NCBI GenBank assembly: GCA_946548895.1
Contig: CAMNQF010000021.1
Coordinates: 1 to 52,217 of the forward strand
Source of the DNA: an uncultured bacterium
GTDB taxonomy: Bacteria > Bacillota > Clostridia > Oscillospirales > Oscillospiraceae
DNA length: 52,217 nt
Direction of reading: 5' to 3'
The translations under genes and the position numbers were made by a program. Shown piece by piece: positions 1 to 52,217 of this stretch (position 1 is the stretch's first letter; every line of letters starts with the position of its first letter). The notes beneath the pieces are model-generated. The model was given only the letters and a program-made list of their open reading frames with translations, was not told the origin of the DNA and did no database searches.

Positions 1-362
1 ACCGAGTGGAGGTTGTCCAGCTCCTCGTCCCGGCGGATGGCGTTCATGTCGGTGTACAGCCCCTCCCCCACGGAGAACTGGTAGCGGTGGAGGGCCATCC
101 GCTTCCACTTGGCCAGGGAGTGGACCACCTGGGCCTCCCGGCCCGCGTCGGGCACGTCGAAGGACACGGGGCGCTCCACGCCGTTCAGGTCGTCGTTGAG
201 GCCGGTGGACGCCTCCACAAACAGGGGCGCGGACACCCGGCGCAGGTTCAGGGAGCCGCCCAGGTCGTCCTCAAAAAGCCGTTTCAGCAGGCCGATGGCC
301 TTCTGGGTATCATACAGGTTCAGCAGGGGAGCATACCCCTGGGGAATCACGGTGGTCAGCAC
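1..362 (-). CDS. asnA: Aspartate--ammonia ligase AsnA (N-terminal part; runs off the window)
   Basis: Ammonia-dependent asparagine synthetase: makes asparagine from aspartate, ATP and NH4+ in the cytosol, with a class II aminoacyl-tRNA-synthetase-like fold. About 120 N-terminal residues are visible. They contain the family blocks [10 protein letters not shown] and [15 protein letters not shown] followed by LHSV, which match the E. coli AsnA pattern closely. The start is a GTG at 362, preceded by a strong AAAGGAGG ribosome site, with a promoter at 398-426. The gene is divergent from the M29 aminopeptidase. The C-terminal two thirds lie outside the window, so intactness cannot be judged. Confidence 0.93.
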
Positions 363-397
363 GGGCTTTCCTCCTTTACTCCATTAAATTAAGACAC

Positions 398-426
398 ATT
401 ATACAGCGGCCCAGAAAAAAATGCAA
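398..426 (-). promoter_or_regulatory. Promoter of asnA
   Basis: On the minus strand TTGCAT, a 17-bp spacer and a perfect TATAAT lie 36 bp upstream of the asnA GTG. It stands back to back with the aminopeptidase promoter at 433-461, so the two genes are fired divergently from a very short region. Confidence 0.7.
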
Positions 427-432
427 ATGGAA

Positions 433-461
433 TTGTCTTTTCCGTTTCGATATGGTATAAT
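433..461 (+). promoter_or_regulatory. Promoter of the aminopeptidase-pgm operon
   Basis: TTGTCT, 17-bp spacer, perfect TATAAT. It predicts a transcript start near 468 and therefore an untranslated leader of about 110 nt before the aminopeptidase start. Confidence 0.65.
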
Positions 462-469
462 TTCTATAT

Positions 470-575
470 ATCGCCTGACCGAGCCGAAGTTTTCCGGCAA
501 AGTGCCGATTCAGGAAGCGTTTGAGCCGCCGCGAGCAGCGCGGATGGAGCCCAATCACCTGCCGCAAAGGAGACG
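470..575 (+). promoter_or_regulatory. Structured 5' leader of unknown type
   Basis: The leader before the aminopeptidase can fold into at least two elements. One is an outer CCTGA/TCAGG pairing (about 473-477 with 514-518) enclosing a CGGCA/TGCCG hairpin; the other is a CCGCG/CGCGG hairpin around 529-543. The last part before the ribosome site, ending CCTGCCGC, could pair back to upstream GCGG. No T-box sequence, no run of U and no recognised riboswitch core was found. Its role, if any, is inferred only from structure and position. Confidence 0.35.
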
Positions 576-581
576 ATGCCA

Positions 582-1823
582 ATGGTTCCCGATTTTGAAG
601 CAAAGCTCCAGGAATACGCCCGCCTGCTGGTGGAGGTGGGCTTGAACGTCCAGCCGGGGCAGACCCCCAGCATTGAGAGCAACATCGAATACGCCGCGCT
701 CACCCGCCTGTGCGTGTCCGCCTGCTACGACTGCGGGGCCCGGAACGTGGTGACCTACTACGGGGACGACTTTATCACCCGGGAGAGCTTCCTCCGGGCG
801 GACCCCGCCGTGTTCGGCGAGTACCCCAGCTATATGAAGGCCCGGGTGGACTGGTTTCTGGAGCAGAAAAGCCCCCGGCTGTCCTTCACCGGCTCCAACC
901 CGGAGCTGTTGAAGGGCGTGGACCCCGCCCGCATCCAGGCCCGCCGCAAGGCCAGCGGCCCCCCGACCCGGGCCTATTTCGACGCCCTGACCGCCAACAA
1001 GTTCCAGTGGTGCGTGGGGGCCCACCCCACCCTGGCCTGGGCGGAAAAGGTGTTCCCGGGCAAGAAGGGGGAGGAGGCTATGGACGCGCTGTGGGACGCC
1101 GTCTTCTCCGTGTGCCGGATCACCGGGGACGGCAGGGCCGTGGAGCGGTGGAAAGAGCACGTGGCCGCCACCGCCCGCCGGGCCAAGGCCCTCAACGGGT
1201 ACCAGTTTAAAACCCTGCGGTACGCCAACTCCCTGGGCACCGACCTGACCATCCGCCTGCCGGACAACCACGTCTGGGCGGGGGGCAGCGACTTCACCCC
1301 TGACGGAGTGGAGTTCGTGGCCAACATCCCCACCGAGGAGATCTTCACCGCCCCCCGGTGGGACGGGGTGGACGGCCGGGTGTATGCCGCCATGCCCCTG
1401 GCCATGGACGGCAACCTGGTGAAGGACTTCTACTTGGACTTTCAGGGCGGCCGCATTGTGGACGTCCACGCCGGGGAGGGAGAGGAGTTCCTCCGCCACG
1501 GCATTGAGGTGGACGACGGCGCCCACTATTTGGGGGAAGTGGCCCTGGTGCCCTACGACTCCCCCATCCGCAATACCGGCGTCCTGTTCTACAACACCCT
1601 GTTCGACGAAAACGCCTCCTGCCACCTGGCCTTCGGCGAGGCGTACCCCAGCTGCGTCCGGGGCGGCGAGGACATGGACGAAGAGGCCCAAAAGGCGGCG
1701 GGGCTCAACCGCTCCATCACCCATGTGGACTTCATGGTGGGCACCCCCGACCTGTCCATCGTGGGCGCCACCCCCGGCGGAGAGGAGATACCTGTGTTTA
1801 CCAACGGCAATTTCGCGTTTTGA
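582..1823 (+). CDS. M29-family aminopeptidase (AmpS/PepS-like)
   Basis: Cytosolic metallo-aminopeptidase that releases N-terminal residues from peptides using a two-metal site. The 413-residue length is typical of peptidase family M29. Candidate metal ligands and catalytic residues occur in the expected order: the Glu of NIPTEEIFTAPR, the Glu-rich segment before YLGEVALVPYDSPI, the His of ASCHLAFGEAYP, and the His and Asp of ITHVDFMVGTPDL near the C-terminus. Two in-frame ATGs exist. The one at 576 is only 3 nt from the AAGGAG, whereas the one at 582 has normal spacing, so 582 is preferred. It is followed 26 nt later by pgm with a similar ribosome site, suggesting one transcript. Substrate preference cannot be read from the sequence. 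Confidence 0.92.
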   Translation: MVPDFEAKLQEYARLLVEVGLNVQPGQTPSIESNIEYAALTRLCVSACYDCGARNVVTYYGDDFITRESFLRADPAVFGEYPSYMKARVDWFLEQKSPRLSFTGSNPELLKGVDPARIQARRKASGPPTRAYFDALTANKFQWCVGAHPTLAWAEKVFPGKKGEEAMDALWDAVFSVCRITGDGRAVERWKEHVAATARRAKALNGYQFKTLRYANSLGTDLTIRLPDNHVWAGGSDFTPDGVEFVANIPTEEIFTAPRWDGVDGRVYAAMPLAMDGNLVKDFYLDFQGGRIVDVHAGEGEEFLRHGIEVDDGAHYLGEVALVPYDSPIRNTGVLFYNTLFDENASCHLAFGEAYPSCVRGGEDMDEEAQKAAGLNRSITHVDFMVGTPDLSIVGATPGGEEIPVFTNGNFAF

Positions 1824-1849
1824 TCTAATTTTTAAGGAGGACGATCCCA

Positions 1850-3574
1850 ATGGACTACAAAAAGAACTATGAGCAGTGGCTGAACTCCCCCGCCCTGTCT
1901 GAGGCGGAGAAGGCGGAGCTGGCCGCCATCGCCGGCGACGAGAAGGAGATTGAATCCCGCTTCTTCTCCCAGCTGGAGTTCGGCACCGCCGGGCTCCGGG
2001 GCACCATGGGCGTGGGCCTGTACCGGATGAACATCCACGTCATCCGCCACGCCACCCAGGCCTTTGCCAAGGTCATCCTGAACGAGGGCCCCGAGGCCGT
2101 CAAGAAGGGCGTGGCCGTCTGCTTCGACTGCCGCAACAACTCCGACCTGTTCGCCCGGGAGGCCGCCTGCATCATGGCCGCCAACGGCATCCCCACCCGG
2201 CTGTTCGAGTCCCTGCGCCCCACCCCCGAGCTGTCCTTCGCCATCCGGGAGTACGGCTGCATCGCCGGCATCAACATCACCGCCAGCCACAACCCCAAGG
2301 AGTACAACGGCTATAAGGTGTACTGGTCCGACGGCGCCCAGCTGCCCCCCGTCCACGCCGACCAGGTGGCCAAAATCATGCGGGAGTCCGACGTGTTCGC
2401 CGCCAAGGCCATGGACTACGACAAGGCGGTGGCGGACGGCCTCATCACTCTCATGGGCGCGGAGACCGACGAGAAGTTCCTGGCCAACGTGATGGCCCAG
2501 GTCAACGACCAGGCGGCGGTGGACGCGGTGGCCGGCACCTTCAAGATGGTGTTCACCCCCTTCCACGGCACCGGCCACAAGCTCATCCCCGAGGCCCTGA
2601 AGCGCCTGGGCATGAAGCACGTGATCTGCGTGCCCGAGCAGATGGTCATCGACGGCGACTTCCCCACCGTGGCCTCCCCCAACCCGGAGAACCCCGAGGG
2701 CTTCTACCTGGCGGTGGACCTGGCCAAGAAGGAGGGCGCCGACTTCATCCTGGGCTCCGACCCCGACGCCGACCGGGTGGGCATCATGGTGCGCACCTCC
2801 GACGGCGAGTTCAAGGTGCTGTCCGGCAACCAGACCGGCGTGCTGCTGCTGGACTACCTCATCGGCGCCATGAAGCGCACCGGCAGGCTCCCCGCCAACC
2901 CCGTGGCCCTGAAGTCCCTGGTCACCACCGAGATGGCCCGCAAGGTGGCCGAGGTCAACGGCCTCCAGTGCTTCGACACCTTCACCGGCTTCAAGTTCCT
3001 GGCCCAGAAGAAGGACCAGCTGGAGGCCAGCGGCGAGGGCAATGTCATCATGTCCTACGAGGAGAGCTACGGCTATATGCTGGGCAGCTACGTCCGGGAC
3101 AAGGACGCCGTCACCGCCGCCGTGGCCCTCACCGAGATGGCCGCCTGGTACGCCGGCCAGGGCATGACCCTGTACGACGCCCTGATGAAGCTGTATGAGA
3201 AGTACGGCAACTACGGTGAGCGCACCATGAACCTGGTGATGCCCGGCCTGGACGGCCTGAAGAAGATGGCCGACCTGATGGCCAACCTCCGGGCCCAGCC
3301 CCCCAAGGAGGTGGGCGGCGAGGCCGTCAAGACCTGGAAGGACTACAAGGACGGGTCGGTGGTGGATGCCGCCACCGGCGAAAAGACCACCATGGAGCTG
3401 TCCGGCTCCAACGTGCTGCGGTACGAGCTGGCCGACGGCACCTCCGTCATCGTGCGGCCCTCCGGCACCGAGCCTAAGGTGAAGGTGTACATACTGGCCC
3501 AGGGGGCCAGCCAGGCCGACTGCGCCGACAAGGTGGCCCGCTACTCCGCCTGGGCTGAGGGGTTGAAGAACTGA
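1850..3574 (+). CDS. pgm: Phosphoglucomutase/phosphomannomutase (alpha-D-phosphohexomutase, PgcA type)
   Basis: Interconverts hexose 1-phosphate and 6-phosphate, feeding UDP-glucose and envelope glycan synthesis from glycolysis. At 574 residues it has the length of the Firmicutes PgcA group. Family signatures are all present in order: the phosphoserine loop TASHNPKEYNGYKVYW (about residues 143-158), the Mg-binding loop GSDPDADRVG (about 302-311), the sugar-binding EESYGYMLG (about 401-409) and the phosphate-binding RPSGTEPKVKVY near the end. The ATG at 1850 follows AAGGAGG. Probably cotranscribed with the upstream aminopeptidase. The last codons (AEGLKN, stop) recur in an imperfect copy at 3700-3720. 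Confidence 0.95.
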   Translation: MDYKKNYEQWLNSPALSEAEKAELAAIAGDEKEIESRFFSQLEFGTAGLRGTMGVGLYRMNIHVIRHATQAFAKVILNEGPEAVKKGVAVCFDCRNNSDLFAREAACIMAANGIPTRLFESLRPTPELSFAIREYGCIAGINITASHNPKEYNGYKVYWSDGAQLPPVHADQVAKIMRESDVFAAKAMDYDKAVADGLITLMGAETDEKFLANVMAQVNDQAAVDAVAGTFKMVFTPFHGTGHKLIPEALKRLGMKHVICVPEQMVIDGDFPTVASPNPENPEGFYLAVDLAKKEGADFILGSDPDADRVGIMVRTSDGEFKVLSGNQTGVLLLDYLIGAMKRTGRLPANPVALKSLVTTEMARKVAEVNGLQCFDTFTGFKFLAQKKDQLEASGEGNVIMSYEESYGYMLGSYVRDKDAVTAAVALTEMAAWYAGQGMTLYDALMKLYEKYGNYGERTMNLVMPGLDGLKKMADLMANLRAQPPKEVGGEAVKTWKDYKDGSVVDAATGEKTTMELSGSNVLRYELADGTSVIVRPSGTEPKVKVYILAQGASQADCADKVARYSAWAEGLKN

Positions 3575-3594
3575 TAGGCCATCTCAATGGGGCC

Positions 3595-3624
3595 CCCACG
3601 AAAACGTCTCTCAGTTTTCGTGGG
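3595..3624 (+). repeat. Perfect 11-bp inverted repeat downstream of pgm
   Basis: CCCACGAAAAC and GTTTTCGTGGG flank an 8-nt loop. There is no T-run after it, so it is not a standard terminator. It is followed by a second palindrome (CTTCCGCCGCCGGCGGAAG, 3651-3669) and by a near copy of the pgm 3' end. The whole 3595-3720 segment looks like an inserted or duplicated palindromic element. Confidence 0.5.
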
Positions 3625-3742
3625 AAGAGGAGAGGCAGCAAAATGAACGAGCTTCCGCCGCCGGCGGAAGTGAGCGATATGCAGTTTGCCTCGACGAGGG
3701 CCGAGGGCTTGAAAAACTGAGTTCTTCCCGCAAAACAAACGG

Positions 3743-3774
3743 CAGCCCCGCGGCGCGTGAGCGCCGCGGGGCTG
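3743..3774. terminator. Bidirectional terminator between pgm and recD2
   Basis: A perfect 14-bp GC stem (CAGCCCCGCGGCGC with its complement) and a 4-nt GTGA loop, with T-rich flanks on both strands (CCTTTTCT on plus, GTTTGTTTTG on minus). It separates the convergent pgm and recD2 genes. Confidence 0.85.
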
Positions 3775-3786
3775 TCCGGCCTTTTC

Positions 3787-6009
3787 TCAGCCTTCCCGCC
3801 CCGTCTCCCGCAGCAGGCGGGTGCGCAGGGCGGAATACCGCCGGGCCTGCCGGTCGTTGGCCGTCATCCGGGCCATGAGCTCGCCGTCTCCCACCAGGAT
3901 GAACAGCTCCCGGGCCCGGGTGATGGCGGTATACAGCACCCCCCGGGCCAGCAGGGAGGGCGGCACGTCGCTGAGGGCCAGGATCACCGCCCGGTACTCG
4001 CTGCCCTGAGCTTTATGGACGGTGACGGCGTAGGCGGGCTCCAGCTCCCCCAGCAGCTCCGGCGGGTAGGACACCAGCCGCCCGTCGAAGGACACGGTGA
4101 CCCCTCCGGCGGCCGCCTCCATAACGGTGCCGATGTCGCCGTTGAACACCCCCAGGTCCCGGGCCCCGGTGTCCGGGTCCTCCCAGAACAGGTCGTAGTT
4201 GTTCTTCACCTGCATCACCCGGTCCCCCTCCCGGAAAATGTAGGGGCCGAAGGCCCGCTCCCCCTTGCCCTCCCCGGCGGGGTTCAGCGCCTCCTGAAGG
4301 GCCCGGTTCAGCGCCGCCGTCCCCGCCCCCCGCTTCCGGGTGGGGGTGAGCACCTGGATCTGTTCCGCCGGGATGCCCATGTTCTGAGGCAGGCGGGTTT
4401 TGCACAGCTCCACAATGGTGTCCACCGTGCGCACCGGGTCCCGCCGCCCTAAGTAGAAGAAGTCCTTGGCCTTGTTGTCCAGGGCGGGCACATTCCCCCG
4501 GTTCACCCCGTGGGCGTTCATGACGATGGCGCTCTCCCGGGCCTGCCGGAAGATCTCGGTGAGGGAGACGGCGGGCACCACGCCGGAGCGGATCAGGTGG
4601 TCCAGCACATTGCCCGGCCCCACCGAGGGCAGCTGGTCCGGGTCGCCCACCAGCACCAGGCGGCAGTCCCCCCGCAGGGCCGCCAGCAGCGCCGCCATGA
4701 GGGACACGTCCACCATGGAGGTCTCGTCCACAATGACCGCGTCCACCTCCAGGGGGTCGTCCTGGTTCTTGGTGAAGGCCAGCTGGCCGGTATAGGGGTC
4801 CAGCTTGGTCTCCAGCAGCCGGTGGATGGTGAGGGCGTCCGCCCCGCAGGCCTCCCCCATCCGCTTGGCGGCCCGGCCGGTGGGGGCGGCCAGGGCGGTC
4901 TCCAGCCCCAGCTGGTCGAACAGGGCCAGCACCCCCCGCAGGGAGGTGGTCTTGCCCGTCCCCGGCCCGCCGGTGAGCAGCATTACCTGCCGGGACGCCG
5001 CCAGTTCCACCGCCGTGCGCTGCTGGGCCGCGTAGGTGATGCCCTGCTCCCGCTGGATGGCGCTGATGAGCCTGTCCAGCCCCTGGGGGGGCTGAATTTC
5101 CGTGCGGCACATCTCCCCCAGCCGCATGGCCACGTAGCACTCCGCCCCGTACAGCCCGGCGGGGTAGCAGGCGGCCACCCCGGCGATGTCCTCCCGGACC
5201 ACCTCCCCCCGCTCGATAAGGGCGCTCAAGCCCTCGGCCAGACAGTCCCCCTCCACCCCGATGAGGGCGGCGGTGGCGTTCAAAAGCTTGCCCTCCGGCA
5301 GGAACACATGGCCGTTGTCGGCGTTATGGTCCAGCTCAAAGATGAGGGCGGTCTCCACCCGCTGGGGGTCGTCCCCCGCCACCCCCAGCTCAATGGCCAG
5401 GGCGTCCACCTGGGCGAAGGGGATCTCCAGCGTCCGGTCGGCCAGCAGGTAGGGGTTGTCCCGGACCACGTCCACCGCCATATCCCCGAAGCGCTTGTAC
5501 AGCGGCATGGCCGCCGCCAGGGGCAGGCGGTGCTCCGACAGAAACTCCGACAGCCGCCGCATCCCCATCTGCTGGCGGAAGGCCTCCCCGATGGCCCGGG
5601 CCCGCTTGGGGGACACCCCCCGGATCCCGCACAGCTTCTCCGGCTCGTTCTCAATGACCGCCAGGGCGTCCGCCCCGAATTTGTCCACGATCTGCCGGGC
5701 CAGCCCCGCCCGGATGCCCTTCACCGCCCCGGAGGCCAGATACTCATACACCGCCTTCTCCCCCACGGGCATACGCCGGACCACCACCTCCGCCTTGAAC
5801 TGCTCCCCATAGCTGGGGTGGCGCCCCCAGGAGCCCTCCAGCTCCAGGGCCTCGCCGGGGGCCGTGCCGGGCATACAGCCCACCGCCGTCACCTCGCCCG
5901 CCTCGCCGCAGTCCAGCTTCAGCACCGTGTAGCCGTTCTCCTCATTGCGGAACAGCACCGCGGACACCGTGCCCTCCACGTGGTTCTGTTCCGTCCGCTC
6001 CCCCTCCAT
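3787..6009 (-). CDS. recD2: ATP-dependent DNA helicase RecD2 (SF1B)
   Basis: 5'-3' DNA helicase of the RecD-like family acting in recombination and repair without RecBC. The 740 residues match the family length. An N-terminal OB-like region and helix-hairpin-helix segments (CGIRGVSPKRAR) precede the motor. Motor motifs seen: Walker A GGPGTGKTTS (about residues 350-360), Walker B VIVDETSMVD, motif III LVGDPDQLPSVGPGN, the FRQA motif, and the C-terminal VTVHKAQGSEYR and YTAITRARE motifs. An in-frame ATG at 6027 exists, but GGAGGG lies between it and the ATG at 6009 at ideal spacing, so 6009 is chosen. A good promoter lies upstream. Confidence 0.95.
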   Translation of the reverse strand: MEGERTEQNHVEGTVSAVLFRNEENGYTVLKLDCGEAGEVTAVGCMPGTAPGEALELEGSWGRHPSYGEQFKAEVVVRRMPVGEKAVYEYLASGAVKGIRAGLARQIVDKFGADALAVIENEPEKLCGIRGVSPKRARAIGEAFRQQMGMRRLSEFLSEHRLPLAAAMPLYKRFGDMAVDVVRDNPYLLADRTLEIPFAQVDALAIELGVAGDDPQRVETALIFELDHNADNGHVFLPEGKLLNATAALIGVEGDCLAEGLSALIERGEVVREDIAGVAACYPAGLYGAECYVAMRLGEMCRTEIQPPQGLDRLISAIQREQGITYAAQQRTAVELAASRQVMLLTGGPGTGKTTSLRGVLALFDQLGLETALAAPTGRAAKRMGEACGADALTIHRLLETKLDPYTGQLAFTKNQDDPLEVDAVIVDETSMVDVSLMAALLAALRGDCRLVLVGDPDQLPSVGPGNVLDHLIRSGVVPAVSLTEIFRQARESAIVMNAHGVNRGNVPALDNKAKDFFYLGRRDPVRTVDTIVELCKTRLPQNMGIPAEQIQVLTPTRKRGAGTAALNRALQEALNPAGEGKGERAFGPYIFREGDRVMQVKNNYDLFWEDPDTGARDLGVFNGDIGTVMEAAAGGVTVSFDGRLVSYPPELLGELEPAYAVTVHKAQGSEYRAVILALSDVPPSLLARGVLYTAITRARELFILVGDGELMARMTANDRQARRYSALRTRLLRETGREG

Positions 6010-6043
6010 AGTCCGCCCTCCATTCAAACAGACGTTTTAGAAT

Positions 6044-6072
6044 ATTATACCAGGGCCCGCCCTCAATTGCAA
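6044..6072 (-). promoter_or_regulatory. Promoter of recD2
   Basis: Minus strand TTGCAA, 17-bp spacer, TATAAT, ending 35 bp before the chosen start codon. Confidence 0.7.
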
Positions 6073-6121
6073 GGGGGAGGCCGCCGGTGAAGAAAATTTT
6101 CAATTTTTTCGCCCACCCCCA

Positions 6122-6150
6122 TTGCACAATTTCCCATTCTATGTTATACA
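6122..6150 (+). promoter_or_regulatory. Promoter of ptsI
   Basis: TTGCAC, 17-bp spacer, TATACA, 64 bp upstream of the ptsI ATG and divergent from recD2. Confidence 0.6.
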
Positions 6151-6213
6151 CAAAGAAAGGCTGTGCGCTCCGGCGCACGCTGTCCAAATCAGCCAAGAAA
6201 TGGAGGACCCGTC

Positions 6214-7824
6214 ATGTTAAAAGGAATCGCCGCCTCAGCCGGCGCGGCCGTCGCCCCGCTGTTTTACCTGGAGGAGCCCGATCTGTCCGTGGTGAAGGAG
6301 TCCGGCCTGGACCCCGTCCAGCAGCACCAGCGCTATGAACAGGCCGCCGCCCAGGCCATCCGGGAGCTGGACGCTTTGTACGACAAGGCCCGGGCCACCG
6401 ACGAAAACGTGGCCCAGGTATTCGACATCCACCGCATGATGCTGGAGGACCCGGACTTGATCGACGGCATCGACGAGCTGCTGGACAAGGGCTTCAACGC
6501 GGAGTACGCCGTGCGGGAGACCGCCGACAGCCTGGCCGCCATGTTCAAGGCCATGGACGACGAGTATATGCAGGCCCGGGCCGCCGACGTGACGGACGTG
6601 GGCAACCGGCTGATCCGGGTGCTCAAGGGCATCCCCGACGCCGCCGACTTCCCCGACGAGCCGGTGATCGTGGCGGCGGTGGACCTGCTGCCCAGCCAGA
6701 CCGTCCGCCTGGACAAGGACCACGTGGCGGGCTTTGTCACCAAGCTGGGGTCGTCCACCTCCCACTCCGTCATCCTGGCCCGGACGCTGGGCATCCCCTG
6801 CATCGTGGGCATGGGCGGCGACTACGACCAGCTGCCCAAATCCGGCCTCATCGCCATCGACGGCGCCACCGGCGAGGTGGCCCCCCAGCCCGACGAGGCC
6901 ACCCGGGCCGAGTTCACCCGCCGCCGGGATGCGTTCCTGGCCGACCAGGCCGCCCTGGAGGCCTTCAAGGACCGCAAGGCCGTCACCAAAAGCGGCCACA
7001 AGGTGCTGGTGTGCGCCAACATCGGCGGGCTCAACGACATCGACGCCGTCATCGCCCGGGGGGGCGGCGGCGTGGGCCTGTTCCGCAGCGAGTTCATCTA
7101 CCTGAACAGCCCCGACTTCCCCTCGGAGGAGACGCAGTTTGAGATCTACAAGGAGGTGCTGGCCCGCCTGGCCCCCCGGCCGGTGGTGGTGCGCACCCTG
7201 GACCTGGGCAGCGACAAGCAGGCCCCCTACTTCGGCATCAAGGGGGAGGAGAACCCCGCCATGGGCTACCGGGCCATCCGCATCTGCCTGAAGCAGCCCA
7301 ACATCTTCCGCACCCAGCTGCGGGCGCTGCTGCGGGCGTCGGTATACGGCAAGCTGAACATCATGTTCCCCATGATTACCCATCTGGAGCAGGTGCTGGA
7401 GATCAAGACCATCCTGGCCCAGGTCCGGCAGGAGCTGGACAAGGAGGGCGTGCCCTACAGCCAGGACGTGGAGTACGGCATCATGATCGAGACCCCCGCC
7501 GCCGCTGTCATGGCCGACGTGCTGGCCAAGGAGGTGGACTTCTTCTCCATCGGCACCAACGACCTGACCCAGTACACCCTGGCCGCCGACCGGATGAACG
7601 CCAACATCAGCCACCTCTTTGACTCCGGCCATCCCGCCATCCTGCGCCTCATCGAGCGCACCGCCAAGGCCGCCCACGACGCGGGCATCTGGGTGGGCAT
7701 CTGCGGCGAGTCCGCCGCCAACACCGCCCTCACCGCGTTCTATATGAGCGTGGGCATCGACGAGCTGTCCGTCTCCCCCGCCTCCATCCCCGCCGTAAAG
7801 CGGGCTGTCATTGAGTGCGAATGA
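6214..7824 (+). CDS. ptsI: PTS enzyme I, phosphoenolpyruvate-protein phosphotransferase
   Basis: First step of the sugar phosphotransferase system: takes phosphate from PEP and passes it to HPr in the cytosol. It has 536 residues, slightly shorter than the usual 570. The N-terminus MLKGIAASAGAAVAP is typical. The active-site His lies in SSTSHSVILARTLGIPC (about residue 185). The PEP-binding barrel carries VVRTLDLGSDK, IMIETPAA and the signature DFFSIGTNDLTQYTLAADR. The ATG at 6214 follows TGGAGGA at good spacing; the longer open frame from 6163 lacks this. No ptsH (HPr) is adjacent, so HPr must be encoded elsewhere. The terminal codons form part of the first 80-bp repeat unit. Confidence 0.96.
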   Translation: MLKGIAASAGAAVAPLFYLEEPDLSVVKESGLDPVQQHQRYEQAAAQAIRELDALYDKARATDENVAQVFDIHRMMLEDPDLIDGIDELLDKGFNAEYAVRETADSLAAMFKAMDDEYMQARAADVTDVGNRLIRVLKGIPDAADFPDEPVIVAAVDLLPSQTVRLDKDHVAGFVTKLGSSTSHSVILARTLGIPCIVGMGGDYDQLPKSGLIAIDGATGEVAPQPDEATRAEFTRRRDAFLADQAALEAFKDRKAVTKSGHKVLVCANIGGLNDIDAVIARGGGGVGLFRSEFIYLNSPDFPSEETQFEIYKEVLARLAPRPVVVRTLDLGSDKQAPYFGIKGEENPAMGYRAIRICLKQPNIFRTQLRALLRASVYGKLNIMFPMITHLEQVLEIKTILAQVRQELDKEGVPYSQDVEYGIMIETPAAAVMADVLAKEVDFFSIGTNDLTQYTLAADRMNANISHLFDSGHPAILRLIERTAKAAHDAGIWVGICGESAANTALTAFYMSVGIDELSVSPASIPAVKRAVIECE

Positions 7825-7835
7825 AACAGCACGCT

Positions 7836-7866
7836 CCCCCAGCGCCCGCAGGGCGCTGGGGGCTTT
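7836..7866 (+). terminator. ptsI terminator, copy 1
   Basis: 12-bp stem (CCCCCAGCGCCC with its complement), 3-nt loop GCA, then CTTTT. Twelve bp after the ptsI stop. Confidence 0.85.
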
Positions 7867-7915
7867 TCACCCCGGCGGGGCGGGCCGTCATTGCGTGCGA
7901 ATAAAACGGCACGCC

Positions 7916-7946
7916 CCCCCAGTGCCCGCAGGGCGCTGGGGGCTTT
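7916..7946 (+). terminator. ptsI terminator, copy 2 (repeat unit 2)
   Basis: Same hairpin as copy 1, with one C-to-T change in the left arm that leaves a G-T pair; followed by CTTTT. Confidence 0.75.
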
Positions 7947-7995
7947 TCACCGCGGCGGGCCGGGCCGTCATTGCGTGCGAATAAAACAGCACGCT

Positions 7996-8026
7996 CCCCC
8001 AGCGCCCGCAGGGCGCTGGGGGCTTT
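7996..8026 (+). terminator. ptsI terminator, copy 3 (repeat unit 3)
   Basis: Hairpin identical to copy 1, followed by CTTTT. Three stacked terminators end the ptsI transcript. Confidence 0.75.
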
Positions 8027-8051
8027 TCACCGCGGCGGGGCGGAACAGCTT

Positions 8052-8085
8052 GCCCCCGGCGTCCAGCGGGCGCCGGGGGCCTTTT
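8052..8085. terminator. Terminator between ptsI repeats and the deacetylase gene
   Basis: 10-bp stem GCCCCCGGCG/CGCCGGGGGC with a 9-nt loop and CTTTT on the plus strand. It has a different sequence from the 80-bp repeats. It probably also ends the minus-strand operon, whose stop lies at 8090, although the T-run is on the plus side. Confidence 0.65.
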
Positions 8086-8089
8086 GCGC

Positions 8090-9370
8090 TTACTCCTGAT
8101 AGGCGGCGTATACCTCCCGCCGGGTGAAGCCCTCCACCGGGCCGAAATGACCCCCGGGCAGGGCGGACACCGGGCCGTCCGCCTTGGTGCCCTTGGGCAT
8201 CAGCCCCCGCTCCACACACCACTCCAGCGCCCCGCAGTAGGCGTGCTCGTGCTTCCCCGTGCGGCGGACCCTGGCCCAGCGGCGGGTCATGGCCTCCTTC
8301 TTGGGACACAGCAGCATGGCCAGCTCCCCCCAGGTCATGGGCTGGTCCAGCCGCACCCGGTTGTCCGAGTAGGCCACCGCCCGGTCCCCCTGCAGCCGGC
8401 ACAGCTTGTCAAACAGAGGGTCCTCCCGGTCCAGGTCGGCAAAGGGGCTCTCCTCCATCAGCTCCGCCACCGTCACCACCTGGTAGCCGTATTCCTTCAG
8501 CAGCTCCAGCTGTTTCCGCAGTCCGAAGGCCACCGGGGTGCGCTTGGCCATGTTATAGCCGTCCTTCTGGAAGATGATCTGCCCGCAGAAAAAGTCAGGG
8601 TCCTTCTCCAGCGCCTTTTTCATGGGCTCTACCATGGCGCCGACCTCCGCCTCCAGGGCCGCGTCCGGGTCGGGCAGGGCGGAGGGCAGCCAGCCCGCCC
8701 CGTCGAAGGAAGCGGCCATGTACTGGTAGCCCAGCCGGTCGCACACGTCGTAACTGGTGAAGCCGTCCTGCATTTTGTCCACGTAGTGGGGCGGGCGGGT
8801 CATGGCAATGGAATAGCCGTACCGCTCCTCCATCAGCTGGTGGAGCCGGTTCAGGTCGTCCACCGCCTTGTCCACGCTGCCCAGGTACTCCCGGGCCCCG
8901 TAGACAAAGGGCTTTCTGCCGAAAATGATGTGGCGGTAGCCGTGGTTGGTGATCTGGTGGCCCTCGTCCAGAATGCGGCGGACCAGCCGCCCGCAGCGGG
9001 CCGCGCCCCCCTGGCCGTCCTTCCCGATGTCCGGGTAGTGGTCGAACTTGATCCCGCCCCAGGCGGCGCTGCCCAGCTTGCCCGCCTGGTCCGGGTAGTT
9101 CTCGCCGGTGTCGCCGATGACGTCGAAGGTCCCCTTGGCCCCGAACTCCGCCAAGGTGTCCAGCAGCACGTCGGTGAGGGAGCGGCCCTCAAAGCGGTCC
9201 GGCGCGGCGGGCAGGTCCATGGGCCCGTCGTCGAAGGTCATGGCGCAGATCCGCCGGGCGGTCTTGACCCGCTCGATCCGGCGGGCATAGCTCAAGTGGC
9301 GCTTCTCCTCGGGGAGCAGCTTTTTCACCAGCTTCTTCCCCTTCTTCCCGATCTTTACAATGAGCGACAT
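8090..9370 (-). CDS. NodB-type polysaccharide deacetylase (CE4)
   Basis: Predicted metal-dependent deacetylase of N- or O-acetylated sugars. The NodB core is clear: the catalytic base and metal Asp in MTFDDGPMD (about residues 44-52), the two His of TNHGYRHIIFG (about 141-151), and the RPPH motif further on. The 426 residues are longer than a bare NodB domain (about 200); the C-terminal about 110 residues (VAYSDNRVRLDQPMTWGEL onward) look vaguely like a degenerate surface-layer-homology module. Unusually for CE4, the N-terminus (MSLIVKIGKKGKKLVKK) is basic and has no signal peptide or membrane helix, so an intracellular site is likely. Last gene of a three-gene operon, 3 nt after the PHP gene. 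Confidence 0.8.
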   Translation of the reverse strand: MSLIVKIGKKGKKLVKKLLPEEKRHLSYARRIERVKTARRICAMTFDDGPMDLPAAPDRFEGRSLTDVLLDTLAEFGAKGTFDVIGDTGENYPDQAGKLGSAAWGGIKFDHYPDIGKDGQGGAARCGRLVRRILDEGHQITNHGYRHIIFGRKPFVYGAREYLGSVDKAVDDLNRLHQLMEERYGYSIAMTRPPHYVDKMQDGFTSYDVCDRLGYQYMAASFDGAGWLPSALPDPDAALEAEVGAMVEPMKKALEKDPDFFCGQIIFQKDGYNMAKRTPVAFGLRKQLELLKEYGYQVVTVAELMEESPFADLDREDPLFDKLCRLQGDRAVAYSDNRVRLDQPMTWGELAMLLCPKKEAMTRRWARVRRTGKHEHAYCGALEWCVERGLMPKGTKADGPVSALPGGHFGPVEGFTRREVYAAYQE

Positions 9371-9373
9371 GGC

Positions 9374-10093
9374 TCAGTCCCCTTTCCGAAAAATGTCCTC
9401 CGCGCAGCACTTGGCGGCAAAGGCCGCCCACTTGGCGTAGCCCAGCGGCCCCGCCCCGGTTTTCCTGCGCTTGGTGAGCTGGCTCCGGGCGGCATACCAG
9501 GCCTTGCTCCGGCGCCCCTCCACCCGGGCGCCCCCACGCAGGAGGGCGGCCTTCACCGCGTCCAGGGCCAGCGCGTCCGCCTCCACGGCGGTGAAGCTGT
9601 TCCCCACCTCCTGGGGGCAGTGGGCGTCGCTGCCGCCGAAGGGCCGCAGGCCGCACGTCCGCGCAAAGCTGCGGGCCAGCCGGTTGGCGTCGCGGATTTT
9701 CCGGTCCGCCCGGCTGTTCTGCACCTCGATGCCGTCCAGCAGGGGGACGGCGGGGGCCAAGCGGGCCCCGTCCCGGCTGTGCTCGAAGGGATGGGCCAGC
9801 ACCGCCAGCCCCCCCTGGCCGTGGATCAGCTCCACCGCCTCAAAAAAGTCCCGGGTGTCCACCGGCCCGGTGACAAACAGCCCCAGCAGGTGGCCCAGCT
9901 GGGTGGACACCTCCACGCCGGGGATGAGGAGGAAATCCGCAAACCGCGGCGGGCCGGTGAGGGCCAGGTCGTGGTCGCAGACGGCCGCACCGTTCAGCCC
10001 TCTTGCCCTGGCCAGGGACACGATCTCCCCTATGGTCATGATTCCATCCGGGGAGCGCTCCGAATGGACGTGCAAATCCAATTTGATCTCCAT
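9374..10093 (-). CDS. PHP-domain phosphoesterase
   Basis: 239-residue stand-alone PHP domain, a metal-dependent phosphoesterase family that includes histidinol phosphatase and PolX/DnaE domains. Metal-binding motifs are LHVHSERSPDG (about 7-17), CDHD (about 39-42), the Glu of IPGVEVSTQLGHLLGL (about 58-73), HPFEHS and the terminal GGSDAH. The ATG follows GAAGGTAA and lies 2 nt beyond the ATP-grasp stop, so the genes are translationally coupled. The substrate is unknown; phosphorylated sugars or nucleotides are known for relatives. Its neighbours suggest a small-molecule or glycan-modification pathway. Confidence 0.82.
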   Translation of the reverse strand: MEIKLDLHVHSERSPDGIMTIGEIVSLARARGLNGAAVCDHDLALTGPPRFADFLLIPGVEVSTQLGHLLGLFVTGPVDTRDFFEAVELIHGQGGLAVLAHPFEHSRDGARLAPAVPLLDGIEVQNSRADRKIRDANRLARSFARTCGLRPFGGSDAHCPQEVGNSFTAVEADALALDAVKAALLRGGARVEGRRSKAWYAARSQLTKRRKTGAGPLGYAKWAAFAAKCCAEDIFRKGD

Positions 10094-10095
10094 AA

Positions 10096-11202
10096 TTACC
10101 TTCTCAGCAGCGTATTTCGCAGGTAGCGGCGGAGGGGCGCGGGGTCGTCCCCGGCGGACAGTGCCTCCTCAGCCCGGAACCAGTCGGCCATCCCCTGGAA
10201 AAAGGGGCCGGGCCTGCCATGGCGCAGGTAGTCCAGCATGGCCGCGCCGTCGTTGAGGGTGAACCGCATCCGCACCCCTGTTTTGTAGTCCTGGGGGGCG
10301 TAGTCCAGCCGCTCCCCCCGGGCCGCCCGGGCGTAGCGCACCGCAAAGGGGCTGCCCGCCCGCTCGGTCATGGGGAAGCTGCCCCACACCCGGGGGTTGA
10401 CCTCCAGCACCCGGCCCCCCTTGAACTCCACCATGGCCATGCCCACAAACCCGAAGGACGCCAGCAGCTCATAGGCCTGCCCAATCATGGATTCATCGTA
10501 AAAGCTCTCACAGCAGGTGGACGGCCCGCCGGAGGCGGGGTATTCCCGGACGCGGCGGTGGCACAGGGCGGCGATCAGCCGGGAGTCCCGGTCCAGCAGG
10601 AGGCTGGCCCCGGCGCCCTCCCCCTCCACCTTCTCCTGAACGATGGGATGGGGGTCGTATTTCGACATAGCCGCCAGCCTGGCGGCGTACTCCCCGCTGT
10701 TCCGGGCCACGGCGTAGCGGTCCTTGGCCTTCAGGCCGAACTTCTCCCCGCAATGGGGCTTGACCACCACGGGGAAGCGGTCCGGGGGGCCGTCAAACTC
10801 CGCGGGGACGGGTATGCCCAGCTCCACACACCGCTGGTGGACCGCCGCCTTGTCGTTGAGGGCGTCCAGCACCTCCGGCGGAGCGATGAGAAAATCGCAC
10901 ACCCGGCCAAACCGCTCCCGCTGCTTTGATACGGCGTTGAGGCTGGCCGCCCCCGCGCAGAACAGCACCGGGCGGTCATAGGACTTCAGCAGCTCATACA
11001 GCCGGTCCGGGTATGCTGGATCGTTTGCCGCGCCCTCCAGCCAGCGGCCCTCCTGAACGTAGCGGGAGGCGAACACCGGCGGCTCCAGCCGCTGGTCCCC
11101 CCGGGCCTGGACGGCGGCCACCCGGTATCCCGCCCGGCCCAGCGTCCGGGCGGCGGCAATGGAGGCCCGGTATTTTCCATCCGTGATGACGACGGTATCC
11201 AT
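10096..11202 (-). CDS. ATP-grasp superfamily ligase
   Basis: 368-residue protein with the carboxylate-amine ligase layout. An N-terminal Rossmann-like pre-ATP-grasp domain (VVITDGKYRASIAAARTLG) is followed by the ATP-grasp fold: VVVKPHCGEKFG for the ATP lysine, IVQEKVEGEGAGAS, then the Mg ligands in VEFKGGRVLEVNPRVWGS. These proteins join a carboxylate to an amine or thiol through an acyl-phosphate; the substrate cannot be read here. First gene of the ATP-grasp/PHP/deacetylase operon, with its own promoter at 11235-11263. It could act in amide-linked peptide or glycan tailoring, which is inference from the neighbours only. Confidence 0.82.
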   Translation of the reverse strand: MDTVVITDGKYRASIAAARTLGRAGYRVAAVQARGDQRLEPPVFASRYVQEGRWLEGAANDPAYPDRLYELLKSYDRPVLFCAGAASLNAVSKQRERFGRVCDFLIAPPEVLDALNDKAAVHQRCVELGIPVPAEFDGPPDRFPVVVKPHCGEKFGLKAKDRYAVARNSGEYAARLAAMSKYDPHPIVQEKVEGEGAGASLLLDRDSRLIAALCHRRVREYPASGGPSTCCESFYDESMIGQAYELLASFGFVGMAMVEFKGGRVLEVNPRVWGSFPMTERAGSPFAVRYARAARGERLDYAPQDYKTGVRMRFTLNDGAAMLDYLRHGRPGPFFQGMADWFRAEEALSAGDDPAPLRRYLRNTLLRR

Positions 11203-11234
11203 AACCCGCCCCCTTGCTTCGATGATTGGAAAAT

Positions 11235-11263
11235 ATTATATCAGAGGGGGAAACAGATTGCAA
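11235..11263 (-). promoter_or_regulatory. Promoter of the ATP-grasp operon
   Basis: Minus strand TTGCAA, 17-bp spacer, TATAAT; 32 bp before the ATG. The hexamers and spacer length are the same as in the recD2 promoter. Confidence 0.7.
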
Positions 11264-11306
11264 GGGCGGCGCTTTTGCGGTTTTTTTGAAAATGCGGAAA
11301 ATACGG

Positions 11307-11335
11307 TTGATATATTTTGCCGGACGTGATAAAAT
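11307..11335 (+). promoter_or_regulatory. Promoter of the SRP RNA gene
   Basis: TTGATA, 17-bp spacer, TAAAAT. Predicts a start near 11342, shortly before the SRP RNA 5' arm. Confidence 0.65.
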
Positions 11336-11368
11336 AACTGCGGCTTGCAAGCGCCCCGGCGCGAAGCA

Positions 11369-11640
11369 AGGCCGCGCTAGTTGGGGAGTTAGCGGTGCCC
11401 TGTACCTGCAACCCGCTACAGCAGGGATGAATCCCGGCCCCCGGAGGCAGGACGTGCCGTCTGCCCCATATAAGCAGCGATGATGGATCGGTCCCGCGCA
11501 ACGCTCACCCGTGAACCGTGTCAGGCGGGGAACCGAGCAGCACTAAGCGGACCTGGGCGTGTGCCGCGGGCCCGCCGGTCCTGAGCCGGCTGTATGGGTA
11601 ACGGGTATGGCCTGTCCTGCAAAGGCCGGTGCGCGGTCTT
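11369..11640 (+). ncRNA. ffs: Signal recognition particle RNA, large Bacillus/Clostridium type
   Basis: About 272 nt. The 5' arm AAGGCCGCGC pairs with GCGCGGTCTT at the 3' end. The Alu-domain block TTGGGGAGTTAGCGGTGCCC with CTGTACCTGCAACCCGCTA matches the B. subtilis scRNA pattern. The S-domain core is also clear: GTGAACCGTGTCAGG, CGGGGAACCGAGCAGCA, CTAAG and the later GTGTGCCGCGGG. It sits immediately upstream of dnaX, the arrangement known from B. subtilis. It forms the RNA core of the particle that targets membrane proteins with Ffh. The exact ends are set by pairing, not by experiment. Confidence 0.93.
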
Positions 11641-11658
11641 ACCTTGTGCCGGGACGCG

Positions 11659-11709
11659 GAGCCGCCGTGAGCGGCGGGCCACGGCCGGAGAACGGCCTTG
11701 CGGCGGCTC
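11659..11709 (+). other. Long-range hairpin just 3' of SRP RNA
   Basis: GAGCCGCC pairs with GGCGGCTC, with a further internal hairpin (ACGGCCGGAGAACGGCC-like) inside. No T-run follows. May help 3'-end processing of SRP RNA; purely structural observation. Confidence 0.3.
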
Positions 11710-11714
11710 ATAAG

Positions 11715-11750
11715 GCGCAGCGTAGTGAAATGCGCTGCGCATTTCTTTTA
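11715..11750 (+). terminator. Terminator/attenuator between SRP RNA and dnaX
   Basis: 8-bp perfect stem GCGCAGCG/CGCTGCGC, 10-nt loop, followed by ATTTCTTTTA. It ends 23 nt before the dnaX ATG, so most transcripts from the strong SRP promoter should stop before dnaX. Confidence 0.7.
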
Positions 11751-11772
11751 TAATTTGATGAGGTGATGCCCC

Positions 11773-13605
11773 ATGTACCAGGCCCTATACCGCAAGTGGC
11801 GGTCCCGCACCTTCGACCAGGTGGTGGGCCAGGACCACGTCACCCAGACCCTGAAGCGGCAGGTCCAGACCGGGCGGCTGTCCCACGCCTACCTGTTCAC
11901 CGGCACCCGGGGAACGGGCAAGACCTCCTGCGCCAAGCTGCTGGCCCGGGCGGTGAACTGCGAGCACCCGGTGGACGGCAACCCCTGCAACGCCTGCCCC
12001 GCCTGCCTGGGCATTGAGAGCGGCGCGATTCTGGATGTGCTGGAGCTGGACGCCGCCTCCAACAACCGGGTGGACGACGTGCGCGCCATCCTGGACGAGG
12101 CGGTGTACACCCCCGCCGCCGTCAAGAAGCGGGTGTACATTGTGGACGAGGTCCATATGCTGTCCGGCCAGGCCTTCAACGCCCTGCTCCAGATCCTGGA
12201 GGAGCCCCCGGAACACCTGATGTTCATCCTGGCCACCACCGAGGTGAACAAGGTGCCCGCCACCATCAAGAGCCGGTGCCAGCAGTTTGCGTTCAGGCGC
12301 ATCCACCCCGGCGATATCGCCGCCCACCTGCTCCACATCGCGAAGGAGGAGGGCATCGGCCTCACTGACGGCGGGGCCGCCCTCATCGCCCGGCTGGCCG
12401 ACGGCGGTATGCGGGACGCCCTCTCCCTGCTGGACCAGTGCGACCGCGGGGGCGGCGCGGTGGATGAGGACCAGGTGCTGTCCGCCCTGGGCCTGGCCGG
12501 CAACCTGGAGGCCGCCGCCCTGATGGAACACGCCGCCAACGGCGACACCGCCGCCGCCCTGGCGCGGCTGGACCGGCTGTACGCCAACGGCAAGGAGATG
12601 AACGCCCTGGCGGGGGAGCTGTCCGCCCTGGCGCGGGACCTGCTGGTGCGCAAAACCGCCCCCCGCGCCGGGTCCGGGCTGATGACCGGCGGGTTCGACG
12701 GCGAAACCCTGAAAAAGCTGTCCGGCCGGTTCGACGTGCCCCGGCTGGTACAGATGCTGAACCTTTTGCAGCGCACGGCGGCGGACCTTGCCCGGTCCGC
12801 CAACCGCCGCACCGACATGGAGCTGTGCCTGGTCGCCCTGTGCGACCCAACCCTGGACGGCTCCCCGGCGGGGCTGTCCGCCAGGGTGGCCCGGCTGGAG
12901 CTGGGCGCTCCCGTCCAGGCGGCTCCCGCCGCCCCGCCCCGTCAGGACGCTTCCCGCCAATCCCCGCCTCCGGCGGAGGAGCCCTCCTGGGAGGAGCCGC
13001 CCCTGCCCGACGAGTCTCCCGCCCGGGAGGAGCCCCCCTGGGAGGAACCTCCCCTGCCTGAGGAGCCCCCCGCCCGGGAGGAACCACCCTGGGAGGAGCT
13101 GCCCCCGCCCGGCGCCCCCGCCGCCCGCGGCAAAGCCTCCCGGGCCGCCCCCTCCGCCCCGGACAGGGCGCCGCGCCCGGAGGTTCCCCCCGCCGGGAAA
13201 GCCAAACCCGCCGCCCCGGCCGCGGAGCAGGCTGAAACCGCCCCGTCCCCGCCCCAAAACGTCCCCGGCTGGCCGGGCTGGCCCGCCTTCCGGGCGCAGC
13301 TCAAGGACGCCCTGCCGGTGAGCGATTACAGCTTCCTCAGCAACTCCGCCATGGCCGAGGGCCGCTGGGACGGGCAGCGGCTCACCCTGTGGGTGGCCAA
13401 CGACTTTTTGAAGGATATGCTGGGCAAGCCGTCCATCACCCAGCCCATGGCCAAGCTGCTCCAGTCCCTCACCGGCGCGGCGCGGCCGGTGGAGGTCCGG
13501 GTGGGCCACGCCCCGCCCGAGGGCCCTCCCGCCCCTTCCGGCGGCGGGGCGGACCCGCTGGACGCTTTCATCGGCCAGGGCGGCGGCAATATCATCGTGG
13601 AATAG
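11773..13605 (+). CDS. dnaX: DNA polymerase III subunit gamma/tau
   Basis: Clamp-loader ATPase that loads the sliding clamp and organises the replisome. 610 residues. AAA+ features: Walker [13 protein letters not shown] (about residues 43-54), four zinc Cys in [16 protein letters not shown] (about 64-79), Walker [11 protein letters not shown], and sensor segments to about residue 240. A tau-like C-terminal part follows, with a long Pro/Glu/Ala linker (about 380-490) that includes almost three 17-residue repeats, then a conserved end domain from about residue 495. The ATG follows GAGGTGAT. Preceded by SRP RNA and followed by ybaB, but no recR is present next in line. Confidence 0.96.
12976..13128 (+). 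repeat. 51-bp in-frame tandem repeats within dnaX
   Basis: Units begin at 12976, 13027 and 13078 (the last one partial). Each encodes about [17 protein letters not shown] in the linker between the motor and the tau C-terminal domain. Likely variable in copy number; a linker rather than a folded domain. Confidence 0.8.
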
Positions 13606-13639
13606 TCAAGCGAGAATTGATAACATAGGAGGTCGCACA

Positions 13640-13987
13640 ATGGCAAAGGGATTCAACAGCCGCGGTATGGGCGGCATGGGCGGCGGAAACATGAACAATA
13701 TGATCCGCCAGGCCCAAAAAATGCAGCAGGATATGCTCAAAGCCCAGGAGGAGCTGGAGGCAAAGACCTACGAGGCCGCCGCCGGGGGCGGGGTGGTGTC
13801 CGCCACGGTATCCGGCAAAAAGGAGCTGGTGGGCGTGGCCATCGACCCGGAGGCCGTGGACCCGGACGACGTGGAGATGCTCCAGGACCTGATCGTGGCC
13901 GCCGTCAACGAGGCCCTGCGGAAGGCCAATGACGACGCCGCCAGCCAGATGTCCAAGCTCACCGGCGGGCTCAACCTCCCCTTCTGA
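13640..13987 (+). CDS. YbaB/EbfC family nucleoid-associated protein
   Basis: 115-residue small DNA-binding protein that forms dimers and coats the nucleoid. The core ([20 protein letters not shown] to the end, including [27 protein letters not shown]) is characteristic. A Gly/Met-rich N-terminus (about residues 5-18) precedes the amphipathic helix. Strong TAGGAGGT ribosome site, 34 nt after dnaX, an arrangement conserved in bacteria. The usual third gene recR is replaced by a Nudix hydrolase. Confidence 0.93.
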
Positions 13988-13997
13988 GGCAATGGCC

Positions 13998-14489
13998 ATG
14001 CGCAACAGCACCCTGTGCTACCTAGAAAACGCCCGGGGCGAGTACCTGATGATGCACCGGGTAAAGAAAAAGGCGGATATCAACAAGGGCAAGTGGATCG
14101 GCGTGGGCGGCGGCTTTGAAGAGGGCGAGAGCCCCGACGAGTGCCTGTGCCGGGAGGTACTGGAGGAGACCGGCCTCACTCTCACCGAATTTCAGTTCCG
14201 GGGCGTGGTCACTTTCCTGTGCTGCGACCAGAAATCGGATCAGTTCATGTATCTCTTCACCGCCACGGGCTGGACCGGGGAACTGAACATGGACTGCAGC
14301 GAAGGCGAGCTGGCCTGGGTGCCCAAGGAAAAGGTGCCGGACCTGCCCGTCTGGGAGGGGGATAAAATCTTCCTGCGCCTGCTGGCCCAGGAGGCCCCGC
14401 CCTTCCTGCTTACCCTGGACTACCGCTCGGAGTCCGGCCAGGACCGGCTGACGCGGGCGGTCCTGAACGGCAAAGATGTAAGCGTCTGA
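13998..14489 (+). CDS. Nudix hydrolase (MutT/8-oxo-dGTP diphosphatase-like)
   Basis: Hydrolyses a nucleoside diphosphate linked to another group, probably sanitising oxidised nucleotides. 163 residues. The Nudix box is intact: GGFEEGESPDECLCREVLEE followed by TGL. Two ATGs are in frame; 13992 sits only 2 nt from GAGG, whereas 13998 has 8 nt, so 13998 is chosen. It follows ybaB by 10 nt, so it is cotranscribed with dnaX-ybaB. The family holds many substrates, so the assignment to 8-oxo-dGTP is only a guess. Confidence 0.88.
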   Translation: MRNSTLCYLENARGEYLMMHRVKKKADINKGKWIGVGGGFEEGESPDECLCREVLEETGLTLTEFQFRGVVTFLCCDQKSDQFMYLFTATGWTGELNMDCSEGELAWVPKEKVPDLPVWEGDKIFLRLLAQEAPPFLLTLDYRSESGQDRLTRAVLNGKDVSV

Positions 14490-14554
14490 GCCGCGCGCCG
14501 CCAACAGGCGAAGCGTGATAATATTGAAGTGATTTGCAAGGAGATGTCTATCCT

Positions 14555-16258
14555 ATGAAATTTTCCGAGATGCCCTATGAGCGCCCCAGCCTGGAGGCAG
14601 TCAAGAGCCAGCTGTCCGGTCTCACCGCCCGCCTGAAGGCGGCGGAGAGCTACCCGGAGGCCAAGGCTGTCTTTTTGGAAAAGGAGGAGGCCGGCCGCCA
14701 CGTGGAGACCCTGGCCACCCTGGCCCAGGTGCGCAACACCATCGACACCCGGGACCAGTTCTACGACGGGGAGGTGAACTTCTGGAACGCCGCCATGCCC
14801 GAGCTGGAGGAGTACGAGCAGGCGTGGAAGCTGGCCATGCTGGAGTCCCCCTTCCGAAAAGATTTCGAGGCGGAGTACGGCGGCCTGATGTTCCTCAACA
14901 CGGAGATCGCGCTGAAAACCTTCTCCCCGGACATCGTGCCCCAGCTCCAGAAGGAAAACGACCTGACCCAGGAGTATGTCAAGCTGCTGGCCGCCGCCAA
15001 AATCCCCTTTGAGGGCGGGGAATACACGCTGTCACAGATGACCCCCTTCACCACCGACGCGGACGACGCCCGCCGCCTGGCGGCGTGGAAGGCCGTGGGC
15101 CGGTGGTTCAAGGACAGCCAGCCCGAGCTGGACCGTATCTACGACCAGCTGACCCACCTGCGGGACGAGATGGGCCGCAAGCTGGGCTATGACGGATACA
15201 CCCAGCTGGGCTACTACCGCATGGGCCGCAACTGCTACGGCAAAGACGAGGTGGAGCGGTTCCGGGCCGCCGTGCGCAAGTACCTGGTGCCCCTGGCCGA
15301 CCGGGTTTTCCGGGCCCAGGCGGAGCGGACCGGCGCCCAATATCCCCTGAGCTACGCCGATAACGCCCTCAAGTTCCGCTCCGGCAACCCCCGGCCCCAG
15401 GGCACGGCGGACGACATTCTGGCACAGGGCATGAAGTTCTACGGCGAGCTGTCCCCGGAGACGGCGGAGTTCTTCCGCGCCATGCTGGACAACCAGCTGA
15501 TGGACGTGCTGTCCACCGAGGGCAAGGCGGGCGGCGGCTACTGCACCTCCATCCCGGACTACAAGGTGCCCTTCATCTTCGCCAACTTCAACGGCACCCA
15601 GGGAGACGTGGAGGTGGTCACCCACGAGGCGGGCCACGCCTTCGCCTGCTGGATGAACCGGGACCGGGTGCCCTCCAGCTATGTCTGGCCCGGGATGGAG
15701 GCCTGCGAGGTCCACTCCATGTCCATGGAGTTCATGGCCTGGCCCTGGGCGGAGGGCTTCTTCGGCCCGGACACCAAAAAGTTCCTGTACAGCCACCTGG
15801 CCGGGGCGCTGACCTTCATCCCCTACGGCACGCTGGTGGACCACTTCCAGCACGAGGTATACGCCCACCCGGACATGACCCCCGCCCAGCGCCACGCCAA
15901 ATGGAGAGAGCTGCAAGCGGTTTATATGCCCTGGGTGCGGCTGGACGGGGACATCCCCTTCTTCGCCGACGGCGAGGCCTGGCAGCGCCAGAGCCACATC
16001 TACGAGGCCCCCTTCTACTATATCGACTACTGCCTGGCCCAGACGGTGGCCCTGGAGTTCTGGGCGCTGCTGCAAACCGACAAAAAGGCGGCCTGGGAGA
16101 AGTATATGGCCTACACCCGCCAGGGGGGCAGCCGCACCTTCACCGAGCTGCTGGAAAATGCCGGGCTGGACAGCCCCTTCGACGAGAAGTGCCTGCGCAC
16201 GGTGTGCGAGGCCGCCGGCGCGTGGCTGGACGGCTTCGACCTCACCGGCATCCAATAG
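14555..16258 (+). CDS. M3-family oligoendopeptidase (PepF-like)
   Basis: Cytosolic zinc metallopeptidase that cleaves short peptides. 567 residues. Zinc motif HExxH in VVTHEAGHAFACW (His about residue 362), followed by the third ligand Glu in EACEVHSMSMEF, as in family M3. The ATG at 14555 lies about 10 nt after AAGGAGA; an upstream TTG (14534) is less likely. A strong terminator follows at 16265. Together with the M29 enzyme at 582 the window encodes two peptide-degrading enzymes. Confidence 0.93.
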   Translation: MKFSEMPYERPSLEAVKSQLSGLTARLKAAESYPEAKAVFLEKEEAGRHVETLATLAQVRNTIDTRDQFYDGEVNFWNAAMPELEEYEQAWKLAMLESPFRKDFEAEYGGLMFLNTEIALKTFSPDIVPQLQKENDLTQEYVKLLAAAKIPFEGGEYTLSQMTPFTTDADDARRLAAWKAVGRWFKDSQPELDRIYDQLTHLRDEMGRKLGYDGYTQLGYYRMGRNCYGKDEVERFRAAVRKYLVPLADRVFRAQAERTGAQYPLSYADNALKFRSGNPRPQGTADDILAQGMKFYGELSPETAEFFRAMLDNQLMDVLSTEGKAGGGYCTSIPDYKVPFIFANFNGTQGDVEVVTHEAGHAFACWMNRDRVPSSYVWPGMEACEVHSMSMEFMAWPWAEGFFGPDTKKFLYSHLAGALTFIPYGTLVDHFQHEVYAHPDMTPAQRHAKWRELQAVYMPWVRLDGDIPFFADGEAWQRQSHIYEAPFYYIDYCLAQTVALEFWALLQTDKKAAWEKYMAYTRQGGSRTFTELLENAGLDSPFDEKCLRTVCEAAGAWLDGFDLTGIQ

Positions 16259-16264
16259 AAAAAG

Positions 16265-16302
16265 CGAGCCCCTCCCCCGCCGGGGAGGGGCTCGTTCTTT
16301 GT
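16265..16302 (+). terminator. Terminator of the oligoendopeptidase gene
   Basis: 13-bp stem CGAGCCCCTCCCC/GGGGAGGGGCTCG with a 4-nt loop, then TTCTTTG. Lies between convergent genes, 6 bp before the DUF3784 gene end. Confidence 0.8.
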
Positions 16303-16308
16303 TCCCAT

Positions 16309-16641
16309 CTACCGTATGAACCCGCCGTTAAATTCCTTTTGCACCTTTGCGATCACAAGGAACGCGGCCACGTTTCCGGCAAGCAGCACGCCGACCGAGA
16401 TCATCACAATCGGAACCGTCTCCCCAAACAGCGCGATGATCCCGCTGAACGCCATGGAAGCGGCAAGCACAAACAGCCCTTTGGAAAACGATCTCCCATA
16501 TTGTTTCTTGTCCGCCTCTTTCACGTGGGTCTGATGGTACGAATGAATTAAATTTGTGTTTCCCCGGTATACCGCGGCCGCAAGGCCGAAGAATAACGCG
16601 GCCGCCACAAACAAAATCACTGAATAGATGACCATATCCAT
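16309..16641 (-). CDS. DUF3784-type small membrane protein
   Basis: 110 residues with three predicted membrane helices: about 5-25 (IYSVILFVAAALFFGLAAAV), 55-75 (GLFVLAASMAFSGIIALF) and 77-97 (VPIVMISVGVLLAGNVAAF). A short charged loop NTNLIHSYHQTHVKEADKK sits between helices 1 and 2, as seen in the DUF3784 family. Function unknown. It lies 35 nt after the SdpI-like gene on the same strand, and DUF3784 and SdpI-type proteins are often neighbours, so it may belong to the same stress or immunity unit. Confidence 0.7.
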   Translation of the reverse strand: MDMVIYSVILFVAAALFFGLAAAVYRGNTNLIHSYHQTHVKEADKKQYGRSFSKGLFVLAASMAFSGIIALFGETVPIVMISVGVLLAGNVAAFLVIAKVQKEFNGGFIR

Positions 16642-16676
16642 ACCGCCTTATCGTTTTTGTGGGCAAAGGGCCCTTT

Positions 16677-17339
16677 TTATTCGTCTGGGGTGGCTTTGGC
16701 CGCGCGCCTGGAGTAGACCGCCCCGGCGATTCCGGCGGCGATGAGTGCCAGCGTCATCCACAGCCAGCACCACGCGCCGGGGGCCAGCAGAGCGGCTCCC
16801 ACCGAGAACACCCCCGCCGCCGCGAAGGCCCAGCCGCCGAACCGCTGGCATTTCCGCCAGACCGCCGTATTTTTCACGCTCCAGGGGGTGCGCAGGCCCA
16901 CGGGGCCGGGCTCCTTCAGCTTGGGCATCCAGTTGCCCAGGGCGATGAGCCCCAGGCCGCTCACGCCGCACAGCAGCCGGTTCAGGTCCAGGGGGAGGTC
17001 GGACAGATGCTCCACCTGACGGAAGCCGGCGTACAGAAAATACGCCGTCATCAGGTCGAACACGGCGAACATAGCGGCCCCTGAGAGGAGCATGATCCGC
17101 TCTGATATCTCCCCAAATCCGCGGCATATTCGGCAGGTCCCCAGCCACAGCGCCCCAAAGGACAGCATGAGCCCGGGAAAAACCAGCATCTCATACTTGC
17201 TTCCCCAGCGGTTCACCACACCCGCCGCGTTATAGTGGACAGGGATGGGGTCAGGGAGAAAGGGCAGCGCCGCCAGCACCAGCGCCAGGCCCAGCAGCAG
17301 CGCCAGCAGCACGGCTGTATACAGCCGTCTCAGCTTCAC
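16677..17339 (-). CDS. SdpI/DUF1648-family membrane protein
   Basis: 220-residue polytopic membrane protein. The N-terminal DUF1648 segment has helix 1 (YTAVLLALLLGLALVLAALP) and the family motif PIPVHYNAAGVVNRWGSK. The C-terminal SdpI segment has the signature GNWMPKLKEPGPVGLRTPW before a last pair of helices. In B. subtilis SdpI gives immunity to the SdpC toxin and works with the repressor SdpR. Two GTG starts compete; the one at 17339 has GGAGGT at 7 nt, whereas 17348 has none. It overlaps the 3' end of the upstream regulator gene. No SdpABC toxin genes are nearby. Confidence 0.8.
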   Translation of the reverse strand: MKLRRLYTAVLLALLLGLALVLAALPFLPDPIPVHYNAAGVVNRWGSKYEMLVFPGLMLSFGALWLGTCRICRGFGEISERIMLLSGAAMFAVFDLMTAYFLYAGFRQVEHLSDLPLDLNRLLCGVSGLGLIALGNWMPKLKEPGPVGLRTPWSVKNTAVWRKCQRFGGWAFAAAGVFSVGAALLAPGAWCWLWMTLALIAAGIAGAVYSRRAAKATPDE

Positions 17340-17607
17340 GGTCCGCACCTCCCCTCAGCTCATCCAGCCACAAAATGGCCTCGTCCAGCACCGTCAGGTC
17401 CAGCTCGTAGAAGATAAAGTTCTTTTGCCGGGTCTCGTAGATCAGCCCCGCCTCTTTCAGCTTTTTCAGGTGGTAGGACAGGGCCTGGGGCGTCATCCCC
17501 ACCGCCTGGGCCAGTTCGCCGGAGGAGATGCGCCCCTCCTTCAGCTTGGCCAGTATCCTGCGCCGGTTCTCGTCCGCCAGCGCCGACAGCACCGCCGGCA
17601 CGCCCAT
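17251..17607 (-). CDS. ArsR-family repressor (SdpR-like)
   Basis: 118-residue winged-helix regulator. The first about 85 residues form the ArsR fold: LADENRRRILAKLKEGRISS, the recognition helix TPQALSYHLKKLKEAGLI and the wing. No Cys-rich metal site is visible. The last about 33 residues are Ala/Gly-rich low-complexity sequence read out of frame through the start of the SdpI-like gene (88-nt overlap), so the natural stop may have been lost. Strong ribosome site GAGGAGG. It likely represses itself and the SdpI-like gene; the palindrome at 17683-17708 is a candidate operator. Confidence 0.82.
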   Translation of the reverse strand: MGVPAVLSALADENRRRILAKLKEGRISSGELAQAVGMTPQALSYHLKKLKEAGLIYETRQKNFIFYELDLTVLDEAILWLDELRGGADREAETAVYSRAAGAAAGPGAGAGGAALSP

Positions 17608-17651
17608 AGGCTTCTTCCTCCTCTATTTCAAGTTTCCTTTAACTATTTGCA

Positions 17652-17680
17652 GTTTAACACTGGCCGGCCCCTGTTGTCAA
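17652..17680 (-). promoter_or_regulatory. Promoter of the ArsR/SdpI-like operon
   Basis: Minus strand consensus TTGACA, 17-bp spacer, TTAAAC, 45 bp upstream of the regulator ATG. The -35 is perfect and the -10 weak. Confidence 0.5.
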
Positions 17681-17682
17681 GG

Positions 17683-17708
17683 GATATTTCAAATCTTTTT
17701 GAAATATC
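17683..17708. promoter_or_regulatory. Perfect 11-bp palindrome, candidate repressor operator
   Basis: GATATTTCAAA and TTTGAAATATC separated by TCTT. It lies 3 bp upstream of the ArsR-gene -35 in the divergent region and has the size of an ArsR-family site. It is unlike the BlaI sites beside it. Confidence 0.55.
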
Positions 17709-17737
17709 TCTTCTGACAAATTTTTTCCAAAAGGGGG

Positions 17738-17766
17738 TTGACAGCGCTGGTCTATCGTGATAGACT
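17738..17766 (+). promoter_or_regulatory. Promoter of the blaI-blaR1-like operon
   Basis: Perfect TTGACA, 17-bp spacer, TAGACT. The first BlaI-type operator covers the spacer and the -10. Confidence 0.65.
17750..17765. promoter_or_regulatory. BlaI-type operator 1
   Basis: Perfect dyad GTCTATCGTGATAGAC lying over the -10 of the operon promoter. A repressor here would block RNA polymerase. Confidence 0.7.
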
Positions 17767-17774
17767 CTCCTTGA

Positions 17775-17792
17775 GGTCGATAGTAATAGACC
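17775..17792. promoter_or_regulatory. BlaI-type operator 2
   Basis: Imperfect dyad GGTCGATAGTAATAGACC, sharing ATAGAC with operator 1 and centred about 26 bp downstream, in the 5' untranslated region. Two sites suggest cooperative repression. Confidence 0.6.
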
Positions 17793-17812
17793 AACCAAAG
17801 GAGGCGCTCCGA

Positions 17813-18187
17813 ATGGACCACCTGAGACTGGCTGAGGGCGAATACCGCTTCGCCTGCATTGTATGGGAAAACGAGCCTCTGCCCTCCGGGAAGCTGGTGG
17901 AGCTGTCCCAGGCGCAGCTGGGCTGGAAGAAGTCCACCACCTACACCGTGCTGAAAAAGCTGGTGGACCGGGGGGTACTGCGCAACGAGAACGCGGTGGT
18001 CACCGCCGCCATCCCCAAGGAGGAGGTGCTCCGGGAGGAGAGCCGCGCGGTGGTGGAGCGGGCCTTTGAGGGCTCCCTGCCCTCCTTCCTGGCCCACTTT
18101 ATGGGGGGGCGCACCCTCTCCGACGCCGAGGCCGACGAGCTGAAGGCCGTCATTGACCGCTACCGGGAGGGGGATCGCCATGATTGA
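17813..18187 (+). CDS. BlaI/MecI/CopY-family repressor
   Basis: 124-residue winged-helix repressor cleaved or released when its partner M56 sensor is triggered. The HTH segment contains WKKSTTYTVLKKLVDRGVL, typical of the family; a C-terminal dimer region follows. The ATG at 17813 is preceded by AAAGGAGGC; the longer frame from 17738 overlaps the promoter and operators and is rejected. The gene overlaps the next one by 8 nt (ATGATTGA), so the pair is coupled. No beta-lactamase gene is adjacent, so the target beyond the operon itself is unknown. Confidence 0.92.
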   Translation: MDHLRLAEGEYRFACIVWENEPLPSGKLVELSQAQLGWKKSTTYTVLKKLVDRGVLRNENAVVTAAIPKEEVLREESRAVVERAFEGSLPSFLAHFMGGRTLSDAEADELKAVIDRYREGDRHD

Positions 18188-21100
18188 CCGCTTGAACGCC
18201 CTGTTTACCGCTCTGTCCCCCCTGTGGGAGATGAGCCTCACCGCCGCCTATGCCGCCGCCATTGTGGCGGGGCTGCGGCTGATTTTGAAGAAGCGGGCCC
18301 CCCGGCAGGTGCTGTGCCTGCTGTGGCTGGTGGTGTTCGCCCGGCTGCTGATCCCCCTGTCCCTGGAGAGCCCCGTGTCCATCGTCCCCGACGCCCTGCC
18401 CCGCCAGGAACAACACCAGGCGGAGCCCGCCATCCCGCCTGTCTCCGCTCAGGGGACCGGCTCCGCGCAAAACCCGGCCGGCGCCCAGGCTCCGGGCGGC
18501 ATAACCGCGGACCCCGTAACCCAGAGCCAGCCCGGCGCCGTCCCGGTCATCACCGCGCCGGAGGGGGCCTTCCCCCAGGCCCCGGCGGCCCCCAAGCCCT
18601 TCCCCTGGCAGGGCGTGCTGGCCGGGGTGTGGCTGGCGGGCGCGCTGGCCATGGGCGGCTACGGCTTTCTCTCCTATCTGAGGCTCCGCCGCCGCCTGTT
18701 CGACGCCATCCGCGCCGGCGACGGCGCGTGGGAGCACCCCAGCGTGGCCTCTCCCTTCATCCTGGGGGTAGTCCGGCCCCGGATCTACCTCCCCGCCGGG
18801 TTGAGCGGCCAGCCCCGGCAGTTCATCCTGTGCCACGAGCGGGCCCACCTGCGCCGCCTGGACCACATCGTCAAGCCGGTGTGCTGGCTGGCCCTGGCCC
18901 TCCACTGGTTCAACCCCGCCGTCTGGCTGGCCTTCCTCCTCATGAGCCGGGATATCGAAGCCGCCTGCGACGAGGCCGTCATCCGCAGCCTGGGCCCCCG
19001 GATCAAGGCCGACTACTCCGCCACCCTGCTGTCCCTGGCCACCAGCGGCCGGATTCCCGCCCCCTGCCCCCTGGCCTTCGACGAGGGGGACGCCAAGGGC
19101 CGCATTCAGAACGTCCTGCGCTACCGCCGCCCCGCCCTGTGGATCGTGGTGGTCAGCGCCGTCATGGTGGTGATGGCGGCGGTGTGCCTGCTCACTGACC
19201 CGGTGTCCGCCCAGGCGCCCGGTGAAAATCCCGACCCCATCCCCAGCGCCTCCCAGTCCCAGCCCCCGGAGGCCAGCCTCGCGGACGCCCTGCTGGATCC
19301 GTGGATGAAGGAGGTGCTGGACGGGGAGCGGCAGTTTGCCAGAGGCAGTATGGAAACGGAGCAATTCTCCATCAGTCAGCTTTGCGACATGGTCTACAGG
19401 GGTGAACGCCCCGATCTGATCCTGGAAGTGGGCAAACTGGCCGTCATGGATCTGGACAGGGACGGCATCAATGAGATGGTGGTCTGGCCTGTGGGGGGAG
19501 AACCCGACGACACCACCGAGATTGGCTATACGGTGGGCTACTTCATCTTCCGCCGCCAGGGGGACAAGGTGACGGTTCACTATATCGGCTGGCGTCCCAT
19601 GCAGAATCTGAAAGCGGACGGCACCTTTGAATGGAGCAGCAGCGCCTGGAACGCGGGCATCTCCCGGCTTATTGACATCGACACGTTTGAGACAGAGGAT
19701 ATCACCTGGTTCGACACCCCCAGCGTGGACGACGACAATTACTTTGTGGACGGCCTCAAGACCACCAAAGAGGAATTTGAAGCTGCCATTGCCGCCCAGG
19801 CCGCCAAGCCGGAGCCGGCGTGGTACACCTATGCCGGCGGCGTCCTGTCCCCCTGGCGGCCGGACAACCTGGAGCTGGCGGCGCAGACCGGCGGCCGCGA
19901 CAGCGGCGAGGCCAAGCTGTGGCTTGAGGGCGGGGAGATCCCCTGGCTGGAGTGGAACGGCGCCGCCGCCCGGCTGAACGGCCTCATCACACCGGCCCAG
20001 GCCCCCTTCCTCTACTGCTGGGACTTCGACGGCGACGGCCAGGACGAGGTGGTCGTCACCTGGCTCATCAACGGCTACGCCCAGTACAGCCTGTACGAGT
20101 GGGAATCCGGCCAGCCCACCCTCAAAACCACCTATGACAGCCAGCAGATGCTGGTTCGGTTCAATCAGAACAACACGGCGGCGGTCGGCCCCGGGCCTGA
20201 CGGAGGGCTCGCCCTCACCGTGAACTATGTCCATGCGGAGGGGGAGGACACCCCGGACAGCGAGGACTTTTACCGCCGCTATGTGACTGGCCGCGCCCTC
20301 TTGCCCGACGATTTCTTCGACGGCGGCTATGAGCACATCCGGGACGGCTACCCCCACGCCTACGCCAACGGGTTCCGCCTGGTTTACCTGCAAAGGGAGA
20401 CGGGCAAGTTCTATTTTGACTTCGACATCTATCTGGCGGACGAGACCATGCAGGAGCTGAATTATGTGGATACTCTGCTGGGTGACCCGCCCCATTCCGA
20501 GTACGCCGGCCACTATATGCTCAACAAGCCGGTGGGCGTGGGCGGATTCTACCTGAGCTATGACGGGACGGCATGGAAGCTGGAGGAGTGGGACCAGCTG
20601 GCGATGGACTACGGCGGCGGTCCCTCCGTTGATCCCAGCGCCGCCCCCGAACCCACCCCCACCCCAGAGCCCGCCATCTCCGCCGGGGCGGAGGTGAAGC
20701 AGGTGGGGAACGGCTATCAGGTGAGCTGGGGCGGGCGGTCCTTCGCGGTGGACCCGTCCGTCACCCCGGACCTGTGCGCCGACATCTACCAAGCGGATTT
20801 TGACGGCGACGGCCGGAATGAGGTGGCCTTCGCCCTGTGGGCGTCCCCCGTCTGGATGATCGACCTGCTGGACAACGGCAGCGCCGTGGCCAGCGTCTTT
20901 GACCCCGCCATCCTGCGGTATGACCTGGCGGTGAACTCGGTGGCCGCCATCACCCCGGCGGGCGGCATGACCTTCACCTACTCCTGGGGGGCGCTGGACG
21001 AGTCCACCCGCCGGTATGTTTCCACCAGCGCCGACTTCCCCGGCAGCTTCTTCCAGGGGGGCAACGAGGCCCTGAAGAGCGGCAAGCCCCTCACCGTCAG

Positions 21101-21938
21101 CACCGCCAATGGCGGCGTGCGGGCCCACACCAACGTCCTCTATCCCTACCTGGACGTGTCCGTCACCGTGGCGCTCCAGGTGGAGGAGAACGGCACAACG
21201 GCCGCGGGCCGGGTGGTGGCTTTCCAGCACTACGCCGTGCGCTACGACGGCGGCGGCTTTACCGTGGACGTGCCCGGCCAGCTGGATATTGTCTCCGACA
21301 GCCCCCAGGGCTCCACCCCCTCCCAGCCCGCGCGGACTCCCGCCGCTGAGTGCACCCACGGCCTGGACACCGTGTCAGGGGTCATCCAGGGGAACCGGTA
21401 TACCCTGGTCTGCAAGCAGGACGGATATGTCTATACCGTGCCCTCCCCCGTGGAGGCGTATCACTGCGAGCCCCTCCCCGGAGCCGACTACGACGGAGAC
21501 GGCCACACCGAATACGCCTTCCAGATGGAGGACGGACGGCTTGTGGTGTGCGATTTTAAAGACGGCAGGCTGGCCAACCACATCTTTGACCCCGGCGCCC
21601 TGTTCAGCAGCTTTGACCAGAACCGCGCCTGCGAAGTGGTAGACGACGCCAACGCGGCCGTCATCGCCTGTCAGGGGCAGACGGTTCGGGTCCCCCTGGA
21701 CCGCGGCTATGTGCTGACCCACCACGGCCCAAATCCCCAAATCCTGCTCACCGAATCCGGCACCCGCTACGCGGGCTACACATTCCAGGAGGGCGGCTTT
21801 GATCTGGCCGCGCCGGTGGACCTTTCCGCCTGCGGCCTGGGCGGCACGGCCCTGTACGCCCACTGGAGCGTCCGCTGCACGGACAGCGGCCTTCAGGAGG
21901 TTCCGGGCAGCTTCCGCCTTGAGGTGGTTTCCTCCTAA
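18180..21938 (+). CDS. BlaR1-like M56 sensor protease with very large C-terminal ectodomain
   Basis: 1252 residues. The N-terminal about 345 residues form the M56 membrane metalloprotease: helices near 15-35, 40-62, 145-168 and 320-340, and zinc motif HERAHLRRLDH (His about 218), with the third ligand in ACDEAVIRS. A Pro/Gln/Ala-rich loop separates helices 2 and 3. Instead of the penicillin-binding domain of BlaR1, an about 900-residue outer region follows. It has at least four DxDxDGxxE-type loops at about residues 423 (DLDRDGINE), 615 (DFDGDGQDE), 873 (DFDGDGRNE) and 1102 (DYDGDGHTE), like FG-GAP/VCBS calcium-loop repeats. Probably binds an external ligand and triggers cleavage of the BlaI-like partner; the ligand is unknown. 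Confidence 0.85.
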   Translation: MIDRLNALFTALSPLWEMSLTAAYAAAIVAGLRLILKKRAPRQVLCLLWLVVFARLLIPLSLESPVSIVPDALPRQEQHQAEPAIPPVSAQGTGSAQNPAGAQAPGGITADPVTQSQPGAVPVITAPEGAFPQAPAAPKPFPWQGVLAGVWLAGALAMGGYGFLSYLRLRRRLFDAIRAGDGAWEHPSVASPFILGVVRPRIYLPAGLSGQPRQFILCHERAHLRRLDHIVKPVCWLALALHWFNPAVWLAFLLMSRDIEAACDEAVIRSLGPRIKADYSATLLSLATSGRIPAPCPLAFDEGDAKGRIQNVLRYRRPALWIVVVSAVMVVMAAVCLLTDPVSAQAPGENPDPIPSASQSQPPEASLADALLDPWMKEVLDGERQFARGSMETEQFSISQLCDMVYRGERPDLILEVGKLAVMDLDRDGINEMVVWPVGGEPDDTTEIGYTVGYFIFRRQGDKVTVHYIGWRPMQNLKADGTFEWSSSAWNAGISRLIDIDTFETEDITWFDTPSVDDDNYFVDGLKTTKEEFEAAIAAQAAKPEPAWYTYAGGVLSPWRPDNLELAAQTGGRDSGEAKLWLEGGEIPWLEWNGAAARLNGLITPAQAPFLYCWDFDGDGQDEVVVTWLINGYAQYSLYEWESGQPTLKTTYDSQQMLVRFNQNNTAAVGPGPDGGLALTVNYVHAEGEDTPDSEDFYRRYVTGRALLPDDFFDGGYEHIRDGYPHAYANGFRLVYLQRETGKFYFDFDIYLADETMQELNYVDTLLGDPPHSEYAGHYMLNKPVGVGGFYLSYDGTAWKLEEWDQLAMDYGGGPSVDPSAAPEPTPTPEPAISAGAEVKQVGNGYQVSWGGRSFAVDPSVTPDLCADIYQADFDGDGRNEVAFALWASPVWMIDLLDNGSAVASVFDPAILRYDLAVNSVAAITPAGGMTFTYSWGALDESTRRYVSTSADFPGSFFQGGNEALKSGKPLTVSTANGGVRAHTNVLYPYLDVSVTVALQVEENGTTAAGRVVAFQHYAVRYDGGGFTVDVPGQLDIVSDSPQGSTPSQPARTPAAECTHGLDTVSGVIQGNRYTLVCKQDGYVYTVPSPVEAYHCEPLPGADYDGDGHTEYAFQMEDGRLVVCDFKDGRLANHIFDPGALFSSFDQNRACEVVDDANAAVIACQGQTVRVPLDRGYVLTHHGPNPQILLTESGTRYAGYTFQEGGFDLAAPVDLSACGLGGTALYAHWSVRCTDSGLQEVPGSFRLEVVSS

Positions 21939-21944
21939 AACACT

Positions 21945-21981
21945 GCCCCGCCGGAATTTCCGGCGGGGCGGCTTGCCTTTT
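21945..21981 (+). terminator. Terminator of the blaI-blaR1-like operon
   Basis: Perfect 11-bp stem GCCCCGCCGGA/TCCGGCGGGGC with loop ATT, then GGCTTGCCTTTT. Confidence 0.75.
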
Positions 21982-22025
21982 CCCCGCCTGGATGCTATAC
22001 TGCACTGGAAGGGAGGGAAACGGCC

Positions 22026-22667
22026 ATGAAATTCGTCATGTCCTACAGCTGCGGCAAGGACAGCACCCTGGCCCTGCACGCCATGATTCAGGCGGGCCAC
22101 ACCCCGGTGTGCCTGCTGGTGATGGTCAACCAGGCGGCGGGGCGCTCCTATTTCCACGGGGCGGACCCCGCCATGCTCTCCCGGTATGAGGACGCCCTGG
22201 GCCTGCCCATGGTGCTGTGCCCGTCGGACGGGACGGACTACCACACCGCCCTGGAGGATGGGCTTCTCAAGGCCAGGGAACTGGGCGCGGAGGGGGCCGC
22301 CTTCGGCGACATCGACCTGGAGGGCAACCGGGCCTGGGAGGAGGACCGCTGCCGCCATACCGGGCTCACCCCCTTTTTCCCCCTGTGGCGGAAGGGGCGG
22401 GAGGAGTGCGTGGACGAGCTGCTCCGGCTGGGCTTCCGCTGCCTCATCAAGAGCGTGAACAACACCCTGCTGCCGGAATCCCTGCTGGGCCGGTGCCTGG
22501 ACCGGGAGGCGGCGCGGATCATCCAGGACGCGGGGGCGGACGTGTGCGGAGAGAACGGCGAATACCACACCCTGGCGGTGGACGGGCCGGTATTCCGGGC
22601 CCCGCTGGAATTCCGCACCGGGGAGATCCTGCGGTTTGGGGACTATTCCGTTGTTGACGTGACGTAA
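22026..22667 (+). CDS. Dph6-like ATP-pyrophosphatase (ATP_bind_4 / diphthine-ammonia ligase family)
   Basis: 213-residue N-type ATP pyrophosphatase. The PP-loop SYSCGKDSTLALHAMI is at residues 6-21; AAFGDIDLEGNR and the C-terminal GENGEYHTLAVDGP are the hallmark motifs of the Dph6/MJ0570 family. Eukaryotic and archaeal Dph6 amidates diphthine, but bacteria lack diphthamide, so the bacterial substrate is unknown. The start follows GGGAGGGAAA. Single gene between two terminators. Confidence 0.88.
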   Translation: MKFVMSYSCGKDSTLALHAMIQAGHTPVCLLVMVNQAAGRSYFHGADPAMLSRYEDALGLPMVLCPSDGTDYHTALEDGLLKARELGAEGAAFGDIDLEGNRAWEEDRCRHTGLTPFFPLWRKGREECVDELLRLGFRCLIKSVNNTLLPESLLGRCLDREAARIIQDAGADVCGENGEYHTLAVDGPVFRAPLEFRTGEILRFGDYSVVDVT

Positions 22668-22670
22668 AAG

Positions 22671-22702
22671 AATCCCGCCGGCTGACAGCAGCCGGCGGGA
22701 TT
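22671..22702. terminator. Bidirectional terminator
   Basis: Perfect 14-bp stem AATCCCGCCGGCTG with its complement, loop ACAG. It separates the convergent Dph6-like and ECF S component genes. Confidence 0.8.
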
Positions 22703-22721
22703 TGTCCATTTACGCTCCGCT

Positions 22722-23267
22722 TCAGGGCTCCTGAGACGGACCCGCCTTGCGGATTCCGCGGTATAGCCGCTCCACCACTTGGCGCAGGGGCACAAAGAGC
22801 ACCAGCGCGATGGCGAAATTGCCCAGGCAGTGGAGGATGTCAAAGGGGATGCTGTTGATCCACCAGGTGACGCCGTAGGCCCAGCCGCCGGTGATGAAGT
22901 ACACCGGGGCGCACAGCGTGCCGAACAGCAGCCCGAACAGCCCGGACAGGATGGCCCAGCCCAGGGGGTTGGTCATCCCGCGCAGCAGCCAGGCCGCTCC
23001 CGCCAGCACCGCCCAGATGTACAGGTAGTTGATGGACCACAGGTTAAGGCCGTAAAGCACAAACTCCAGCAGCACATAGACATAGATGGGGTATACCGCC
23101 TTGCGCCCAAAGGTGACGGCAAACAGCATCACCATCAAAGACACCGGCTCAATGTTGGGCAGGCCCGCCATGACCACCTTGGCGGCAAAGGTCATCCCGC
23201 CCAGCACGCCGAACAGGGCCACCTCGGCCAGAGCCAGCTTCAGCTTGCGCTTTGTGTGGTTATGCAA
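22722..23267 (-). CDS. ECF transporter S component (substrate unknown)
   Basis: 181-residue membrane protein with about five or six helices and the S-component N-terminal pattern ALAEVALFGVLGGMTFAAKVVMAG with its AAxxG-like packing motif. S components bind a vitamin or metal and dock on a shared EcfT-EcfA module, which is not in the window. It begins with TTG at 23267 inside the stop of the DUF4430 gene (8-nt overlap), so it is translated by coupling; no separate ribosome site is visible. DUF4430 is related to the beta domain of transcobalamin, so a corrinoid is a reasonable but untested substrate. Confidence 0.82.
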   Translation of the reverse strand: MHNHTKRKLKLALAEVALFGVLGGMTFAAKVVMAGLPNIEPVSLMVMLFAVTFGRKAVYPIYVYVLLEFVLYGLNLWSINYLYIWAVLAGAAWLLRGMTNPLGWAILSGLFGLLFGTLCAPVYFITGGWAYGVTWWINSIPFDILHCLGNFAIALVLFVPLRQVVERLYRGIRKAGPSQEP

Positions 23268-23658
23268 GGGTGTAGACCAGGGAGAAGCTGTCGCCGTCGT
23301 GGACGGGCACCTCGCTGGCGCCGGTGGCCGCGGGCTCCCCGTTCTGGAGCAGGGACCAGTAAGCGCCGTCCGCCTCGTAATCGGCCCGCTCGCCGTCCGC
23401 CACCAGGATGTACAGGCCGTACTCCTGCTGGTTGTCCTCCACGATGCCCTCGGACACCAGGACCCCGGCCAGATACTCCTCCGTTGTGGTGCAGGTGAAA
23501 GTCTTTGTGCTCTCGTCTTTGTGGACCACTTCCACCGTGATGGTCTTGCTGCCCGCGCTGGTGGCGGGGCGGCTGGCGGACCACACGGAGCCCAAAACGA
23601 TCAGCAGCACAGCCAGCACGGCCGCGCCGATCATAACGATTGTATTGTTTTTCTTCAT
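23260..23658 (-). CDS. DUF4430 secreted or membrane-anchored protein
   Basis: 132 residues. One N-terminal helix (NTIVMIGAAVLAVLLIVLG, about 5-23) acts as a signal anchor; there is no lipobox Cys. It is followed by a compact beta-grasp-like DUF4430 domain (TITVEVVHKDESTKTFTC to the end) containing the typical GAYWSLLQNGEPA segment. Two ATGs are in frame; GGAAGGAG precedes the one at 23658, which is chosen over 23676. Promoter TTGACA-17-TATCAT lies upstream. Cotranscribed with the ECF S component; probably presents a ligand to it. The ligand is not identified. Confidence 0.8.
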   Translation of the reverse strand: MKKNNTIVMIGAAVLAVLLIVLGSVWSASRPATSAGSKTITVEVVHKDESTKTFTCTTTEEYLAGVLVSEGIVEDNQQEYGLYILVADGERADYEADGAYWSLLQNGEPAATGASEVPVHDGDSFSLVYTLA

Positions 23659-23703
23659 TTTTCGTTCTCCTTCCATGGGTGGAATCTATTTCCCCATGCT
23701 TCG

Positions 23704-23732
23704 ATGATAGTAAAAGCTCCTCCCAATGTCAA
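23704..23732 (-). promoter_or_regulatory. Promoter of the DUF4430-ECF operon
   Basis: Minus strand perfect TTGACA, 17-bp spacer, TATCAT; 46 bp before the ATG. There is no room for a riboswitch in so short a leader. Confidence 0.7.
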
Positions 23733-23836
23733 CCGTAAATATTTGCGGTCGGGCGCAGCTGCCGGGCAGCGCAAAAAAAGACACCCCTCCCCTTCTCCGG
23801 GCGCCTCCCAGACCGCGGAACGGGTCGAAAAAGAGC

Positions 23837-23865
23837 TTGCTTCCATGGGGACATTATGATATGCT
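23837..23865 (+). promoter_or_regulatory. Possible promoter of the HD-domain gene
   Basis: TTGCTT, 17-bp spacer, TATGCT, ending 91 bp before the chosen GTG start. Confidence 0.45.
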
Positions 23866-23956
23866 TGAGCGCAGGAGTGGGGCCGGAGCCCGCCGCTTCG
23901 GCTTTTCGCGTCCATTTGGAGCGGAACGCTCACAAAAACACGGGAGGCCATACGCT

Positions 23957-26026
23957 GTGAAAGATTTGACGATTTTTCTGAAATTGAACTCCTCCTCGAC
24001 GAGAATGGCGGGAACCATCTCCATGGTGGCGGACAGTCTCCGCAGAGGCAGGGGATTTTACTACCCAGTCACCTCCGATCATGACGTGCAGACGCTCCAA
24101 GACCTGCAAAACTCCCTGGAATCCCACAACCTGACTGGCTGCCGCATTGTGTTCATCGTGTATCGGACGGTGTACCACGACGAGGCTCCGGCGGGGCCCA
24201 GCCGGTACATTCAAAAGCTGTACGTGGGCACGGTGACAGAGCCCTTCCGCGGCGCCGAGCACAAAATCAACTACCGGGTGACAAGCCAGATTGATTCGCC
24301 CCTGGTGATCGACAACTTCATGGCCTTTTCCAACCTCAAGCTGGACAAGGATTTTGAAGACGGCTCCTATATCAGCATTGAAAACTCCCCCGCCCTGCGC
24401 CGTCAGCTGGACTACGCCACGGAAGTTCCCAGGAACTCCGTGCCCCGGGAGAACCCGGAGGGCACGCCCCAGGAGGCGGAGGAAGGAGAGGAGGGCGCTC
24501 CGCTCCCCTTTTTCGACCCCATCTCCGAATTCGCCCAAAAGAATGAGTACTGCCAACGGATTTATGGCCTGTTCCCGCCGTCCACTACCAAGAGCGAGTT
24601 TCAGCGGGATTACGATCGGATTGTAAACTGCAAGGCCTTCCGGCGCATGGTGGACAAGGCGCAGATCTTCACCTCCAGCAAGGGCGACCACTACCGCACC
24701 CGCATGACCCACACCCTCTGCGTGACGCAGATCGCCCGGGAGATCGCCTCCCGGCTGGACATGAACGTCCCCCTGACGGAGGCCATCGCCCTGGGCCACG
24801 ACCTGGGCCACACCCCCTTCGGGCACCAGGGAGAGCGCACCCTGAACGAGCTGGCCCGGGAGAAAACCGGCAAGGCCGTCTGCTTTAAGCACAATTTTCA
24901 GTCCCTCAACGTGGCCTCCGTCTTGGAGGAGGAATTCATCGAGTGCTCCGGCCTGGACCTGAGCCTCCAGACCCTGGAGGGGATGTGGAAACACACCAGA
25001 ATCCGAAAGAACCCGAAAAACCCGGACGATCCCCTGATCTGCGAGCTGGCGGATTTCCTCCCCGGGGACGTCTCCGGCGAGTCCGTCTCCGCCCTCCACC
25101 CGGAGTCCGGTTTTTGCTCCACTGTCGAGGGCCAGATCGTCGCCATCGCCGACGAGATCGCCCAGCGCAGCCACGACCTGGACGACGCCCTCTCCGCCGG
25201 GCTGCTGGACGTGGACAAACTGCTGGAGGCACTGTCCCTGAAAAAGCTCCAGGCCCTGAAAAACGCCATCCAGCGGCTGAAGGCGGACATCCAGAGCGCC
25301 ACAAACCAGCAGCGCGTTTTCATCTCCGCCGACGAGCTCCTGGCCAGCCGGATCTCCGCCGAAGTCATCAGCTATTTCACCGAGGACGTGGTGGCGGCGT
25401 TTCAGCGTTTCCTCGCAGACGGCGAAAACCAGGAGGCGCTGGCGCAGGCCAGAGCCTACTTTGCCGAACACCGCTGCGTGGACCGGCCTATGATCCAATT
25501 CTCCGAGGAGGGGCAGGCGCTGAACGACTATCTGGAGACCATCGTAACAAAGCAGGTCATCAACAGCGCCGAGGTGGCGGCCTTTGACGACAGGGCCCAG
25601 CGCATCGTGTCCAAGCTGTTCAACCTGTACTACGACAACCCCCGCCTGCTCCACGAGGGCACCCTTCAGCGCGTCTACATCAAAATGCGGCGCCTGACCA
25701 ACAACACCATCCACTTCCAGGAGGGAGACATCGGCCTGGTCAACGAGGAGTGGACCAGGATCAAGTCGCCGGAGCGGTCCGCCCGCCTGCGGGACCTGCG
25801 GGAGCGCTTTCCCGGCAGGGACCTGAGCGCCTATGAGGATATCCCCGCGTTTCTGGAAACGCTGGAGGAGGGCAGCGCGGAATACCGGCAGGTCGATGCC
25901 TATGTGAACGGGTGCCGCCGGGAATACGCCGAGAAAAAGAAGCTTCTGGTCCGGGCCATCTGCGATTTCATCTCCGGCATGACGGACACCTACGCCGTCA
26001 ACGAGTACCGAAAGCTGGTCTGCTGA
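23957..26026 (+). CDS. dGTPase-like HD-domain triphosphohydrolase with extra N-terminal region
   Basis: 689 residues. From about 195 on it matches deoxyguanosinetriphosphate triphosphohydrolases: DYDRIVNCKAFRRMVDKAQI, the first metal His in RTRMTHTLCVTQIAREIA (about 250), the HD pair in LGHDLGHTPFGHQGE (about 280), and C-terminal VNEEWTRIKS-like segments. Such enzymes hydrolyse dNTPs to nucleosides plus tripolyphosphate; relatives act in nucleotide balance and phage defence. The first about 190 residues are not recognised and end in an acidic linker (about 165-185). The GTG at 23957 follows GGGAGG; the frame upstream of it covers the promoter region and is rejected. Bacterial dGTPases are usually 380-510 residues, so the fusion is unusual. 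Confidence 0.8.
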   Translation: MKDLTIFLKLNSSSTRMAGTISMVADSLRRGRGFYYPVTSDHDVQTLQDLQNSLESHNLTGCRIVFIVYRTVYHDEAPAGPSRYIQKLYVGTVTEPFRGAEHKINYRVTSQIDSPLVIDNFMAFSNLKLDKDFEDGSYISIENSPALRRQLDYATEVPRNSVPRENPEGTPQEAEEGEEGAPLPFFDPISEFAQKNEYCQRIYGLFPPSTTKSEFQRDYDRIVNCKAFRRMVDKAQIFTSSKGDHYRTRMTHTLCVTQIAREIASRLDMNVPLTEAIALGHDLGHTPFGHQGERTLNELAREKTGKAVCFKHNFQSLNVASVLEEEFIECSGLDLSLQTLEGMWKHTRIRKNPKNPDDPLICELADFLPGDVSGESVSALHPESGFCSTVEGQIVAIADEIAQRSHDLDDALSAGLLDVDKLLEALSLKKLQALKNAIQRLKADIQSATNQQRVFISADELLASRISAEVISYFTEDVVAAFQRFLADGENQEALAQARAYFAEHRCVDRPMIQFSEEGQALNDYLETIVTKQVINSAEVAAFDDRAQRIVSKLFNLYYDNPRLLHEGTLQRVYIKMRRLTNNTIHFQEGDIGLVNEEWTRIKSPERSARLRDLRERFPGRDLSAYEDIPAFLETLEEGSAEYRQVDAYVNGCRREYAEKKKLLVRAICDFISGMTDTYAVNEYRKLVC

Positions 26027-26036
26027 CCAAAGCCAT

Positions 26037-26080
26037 AAAAAACGTCCCCAGAGCGCTCAGGCGCTCCGGGGACGTTTTCC
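26037..26080. terminator. Bidirectional terminator between the HD-domain and DHH genes
   Basis: AAAACGTCCCC and GGGGACGTTTT arms enclose a second GAGCG/CGCTC pairing. A-tracts and T-tracts on both sides serve both strands. Confidence 0.85.
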
Positions 26081-26082
26081 GT

Positions 26083-27708
26083 TTACTCCGCGGCCTTTTC
26101 CCGCCAGAGGGCCGCCCGTTCCGGGGCCCTGGGCACACCCAGGCCATTCTCATAGCAGCCCGCCAGCCGCTCCATGGCCTCCCGGACCCCCTGCTCCGCC
26201 GCCCGGGCGTACCAGTGGACAGCCTGCTTCCAGTCCTGCGGGACGCCTTCCCCGGCGGCAAAGCAGCGGCCCAGCTTATACTGCGCCCAGGAGTAGCCCT
26301 GCTCCGCCGCCTTGCGGTACCACTCCGCCGCCTGCTCGAAGGACTGCCGTACCCCCTCGCCCTTGTAGAACCGTTGGGCCAGGTTGCACTGGGCCCGGGT
26401 GTCCCCGTTCTCCGCCGCCCGCCGGTACCATTTTACGGCCTGCGCCCAGTCCTGGGCTACCCCCTTGCCCCGGGCATAGCAGACGCCCAAATCCTTCTGG
26501 GCCGCGGCATGGCCCTGCTCCGCCGCCTGCCGGTACCGCTCCGCGGCCTGGACCCAGTCCTGCCGGACCCCGCGGCCGTAGGCGAAGCAGACGCCCAGCT
26601 TGTGCTGGGCCTCCGCCTCCCCCCGCTCCGCCCGCGGGAGGAGGTCCCCGGCGGCGGCCCCCTGGAGCAGGCCGTCCACCGTCCTCCTGTCCGGCGCCTG
26701 GCCCACGCTGCCCCTGGCCAGGCAATCCGTCATCCGGGCGTAAATCAGCCGGCCGGCCGCGGCGCTCAGGCCGTCCCCGCTGTCGCCCCGGCAGGCCTCC
26801 GCCAGCGCCCCGGCAGCCAGCGTCCCCCCCGCCTTGTCCTCGCTGCCTCCGCCTCCACCCAGCCCCTGAGTCACCTGCTCCACCAGCCGGTAGGCCAGAA
26901 CATCCGGGTCGTAGCTGCGCACGGACAGCTTGACGCTGTTGTCCGGCAGCAGGCAGTAGGCGGCGCACACGTCCACAAACTGCACCTCCATCATCTGGTC
27001 GCTGACCGCCCCCAGAAGGTTGGGGTCGCAGGGCGGAGACTCCACCACCGCGAAGTCGTACAGCGTGTTGTAGCGGCAGGCGGTCAGCGCCCGCCCGAAG
27101 GCGGCGATCTCCTCCTGGGAGAAAATGCACGTTTTCAGCTGCCCGAAAATGCCGGGGTCAAAGGGCAGGGCCCCCACCATCTCCTGGTCCAGCGGGTACT
27201 TCAGCCGCTTGAAATAGGTCGTGTCCATGTACAGGCCAAAGTACAGCGCCGTGGAAGCCTCCAGGCTGATTCGGTCCCCGCAGCCCGCCCGGCACAGCAG
27301 CTCCCACAGGATGGTGGCGCAGGCGCCGTAGTTGTCGTGCACCTCCGACGCCCACGCCCGCACCTTCTGGCCGGACACGGTGTGGTGGTCGATAACCGCG
27401 ACGCGCTTACCCCGCAGGGGGGACACATTGTTCTGCCCCGGCTGGCAGTCCACCGTCACCAGCAGCTCCGCCTCCGGCACACTCTCCGGGTCGGGCAGGT
27501 GCTCCAGCGGAATTCGGCACAGCTGGCACATCCGCTTCAGATTGGGCTTGGACACGGGCCAGCTCCCGGAGTACACCAGCCGGGGGGATTTACCCCGGCC
27601 GGTCAGGTACTCCCACAGGGCGAAGCCGCTGGCAATAGCGTCCGCGTCCGGGTTGTCGTGGCATTGGATCATGATGTCGTCAAATTGGAGCAGCTCCTCC
27701 AGTTTCAA
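26083..27708 (-). CDS. DHH-family phosphoesterase fused to Sel1-like repeats
   Basis: 541 residues. The N-terminal about 330 residues form a DHH phosphoesterase, with metal motifs CHDNPDADAIASG (about 16-28), LLVTVDCQPG (about 82-91) and VAVIDHHTVSG (about 102-112). Relatives degrade short oligonucleotides, cyclic dinucleotides or pyrophosphate. The C-terminal about 190 residues hold five Sel1-like repeats of about 36 residues (for example AQHKLGVCFAYGRGV), a scaffold for protein contacts. The start is a TTG at 27708 after GGAGGAGGG. It lies 92 nt downstream of the helicase fusion on the same strand and is probably cotranscribed with it. The combination is not one I recognise. Confidence 0.85.
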   Translation of the reverse strand: MKLEELLQFDDIMIQCHDNPDADAIASGFALWEYLTGRGKSPRLVYSGSWPVSKPNLKRMCQLCRIPLEHLPDPESVPEAELLVTVDCQPGQNNVSPLRGKRVAVIDHHTVSGQKVRAWASEVHDNYGACATILWELLCRAGCGDRISLEASTALYFGLYMDTTYFKRLKYPLDQEMVGALPFDPGIFGQLKTCIFSQEEIAAFGRALTACRYNTLYDFAVVESPPCDPNLLGAVSDQMMEVQFVDVCAAYCLLPDNSVKLSVRSYDPDVLAYRLVEQVTQGLGGGGGSEDKAGGTLAAGALAEACRGDSGDGLSAAAGRLIYARMTDCLARGSVGQAPDRRTVDGLLQGAAAGDLLPRAERGEAEAQHKLGVCFAYGRGVRQDWVQAAERYRQAAEQGHAAAQKDLGVCYARGKGVAQDWAQAVKWYRRAAENGDTRAQCNLAQRFYKGEGVRQSFEQAAEWYRKAAEQGYSWAQYKLGRCFAAGEGVPQDWKQAVHWYARAAEQGVREAMERLAGCYENGLGVPRAPERAALWREKAAE

Positions 27709-27800
27709 GCAAAACGCCCTCCTCCGCGCCGCGCCGCGGCGCCGTTGATCAAGCAGTTGAGAAAATCCACCCCCGCGGCCGGCCGGAGAATCACCGCCAA

Positions 27801-30800
27801 TTATCCCCCGCGCCGGAACAGAAGCACCTGATACCGCTCGTGGCCCGTATTCTGCACCGGGTCCCGCCTGTCCTTATACTCCCCATAGGCGTTCATATCG
27901 CGGACGTACTTTCCCAGATAGGCAAAATAGGGGTCCGCGTCGCTGATCCTCCGCACCTCCCCGTCCGTGATAAACTGGTCCGCGGGGCCTTCGGCGTGGA
28001 ATCCGGCCTGGGCCAGCCCCTCCCGGAGATAGGCGCACTTTTCCTCGTCATACTTTCCGCGGGCCTCATTGGTCTTGGGCAGGGAGATGAGCAGCCACAC
28101 CCGGTCCTTGCCGGAGCCCCTCAGGAGGTCCCGTAGCCCGTCCCGGATGCCCTGGAGAACCGATCCCTCCCCGCCCACCGTCCACCGGCCGTCAAACTCG
28201 CCGATGGACTTGGGGAACATATACACGTCCGACGGGGACGCCCCGGCCGCCGCCTGCTCCCGCAGCCAAACCGCCGCGTCCGCCTGGACGAACTCCGCCC
28301 TGTCCCACTGGTCCGGCCGGATCTGGAACCGGCGGGACCAGCTGTTGATGTCCACGCCGGTGTAGTTCACCTTAGCCACCACCCCCGGCCGCCGGGCCAG
28401 GGCGGCCCGCAGCGACCAGTAGTCCACCATATTCCCGCAGCCGATGGAGGTCACTGACAGCCACTCCGCGGGCCGCTCCATCTGGTCCAGCAGGCGCAGG
28501 TACATCTGCTTATACTCGTAGGCGTAGCCGTACAGATACCGCAGGATATACATCTCCTGGGCCTCGTCCCGGGTGTAATCCATACCGTCGCCCTGGAAGG
28601 AGATAAGCCTGTTCAGCTCGGTCAGCGCCTCCACCTGCCGTTCCGCGCTTCCCAGCCCCTGGAGGTATTCCTTAAAGGGCGCGTAAACGGCGGAGAGCAG
28701 CTCATACACCGTCATATTCGCCGTCAGCGGAACGTAGCCGTTCAGCAGCTTCAAGACGTTTTCCTGGGCCGTCTTGGGGTAAAGGGCGTTGCCATAAATT
28801 GTATGCTCCGTCTCCCCGTTCCTTTTCTCCTGAATGTTGAGCTGGATCGCCGCAATGATGCCCTGTTTTTTGCCCTCTTCGGTGGGCGCGGCGGACGGCT
28901 TGCCAGAACCCTCCAAAGCCAGATAGGGCCGTTTGACGAGCAGATTTTTCTCCATCAGCTGCTGCACGGCCTGGACGGCGCGGTTCTTTGTCCCCTCCGA
29001 AGGGTCCCACGCCGAAACCAGCGCGGCAATGCCCTTGGCCGGGATGTAATAAGCCCCGCCGCCGTCCGCCTTGTTCAGCTGGGCGTCCAGCAGCTCCTCC
29101 AGGGGGAAATACCGCGCCTTCTGGTCCGGGGCCCCCTCCTGCCACAGCTCCCGGGTCTCCAGGCAGGTGCCGCCGTCGTTGGGCAGGCGGAGGAAGGCAA
29201 AGGAGCCCTCCGAGCCGTCCGTCCCCCCTTTCCTGGCGTTGTCCATAAAGCAGGCCGCCCCCATCACGTCCTGAAGCATCCGGTTCTTGGCCTCATCCCG
29301 CTCCCGCCGATCCTCGCCCTCCTGGCCGGCCAGGCGGTGATAGCCGCCGTCCACCTCGACGGCCAGCAGGATGCGGTCCCCCCGGCACAGCACGAAGTCC
29401 AGGTGCCCGCCCCGCCATATCAGATTCCGCATGGTCTCCTGCTCCCAGGGAGGCGCCACAGGGCGTCCATACGCGTCCCGGACGTCCCGAAGGGGCACGT
29501 CCCGGTACAGGGAGAGCCGGACGCCCCGCCGGGTCCAATACGCCTCCAGCACGCGGACCAGGGCGGTTTCCAGGCAGAGCTCCGGCGCCCAGGCGGACAT
29601 TTTCCCCCCGGCCTTCTCCGGCTGGGACGCCCGGAACCACGGCTCCCGGTCAAACACGGACGGCCGCGCCGAGCGGTGGAAGCCAAATTCATAGTCCCGC
29701 GGGGCGGCGGGATAGCCCGCGAGCCCCGTCTTCTCCTCCACGGCCCGGTATTCCTCCCGGACATACCGCACCAGCTTTTGAAGGAACCGCTGGTCCCGCT
29801 CCGCCCCCGGGGCGGCGTCCCCGTCCCCGCGCCTGGGCGGCACGGGCCTGCCGGTGAGCTCCGCCTGGATCTCCTCTTCCATCAGCACCGAGGACAGCAC
29901 CAGCCGCAGCTCCTTCTTGGCCCGGGACACCGCCACGTTAATCAGCCGCTTCTGCTGGGACCAGGGCCACTCCCAGTCCCCGTCCTCCACCGGCAGCAGG
30001 TAGACGATGTCAAACTCCCGGCCCTGGGACTTGTGGATGGTGAGCATAGGCGGGCCCTGCTCCAGCTCCCCCTTCTGCGTGGCGGCGTCCTCTTCCAGGG
30101 AGAGTTCCACCTCCTCCGCGCTCTGGTGGCGGGCGGCGATGTCCGCCAAAATGGCCTTCTGCAAACTGGCCAGCTGGCCCTTAAAGGGGGACAGGATGCA
30201 CACGCTGAGGGGCCCGCCGTCCGCTTTCTTCGACACCGCGATGCGCTCCCAGAGCCGGGGCCACTCCTCCTCCATAAAGCAGAGGAGCTGCTTGCGGTTA
30301 TGCTTGGACCAGCGGGCCTTGTCCCGCTCCCCGCCCTCCCCGCCTCTGGGCGGGAAGCAATACCGCTCGCAGTAATCCCCCTCAAACCACAGCACCCGGA
30401 TCGGCATGGGCGCCGACTGGTCCCACTGGGGCGTACAAATCTCCAGCTGTTCCTCCTGGTAGACGTTTTTCGCGCAGAATCCAATGATCCCCGGGTGGCA
30501 GCGGTAGTGGCGGCGCAGGGTGGTTTGGGCGGTCCGCCCCCCAAACACGTCCAGGCACACATCCAAAAAGCTCCGCTCCGGCGCGGCGGCGTGGTCCGGC
30601 GGGACCTCCCAGCCCCGCTCCGCCGCTGTCTCCGCCAGCTCTTGGACAAAAGCCTCGGGGATCACCGGCGGCAGCTGCTTGGGGTCCCCCACCAGCACCA
30701 GGCGCCTGGCACAGCTCATGGCCACCAGGCCGGCCACCGCGTCCGTCTGGGAGGACTCGTCCATAATCACGTAGTCGTAGAGGTATTCCGGCCCGTTTTT

Positions 30801-31568
30801 AAAGCAGTTTTTCAGGGAGTGGATGGTGCTGGCCACAATGGGGTACTTCCCCAGGAACTCTTCGGCCAAAATGCTCCGCTCCCGGCCCACCGAAAGCTGC
30901 CCGCCATCCCAGGGTATTTTGACGGAGGTGCCCTTGAACTGGAACGCCGGCTCCTCCTCCGGGCGCGGGTCTTGGAAGTTTTTCCGAATGTACAGGCTGC
31001 TCAGCCGGGCGAAGTGGCGCGTCAGCCAGCGCCGGTTGGGCTGATCCGCCCCGCCCTGTCCCTGTCGCGTTTCCAGCTCTTCCCCAATTTCCTCAATCTT
31101 CTTCTCAATGTTGTCCAGGGCGGAGCCGTTGCTGGACACGATGGCCACCGAGCGGCCCTCCCCCAGCCGGGCGGCGCAGCAGGCCAGGTTGAGGATGGTC
31201 TCCGTCTTGCCGGTGCCCGGGGGGCCCTGGATGAAAGACAGGGGAGCCGCCAGGGCGGCGCGGACGGCGCCCAGCTGAAACTCGTTGAGGGGCCGCCCCT
31301 CCAGGAGGGACGCCTCCCAGCCTTCCGGCGGAGCGGCGTCCCAGTCCAGCCCCTCCATAGCCGCCCCGTCTCCCAGGAAGGCCCGGGACAGCGCGTTCAG
31401 CCGCTCCGGGTTGCGGATATAGAACCAAAGCAGGGAGTAGTTGCCCTGCACCGGACGCACCTCCCCCTCCTCCGTCCGCCGCTCTTTCCCCCGGCCCCGG
31501 ATCTCCGCCGCCGCCCGGTAGTACTCCCACAAAAGCTGTACGATTTGCTCCCCGTCCACAGAACCCAT
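27801..31568 (-). CDS. SF1 helicase fused to PD-(D/E)xK-type nuclease and Rossmann methyltransferase-like domain
   Basis: 1255 residues in three parts. Part 1 (about 80-620) is an Upf1/Dna2-like SF1 helicase: Walker A QGPPGTGKTET (about 114), VIMDESSQTDA (about 268), LVGDPKQLPPV (about 292), TIHKSQGREFD (about 514) and NVAVSRAKKEL (about 546). Part 2 (about 680-840) resembles DUF2726 nucleases: HLDFVLCRGD, then VEVDGGYHR and a conserved Arg/Lys-rich helix (RRERDEAKNRML). Part 3 (about 900-1255) contains LSVTSIGCGNMVDYW and YTGVDINSW, a SAM-binding-like motif I and II, but no DPPY. The start at 31568 is chosen because the promoter (31613-31641) lies inside the longer frame. Role unknown; a DNA-processing or defence function is inferred. 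Confidence 0.8.
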   Translation of the reverse strand: MGSVDGEQIVQLLWEYYRAAAEIRGRGKERRTEEGEVRPVQGNYSLLWFYIRNPERLNALSRAFLGDGAAMEGLDWDAAPPEGWEASLLEGRPLNEFQLGAVRAALAAPLSFIQGPPGTGKTETILNLACCAARLGEGRSVAIVSSNGSALDNIEKKIEEIGEELETRQGQGGADQPNRRWLTRHFARLSSLYIRKNFQDPRPEEEPAFQFKGTSVKIPWDGGQLSVGRERSILAEEFLGKYPIVASTIHSLKNCFKNGPEYLYDYVIMDESSQTDAVAGLVAMSCARRLVLVGDPKQLPPVIPEAFVQELAETAAERGWEVPPDHAAAPERSFLDVCLDVFGGRTAQTTLRRHYRCHPGIIGFCAKNVYQEEQLEICTPQWDQSAPMPIRVLWFEGDYCERYCFPPRGGEGGERDKARWSKHNRKQLLCFMEEEWPRLWERIAVSKKADGGPLSVCILSPFKGQLASLQKAILADIAARHQSAEEVELSLEEDAATQKGELEQGPPMLTIHKSQGREFDIVYLLPVEDGDWEWPWSQQKRLINVAVSRAKKELRLVLSSVLMEEEIQAELTGRPVPPRRGDGDAAPGAERDQRFLQKLVRYVREEYRAVEEKTGLAGYPAAPRDYEFGFHRSARPSVFDREPWFRASQPEKAGGKMSAWAPELCLETALVRVLEAYWTRRGVRLSLYRDVPLRDVRDAYGRPVAPPWEQETMRNLIWRGGHLDFVLCRGDRILLAVEVDGGYHRLAGQEGEDRRERDEAKNRMLQDVMGAACFMDNARKGGTDGSEGSFAFLRLPNDGGTCLETRELWQEGAPDQKARYFPLEELLDAQLNKADGGGAYYIPAKGIAALVSAWDPSEGTKNRAVQAVQQLMEKNLLVKRPYLALEGSGKPSAAPTEEGKKQGIIAAIQLNIQEKRNGETEHTIYGNALYPKTAQENVLKLLNGYVPLTANMTVYELLSAVYAPFKEYLQGLGSAERQVEALTELNRLISFQGDGMDYTRDEAQEMYILRYLYGYAYEYKQMYLRLLDQMERPAEWLSVTSIGCGNMVDYWSLRAALARRPGVVAKVNYTGVDINSWSRRFQIRPDQWDRAEFVQADAAVWLREQAAAGASPSDVYMFPKSIGEFDGRWTVGGEGSVLQGIRDGLRDLLRGSGKDRVWLLISLPKTNEARGKYDEEKCAYLREGLAQAGFHAEGPADQFITDGEVRRISDADPYFAYLGKYVRDMNAYGEYKDRRDPVQNTGHERYQVLLFRRGG

Positions 31569-31612
31569 CCTCTCTTCTTCGTTTCGCCGCGCCGCGGGCG
31601 GCGTTTGTCTGT

Positions 31613-31641
31613 ATTGTACCATAACCCGCCTGAGCGGACAA
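31613..31641 (-). promoter_or_regulatory. Promoter of the helicase-DHH operon
   Basis: Minus strand TTGTCC, 17-bp spacer, TACAAT; 44 bp upstream of the chosen ATG. Its position excludes the upstream start codons of the same frame. Confidence 0.6.
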
Positions 31642-31703
31642 TCCCCCAGTCCAAAAAGCGCCATGCCCCCGGCGCGCCGCCCAGCGGCCTCCCCAAAGCA
31701 GCA

Positions 31704-31738
31704 GAAAACCGCCCGGCGGAAGCCTCCGCCGGACGGTT
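31704..31738 (-). terminator. Terminator at the end of the pdu operon
   Basis: On the minus strand AACCGTCCGGCGGA and its near-complement form a 14-bp stem (one mismatch) with a 4-nt loop, followed by TTTTCTG. Fifteen bp after the pduV stop. Confidence 0.75.
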
Positions 31739-31752
31739 ATGGACTGTTCTGT

Positions 31753-32259
31753 TCACAGCAGGCCCCGCTTGTCCGACAGCACTGTCCGCTGCCGGTTGGC
31801 CTCCTCCTCCGTCTCCCAGGGCAGCACGTCCCCCGGCTCCTTCAGATAGTTGAGAATCTGCCAGATTCCCTCCCCGGTGTAGGAGCTGACATGGAAAATC
31901 GGGTCGGCCCCGGCCAGCTCCAGCCAGTGGTGGGCCCGCTCAATGTCCCCGTTCTCCTGGTCAATCTGGGTGACGATGCCGATGACGGGCCGGTTGGCGC
32001 AGGCCGCCACCGCGGGCGGGTACAGGGAGTAGGGCTCAATGGTGCTCAACAGCAGCCCCACCACATCCGCCTCGTAGGAAAACAGCGCCAGGGCCCGGCC
32101 CAGGTTGGCGGTCTGGGCGTACTCCCCCGGCGTGTCGATGACCACGCTGTGGTGGTTGACATACTGGGTCTTATGGTAGTGGATGGTGCCCCCCCGCAGG
32201 GCCTGGGTTAGGGTGGTCTTGCCGCACTCGCTGCGGCCCACGAACATGATCTTCTTCAT
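31753..32259 (-). CDS. pduV: PduV/EutP-family GTPase
   Basis: 168-residue small Ras-like GTPase of microcompartment loci. P-loop FVGRSECGKTTLTQAL (about 6-21), Switch II region VVIDTPGEY (about 42-50) and the base motif VTQIDQENGD (about 100-109) in place of NKxD. In Salmonella PduV associates with the shell and links compartments to filaments. The ATG at 32259 overlaps the pduU stop (ATGA), which sets the start. Last gene of the operon. Confidence 0.9.
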   Translation of the reverse strand: MKKIMFVGRSECGKTTLTQALRGGTIHYHKTQYVNHHSVVIDTPGEYAQTANLGRALALFSYEADVVGLLLSTIEPYSLYPPAVAACANRPVIGIVTQIDQENGDIERAHHWLELAGADPIFHVSSYTGEGIWQILNYLKEPGDVLPWETEEEANRQRTVLSDKRGLL

Positions 32260-32654
32260 GTCTTGGTGATCTCGCACACCGTAAAGCCCAGCTTGTTTTG
32301 CAGGAAGCTGGTGATTCCCTGCATGGCGGACTGCACGTTGGAGATGCGCCCGGTGAAGATCAGCGTACCGCTGAAGCGGTCGATGAAGCCCATCTCCACC
32401 TTGGAGGTCTTAAGGGCCACGTCCCCCGCGATCACCGCCGTCTCCGACGGGCACAGGCAGCAGATACCGATGGCGGCCTGGGCGTAGTCCACATTGGGGT
32501 CCAGCCCCAGCTTTTTGTAGATGATCTCGTCCGGGTTGGCGATGATGTGGGCCAAGGTCACCTGCTTGCCGGGGACCGTCTCCTGAATGAGACGGATCTT
32601 ACCCTCTGTGGTCGCGCCAAATTTCAACAGGCTGTCAAGGGGTTCCTTGTCCAT
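32256..32654 (-). CDS. pduU: BMC shell protein, PduU/EutS type
   Basis: 132-residue circularly permuted BMC-domain hexamer subunit, a minor shell protein. The family pattern is clear: the N-terminal segment RLIQETVPGKQVTLAHIIANP with the beta-barrel-forming extension, then AIGICCLCPSETAVIAGDVA and the terminal GFIDRFSGTLIFTG. The ATG at 32654 is 11 nt from AAGGAG; the GTG at 32666 overlaps the ribosome site. Overlaps pduV by 4 nt. Confidence 0.9.
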   Translation of the reverse strand: MDKEPLDSLLKFGATTEGKIRLIQETVPGKQVTLAHIIANPDEIIYKKLGLDPNVDYAQAAIGICCLCPSETAVIAGDVALKTSKVEMGFIDRFSGTLIFTGRISNVQSAMQGITSFLQNKLGFTVCEITKT

Positions 32655-32686
32655 GGCCAGCCACACTCCTTTTCCTTTTTCTGCGG

Positions 32687-32723
32687 AACCGGCCCGGCCG
32701 GAAGGTCCCGGCCGGGCGGTTTT
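32687..32723 (+). other. GC-rich hairpin between pduT and pduU
   Basis: GCCCGGCC and GGCCGGGC arms with a run GGTTTTTG on the plus-strand side. On the coding (minus) strand no T-run follows, so it may be a processing or mRNA-stability hairpin inside the operon, not a stop. Confidence 0.45.
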
Positions 32724-32729
32724 TGCGCT

Positions 32730-33278
32730 TTAGATCAGCTTCTCCAGCAGCCCCTTGTGGGGAGAGGGGATGACGCAGGTGCTGGTGATGTCGCCGGTGT
32801 CCGCCAGCTGGGTGAGGCAGTTGTTGACGGCCGACTTCACCGCGGACACCTCCCCCGTGAGGATGAGGTAGCCCTTGCCGCCCAGGCCCCGTGCCACCCG
32901 CACCTCCATGAGGGTGACGTTGGACGCCTTGGCCGCGATATCCGCCGCCCGCACGATGGTGAGGGCGGACATGGTCTCCACCAGGCCCAGGGAGTTGATC
33001 TTCTCCACCTCGGCGGTGCCCACCAGGGCGCCGGGCACAGAGGCGTGCACGTTGTTGATGGTGTGGTGGCAGATGAGGTAGGCCCCCGCCGCCTGGCGGC
33101 CGGTCTCCATAGAACTCTTGACGGCCCCCACCTGTCCGCTGATGATGATGATGTACTTGCCCGGGCAGATGGCGGTGGCCACCAGCAGCTCCACATTGGC
33201 GGCCTTCAGCATTTCATCGGCGGTCTGCACCCCGGCGGGGATGCTCTTCAGCTCAATCAATCCAATCGACTTTCCCAT
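32730..33278 (-). CDS. pduT: BMC-T shell protein with iron-sulfur site, PduT type
   Basis: 182-residue tandem BMC-domain trimer subunit. Domain 1 about 1-88 and domain 2 about 93-182. The pore-loop Cys in TAICPGKYIII is Cys38, the same position as the [4Fe-4S]-binding Cys of Salmonella PduT, so an iron-sulfur cluster at the three-fold axis is expected. It probably passes electrons between the lumen and cytosol, perhaps to PduS, whose gene is next upstream. Confidence 0.93.
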   Translation of the reverse strand: MGKSIGLIELKSIPAGVQTADEMLKAANVELLVATAICPGKYIIIISGQVGAVKSSMETGRQAAGAYLICHHTINNVHASVPGALVGTAEVEKINSLGLVETMSALTIVRAADIAAKASNVTLMEVRVARGLGGKGYLILTGEVSAVKSAVNNCLTQLADTGDITSTCVIPSPHKGLLEKLI

Positions 33279-33302
33279 AAGCGTCCTCTTTTCTTCTCAG
33301 CG

Positions 33303-34625
33303 TCAAGCCTGAATGACGATGCTGCCGCCGTCAATGGCCGTTACAGTTCCCGAAATGCTGGCGTGGAGGCTGGAGCCCAGCTTGCCCTCGGGGATTTGGG
33401 CGATCAGGTCGCCCTTGCTCACCTGGGCGCCCACGTCCACCACCGGCTCGGAGGGAGCGCCCGCCCCCTGCCGCAGGGACAGGGCCACCTTGTCATAGGC
33501 GGGGACGGCCCCGTCCAGGGGCGCGGCCACGTCGTAGGCGGACAGGCCCAGCTGGTGGATCAGCTTGTGCACCGGGTAGCGCTTGAAGTCCCGGTAGGGG
33601 GCGGCGTGCCCGGGCTGGTTGTGCAGGCCGTTGCGGATGCCCTGCCCCGCCAGGATGTTCTTCATGTTGGCGTTGAGCTTCCAGGGCTGGAGGCCCATGA
33701 CGCAGGCGTACTCGCACAGGCGGCACCCCACGCAAAGGTAGGCGTTCATGGGGGTCTGCTCGGGGTCGCACAGGCTGCCGTAGGCCGCCACCCGCATGAG
33801 CTTGTGGGGCTGGATGCGGTGGCCCAGCATACCCCGGGGGCACACCTCGGAGCACAGGGAGCACTGCATACAGGCCGTGGCCGCCCGGCGGGTGGAATCG
33901 GTGACGGGCCGCTCCAGGCTGGCCAGCAGAGGGTGCCCGGCGGGCACCACGATGAGGCCCTTGGTGGTCTTGGTGACGGTGCTGTCCACGGGGACAATCT
34001 TGCCCATCATGGGGCCGCCGTTCACCACTTTATAGTCGGGGACGGCGGGCCCCCCGGCCAGGGCCAGGGCCTGGGCCACGGTGATGCCCAGGGGCACCTT
34101 GACGGTTTTGGGCGTGCGCACCGCGCCGGTGAGGGTGACATACTTCTCCACCACCGGCTTCCCCTGGGAGGCGTCCAGCACGTTGAGGGCGGTCTCCACG
34201 TTGGTGACCACCACCCCCACGTTCAGGGGAATGCCCCCCTCGGGGACGATCCGCCCCGTGACCTCATAGACGATGACCTGCTCGTCCCCCGCCGGGTAGA
34301 AGGCTCCCAGCAGGTGGACGCCCAGCTTCGGGTGCTTTGGCAGCTCCCGCTTCAGGGATTCCGCCGCGGCGTGGTAGTGCTCCTTCAGGGCCACCACGCC
34401 CTTTTCCGCCCCCACGTGGTCCACGATCAGGTCCAACGCGGTGAGCAGCTTTTCCGCCTGAAGGTCCATGAGCTGCTGGTCCACCCGGAGCAGGGGCTCG
34501 CACTCCGCCCCGTTGATGATGACCGTGTCAGCCTTGGCGTTGAGCTTGACGTGGGTGGGGAAGCCGGCCCCGCCGGCCCCCACCACGCCCGCTTCCTGGA
34601 CCTGGGCGATCAAATTTTCAGACAT
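33303..34625 (-). CDS. pduS: PduS, RnfC-like cobalamin reductase
   Basis: 440-residue flavo-iron-sulfur protein that reduces cob(III)alamin or cob(II)alamin for adenosylation. N-terminal NADH/FMN region with GVVGAGGAGFPTHVKL (about 13-28), then a SLBB-like segment. Two [4Fe-4S] motifs follow: CMQCSLCSEVCP (about 256-267) and CVGCRLCEYAC (about 301-311). The C-terminus is a barrel-sandwich domain (KGDLIAQIPEGKLGSSLHA). The ATG at 34625 is preceded by GGAAGGGG at proper spacing. Works with PduO. Confidence 0.93.
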   Translation of the reverse strand: MSENLIAQVQEAGVVGAGGAGFPTHVKLNAKADTVIINGAECEPLLRVDQQLMDLQAEKLLTALDLIVDHVGAEKGVVALKEHYHAAAESLKRELPKHPKLGVHLLGAFYPAGDEQVIVYEVTGRIVPEGGIPLNVGVVVTNVETALNVLDASQGKPVVEKYVTLTGAVRTPKTVKVPLGITVAQALALAGGPAVPDYKVVNGGPMMGKIVPVDSTVTKTTKGLIVVPAGHPLLASLERPVTDSTRRAATACMQCSLCSEVCPRGMLGHRIQPHKLMRVAAYGSLCDPEQTPMNAYLCVGCRLCEYACVMGLQPWKLNANMKNILAGQGIRNGLHNQPGHAAPYRDFKRYPVHKLIHQLGLSAYDVAAPLDGAVPAYDKVALSLRQGAGAPSEPVVDVGAQVSKGDLIAQIPEGKLGSSLHASISGTVTAIDGGSIVIQA

Positions 34626-34643
34626 ACGGCGCACCCCTTCCGG

Positions 34644-36062
34644 TTATCGGACGTCCAGCCCCCCGACCAGCACACATCTGCGCCGCCGGGCGAAGGACTT
34701 GGCCGTGGTCAGCCCCTCTCCGGTGGGACCGGCGATGGTAAACGTGGTGCAGCCCTCGCCGCCCACGCCGATGCCGGCGTAGGAGGGGCCGTTCTTCACA
34801 AAAATGGTGGTCTGGATCAGCTTGGCCATTTTGGTCAGCTTATCCACATTCCGGGAGTGCATCATGGCGGTGTGGCGGTTGCCGTGCTCCACCCGGACGG
34901 CCATGTCGATGGCGGCGTCCACGTCGGGCACCCGCACCACGGGCAGGATGGGCATCATCAGCTCCACCTGCACAAAGGGGTGGTCCTCGGTGGTCTCCAT
35001 CATGATGACCTTCACCTCGGGGCCCACATTAATGCCCACTTTTTCCAGGATGTACCGGGCGCTCTTGCCCACGAATTCGGTGACGGGGTGCTTGCCGTCC
35101 TCCTTCACCACCAGCTTCACCAGCTTGTCGATGAGGGCGGGGTCCTTTACCTCGTAGGCGCCGGATTTCTTCATGTTGAACATGAGGTAGTCGGCGATGG
35201 AGTCCACGGCGATGACTTCCTTCTCCGCGATGCAGGGCAGGTTGTTGTCAAAGCTGCACCCGTCCACGATGTCCTGGGCGGCCTTCTCGATATTGGCGGT
35301 CTCGTCCACCACCACGGGGGGGTTGCCCGCGCCCGCGCCGATGGCCTTCTTGCCGCTGGACAGCACCGTCTTGACGATGGCGGGGCCGCCGGTGGCCACC
35401 AGCATCCGCACCTTGGGATGGCTCATCATGGCGTTGGTGTTCTCGATGGAGGGCTCGGCCACCGTGACCACCAGGTTGGCGGGGGCACCCGCCCGGGCCA
35501 AGGCCTTGTTGATGAGCTGAATCAGGTGCAGGGACACCATTTTCGCCCGGGGATGGGGGCTGAATACCACGGAGTTGCCTGCCGCCAGCATCCCGATGGA
35601 GTTGCAGATGACGGTCTCGGTGGGGTTGGTGGTGGGAGTGATGGCCCCGATGACGCCAAAGGGGGAGTACTCCACCAGGGTCAGGCCGTCGTCACCGCTC
35701 ATGGCCTCGGTGGTCAGGTCCTCAATGCCGGGGGACTTGGTGGCCGCCAGGCGGTTCTTCACCAGCTTGTACTCGTATGCGCCCATCCCGGTCTCCTCCA
35801 CGGCCAGGCGGGAGATGTAGTCCAGGTTCTCCTCCTCCAGCACCACGTCCCGGATGGCCTGGACGTACTTGGCCCGGTCGTGCATGGAGCAGTTCAGATA
35901 TGCCTTCTGGGCGGCGGCGGCGGCCTCCACGGCGTCGTTCATGTTGCCGAACACGCCCCAGTCTCCGCCGGCGGCGGCGCAGTTGGGCTCCGTTCCGCCC
36001 ATATCCACGCGGCTGAGCACCTGCTTGACAATGCTGGCCACCACTTGTTCATCAAAATTCAT
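34644..36062 (-). CDS. pduP: CoA-acylating propionaldehyde dehydrogenase PduP
   Basis: 472 residues. Converts propionaldehyde, CoA and NAD+ to propionyl-CoA inside the microcompartment. Catalytic Cys in NNLPCIAEKEV (about 265); NAD-binding glycines in IGAGAGNPPVVVDE. The N-terminal about 20 residues (MNFDEQVVASIVKQVLSRV) form an amphipathic encapsulation helix that begins with the same five residues as PduD here. A Cys/Ala-rich linker follows. The start overlaps the pduO stop by 4 nt. Confidence 0.95.
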   Translation of the reverse strand: MNFDEQVVASIVKQVLSRVDMGGTEPNCAAAGGDWGVFGNMNDAVEAAAAAQKAYLNCSMHDRAKYVQAIRDVVLEEENLDYISRLAVEETGMGAYEYKLVKNRLAATKSPGIEDLTTEAMSGDDGLTLVEYSPFGVIGAITPTTNPTETVICNSIGMLAAGNSVVFSPHPRAKMVSLHLIQLINKALARAGAPANLVVTVAEPSIENTNAMMSHPKVRMLVATGGPAIVKTVLSSGKKAIGAGAGNPPVVVDETANIEKAAQDIVDGCSFDNNLPCIAEKEVIAVDSIADYLMFNMKKSGAYEVKDPALIDKLVKLVVKEDGKHPVTEFVGKSARYILEKVGINVGPEVKVIMMETTEDHPFVQVELMMPILPVVRVPDVDAAIDMAVRVEHGNRHTAMMHSRNVDKLTKMAKLIQTTIFVKNGPSYAGIGVGGEGCTTFTIAGPTGEGLTTAKSFARRRRCVLVGGLDVR

Positions 36063-37042
36063 TGCGCGGTCCCTCCTTCAATCTGCATTGCGTAGCGCGC
36101 GATCTCCATGTCCTGCTCCACCGTGCCGCCGGACACGCCGATCCCTCCGGCCACCTTGCCGTCCACCCGGTAGGGGAACCCCCCGCCGAACAGCACAATC
36201 CTGCCGGGGTTGGCGTTCTCAATTCCATACAGGGGCCCGTCAGGCCGGGCGGCCGCCCCCAGCTCATGGGTGGGCATCTGGAAAGCGTAGGCGGTGTAGG
36301 CCTTGCCCGCCGACACCTCCACGCTGCCCGCCAGGGCTCCCTCCATCCGCTGGAGGAACATCAAATTGCCCCCCTCGTCCACGGCGGAAAACACCACCGG
36401 CACGCCCAGTTCCTTGGACTTCTCCACGGCCCGGGCCGCCATGCGGTGCAAAATGTCCAGATTCATGGGGGGAAACCCGCCGGCCTGCCGCGCCATGGCC
36501 TCCTTCACCAGGCCGGTGACCTTTTCCCTCATCTGGGTCAGGTCCTCCTGGAGCCGCGCCATGGCGTAGACCGCGTCGGACAGCCGGTTGAGGTAGCGCG
36601 CCAGCACCTCCCGTGCGGGCAGCTCCACAATCCGCCGCTCCGCCCGCCGCACGATGGTGCGGGCCACGTGGAGGGCCGCCGAGGCGGGGTCCACGCCGGG
36701 AATGACAAAGTGGGTCTGTCTGCCTGTGGTCTCCGTGCAGGTGTCCACCACCCGCTCCAGAAACGCCACGTCCTCCTCAGAGATGGTCCCCTTAAGGGCG
36801 GCGGCGGTCTCCGGGGAGTCGCTGGCCAGCTCCGCGCCCAGGGCGAACAGCCGCCCCTGGATCTTGCGCACCGTAGTGCGGATAAATTCGTTGTCCGTCT
36901 GGGTATAGGCCAGGCCCAGCATGGAGTTGGCCTCGTCCACGGTGCCATAGCACTCCACCCGGGGGTCGGATTTGCTCACCCTTCCCCCGCCCACCAGGCT
37001 GGTCTGCCCCTTGTCGCCGCCCCTGGTATACAGGTTCGCCAT
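36059..37042 (-). CDS. pduO: PduO, ATP:cob(I)alamin adenosyltransferase with C-terminal haem-binding-like domain
   Basis: 327 residues in two domains. Residues 1-185 are a PduO-type adenosyltransferase, with the N-terminal ATP motif YTRGGDKGQTSLVGGGRVSK and the signature RRAERRIVEL with YLNRLSDAVYAMAR. Residues about 190-327 form the GlcG/HbpS (DUF336) domain, which binds haem or B12 in relatives. It makes adenosylcobalamin for diol dehydratase. Overlaps pduN by 1 nt and pduP by 4 nt. Confidence 0.95.
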   Translation of the reverse strand: MANLYTRGGDKGQTSLVGGGRVSKSDPRVECYGTVDEANSMLGLAYTQTDNEFIRTTVRKIQGRLFALGAELASDSPETAAALKGTISEEDVAFLERVVDTCTETTGRQTHFVIPGVDPASAALHVARTIVRRAERRIVELPAREVLARYLNRLSDAVYAMARLQEDLTQMREKVTGLVKEAMARQAGGFPPMNLDILHRMAARAVEKSKELGVPVVFSAVDEGGNLMFLQRMEGALAGSVEVSAGKAYTAYAFQMPTHELGAAARPDGPLYGIENANPGRIVLFGGGFPYRVDGKVAGGIGVSGGTVEQDMEIARYAMQIEGGTAQ

Positions 37043-37308
37043 CAGCCCACCTCCACCGTGTCCACGATGCCCACAATGGCCTTGTCAATGGGGGCCGAGG
37101 CGTTTTGGAACACATACCGGGCGGAGCTGCCCTGGCTGACCAGGACAATCTCGCCGGTGCCCGCGCCCACGGAGTCCACGGCGACCTCGGTGGTGCCGTC
37201 CCGCTCCAGGCGCTCCGTAAGCTTCTCCACAATGAGCAGCTTCATTCCGATCAGGTTCTCATTCTTGCTGGTGGAGACCACAGTGCCGATCACTCTGCCT
37301 AAATACAT
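37042..37308 (-). CDS. pduN: BMC-P pentameric vertex protein, PduN/EutN type
   Basis: 88-residue EutN/CcmL-family protein that caps the vertices of the polyhedral shell. Typical start MYLGRVIGTVVSTSKNENL and core LVSQGSSARYV with the C-terminal VGIVDTVEV. The ATG at 37308 follows AAAGGTGGAG. The longer open frame to 37791 runs through the upstream gene and is rejected. Confidence 0.94.
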   Translation of the reverse strand: MYLGRVIGTVVSTSKNENLIGMKLLIVEKLTERLERDGTTEVAVDSVGAGTGEIVLVSQGSSARYVFQNASAPIDKAIVGIVDTVEVG

Positions 37309-37322
37309 TCCGCTCCACCTTT

Positions 37323-38153
37323 CTACGATTCGATTTGAATGGTCACGCCCCGCCTGCGGGCCTCGTCGGAGGCCAGGGCTGTGACGATGGTGCCCTTTGG
37401 CGCGGCGATCACCGCGCCCTGGGGGGCGGCGTTCACCGTCTTGACGCCGAGCACCCTGCCCGCCAGGGCGGGCCGGATGACGCTCCCGGCCTGCGTTCCG
37501 GAGCTCCGCGCCCCGCTGGGCCCTTTCCCCGCCCCCTTGGCGGGCAGGAAGCTGTAGACCGCCCTGCGCACCGCCCCGGCCATACCATCCGCCGGGGTCA
37601 GACGGGCCCCGTAATCCCGGAGCTTCTCCAGGTTGCCATGGAGGGCGTCCCGCAGGGCCGGGGTCATGCGGTAGCCCAGCTGGGCCCGCATGGGGTTGTC
37701 GGGACAGGCCCCGTCCACGGCGGCCACCACGTTCTTCCCCTTCATGAGGGCGCTGAGAATCATGGCGGCGGCAGGGGTGTCCGACATACAATTGGCCAGA
37801 TGGGCGGCGGTATTCGCCGTCAGGGCGGGCACCAGCACGGTGTCAAACCCGGCGGCGGTCAGCTCCGGGGGCTGGTCCGTCCGCTCCACCCAGAGCTCCT
37901 CCGGGGCCAGCGCGGCGCGCACGGCCTGCTCCCCCGTCACGTGCATGGCACTGCGGGTCATGAGCACGTGGTAGGTAAACCCCTCGCCCCGCAGCTCCTT
38001 CAGCTGCTCCAGGGCGGCGGGTACGCCGATGGCCGCGCCGGTGACGATCACCAGCGCGCGCTTTTGCCGCTCCACCAGCTTTTGCACCACCCGCTCCGCC
38101 AGCTCCTCCGCCAGCAGCTTCATGGCCAGGTCATGCCGCTCCTGTTCTGTCAA
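37323..38153 (-). CDS. Microcompartment-associated flavoprotein with PduM-like C-terminus
   Basis: 276 residues. After an amphipathic N-terminal helix (about 1-30, a possible encapsulation peptide) comes an HFCD-type flavoprotein domain: ALVIVTGAAIGVPAALEQL, VLMTRSAMH, VLVPALTANTAAHLANC and MKGKNVVAAVDGACPDNP. The last about 45 residues (GRVLGVKTVNAA to PKGTIVTALASDEARRRGV) resemble the C-terminus of PduM, which localises to the Salmonella shell interior. It holds the pduM position before pduN. The start is a TTG at 38153 after AGGTGAGG. Likely binds FMN; its reaction is not known. Confidence 0.72.
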   Translation of the reverse strand: MTEQERHDLAMKLLAEELAERVVQKLVERQKRALVIVTGAAIGVPAALEQLKELRGEGFTYHVLMTRSAMHVTGEQAVRAALAPEELWVERTDQPPELTAAGFDTVLVPALTANTAAHLANCMSDTPAAAMILSALMKGKNVVAAVDGACPDNPMRAQLGYRMTPALRDALHGNLEKLRDYGARLTPADGMAGAVRRAVYSFLPAKGAGKGPSGARSSGTQAGSVIRPALAGRVLGVKTVNAAPQGAVIAAPKGTIVTALASDEARRRGVTIQIES

Positions 38154-38168
38154 TGGTCCTCACCTGCC

Positions 38169-38996
38169 TTAATTGGTGCAGTTCATGGCGATGCCCAGCG
38201 GTGTCGCCAGCAGCGGAGCCGCCGGCTTCACCACGGGGATCCCCAGATATTTTTGGAACACGGCCTCAAACTCGGTGAAGCAGCACGCGCCCCCCACCAC
38301 ATAGACCGTGTCCACAGGGTGTTCCGCCAGGCAGCGCTTGACGATGGCGGCCATTTTCTCCACCACCGGCTTAATCACCGGGAACACGCTGTGCTCCTGG
38401 GCCGGGTCCCGCTTCATCCGCTCGGCCTCCTGGGTATCGCACCCGTGGAAGCCCGCCAGCACCAGGGTCATGTGGGTGCCGCCGGTGGGCTCGTCGTCCA
38501 CGAAGACGACCCGGCCGTCCTTCAAAATGCTGATGCCGGTGGTCCCTCCGCCCACGTCAACCACCGCCCCGTCGGCGATGCCCAGCACGGAGGCCGCCGC
38601 CGTGGGCTCATCCACCGTGCTGGTGAGCCGGAACCCGGCCGCCTCCACCACGTTGCCGATGGCCTTGACGCTTCCGCTCATGACGCCCGGCGGGATGGCG
38701 CAGCCCGCCGCGTCCAGCGCCGTGCCCAGCTGGTCCTCCAGCTGGGCCTTCAGCCGGGTGACGGTGCGCACCGCGCCCATGTAGTCCACCACCACCCCGT
38801 CCCGCACCACGGTGGACGGGTAGGTGGCGCCGGCCACGGGCCGGTTCTCCCCGTCCACCACGGCCAGCACAATGTTGGCGGTGCCCAGGTCCACGCCGGT
38901 GCGCAGGGGCCCCGTCCACGGGTTGTTCCGGCGCTCTTCAATGAGGCGCTCAAACTCCCTCAGCGTGGCGTTGCACGCCTCCATGTCATGGCTCAT
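38169..38996 (-). CDS. EutJ-like actin/Hsp70-fold chaperone
   Basis: 275 residues with the ASKHA fold: GVDLGTANIVLAVVDGE (phosphate 1, about 34-50), DVGGGTTGISIL (phosphate 2, about 147-158) and VYVVGGACCFTEF (adenosine motif, about 230-242). Closest to EutJ of ethanolamine microcompartments, thought to be a reactivation or assembly chaperone. Its presence in a pdu operon that also has the dehydratase reactivase PduGH makes its client uncertain. Confidence 0.88.
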   Translation of the reverse strand: MSHDMEACNATLREFERLIEERRNNPWTGPLRTGVDLGTANIVLAVVDGENRPVAGATYPSTVVRDGVVVDYMGAVRTVTRLKAQLEDQLGTALDAAGCAIPPGVMSGSVKAIGNVVEAAGFRLTSTVDEPTAAASVLGIADGAVVDVGGGTTGISILKDGRVVFVDDEPTGGTHMTLVLAGFHGCDTQEAERMKRDPAQEHSVFPVIKPVVEKMAAIVKRCLAEHPVDTVYVVGGACCFTEFEAVFQKYLGIPVVKPAAPLLATPLGIAMNCTN

Positions 38997-39011
38997 AACC
39001 GTTCTCCGCCC

Positions 39012-39662
39012 TCAGTCCACAATGATATAGGCCCGGTCGCCGTTCTTCACGCCGAAGGCGTTGGCCTCGTCCACGTCGATGTGCATCTCCGGCGCGAACT
39101 GCTCCGACACCCGGATGAGCACGTTGTGGAACACGCCCCCCCGCAGCCCGCCGATCTCCACCTTCACCATCTGCTTATCCCGCACGCCCATGCGCCGGGC
39201 GTTCTCGGGGGTCAGGTGGATGTGCCGCAGGGCGGCGATGGCCCCCGTGTCCTTCTCAATGGTCCCCTTGGGGCCCACGATGGTCACGCCCGGGGTACCC
39301 TCCAGCTTGCCGGACTCCCGGATGGGGGGGCGCACCCCCAGGGCGAACCCGTCGGTGACGGACATCTCCACCTGGGACTCGCTCCGCAGGGGGCCGAGCA
39401 CGCGCACGCGGCTCAACTCCCCTTTGGGCCCACGGAGGGTGACTGTCTCCTCACAGGCGTACTGGCCCGGCTGGCCCAGCTCCTTTTTAAAGGTCAGCTC
39501 GCTGCCCTGGCCAAACAGGATGTCCATGTCCTTTCGGTCCAGATGAATGTGCCGGTTGGACACGCCGATGGGCACCGAGCGCTGGAATTTCTCCAGCTCC
39601 TCAATGACCAGCCGCGTGACCAACTGAACAAACATCTCATAGGTCTGCCGGCTTTTCTCCAC
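39012..39662 (-). CDS. pduL: Phosphate propanoyltransferase PduL
   Basis: 216 residues. Converts propionyl-CoA plus phosphate to propionyl phosphate and recycles CoA in the compartment. Two PduL beta-barrel domains; zinc ligands in SNRHIHLDR, ALRHIHLTPENA and the terminal MHIDVDEANAFG. An N-terminal amphipathic helix (about 5-25) is likely an encapsulation peptide. GTG start at 39662 after AAGGTGGA. No propionate kinase (pduW) follows; a housekeeping acetate kinase may finish the step. Confidence 0.95.
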   Translation of the reverse strand: MEKSRQTYEMFVQLVTRLVIEELEKFQRSVPIGVSNRHIHLDRKDMDILFGQGSELTFKKELGQPGQYACEETVTLRGPKGELSRVRVLGPLRSESQVEMSVTDGFALGVRPPIRESGKLEGTPGVTIVGPKGTIEKDTGAIAALRHIHLTPENARRMGVRDKQMVKVEIGGLRGGVFHNVLIRVSEQFAPEMHIDVDEANAFGVKNGDRAYIIVD

Positions 39663-39675
39663 GGTTCATTCCACC

Positions 39676-39960
39676 TTACGCCAGATCCTTGGGCAGGATT
39701 TTCTCCACGTCGGTGTGGGGCCTGGGAATTACGTGGACGGAAACCACCTCGCCCACCTTCTCGGCGGCGGCGGAGCCGGCGTCCACAGACGCCTTGACGG
39801 CGCCCACGTCGCCCCGGACCATGACGGTGACCAGGCCGGAGCCGATCTTCTCATAGCCGATGAGGGAGACATTGGCGGATTTGGTCATGGCGTCGGCGGC
39901 CTCGATGGCGCCCACCAGGCCTTTGGTCTCCACCATGCCCAGTGCTTCACCCATACTCAT
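39676..39960 (-). CDS. pduJ: BMC-H shell protein (second PduA/PduJ-like paralogue)
   Basis: 94-residue hexameric shell protein. Full BMC fold: [20 protein letters not shown], the pore-loop region [20 protein letters not shown] and the edge motif [16 protein letters not shown]. It is nearly identical to PduA at 46672, differing at a few positions. The major facet protein pair A/J is usual in Pdu loci. Start after TAGGAGGTAACT. Confidence 0.93.
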
Positions 39961-39997
39961 AGTTACCTCCTAACAATGGCCGTCTTACGGCCGTGCG

Positions 39998-40699
39998 TTA
40001 TTGTTTTCGCTTTCCGCCCCGCTTGGCGGGAGCCTTCCGGGCCGCCTTAGGCTTGGCCGGGGCGGCCTCCTCCTCAGGGGGAGCAGCCTCCTCCACAGAG
40101 GCCTCCGCCGCCGGATCTTCCGCCGCCTGTTCCGCCTCCGCCGGGGCGGCTCCCGCCTCCGGGGCGGCCTCCTCAACGGGGACCTCCGGCGCCGGCCCGG
40201 GCTCAGACGCAGGGACCTCCGCCGGGGCCTCCGGCTCGGGGGAGGGCTCTTCCGCCGGGACGGGGGACTCCTCCGCCGCCTCAGGGATGGCCGGGGCCTC
40301 AGGCTCCGGGACCTCATGGGGGGCGGGCGCTTCCTTTTCCGGCTCACCGGGACTCACGGGGGGTTCCGGGGGGGCGGGAGGCTTGGGGGGTGCCGGAGGC
40401 TCCGGGGGCTGATAGCCCACGGTGTCGCCATTTTCCACCAGCATCTCCAGTCCGGCGGCGGGCCGCGGGATTACCCGCGTGCTCACCACCCGGCACACCT
40501 TGCCCGCCGCGATCTTGGCGGCGTCCACGGCGGCCTTGACGGCCCCCACGTCGCCCTGGATCTTCACGGTGGTCCAGCCGCCTCCCTTGGTCAGCTCATA
40601 CCCGATGAGCTCCACGTTGGCGGACTTCACCGCGGCGTCGGCGGCGGTGATGCCGCCGAGCAGCCCCTGGGTCTCGATGAGCCCTAAACTCTTCTGCAT
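39998..40699 (-). CDS. BMC-H shell protein with long Pro/Glu/Ala tail (PduK-like position)
   Basis: 233 residues. Residues 1-85 are a BMC-H domain (KSLGLIETQGLLGGITAADA, then YELTKGGGWTTVKIQGDVGAV and TRVIPRPAAGLEML). Residues about 95-215 are low-complexity Pro/Glu/Ala (PPEPPAPPKPPAPPEPP and later AEEPSPEPEAPAEVPA), followed by a strongly basic end (about KAARKAPAKRGGKRKQ). PduK of Salmonella also has a C-terminal extension but a different one. The tail may face the cytosol and bind DNA, RNA or other compartments; that is inference. Confidence 0.88.
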   Translation of the reverse strand: MQKSLGLIETQGLLGGITAADAAVKSANVELIGYELTKGGGWTTVKIQGDVGAVKAAVDAAKIAAGKVCRVVSTRVIPRPAAGLEMLVENGDTVGYQPPEPPAPPKPPAPPEPPVSPGEPEKEAPAPHEVPEPEAPAIPEAAEESPVPAEEPSPEPEAPAEVPASEPGPAPEVPVEEAAPEAGAAPAEAEQAAEDPAAEASVEEAAPPEEEAAPAKPKAARKAPAKRGGKRKQ

Positions 40700-40710
40700 A
40701 CGTTTACCTC

Positions 40711-41064
40711 CTAGTCCAGAGGTTTCAGCGGCAGCTTCTTCACCAGCCGCGCCGCGTTGGCCCCCAGGGCCCGCACCTGGTTGGCCTGACGGGCGGGGAC
40801 CCGGTAAAGGGGCCGGTTCTGGTCCAGCTTGGAGTAGTGCAGGACCGCGAACTGCTTATCCAGTCCCAGCCCCACCTCCAGCCGGGAGGCCTGGGCGGCT
40901 TCCCAGGCCATGGCCTGCGCGTCCATGCCCTCCTTTACCCCCTGCTCCCAGGGGATGCCCTCCTCCTCCATGCCGTAGGTCAGCTGCCGCAGCGCCGCCT
41001 GGGGGGCGTCCGGGCTCATAAGGACGCGGATATTGGGTTTGGTCATCTCAATGGGCATGGCCAT
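40711..41064 (-). CDS. pduH: Diol dehydratase reactivase small subunit
   Basis: 117 residues. Partner of PduG, swaps inactive cobalamin out of diol dehydratase. The beta-subunit-like fold has VLMSPDAPQAALRQLTYGME near the N-terminus, the segment VGLGLDKQFAVLHYSKL and the end QVRALGANAARLVK. Starts 3 nt after pduG with AAGGGAGG as ribosome site. Confidence 0.93.
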   Translation of the reverse strand: MAMPIEMTKPNIRVLMSPDAPQAALRQLTYGMEEEGIPWEQGVKEGMDAQAMAWEAAQASRLEVGLGLDKQFAVLHYSKLDQNRPLYRVPARQANQVRALGANAARLVKKLPLKPLD

Positions 41065-41067
41065 AGG

Positions 41068-42888
41068 TCAGGCCCTCCCTTCCAGTGCCGACAGCACCAG
41101 GCCGGTGGCCACCGCGTTGCGGGGGCCCTCGGTGCCCCGGATGTTGCCCCGGCCGGCCACCACCTTGTACTGGGACAGGGCGTCGGTGACCATCTGGGGC
41201 ACCTCGAAGTCCAGGGCGGAGCCGCCCACCAGCACCACGAACCGAATATCCCGGACGCTGCCCGTGGGGCTCACCCGGGTGAGAGCCCGGATGGCGTTGG
41301 TGACGAACACCTTCTGCTTGGCCTGGCGGCGGATGAGACGGATCTTTTCCATGGACCAGTCCCCCTCCAGGGGGAGCATTTTGCCCTCCTTGAGGATGAC
41401 CACCTTGGCGAAAATATTGGGGTCCAGCGGGGTGGGGAAGAATTCCACGGTGCCGTTTTCGTGGCGGATGTGGAACAGGCTCTCCACCTTGGCCATGGGG
41501 TACTTCTTCACGTCTTCCGCCGTGTCAAAGCTATCCAGGCCCATCTCCGACTGGATAAGGAGGGTGACCATGTTGCCCGCCCCAGCCAGGTGGATGGAGT
41601 GGATGGCCCCGTCCTCGCTGATGATGGACGCGTCGGTGGAACCGGCGCCCATGTCCAGGATGGCAAGGGGTTTGTTGGTGCCCGGGGTGGTCAGGGCGCC
41701 CCGGATGGCCATGTCGGCCTCCACGCCGCCCACCTCCACCGGCACGCCGATCTGCTCGCCGAACTCCCGGGCGATGGCCTCCATCTGGAGGCGGTCGGCC
41801 TTCACCATGGCGGCGATGCCCACGGCGTTCTCCTGGGAGAACTCGTTGGCCAGGCCGCCCTGGACCTTCTGGGGGGTGAACGTGTCCACCGCCAGCAGGT
41901 CCTGGATGTGGATGTCCCGGGGGTGCTGCTTGGTGAGGTTGGCCATGACCTGGCGCACCTTCTCCAGCATCCCCCCCGCGTTGGTGCCCGGCTCGCCCCG
42001 GACGTCCTCCAGGGCGGGGATGGACTCCACCGCCTTCATGATCTTGTCGGCCCCGTCGTCCACGTCCACTTTCACGGTGCGGGCGGCGCCCTTCAGCTCC
42101 ATGGTGCCGGCGGGGATTTTGCGCTCCTTCACGTCGCCGCTGGGGGTCTTGATGACCACCGCGGAGCGGTTGCCGATGAGGGCCCGGGCGATGGGCACCA
42201 CCTGCCGGGTCTCCTCGGAGGACAGCCCGAACAGGGTGGCGATGCCGTAGGGATTGGACAGCACCTCCACCACGCCGCCCACCGCGGCCACCTCCACCGC
42301 CGAGCGCATACCCAGGGGGACCTTGTCCACCAGGGCCACCTCGTCCACGATGGGGATTTTGCGGTGCAGGCGGTTGTGGATGAGCACGCCGTCGTCCCGC
42401 TGCACGATGGCGGCGGTGACCTGCCGGGTGCCGGCGGAGCCCTGGTTGATGAGCCGGGCCGCCTCCTCAAAGTCCACGGCGGCGGGGATGACGGCGATGT
42501 AATCCTTGCCGCCGGGGGCGTCCTCCAGCTCGGTAATCAGGACCGTCTCCCCCACCCCGACGCCCATGCCGCCGGGGGTGGAGGGATTGTGGCCGATCAT
42601 GGTGGACTCGGTGATGATGGTCTCGGTGATGGTCTCCATGGCCACGTCGCCGATGACCGGGGCCGCCTCGTTCAGGCGCACCTCCGACAGGTCCTTCACC
42701 TCCAGCCCCGCCTTTTCCAGGGCGCTGGTCAGGGAGTGGAAGATGCCGTTGATGTTCTGCCGGGTCCCCTTGATGCCTGTGGTGGGCACCGTGCCGCTGG
42801 CCAGGAATTCCAGCCTGCCGCCTTCCAGCCTGGCCAGGGCGGTTTCCGTTGTCGCGTTGCCGATGTCAATGCCTGCGACGATCTTCAT
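41068..42888 (-). CDS. pduG: Diol dehydratase reactivase large subunit
   Basis: 606-residue ATPase of the actin/Hsp70 fold. MKIVAGIDIGNATTETALA (phosphate 1) at the start, DMGAGSTDASIIS (phosphate 2, about 393-405) and a C-terminal VVLVGGSALDFEVP. It uses ATP to eject damaged adenosylcobalamin from the dehydratase. Start after CAGGAGGCACCGCAC. Follows pduE by 31 nt. Confidence 0.96.
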   Translation of the reverse strand: MKIVAGIDIGNATTETALARLEGGRLEFLASGTVPTTGIKGTRQNINGIFHSLTSALEKAGLEVKDLSEVRLNEAAPVIGDVAMETITETIITESTMIGHNPSTPGGMGVGVGETVLITELEDAPGGKDYIAVIPAAVDFEEAARLINQGSAGTRQVTAAIVQRDDGVLIHNRLHRKIPIVDEVALVDKVPLGMRSAVEVAAVGGVVEVLSNPYGIATLFGLSSEETRQVVPIARALIGNRSAVVIKTPSGDVKERKIPAGTMELKGAARTVKVDVDDGADKIMKAVESIPALEDVRGEPGTNAGGMLEKVRQVMANLTKQHPRDIHIQDLLAVDTFTPQKVQGGLANEFSQENAVGIAAMVKADRLQMEAIAREFGEQIGVPVEVGGVEADMAIRGALTTPGTNKPLAILDMGAGSTDASIISEDGAIHSIHLAGAGNMVTLLIQSEMGLDSFDTAEDVKKYPMAKVESLFHIRHENGTVEFFPTPLDPNIFAKVVILKEGKMLPLEGDWSMEKIRLIRRQAKQKVFVTNAIRALTRVSPTGSVRDIRFVVLVGGSALDFEVPQMVTDALSQYKVVAGRGNIRGTEGPRNAVATGLVLSALEGRA

Positions 42889-42919
42889 GTGCGGTGCCTC
42901 CTGACTCTTGGGTTTGAAT

Positions 42920-43420
42920 TTAGAACTTCTTCAGACGGTCGCGCTTCTCGTAAACCTCGGCGGCCTCCCGCACCAGGGCGGCGGCGGTCTTGGCGCCGTA
43001 CTTGCCGTCCAGCTCGTTGGCGATGTCGATCAGCTCCTGCTTGGTGGAGCGGTAGGGGCGCAGGGCGTTGTAGATCTCCAGCAGGCGCTCGTCGGGCACG
43101 GCGATGAGCTCGGCGGCCCGGCGCAGGTTGCCCGCGAAGGCCTCGCGGTTGACGGACTCCGCCACCTGGGCCTGGTACTCCAGGGTCTCGGGGGCGATGC
43201 GCATATCGTCGGAGGTCAGTTCGCCGGACAGCACCTTCTCGTAGCTCAGGCTGCTGAAGGGCTTGCCGGTGGGGGTTTTGAGCTTATCGGCCTCTTTCTC
43301 GGCCAGGGGGTAGTTGGCGGCGGTCATCTTGCCGCCCGCGGGGGCAGCGGGAGCGGCGCCCTTGCTCATGGCGCTCATGACCTGCTCCACGATCTGTCTC
43401 ATTAAAGCTTCCTGATCCAT
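42920..43420 (-). CDS. pduE: Diol dehydratase small (gamma) subunit
   Basis: 166 residues. An N-terminal helix MDQEALMRQIVEQVMSAM (likely encapsulation signal), a short Ala/Pro/Gly linker, then the gamma core with YPLAEKEADKLKTPTGKPF, VPDERLLEIYNALRPYRST and ELDGKYGAKTAAALVREAA. Part of the (alpha beta gamma)2 complex that dehydrates 1,2-propanediol or glycerol using adenosylcobalamin. Confidence 0.96.
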   Translation of the reverse strand: MDQEALMRQIVEQVMSAMSKGAAPAAPAGGKMTAANYPLAEKEADKLKTPTGKPFSSLSYEKVLSGELTSDDMRIAPETLEYQAQVAESVNREAFAGNLRRAAELIAVPDERLLEIYNALRPYRSTKQELIDIANELDGKYGAKTAAALVREAAEVYEKRDRLKKF

Positions 43421-43434
43421 ATTCCTGCCTCCCT

Positions 43435-44100
43435 TTACTTGAACGAAACGGTGACGGCCTGGGGCTTCTTATCCCGGTCGCAGTGCTCGGTCTCCTTGAT
43501 GTGGAGCAGCGCGGCGATGGCCTGGTAGGTGGGGCGGGCCATCTGGTCGTTGCGCACGGTGACGGGGGTGGGCGCCTCGCCCTTGGCGTACTTGGCGGCG
43601 TTCTTGCCGATCTGACGGAAGGTGTCCATCTCGATCAGCGGCGCCTGAGAGAACAGCTCCAGGTTGCTCAGGGGGGGCAGGTCCTTCTGGTGGATGACCG
43701 TGGTCCCCTTGGACTGGATGCCGATGCCGATGCCGGAGCCGGAGTACTCGGCGGCGTCATGGGCGATAAAGGACACGTCGGAGGTGCGGTACACCCGGAT
43801 CAGGCGCCACTTCATGCCCTCTTCCTCGATGCCGGCGATGATCTCGCGCAGCACCTTGCTGTGGGGCTGGTGGATAATGGTCTCATGCTGGTACACACCG
43901 AAAGCGGGGGCCAGGCCGATGACCACCTCGTCGGGGGCCACGCCCTTGGCGGCCTCGCCGGAGTCGGTCAGGCTCATCTCGCCGGCGGACAGGGTGCTGG
44001 CGGCGGGGGCGGCCTTGGCGGCGGGAGCGGTCGAGGCGGAGCCCATCTCCTTGAGGACCTCTTCGATCACACTGCGCAGCATTTTCTCGTCAAAATTCAT
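43435..44100 (-). CDS. pduD: Diol dehydratase medium (beta) subunit
   Basis: 221 residues. The N-terminal helix [19 protein letters not shown] is a predicted encapsulation peptide, followed by an about 30-residue Ala/Ser/Thr linker. The core has [39 protein letters not shown] and [20 protein letters not shown], which hold cobalamin between alpha and beta subunits. Confidence 0.96.
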
Positions 44101-44119
44101 AGTTCGACCCTCCCTCTGA

Positions 44120-45781
44120 TCAAATGTCTTCCGGCCGGATGGCGTTGGGGATGTTCTTGATCTGCTCCCAGCGCTCCTCGCTGAGCTGATAGCCGGTCAT
44201 GGGCCCGTGGTAGTCGTTGGGGGCGTTCACGCCGGAGTAGACGTGGAAGTCCTTGTCGAAGATGGAGGCGGTGTGCAGGTAGTCGCCGGCCACCTTCTGC
44301 CGGAGCATATTGTAGATGTTCTGGGCCACGTCGGGGAAGCCGGCCTTGTCCAGCGCCTTGACGAAGTCCACGCCGGTGACCTTGCGGGCCATCATGGCCT
44401 CAATGGCCTTCAGGTCCTCGTTGACGTTGCGGTTGGGCATATCCTCGGAGCCCCGGGCGTAGGTGGCGGCCTCCACTTCCTCGTCGGTGATGGGGGGCAG
44501 GCCCAGCTCGCGGAACATCCCCTGGAGGGCGCGGGCGGCCTTGTTGCGGGCCTTGATGACGTCCTCTTCCTTCACGGGCTGGAGGCCGCCGTCGATGCGC
44601 ATATCCCGCTGGATGATGTTCCAGTCGTCGTAGTCGTCGGCGTCCCAGTTGGAGCCCGCGAACATATTGTCGTAGTTCGGGGTGGCAGAGTAGCCGGAGC
44701 AGATGTAGTCGGTGCCGGAGAACAGCTGGGGCACGCTGCGGGCCACCCGGCGCAGGTCGGAGTGGGTAAAGGTCTGGTCGTTGGAGGTGGTGGACTCCAG
44801 GTCCAGCAGCATGGCGATCAGGTTCTCGGCGGCGATGGCGCGGATGCCGCCGGGCACGCCCGCGGGCACGCCCACGCAGGACACGGAGCCGTTCTGGGTG
44901 CCCTGCACGCCGGCGCCCTTGGTGACGGCCAGGCAGCGGGCCTCCAGGTACAGCATGGACTTGCCCTCGGCGTAGCCCATCTGGACCTCGGAGCCGGTGC
45001 CGGAGGTAAAGCGCATCTTCAGGCCGCGGCTGGCGTAGCAGCTGGCCAGGAACGCCTTGGAGTAGGGGGTGTCGTCGCCGTCCATGAACACGGGCTCGGT
45101 GCCGTACACGGAGATGGTCTCGGCGTAGGTGGTGAAGCCCCGCATACCCAGCTGGAGCTCAGTGGCCTCTTCCAGGGCGCACTGGGTCATGATGCCGGGG
45201 CGGCCGGCCTGGGCGCCGACAAACAGCGCCATAGCGTTGAAGGGGGCGTACCGGGCGATGCCCACGGTGGTCTCCATCTCGGCGAAGCCGCGCACGGCGG
45301 CCTCGGCGGCGTCGGCGGCGATCTGGACGGGGTTGTCCTTCACGTTGGTGACGTGGCACTGGTTGGCGGGCATCAGGCGGGCGCGCATTTTGGTCATGCC
45401 CATCATGATCTCCACGATGGTGAGCTTGCCCACGATCTCGGTGAGCTTGGCGGGGGTGACGGACAGGGTGATGTCCAGGATCTCGTCCCGGGACACGTTG
45501 ATGTCCACGATCTTGCGGGCGATGTCCAGGGAGTCCATCGCCATGGCCTTCTCCGCGTTGCCCAGCCGGATGGCGTGGTCGGCGATGAAGGTGTCCAGCA
45601 TATCGAAGTCGGCGCGGGCCTTGCCGTCCATCTCCACAATGCGGCCGTTCTCAATCTTGATGCTGGGCTTGGGGTCGAAGGGGCTGTTCATGGCGATCAG
45701 GCCGACCTCGGGCCACTCCTGCACATACCCGTCCTGGTTGACCGGGCGGGCCGCCAGAGCTTCAAAACGCTTCGATTTCAT
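44120..45781 (-). CDS. pduC: Adenosylcobalamin-dependent diol dehydratase large (alpha) subunit
   Basis: 553-residue TIM-barrel catalytic subunit. It converts 1,2-propanediol to propionaldehyde (or glycerol to 3-hydroxypropionaldehyde) by radical chemistry. Substrate- and K+/Ca-binding residues occur in [14 protein letters not shown] (Gln and His), [33 protein letters not shown] and [15 protein letters not shown], all as in characterised alpha subunits. Diol versus glycerol preference cannot be told by eye; the pdu context favours 1,2-propanediol from fucose or rhamnose breakdown. Confidence 0.96.
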
Positions 45782-45805
45782 AGCTTACGCTCCTTCCCGG
45801 CTTGA

Positions 45806-46597
45806 TTAAATGATGTAGGGGGTCGTGGAGGACTTCAGCTCCTCGCTGGGCTCCAGGGTCCTCAGGGCCTGCATACCCACGTCGCGGGCGGCGATGAGGG
45901 CCTGCTTCACAGCGCCGGAGTCGCCATAGAAGAAGGTATTGACCTCATTGGAGTAGCTGGTGCCGCCGTTGCCGGGGGTCGCGACGCTCAACACCTCGAC
46001 GTTGGCCGCCTTCACCGCGGCATCCGCGCACAGGATGCCGATCCCGGCGGGGGCGCAGGAGATGATGCCCATGGCCTTGCCCAGAGGGGCGTTCCAGACC
46101 TTGTTCAGCACGTAGGAGGCGCGGGCGGTGTACTGGAACTCCAGATGGCCGGCGCTGCTGCCATACACGTCGCCGAAGTGGACCTCGGTCTCGCGCAGGG
46201 CGACCTCGACGGCGCGGCGGGCGTCGGAAACGTCCTCAGCGCCAAAGACGATCAGGCAGCCGTGGCCGCCGCCGCCCTCGGTGTCCCGGGGGCACTCTAC
46301 CATGACGCACTCCGTGTTGGTGGCCTTCACAGCCTCGTCGGCGGCGAAGATCTGGGGGCCGGCGCCGGTGCGGTCGGAGATGATGCCGATGGCGCGGTAC
46401 TTGGGGTCGATCTTCAGGGCGTCGTGCACCTGGTGGTCCAGGTTGGCGATGACCAGGCCGATGGTGTGGCCGATGGCGGTGCCAACGAACTCAGTCAGGT
46501 TGCACTTGGCCTCGCAGGCGCACTTCTCCTCAGCGGGCTCGGAGGCGCCGATCTTCTTCATGACCTCGTCCATAACCTTGCTGACCAATTCATCCAT
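45806..46597 (-). CDS. pduB: BMC-T shell protein PduB
   Basis: 263-residue tandem BMC-domain trimer subunit, a major shell protein. The N-terminal extension MDELVSKVMDEVMKKIGAS, which anchors cargo in Salmonella, is present. Domain 1 begins at about 35 (EFVGTAIGHTIGLVIANLD), domain 2 at about 150. The segments RAIGIISDRTGAGPQIFAAD and KAMGIISCAPAGIGILCADA match the family. The ATG at 46597 comes after GGAGGTAAAACAC; the ORF start at 46612 lies in the ribosome site. Confidence 0.95.
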   Translation of the reverse strand: MDELVSKVMDEVMKKIGASEPAEEKCACEAKCNLTEFVGTAIGHTIGLVIANLDHQVHDALKIDPKYRAIGIISDRTGAGPQIFAADEAVKATNTECVMVECPRDTEGGGGHGCLIVFGAEDVSDARRAVEVALRETEVHFGDVYGSSAGHLEFQYTARASYVLNKVWNAPLGKAMGIISCAPAGIGILCADAAVKAANVEVLSVATPGNGGTSYSNEVNTFFYGDSGAVKQALIAARDVGMQALRTLEPSEELKSSTTPYII

Positions 46598-46671
46598 GTG
46601 TTTTACCTCCATTAGATGTGATGTTTGTTATGTTGGATTGCGGCGCTTGGGATGCTGCCGGATTCTCATTC

Positions 46672-46950
46672 TCACTCCATGTGGGGCAGGATCTTCTCCA
46701 CGTCGCTGTGGGGGCGGGGGATGACATGGACGGAGACGACCTCGCCCACCTTTTCAGCGGCCACGGAACCGGCGTCCACGGACGCCTTCACCGCGCCCAC
46801 GTCGCCGCGGACCATCACGGTGACCAGTCCGGAGCCGATCTTCTCGTACCCCACCAAAACCACGTTGGCGGACTTCACCATGGCGTCGGCCGCCTCAATC
46901 GCGCCGACCAGGCCCTTCGTCTCAACCATACCCAGAGCTTCCTTCTGCAT
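46672..46950 (-). CDS. pduA: BMC-H shell protein PduA
   Basis: 92-residue hexameric shell protein that forms the pores for propanediol. Motifs [36 protein letters not shown] and [16 protein letters not shown]. First gene after the main pdu promoter; the ATG at 46950 follows AAGGAGGCAGCAAT. Nearly the same sequence as the second BMC-H at 39676. Confidence 0.95.
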
Positions 46951-47038
46951 ATTGCTGCCTCCTTCATTTATTCGTGGCCTGCGGCGCGCCCTGCGCAAAA
47001 CCCGCGCGGCAGCGGCATACGCACGCCTATCACGATAC

Positions 47039-47067
47039 ATTATACCTGGAAGCCCCCCTCCTTTTCT
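47039..47067 (-). promoter_or_regulatory. pduA: Main pdu promoter (upstream of pduA)
   Basis: Minus strand perfect TATAAT at 47039-47044, but no recognisable -35 at the 17-bp position (47062-47067). Instead a GTCAAGAAAA motif overlaps that position. This is the layout of an activator-dependent promoter. It predicts a 5' leader of about 80 nt. Confidence 0.6.
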
Positions 47068-47092
47068 TGACGCCAGAAGGTACTTTTTTGTC
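47062..47092 (-). promoter_or_regulatory. Candidate AraC-type activator sites at pduA
   Basis: On the minus strand GACAAAAAAG (47083-47092) and GTCAAGAAAA (47062-47071) are direct repeats exactly 21 bp, two helical turns, apart; the proximal one covers the -35 position. A related GTTGAAAAAG lies at 47127-47136. The same motif recurs upstream of the regulator operon at 50867-50916. Confidence 0.55.
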
Positions 47093-47170
47093 CATTCCTC
47101 CCAAGCTAAAAATTTACCCGCCCCGTCTTTTTCAACGTTTCCGACAAAATTCCGTTTCCAGGCGGCACAA

Positions 47171-47207
47171 GGCCCCGGCCAGCGGCGGCAAGCCGCGGGC
47201 CGGGGCC
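47171..47207 (-). terminator. Hairpin between pduQ and the pduA promoter
   Basis: GGCCCCGGCC with CGGC inside, pairing to GCCG and GGCCGGGGCC. A strong stem but only a weak TTGTG tail on the minus strand. Probably reduces read-through from the regulator-pduQ transcript into pduA. Confidence 0.5.
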
Positions 47208-47274
47208 CTTATCCAAATATTTATATTTATAATTTGTGGATTTTCCTGGCTTTTCGCGGGGAATTCCAGCCGTT

Positions 47275-48414
47275 TTATCCCGTGATCTGAGCCAGCAGCC
47301 TTTCCACGTCGGCCGCCTCCACCGGGCGGGGATTGGTGGAGGTGGTGGCGTCGGACAGGGCCGCGGCCACCAGCTCCTCCTTCCGCGCTTTCACCTCGGC
47401 CGGGTCTATCCCCTGCCCCTTCAGCGTGGCGGGAATCCCGATCTTCCGGTTCAGCTTCTCCAACTCGTGGATCAGGTTGGTCACCCCCAGCCGCACGTTG
47501 GGGGCGGGCAGGTCCAGTACCTTGGCCATGCGCTGGTACTTCCGGGCCGCCACGCAGTATTCCCCCTTGTGCACCGTGGCCAGGTCGGCGTTGAAGGCCA
47601 GAATCTTGGGCAGCAGGATGGCGTTGATCCGCCCGTGGGCGATGTGGAGCTTGCCGCCGACGGCGTGGGCCATGCCGTGGTTCAGCCCCAGCCCCGCCGA
47701 GTTGAACGCCAGACCCGCCATGCAGGAGGCGTTGTGCATCTTCTCCCGGGCCAGCAGGTCGGACCCGTCGGCCACCGCCAGGGGCAGGAAGCGGAACACC
47801 AGGGACACCGCCTTCTCGCACAGGGCGTCGGAGAAGTCGTTGTAGCCGGTGGACACATAGGCCTCCAGGGCGTGGGTGAGCACGTCCATCCCCGCGTCGG
47901 CGGTGACGGCGGGGGGCGCGGACACGGTGAGCTCCGGATCCAGAATGGCCACCATGGGCCGCAGGGCCCGGCTGCTCAGGGGATATTTCAAACCCTTCTC
48001 CCGGTCCGTGATGACGGCGTAGTCCGTCACCTCGGAACCGGTGCCGCTGGTGGTGGGGACGGCAAAGCACTCCATCTTGTCCGTGTCCACGCCCAGCGCC
48101 TGCTTGGCCACCTCCCGGATGGCCTTGGCCGCGTCAATGGTGGAACCGCCGCCCACGGCGACCACCGCCTGGGCCCCGCAGTCCCGGAAAGCCTCCACCC
48201 CCGCCGTCACCACCTCAATGGGGGGATCGGGCACCACGCCGTCGAACACGCTCACCTGGCAGCGGGTGAGGAAAGAGGCCACCCGGTCCGGCACCCCCAG
48301 CTGGTTCATGAAGCGGTCGGTGACGATGAGCACCCGCTTGTCCTCCACCCGGCGCAGGCGCTCCAGCGCGCCCTGGCCAAAGTATACCCTGGTACTAAAA
48401 CTGAATTCCTGCAT
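47275..48414 (-). CDS. pduQ: Iron-containing alcohol dehydrogenase, PduQ-like
   Basis: 379-residue group III alcohol dehydrogenase that reduces propionaldehyde to 1-propanol and regenerates NAD+ for PduP. Cofactor motif VGGGSTIDAAKAI (about 92-104); [11 protein letters not shown]; metal ligands in DAGMDVLTHALEAYVS and GLGLNHGMAHAVGG. Lacks an N-terminal encapsulation peptide, as does Salmonella PduQ. It lies at the 5' end with the regulators, not near the 3' end as in enteric pdu operons. Eighteen nt after the response-regulator gene. Confidence 0.92.
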   Translation of the reverse strand: MQEFSFSTRVYFGQGALERLRRVEDKRVLIVTDRFMNQLGVPDRVASFLTRCQVSVFDGVVPDPPIEVVTAGVEAFRDCGAQAVVAVGGGSTIDAAKAIREVAKQALGVDTDKMECFAVPTTSGTGSEVTDYAVITDREKGLKYPLSSRALRPMVAILDPELTVSAPPAVTADAGMDVLTHALEAYVSTGYNDFSDALCEKAVSLVFRFLPLAVADGSDLLAREKMHNASCMAGLAFNSAGLGLNHGMAHAVGGKLHIAHGRINAILLPKILAFNADLATVHKGEYCVAARKYQRMAKVLDLPAPNVRLGVTNLIHELEKLNRKIGIPATLKGQGIDPAEVKARKEELVAAALSDATTSTNPRPVEAADVERLLAQITG

Positions 48415-48432
48415 AATTGGCCTCCATTCGCC

Positions 48433-49521
48433 CTATCGCGGCACGCCGCCCCCCTTGGAGAGGGCCGGCCCCCGGCCATGCTGGTGCCGCTCCCGGTATT
48501 CCGTGGGGGTGAGCCCCACCTTTTTCTTGAACGCCTTGCCGAAGTAGTTGGTCTCGCTGTAGGACAGTTCGTAGGCAATATTGATGACGGGCATATCCGT
48601 GTCGGTGAGCATGGCCTTGGCGGCGCTGATCTTGCCGTCCATCATGTAGGTGATGAAATTGACCCCGGTGATCCGCTTGAAAAACTTGCTGAAGTAGCTG
48701 GAGCTCATATTGGCGTACTCCGCCGCCTCATCCAGGCCGATGCCCTCCTTGATATTGCGGTCCACGTAGTTGAGCACCCGCTGCTCGTCGCTGACCCGGT
48801 AGCCCCGGTCCTCGTCCACGGCGTCGAAGATGACCCCCCACATCTTTTCAAACACCAGGAAGGAGTCATGCTTCCGCCCCTGCTGGTCGAAGCGGAGGCG
48901 GAACCGCTCAATGAGGGTGGACAGCTTCAGCTGGGCGGAGGGCCCCAGGGGCGCGCCCAGGCGGACCACTCCCTCCCCGAAGGACAGGACGCTGAACCGA
49001 ATCACGTCTATATCATCGGTTTCCCGGTACAGAGAATCAAGGTAATCCTTTGTGGTGTTGATGCACTTTTTATAGCAGAACGCCTGCATATGCTCGGCAG
49101 CCTGCTTGAGATACCGCTCCCGGTGCTCCTTCTCCCACTCTCCCGCCGGCTTGGCGCTCCACTGGATCATCACCCCGGCCGCCGCCGTCAGCCACTCGGG
49201 GCGGTAGGGCTTGAGCAGGTAGTCCTGCACCTCCAGCCGCCACACGTTGGCCACGATGTCGCTGCGCCGGCCGGTGGACGTAACAAGAATGGGCATATCC
49301 GGGGCCAGCTCCTTAGCGGCGGTGATTACGTTGCAGTAGTCCGCGTCGAACCAGGGCACGTCCGCGATGAACAGGCGCACCGGGCCCTCCCCCATCCGCT
49401 CCAGGGCCTGCCGGGGGCCGGCGGCGGCCAGGATCTCCGCCTGGGGCAGCCCCGCGGCCAGAATTGCCCGCATATTCTCCCGCTCCATGCGGTTTTCATT
49501 TAAAATCAGAATACGGCACAT
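48433..49521 (-). CDS. Response regulator with AraC-type DNA-binding domain
   Basis: 362 residues. The N-terminal about 115 residues are a receiver fold: phospho-acceptor Asp in LFIADVPWF (about 50), a Thr/Ser switch in ILVTSTGRR and Lys in DYLLKPYRPEW. The acidic pair near the start is replaced by LNENR, so phosphorylation may be weak. A central linker of about 130 residues follows, then an AraC double helix-turn-helix (about 250-345: IGLDEAAEYANMSSSYFSKF and INIAYELSYSETNYFGKAFK). The ATG at 49521 follows AAAGGAGGC. Predicted activator of the pdu genes, paired with the PocR sensor upstream. Confidence 0.9.
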   Translation of the reverse strand: MCRILILNENRMERENMRAILAAGLPQAEILAAAGPRQALERMGEGPVRLFIADVPWFDADYCNVITAAKELAPDMPILVTSTGRRSDIVANVWRLEVQDYLLKPYRPEWLTAAAGVMIQWSAKPAGEWEKEHRERYLKQAAEHMQAFCYKKCINTTKDYLDSLYRETDDIDVIRFSVLSFGEGVVRLGAPLGPSAQLKLSTLIERFRLRFDQQGRKHDSFLVFEKMWGVIFDAVDEDRGYRVSDEQRVLNYVDRNIKEGIGLDEAAEYANMSSSYFSKFFKRITGVNFITYMMDGKISAAKAMLTDTDMPVINIAYELSYSETNYFGKAFKKKVGLTPTEYRERHQHGRGPALSKGGGVPR

Positions 49522-49561
49522 ACCGCGGCGCCTCCTTTCCGCTGCCGGCGGCAATCCGGCC

Positions 49562-50767
49562 CTACCGCCACTTCAAGGGCAGCCGCAGCCGGAACGCGAA
49601 CCCGGCCTGTCCGTCGCTCCTGTGCCCGATGGACAGGTCGCACCGCTTGCCGATCACCCGCTTCAGGCTTCGGTTCAGGTCCCGGAGGGAGCCCCGGTCC
49701 TTGGCCAGGTAGGCGTCCGCCCGGTTCTCCATCTCCTCCGGGGCGGCGCTCTCGCTGTTGGCCTGCACGCAGACGATCAGGTCCTTTCCGCTCTCCTCGG
49801 CGAATATGTCCACCTTCCGCCGGTCCTCCTCGCTTTTGAAAGACTGGAGGGTGATCTCCACCAGCGGCCCCAGGATCAAAAAGGGACAATTGACCCCCCA
49901 GTACTGCCGGGGCACCGACACGCTGTAGTCCAGCGTCTCCCCCCACCACGCCTTCTGGATGCGGAGAAACGCCTCGATATAATTCAGCTCCTCCCCCAGG
50001 ATGGACAGCTTTCGGTCCGCGTCGCTGGTGTAGCGGATGATGTCCGCGAAGTCCAGGGCCACCGCCCCGGTGCGGTCCGCCCCCTCCTGGTAGGCCAGCT
50101 GGGTAATCAGGTTCATAATGAAAAAGAACTGGTCCGCCCCCTCCTGCTGGAGCAGGGCTCCCCGCTCCTGCCGGTGCACGGACAGGTCCAGGTCGGCGCG
50201 GCCCGCCCGCTCCTCCCCCGGTTCCCGCTCCCCGGGCTCCTGCGCGCCCTGGCCCCGGCGGTCCTGCATGGCGTACAGGAACATATCCCGCACCACCTGC
50301 ACCGACGCCAGCAGCTTGTCGTAGGTCATCTCCCGCACATGGCGGTAGGATTCCGCCATGGCCTCATTTTTCCGCCAGTTTCCCCGGGGGACGATGTACT
50401 CCAGTTCCCGCTCCTCCGCGTCCGCCAGCCGCACCTGCCCCCCCATCACCGAGCCCAAGTAGTTGTCGTTGAGGATCAGCGGCACCGCGAAATCCACCAG
50501 GTCCGCGTGGCAGCGGTAGATGTAAGGCTGGCCGGTGATGGCGGCGTGGAGCCCGCCGTGGGCGTCGCACTGCTCGCACATCTCGGAAAAGCCCTGAAGC
50601 TCCCGGCCCAGGGCACAGTGGTCCGTGAATCCGCTGTACTTGGTGATGGGCCGCCCCTTGTAGTCCACCGTGACAAAGGCCAGCCCCATGGCCTTGGAGC
50701 ACCGGTCCTGGATGGACTGAAGCAGCTCAAGATTGACCTGTTGGGATATTTTTTTGAACTCTTCCAC
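49562..50767 (-). CDS. PocR-domain sensor with degenerate LytS/YehU-type kinase core
   Basis: 401 residues. Residues about 10-170 are a PocR ligand-binding domain: DRCSKAMGLAFVTVDYKG, the Cys pair EMCEQCDAHGG, IYRCHADLVDFAVPLILND and YLGSVMGGQV. PocR senses 1,2-propanediol in Salmonella. An acidic linker (GEREPGEERAGRA) follows, then a His-kinase-like region. The usual NPHFLFN motif is EGADQFFFIMN here, with Gln in place of the phospho-His. The ATP-lid N-box reads LVEITLQSF without Asn, and no DxGxG box is seen. It probably works by ligand-dependent binding, not phosphotransfer. GTG start after TTGGAGGTGAAAGG. Confidence 0.85.
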   Translation of the reverse strand: MEEFKKISQQVNLELLQSIQDRCSKAMGLAFVTVDYKGRPITKYSGFTDHCALGRELQGFSEMCEQCDAHGGLHAAITGQPYIYRCHADLVDFAVPLILNDNYLGSVMGGQVRLADAEERELEYIVPRGNWRKNEAMAESYRHVREMTYDKLLASVQVVRDMFLYAMQDRRGQGAQEPGEREPGEERAGRADLDLSVHRQERGALLQQEGADQFFFIMNLITQLAYQEGADRTGAVALDFADIIRYTSDADRKLSILGEELNYIEAFLRIQKAWWGETLDYSVSVPRQYWGVNCPFLILGPLVEITLQSFKSEEDRRKVDIFAEESGKDLIVCVQANSESAAPEEMENRADAYLAKDRGSLRDLNRSLKRVIGKRCDLSIGHRSDGQAGFAFRLRLPLKWR

Positions 50768-50834
50768 GGCCTTTCACCTCCAAGCGCAAGCAATACGCCA
50801 TATTTTCCTAAGAACTTCCCAGTATGTCAGGTCT

Positions 50835-50862
50835 ATTATAGCAAAAAATCACCCGCTCACAA
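50835..50862 (-). promoter_or_regulatory. Promoter of the pdu regulator-pduQ operon
   Basis: Minus strand TTGTGA, 16-bp spacer, TATAAT, 68 bp before the sensor GTG. Confidence 0.65.
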
Positions 50863-50866
50863 CGTC

Positions 50867-50916
50867 TTTTTTTGTATCCAGACAGTAATATTTTGACATA
50901 GCCCGTCTTTTTTGAC
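50867..50916 (-). promoter_or_regulatory. Candidate AraC-type activator sites at the regulator operon
   Basis: Three copies on the minus strand: GTCAAAAAAG (50907-50916), GTCAAAATAT (50888-50897) and TACAAAAAAA (50867-50876), with steps of 19 and 21 bp. The last lies 5 bp upstream of the -35. They match the motif pair at pduA. Confidence 0.5.
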
Positions 50917-50933
50917 TACTGCGTGAAATTGAC

Positions 50934-50963
50934 AAAAGCGGCGCGGCCCTATGGCCGCGCCGC
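50934..50963 (-). terminator. Terminator overlapping the stop of the CorA-like gene
   Basis: Perfect 11-bp stem GCGGCGCGGCC/GGCCGCGCCGC with loop ATAG on the minus strand, then TTTTGTCAATTT. The TAG stop codon sits in the loop. Confidence 0.8.
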
Positions 50964-51920
50964 CTCGTCGCATTCGCGCTCGCGCTCCTCGTCCGCCCCC
51001 TCCGGCTCCGGCGGGGCTTCCGCCATGTCCCGCGCCTCCAGCGGGTGGCGGGCGCGGCCCTTCAGCCCCAGGCGCCCCCCTTTCCGGCCCATTCGGATGG
51101 CGTTCTGGATGCCGCCCGCCTTGTAGGACGCCGCCGCTCCGACGGTGAGTCCCCCCACCACCACGCCCCCGGCAATGCCCAGCAGCGGGTTCATGGCCAG
51201 CACGCCGCCGAACATCAGGTTCAGCGCCACCGCCGCCAGGGACACGATGCTCAACAGGCGGGCGTTGCGGTTGATGTTGTTGTTGACGATGGAGGTATAG
51301 GTGTCCAGGTCCTTGATGACGGTATTCTTGATGAGCTCGTACCGCTCCTCCAAAAACTGAAAATCCAGCGCCACCCGTCCCTGGAGGACGTAGCTGTTCT
51401 GCATCTGCATGGGGAAGTACCCCTTGTCGATGCGGGTGATGATCTCCTTCACGGAGATGATCTGGTCGCCGTACCCGGTGTAACGCCGGCGGAAATCCAG
51501 AATCTGATAGGTACCGCTGTTGTCGATGTGGCTGTCCAGGCCGTTTTCCAGCAGCTTCATGTCCTCCACCCCCCGCTCCACCAGGGCGGTCAGGTCGGCA
51601 ATTTTGAATTGGAGGGCATACATCAGCACTTGGCCCAGGTATTTGGCGGGCCGCTCCGCCAAAAAGTCCCGGAACAGCCCCTGAGATGTCTCCTCAATCA
51701 CCAGGTTGCTCCCCGCCTGCCGCAGCCGCAGCTCCCCGTGGAGTCCCTCCCCGCCGTAGGTCAGCTCCAGCACCACGCACTCCTCATCCCCGAAAATGCG
51801 CTGGCGGGCCACCGGCTCCTGGATGGGGCCGTAAAAAATACAGTATTCGCTGTCCGCTGGGCCCGCCCCCTCCGGGTGGCGGCCCCGGTTCATGCGCTGC
51901 AAAAGGGTCAGCTCTTCCAT
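50949..51920 (-). CDS. CorA-like membrane protein (divergent)
   Basis: 323 residues. A soluble N-terminal part (about 1-200) with long helices (VALDFQFLEERYELIKNTVI, SIVNNNINRNARLLSIVSLA) leads into two C-terminal membrane helices (LLSIVSLAAVALNLMFGGVL and LLGIAGGVVVGGLTVGAAA). A CorA magnesium channel has the same layout, but the GMN motif between the helices is replaced by AMNP, and a basic, Arg-rich and acidic tail of about 60 residues follows. So it may be a distant relative with other function. The ATG at 51920 follows GGAGGTG. Promoter at 51969-51997. Confidence 0.55.
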   Translation of the reverse strand: MEELTLLQRMNRGRHPEGAGPADSEYCIFYGPIQEPVARQRIFGDEECVVLELTYGGEGLHGELRLRQAGSNLVIEETSQGLFRDFLAERPAKYLGQVLMYALQFKIADLTALVERGVEDMKLLENGLDSHIDNSGTYQILDFRRRYTGYGDQIISVKEIITRIDKGYFPMQMQNSYVLQGRVALDFQFLEERYELIKNTVIKDLDTYTSIVNNNINRNARLLSIVSLAAVALNLMFGGVLAMNPLLGIAGGVVVGGLTVGAAASYKAGGIQNAIRMGRKGGRLGLKGRARHPLEARDMAEAPPEPEGADEERERECDEAARP

Positions 51921-51968
51921 GCTAGGGCACCTCCATGGAGCACACCGGCGCGGAATGCTCCATTTATG

Positions 51969-51997
51969 ATGATACGGCAAAAGCGTCCCGTCCGCAA
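51969..51997 (-). promoter_or_regulatory. Promoter of the CorA-like gene
   Basis: Minus strand TTGCGG, 17-bp spacer, TATCAT, 48 bp before the ATG. Confidence 0.55.
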
Positions 51998-52060
51998 GGG
52001 ATTTTTTTGACCCCTTTGGGCATTTGCCCGGCGCGGGGGGAAGCTCCTTGCCGGTGCGCC

Positions 52061-52096
52061 AAAAGAGGGGGGCAGGTCTCCCTGCCCCCCTCAAAA
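52061..52096. terminator. Terminator of the rubrerythrin-type gene
   Basis: 12-bp stem GAGGGGGGCAGG/CCTGCCCCCCTC, loop TCTC, with AAAA/TTTT flanks on both sides. Confidence 0.8.
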
Positions 52097-52120
52097 GGTG
52101 CTGAAATTGTGGTGTTTCGC

Positions 52121-52217
52121 TTACTTGAAGTACCGCTCCAGCAGGCCCTTCAGCGCCTTGCCGTGGCGGGCCTCGTCCCGGGCCATCTCGTGGACGGTGT
52201 CGTGGATGGCGTCCAGG
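52121..52217 (-). CDS. Rubrerythrin-type protein (C-terminal end only)
   Basis: The last 31 residues are visible: [20 protein letters not shown] followed by [11 protein letters not shown]. This is the ferritin-like di-iron helix with the ExxRH-like ligands (DEARHG) found at the C-terminus of clostridial rubrerythrin-family peroxidases, which detoxify peroxide in anaerobes. The rubredoxin part, if present, must lie in the missing N-terminal region. Confidence 0.8.

Follow-up and report, generated by a model that had tools for sequence, protein, structure and literature searches.

Which DNA site and what kind of signalling control the propanediol organelle genes is the question raised by the pdu locus of the window, that is, the whole 52,217-nt stretch of DNA analysed here from an uncultured Oscillospiraceae bacterium. 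All the genes concerned lie on the minus strand: pduA, encoding a BMC shell protein and heading the main pdu operon (46672–46953); pduQ, encoding an iron-dependent alcohol dehydrogenase (47275–48414); an AraC-type response regulator with a receiver and a C-terminal AraC HTH (48433–49521); and a PocR-domain sensor whose C-terminal half is kinase-like (49562–50767). pduQ, located 18 bp past the regulator gene, is probably on the same transcript. The locus was typed by the Pfam families BMC and Dehydratase_LU, with synteny in relatives followed by tblastn. Like PDU1D loci, it combined diol dehydratase, BMC shell proteins and pdu enzymes, together with, judged by domains and leaving kinase function aside, a PocR kinase-like protein (PF10114 and PF06580 in one protein) and a response regulator (PF00072 and HTH_18 in the following one). 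A terminator scan flagged none in the pduQ-pduA gap of the window, and Rfam gave nothing at E <= 1 in nt 46600–51200. Hairpin-plus-T runs were visible in this gap in several relatives.

Regulation of pdu genes differs among the bacteria described. A DeoR-type regulator is reported for C. phytofermentans (PMC3557285), and a LytS-type kinase with a response regulator is among the rhamnose-induced genes of C. beijerinckii (PMC6384099). Among the closest known arrangements is that of Acetobacterium woodii, in which a homologous PocR sensor and AraC-type regulator (Awo_c25930/Awo_c25920) lie beside pduA as they do here; according to PMC7593272, the acetyl phosphate-treated regulator shifts the upstream fragments of pduA and of the kinase gene, and a pduA reporter rises 25-fold with 1,2-propanediol.

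Degenerate sensor and receiver domains

The phosphoacceptor His was missing from all 18 Oscillospiraceae "histidine kinases" of this family and present in 18 of 20 comparison rows, and the ATP-binding motifs were degraded in 15 of the 18. Pfam HATPase_c (E <= 1) was not matched by the window sensor, which thus had neither of these two-component hallmarks, nor by L125 and L128, while it was found in L133, L135 and all four complete kinases tested. L133 to L135, which lacked the His and kept the ATP-binding motifs, are intermediates, so the succession of losses can be studied in extant relatives. The His-less domain was under purifying selection in the genus. With the His lost and the ATP-binding motifs degraded, phosphotransfer from the sensor is unlikely. 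Family searches label the protein a histidine kinase despite the lost residues. Its predicted structure was poor (mean pLDDT 43.6, only blocks of the C-terminal third at 65–85; top PDB match the histidine-kinase domain 6swk, E 2.4e-6, query TM-score 0.30) and was therefore given no weight.

In the window receiver, D54, S82 and K104 were kept, whereas the acidic pair read N8/E9. Asp54, Ser82 (Ser or Thr) and Lys104 were likewise intact in 18 of 18 Oscillospiraceae rows, as would be expected if the regulator continued to receive phosphate from another kinase or from acetyl phosphate, with the sensor only modulating this; the acetyl phosphate treatment in the A. woodii gel shifts (PMC7593272) also speaks for this reading. 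However, the Mg2+-binding pair was altered in all 18 rows (NE, IE, SD, SE or DS for ED or DD), and Response_reg scores were 31–41 bits in the five tested versus 87–104 bits in three complete systems, which makes continued phosphorylation a possible but rather unlikely explanation.

Direct repeats at the pduA and regulator promoters

Two 10-nt half-sites in the same orientation were located upstream of pduA on the minus strand, with the layout GACAAAAAAG-N11-GTCAAGAAAA and a step of 21 bp. The predicted distal half-site GACAAAAAAG (47083–47092) was the same in 8 of 8 genus loci, except for a final G to A change in L008, and the predicted proximal half-site GTCAAGAAAA (47062–47071) occupied the -35 position, as judged from the alignment and a -35 check. 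The top hexamer in that region shared only 3 of 6 positions with TTGACA, so the -35 is poor or missing; the initial annotation, which had placed two motifs 21 bp apart over a missing -35, was therefore correct. Sequence and alignment marked the -10 TATAAT (47039–47044), with transcription presumably starting near 47032, and a 5' leader with a conserved hairpin (46951–47038) followed. While the eight genus upstream regions shared 60–78% identity overall, AATGGACAAAAAA, the CAAGAAAA of the proximal half-site, and GTATAAT were invariant, and the distance from CAAGAAA to TATAAT was 17–18 bp in 19 of 19 cases. AraC-family proteins bind direct half-sites about two helical turns apart. The features of class II activation, same-orientation half-sites about 21 bp apart and a proximal half-site lying over a poor -35, were thus both found at pduA.

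Upstream of the sensor/regulator/pduQ operon, related boxes preceded a promoter, TTGTGA-16-TATAAT (50835–50862, minus strand), with a presumed start near 50828. Three boxes with steps of 19 and 21 bp just 5' of its -35 had been listed and were all present: box 2, GTCAAAAAA (50908–50916); box 3, GTCAAAATA (50889–50897), the distal half of the 21-bp pair; and box 4, TACAAAAAA (50868–50876), the proximal half, directly 5' of the -35. The list had left off a fourth, box 1, GTCAATTTC (50925–50933), a further 17 bp upstream of box 2. All four lie on the minus strand; boxes 1 and 2 were defined by genus alignment, boxes 3 and 4 by alignment and a scan of the window. Box 1 was alignable in seven of seven genus loci, L005 and L007 having the variant GACGATTTC and L006 the variant GACAATTTG, and neither the box 2 core AGTCAAAAA nor the CAAAA of box 4 changed across the seven. 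At this promoter the half-site adjoins a usable -35 rather than overlapping it as at pduA.

Specificity and conservation of the repeat

Among 104,359 other positions in the window, the regulator-promoter site was the top match to the pduA site (23/33; runner-up, 19/33), and GWCAARAAA-N12-GWCAARAAA with <=3 mismatches occurred twice versus 0.01 expected. Across the draft genome, this pattern matched without mismatch at the pduA promoter alone; at <=3 mismatches there were 67 matches versus 72 for the reversed control. The A-rich motif by itself therefore lacks specificity, and the loose pattern was dropped as genome-wide evidence. Six other genomic sites had 2 mismatches: L027 and L029 were within same-strand open frames of 293 residues or more, L028 within an open frame of 233 residues, L024 and L030 within shorter opposite-strand frames only, and L025 outside open frames of at least 100 residues, 5' of one. 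A fuller 30-bp form matched the draft genome twice, at the pduA and regulator promoters, and its reversed control not at all; since the form was derived from these two sites, only the absence of further matches is informative. The shared motif of the initial annotation is thus confined to the two promoters in its 30-bp form, but not in its loose form.

These counts bear on whether the A-tracts simply aid RNA polymerase directly, as an UP element or as phased-bend DNA, so that the likeness of the promoters needs no dedicated regulator. The half-sites are indeed A-rich and two helical turns apart, and the frequency of the loose pattern fits this explanation; yet a conserved G.C before the A-tract, a TAC after it, and a replaced -35 are unexpected in an UP element, and neither the restriction of the 30-bp form to two promoters nor the scan of 30 genomes described below agrees with it. 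We therefore regard it as improbable.

In that scan, the pduA form at <=3 mismatches was found at pduA in 18 of 19 locus-bearing genomes, 17 of them with 0–1 mismatches, and at 10 places elsewhere, each with 3 mismatches; forms with 0–1 mismatches thus occurred only at the pdu locus. The reversed pattern gave 25 matches versus 28 real ones, a control count given without mismatch levels, so the weight rests on the 0–1 mismatch matches only. As a spacing control, N11 in place of N10 gave 18 matches spread over 14 of the 30 genomes; every one had 3 mismatches, and the shifted pduA site of G023 was among them. Among the 30 genomes, G287 had no pduA-form match, and its pduA site scored low (2.1). 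The 11 same-genus genomes without a close regulator match contained no pduA form below 3 mismatches. This last result, the more than two sites per genome expected of a global regulator, and the binding of equivalent fragments by the cognate A. woodii regulator (PMC7593272) leave little probability that another regulator, e.g. redox or catabolite, binds the sites instead of the neighbouring AraC-type protein, for which a CcpA-like palindrome 5' of pduA in one relative (L215) would speak.

A matrix built on eight same-genus pduA sites was applied to 11 loci from four other genera, where the pduA promoter ranked first in nine and second in two. The regulator-promoter copy, compared with shuffles, reached p < 0.03 in five of seven genus loci, L003 and L005 falling short, but beat shuffles at p < 0.05 in only one of the 11 loci outside; the search of related pdu loci suggested by the initial annotation thus showed that the pduA site, but not clearly the regulator copy, is kept beyond the genus. 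The motif was at neither promoter in L009, the tree-nearest relative with a complete kinase, or in L225, and was absent from one promoter in L217 and in L218. CAAAAAA boxes were also seen by eye beside the regulator -35 in other genera and are not taken as proof.

Proposed regulatory circuit

The repeat is probably the operator of the neighbouring AraC-type regulator, acting by class II activation at pduA and by autoactivation, with contact signalling from the sensor. The regulator would occupy half-sites 21 bp apart as a dimer or as two tandem monomers. At pduA, where the proximal half-site replaces the -35, activation would be of class II, with RNA polymerase dependent on the regulator; the sensor/regulator/pduQ operon, with its repeat just 5' of a usable -35, would combine basal expression with autoactivation. 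That the regulator activates its own operon and pduA, as first proposed, agrees with the position and conservation of the repeat and with the A. woodii gel shifts, although the regulator copy is weak outside the genus; the circuit is better described as positive autoregulation, with pduA activated in parallel, than by the "feed-forward" originally used. The PocR domain of the partner would sense the diol, by analogy with PocR and A. woodii. In this lineage the partner is very likely no ordinary histidine kinase, and the signal would most likely reach the degenerate receiver through protein contact.

In Salmonella and Listeria, PocR carries its sensing and DNA-binding domains in one protein. 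As here, a PocR sensing domain governs pdu through an AraC-type DNA-binding domain; in the window, however, the functions are divided between two proteins, and each of them contains a two-component domain that has degenerated. DivL of Caulobacter, which is related to histidine kinases but has no kinase activity and carries Tyr in place of the phosphoacceptor His, is described as binding a response regulator; the regulator bound is DivK~P, and DivL acts on CckA (PMC4211667), whereas the presumed partner here is the DNA-binding AraC-type regulator of the same operon. PDU1D loci were treated as having a two-component system by Axen et al. 2014 (PMC4207490), with no mention of kinase-residue loss in the parts of that paper drawn on here.

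The genome presumed to be A. woodii (L216) differs from the window in encoding a kinase and a receiver with all catalytic residues and in lacking pduQ between the regulator gene and pduA. Its two gel-shift fragments carried three and two same-strand GWCAAAA versus 0.14 and 0.19 expected, the presumed half-sites being 89, 33 and 12 bp apart versus 21 in the window. Neither "motif" nor "direct repeat" occurs in the main text of PMC7593272. In the open-licence literature, neither the motif nor a kinase-dead PocR sensor was found described among the matches listed, mostly at the level of title and abstract start, and at that same level no published PocR operator sequence was found for comparison. 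Since the circuit matches the A. woodii gel shifts, it is known, and the operator model is what is new here.

There is about an even chance that the PocR system of Oscillospiraceae lost its phosphate chemistry stepwise, first the His and then ATP binding, with the receiver acidic pair altered and the pduA operator conserved throughout, to become a phosphate-free, two-protein, ligand-responsive activator with its kinase and receiver domains serving as a contact relay. The repeat provides a candidate operator for a regulator hitherto characterised, as far as PMC7593272 has been drawn on, by whole-fragment gel shifts only, and the propanediol organelle genes and the genes of their own switch apparently share one conserved predicted landing site. 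The presumed two-component system of these gut commensals is likely to be one whose kinase and receiver domains have taken on a new use that involves no phosphotransfer.

Gene arrangement and direct repeats at the two promoters

The propanediol-utilisation microcompartment locus was encoded on the minus strand of the window, with genes for a PocR-domain sensor (nt 50767-49562) and an AraC-type response regulator (nt 49521-48433), pduQ (nt 48414-47275), a gap of 321 bp, and, from nt 46953, pduA followed by the rest of the pdu genes. PduO (nt 36059-37042, minus strand) consisted of a cobalamin adenosyltransferase domain fused to an HbpS-like domain. The order sensor, regulator, pduQ, gap, and shell gene was kept in all 11 loci from other genera of the family; in one of these, L131, the pduQ-pduA gap contained an extra PocR-domain gene (nt 4148-4468 of that locus, plus strand), and the DNA 3' of this gene resembled, as read by eye, a methyl-accepting chemotaxis signalling region.

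The direct repeats proposed in the initial annotation were found at the positions claimed, namely GACAAAAAAG and GTCAAGAAAA with a step of 21 bp at the pduA promoter, and GTCAAAAAA, GTCAAAATA, and TACAAAAAA with steps of 19 and 21 bp upstream of the sensor operon. These are preceded by a fourth box, GTCAATTTC (nt 50925-50933), 17 bp farther upstream. The terminal TTTT of a GC-rich hairpin (nt 50934-50966) lying 3' of the upstream CorA-like gene abuts this most upstream box (box 1); a terminator here may account for part of the conservation of box 1, and the hairpin was not flagged by a terminator scan.

The paired loose pattern occurred twice in the window versus 0.01 expected. When the 33-bp pduA site was compared without a matrix to all window positions, the best of 104,359 others was the regulator promoter (23/33), the runner-up scoring 19/33. 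The same comparison in 17 other loci gave mixed results, the regulator promoter being the single best in L004 and L007 of the same genus and L131 and L134 of other genera, and ranking second to about hundredth, not always at the boxes, in the remainder. The draft genome (3.8 Mb in 116 contigs, 96% complete) was searched at up to 3 mismatches. The fuller form, GWCAAAANANTACNNNCTGGNNNMAARAAA, matched these two promoters only (reversed control, 0); this pattern was derived from the two sites themselves, and the informative part is the absence of a third match. The loose form was not specific, being as common as its reversed control (67 versus 72), the sole match with 0 mismatches being the pduA promoter.

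Conservation of the putative operator

The same regulator (83-92% identity) was present in seven records of uncultured bacteria of the genus (L002-L008). In all 8 loci, the pduA upstream regions, 60-78% identical as a whole, had invariant AATGGACAAAAAA, CAAGAAAA, and GTATAAT. Searches of sampled genomes, 394 from the order and 400 from the family, yielded 11 more full-length sensor relatives (E < 1e-90), belonging to four other genera of the family. With a matrix of the 8 genus pduA sites, the pduA-promoter site ranked first in 9 of these 11 loci and second in two (L127 and L135), lying 114-130 bp ahead of the start of the pduA match. The CAAGAAA-TATAAT distance was 17 or 18 bp in 19/19 loci, in all of which the best -35-region hexamer at pduA matched TTGACA at 3 of 6 positions.

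When 30 genomes were searched with the pduA form, allowing up to 3 mismatches, it matched the pduA promoter in 18 of the 19 locus-bearing genomes (0 mismatches in 15, 1 in two, 3 in one), no match being found in the locus-bearing genome G287. Because the 10 matches elsewhere all had 3 mismatches and the reversed control gave 25 in total (mismatch levels not given), matches with 0-1 mismatch were considered the specific ones, 17/17 of which were at pduA. No match below 3 mismatches was observed in 11 same-genus control genomes picked for having no close regulator match (the sensor was also unlisted for 8 of them).

The regulator upstream regions of the genus (48-70% identical; 7 loci, that of L008 being incomplete) had invariant AGTCAAAAA, last-box CAAAA, and TATAAT. 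Using a 19-site pduA matrix, the regulator promoter exceeded its own dinucleotide shuffles in five of the seven (window, L002, L004, L006, and L007; p 0.002-0.028) and was not significant in L003 (0.084) and L005 (0.178). Outside the genus, L135 alone of the 11 loci did so (0.032), with its best match off the usual position, and the regulator promoter of L009, a relative with a His-bearing kinase, did not; boxes adjoining the -35 were visible at the regulator promoters of other genera. On these matrix and shuffle results, the case for the predicted operator is firm at pduA in all five genera; at the regulator promoter it is good within the genus and no more than suggestive outside it.

The pduA 5' leader possessed a conserved hairpin (nt 46951-47038, minus strand). 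In 16 loci, both sides had changed in 5 of 10 pairs, which 27/500 shuffles equalled, the covariation score was equalled by 0/500, and 93% of cells were paired versus 23-51% when slid. A short helix in the leader pairs with bases at the ribosome-binding site. Searches with the hairpin gave a next match of E 0.9 in its own genome, no match in L133-L135 or in six loci of other orders, and no Rfam match.

Acetobacterium woodii and loci outside the family

In A. woodii, the acetyl phosphate-treated response regulator shifts two fragments, one of 291 bp from upstream of pduA and one of 399 bp preceding the kinase gene. A reporter driven by the pduA fragment is increased 25-fold with 1,2-propanediol; no motif is stated for these fragments in the available excerpts (PMC7593272). 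In genome G872, probably that of A. woodii, the regulator-to-pduA gap was exactly 291 bp. GWCAAAA occurred in it three times on a single strand, versus 0.14 expected from shuffles (p about 0.001), and no other 291-nt stretch of this 14-kb locus reached that number (1,047 overlapping stretches compared). The 399 nt ahead of the kinase gene, the fragment being assumed to end at the kinase start, contained two (0.19 expected, p 0.014), as did 10 of 1,030 other stretches compared. In five loci outside the family examined likewise, the numbers in the pduA and kinase regions, respectively, were two and two (L215), two and none (L217), none and two (L218), one and one (L220), and none in either (L225). 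Upstream of pduA in L215, the GACAAAA half-sites are closely followed by a palindrome, TTGAAAACCGTTTTCA, which we take to resemble a CcpA catabolite-control site.

Degenerate sensor and proposed circuit

The PHFLFN box of this kinase type was replaced by DQFFFIMN or similar in the window sensor and 17 others from Oscillospiraceae, and the phosphoacceptor His was absent in 18/18. Of the 20 rows from other families used for comparison, 18 had it, a further locus, L233, being omitted for its different gene order. The exceptions, L226 (Asn in place of His) and L230, are PocR kinases of family f65, and their losses were apparently independent. L133, L134, and L135 lack the His, yet keep the VEN and DNGTGM/DSGTGM ATP-binding motifs, which were degraded in the other 15, L128 still having the Asn of the first motif. 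Of the window sensor and the four relatives scanned, L133 and L135 matched Pfam HATPase_c, as did four complete kinases; L125, L128, and the window sensor gave no match up to E 1. The receiver scored 31-41 bits in five tested versus 87-104 in three complete systems, with the phospho-Asp and Lys retained and the acidic pair altered.

Since the 18 His-less Oscillospiraceae sensors fell into a single clade (100/100), with L009, which has the His, joining it less firmly (94/93), they are most simply explained by a single loss at the root of this clade; when the His label is traced on the full 38-row tree, three changes are needed because L226 and L230 are placed elsewhere. Crude pairwise dN/dS estimates within the genus gave 0.02-0.11 for the His-less helical domain (six pairs), indicating strong purifying selection; the corresponding values were 0.06-0.16 (PocR domain) and 0.07-0.46 (ATPase-like part). 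Judged from these sequences, the sensor is very likely not an ordinary kinase and incapable of autophosphorylation.

The PocR-kinase pairing is known from PDU1D loci (excerpts of PMC4207490), and the circuit layout from A. woodii (excerpts of PMC7593272). Among the matches listed in the open-licence literature, no earlier description was found of the operator model or of a syntenic clade under selection that has lost the kinase chemistry.

By homology, the diol signal would enter via the PocR domain. Because the sensor very likely cannot autophosphorylate, contact signalling to the regulator is most likely, a repurposed kinase having a precedent in DivL (excerpts of PMC4211667); phosphorylation of the regulator by another source is the main alternative. 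Bound at the 21-bp repeat, the regulator is predicted to stand in for the -35 at pduA; at the operon that encodes it, it would assist a usable -35, and pduQ would travel with the regulators. The outcome would be positive autoregulation together with parallel activation of the shell/enzyme operon.
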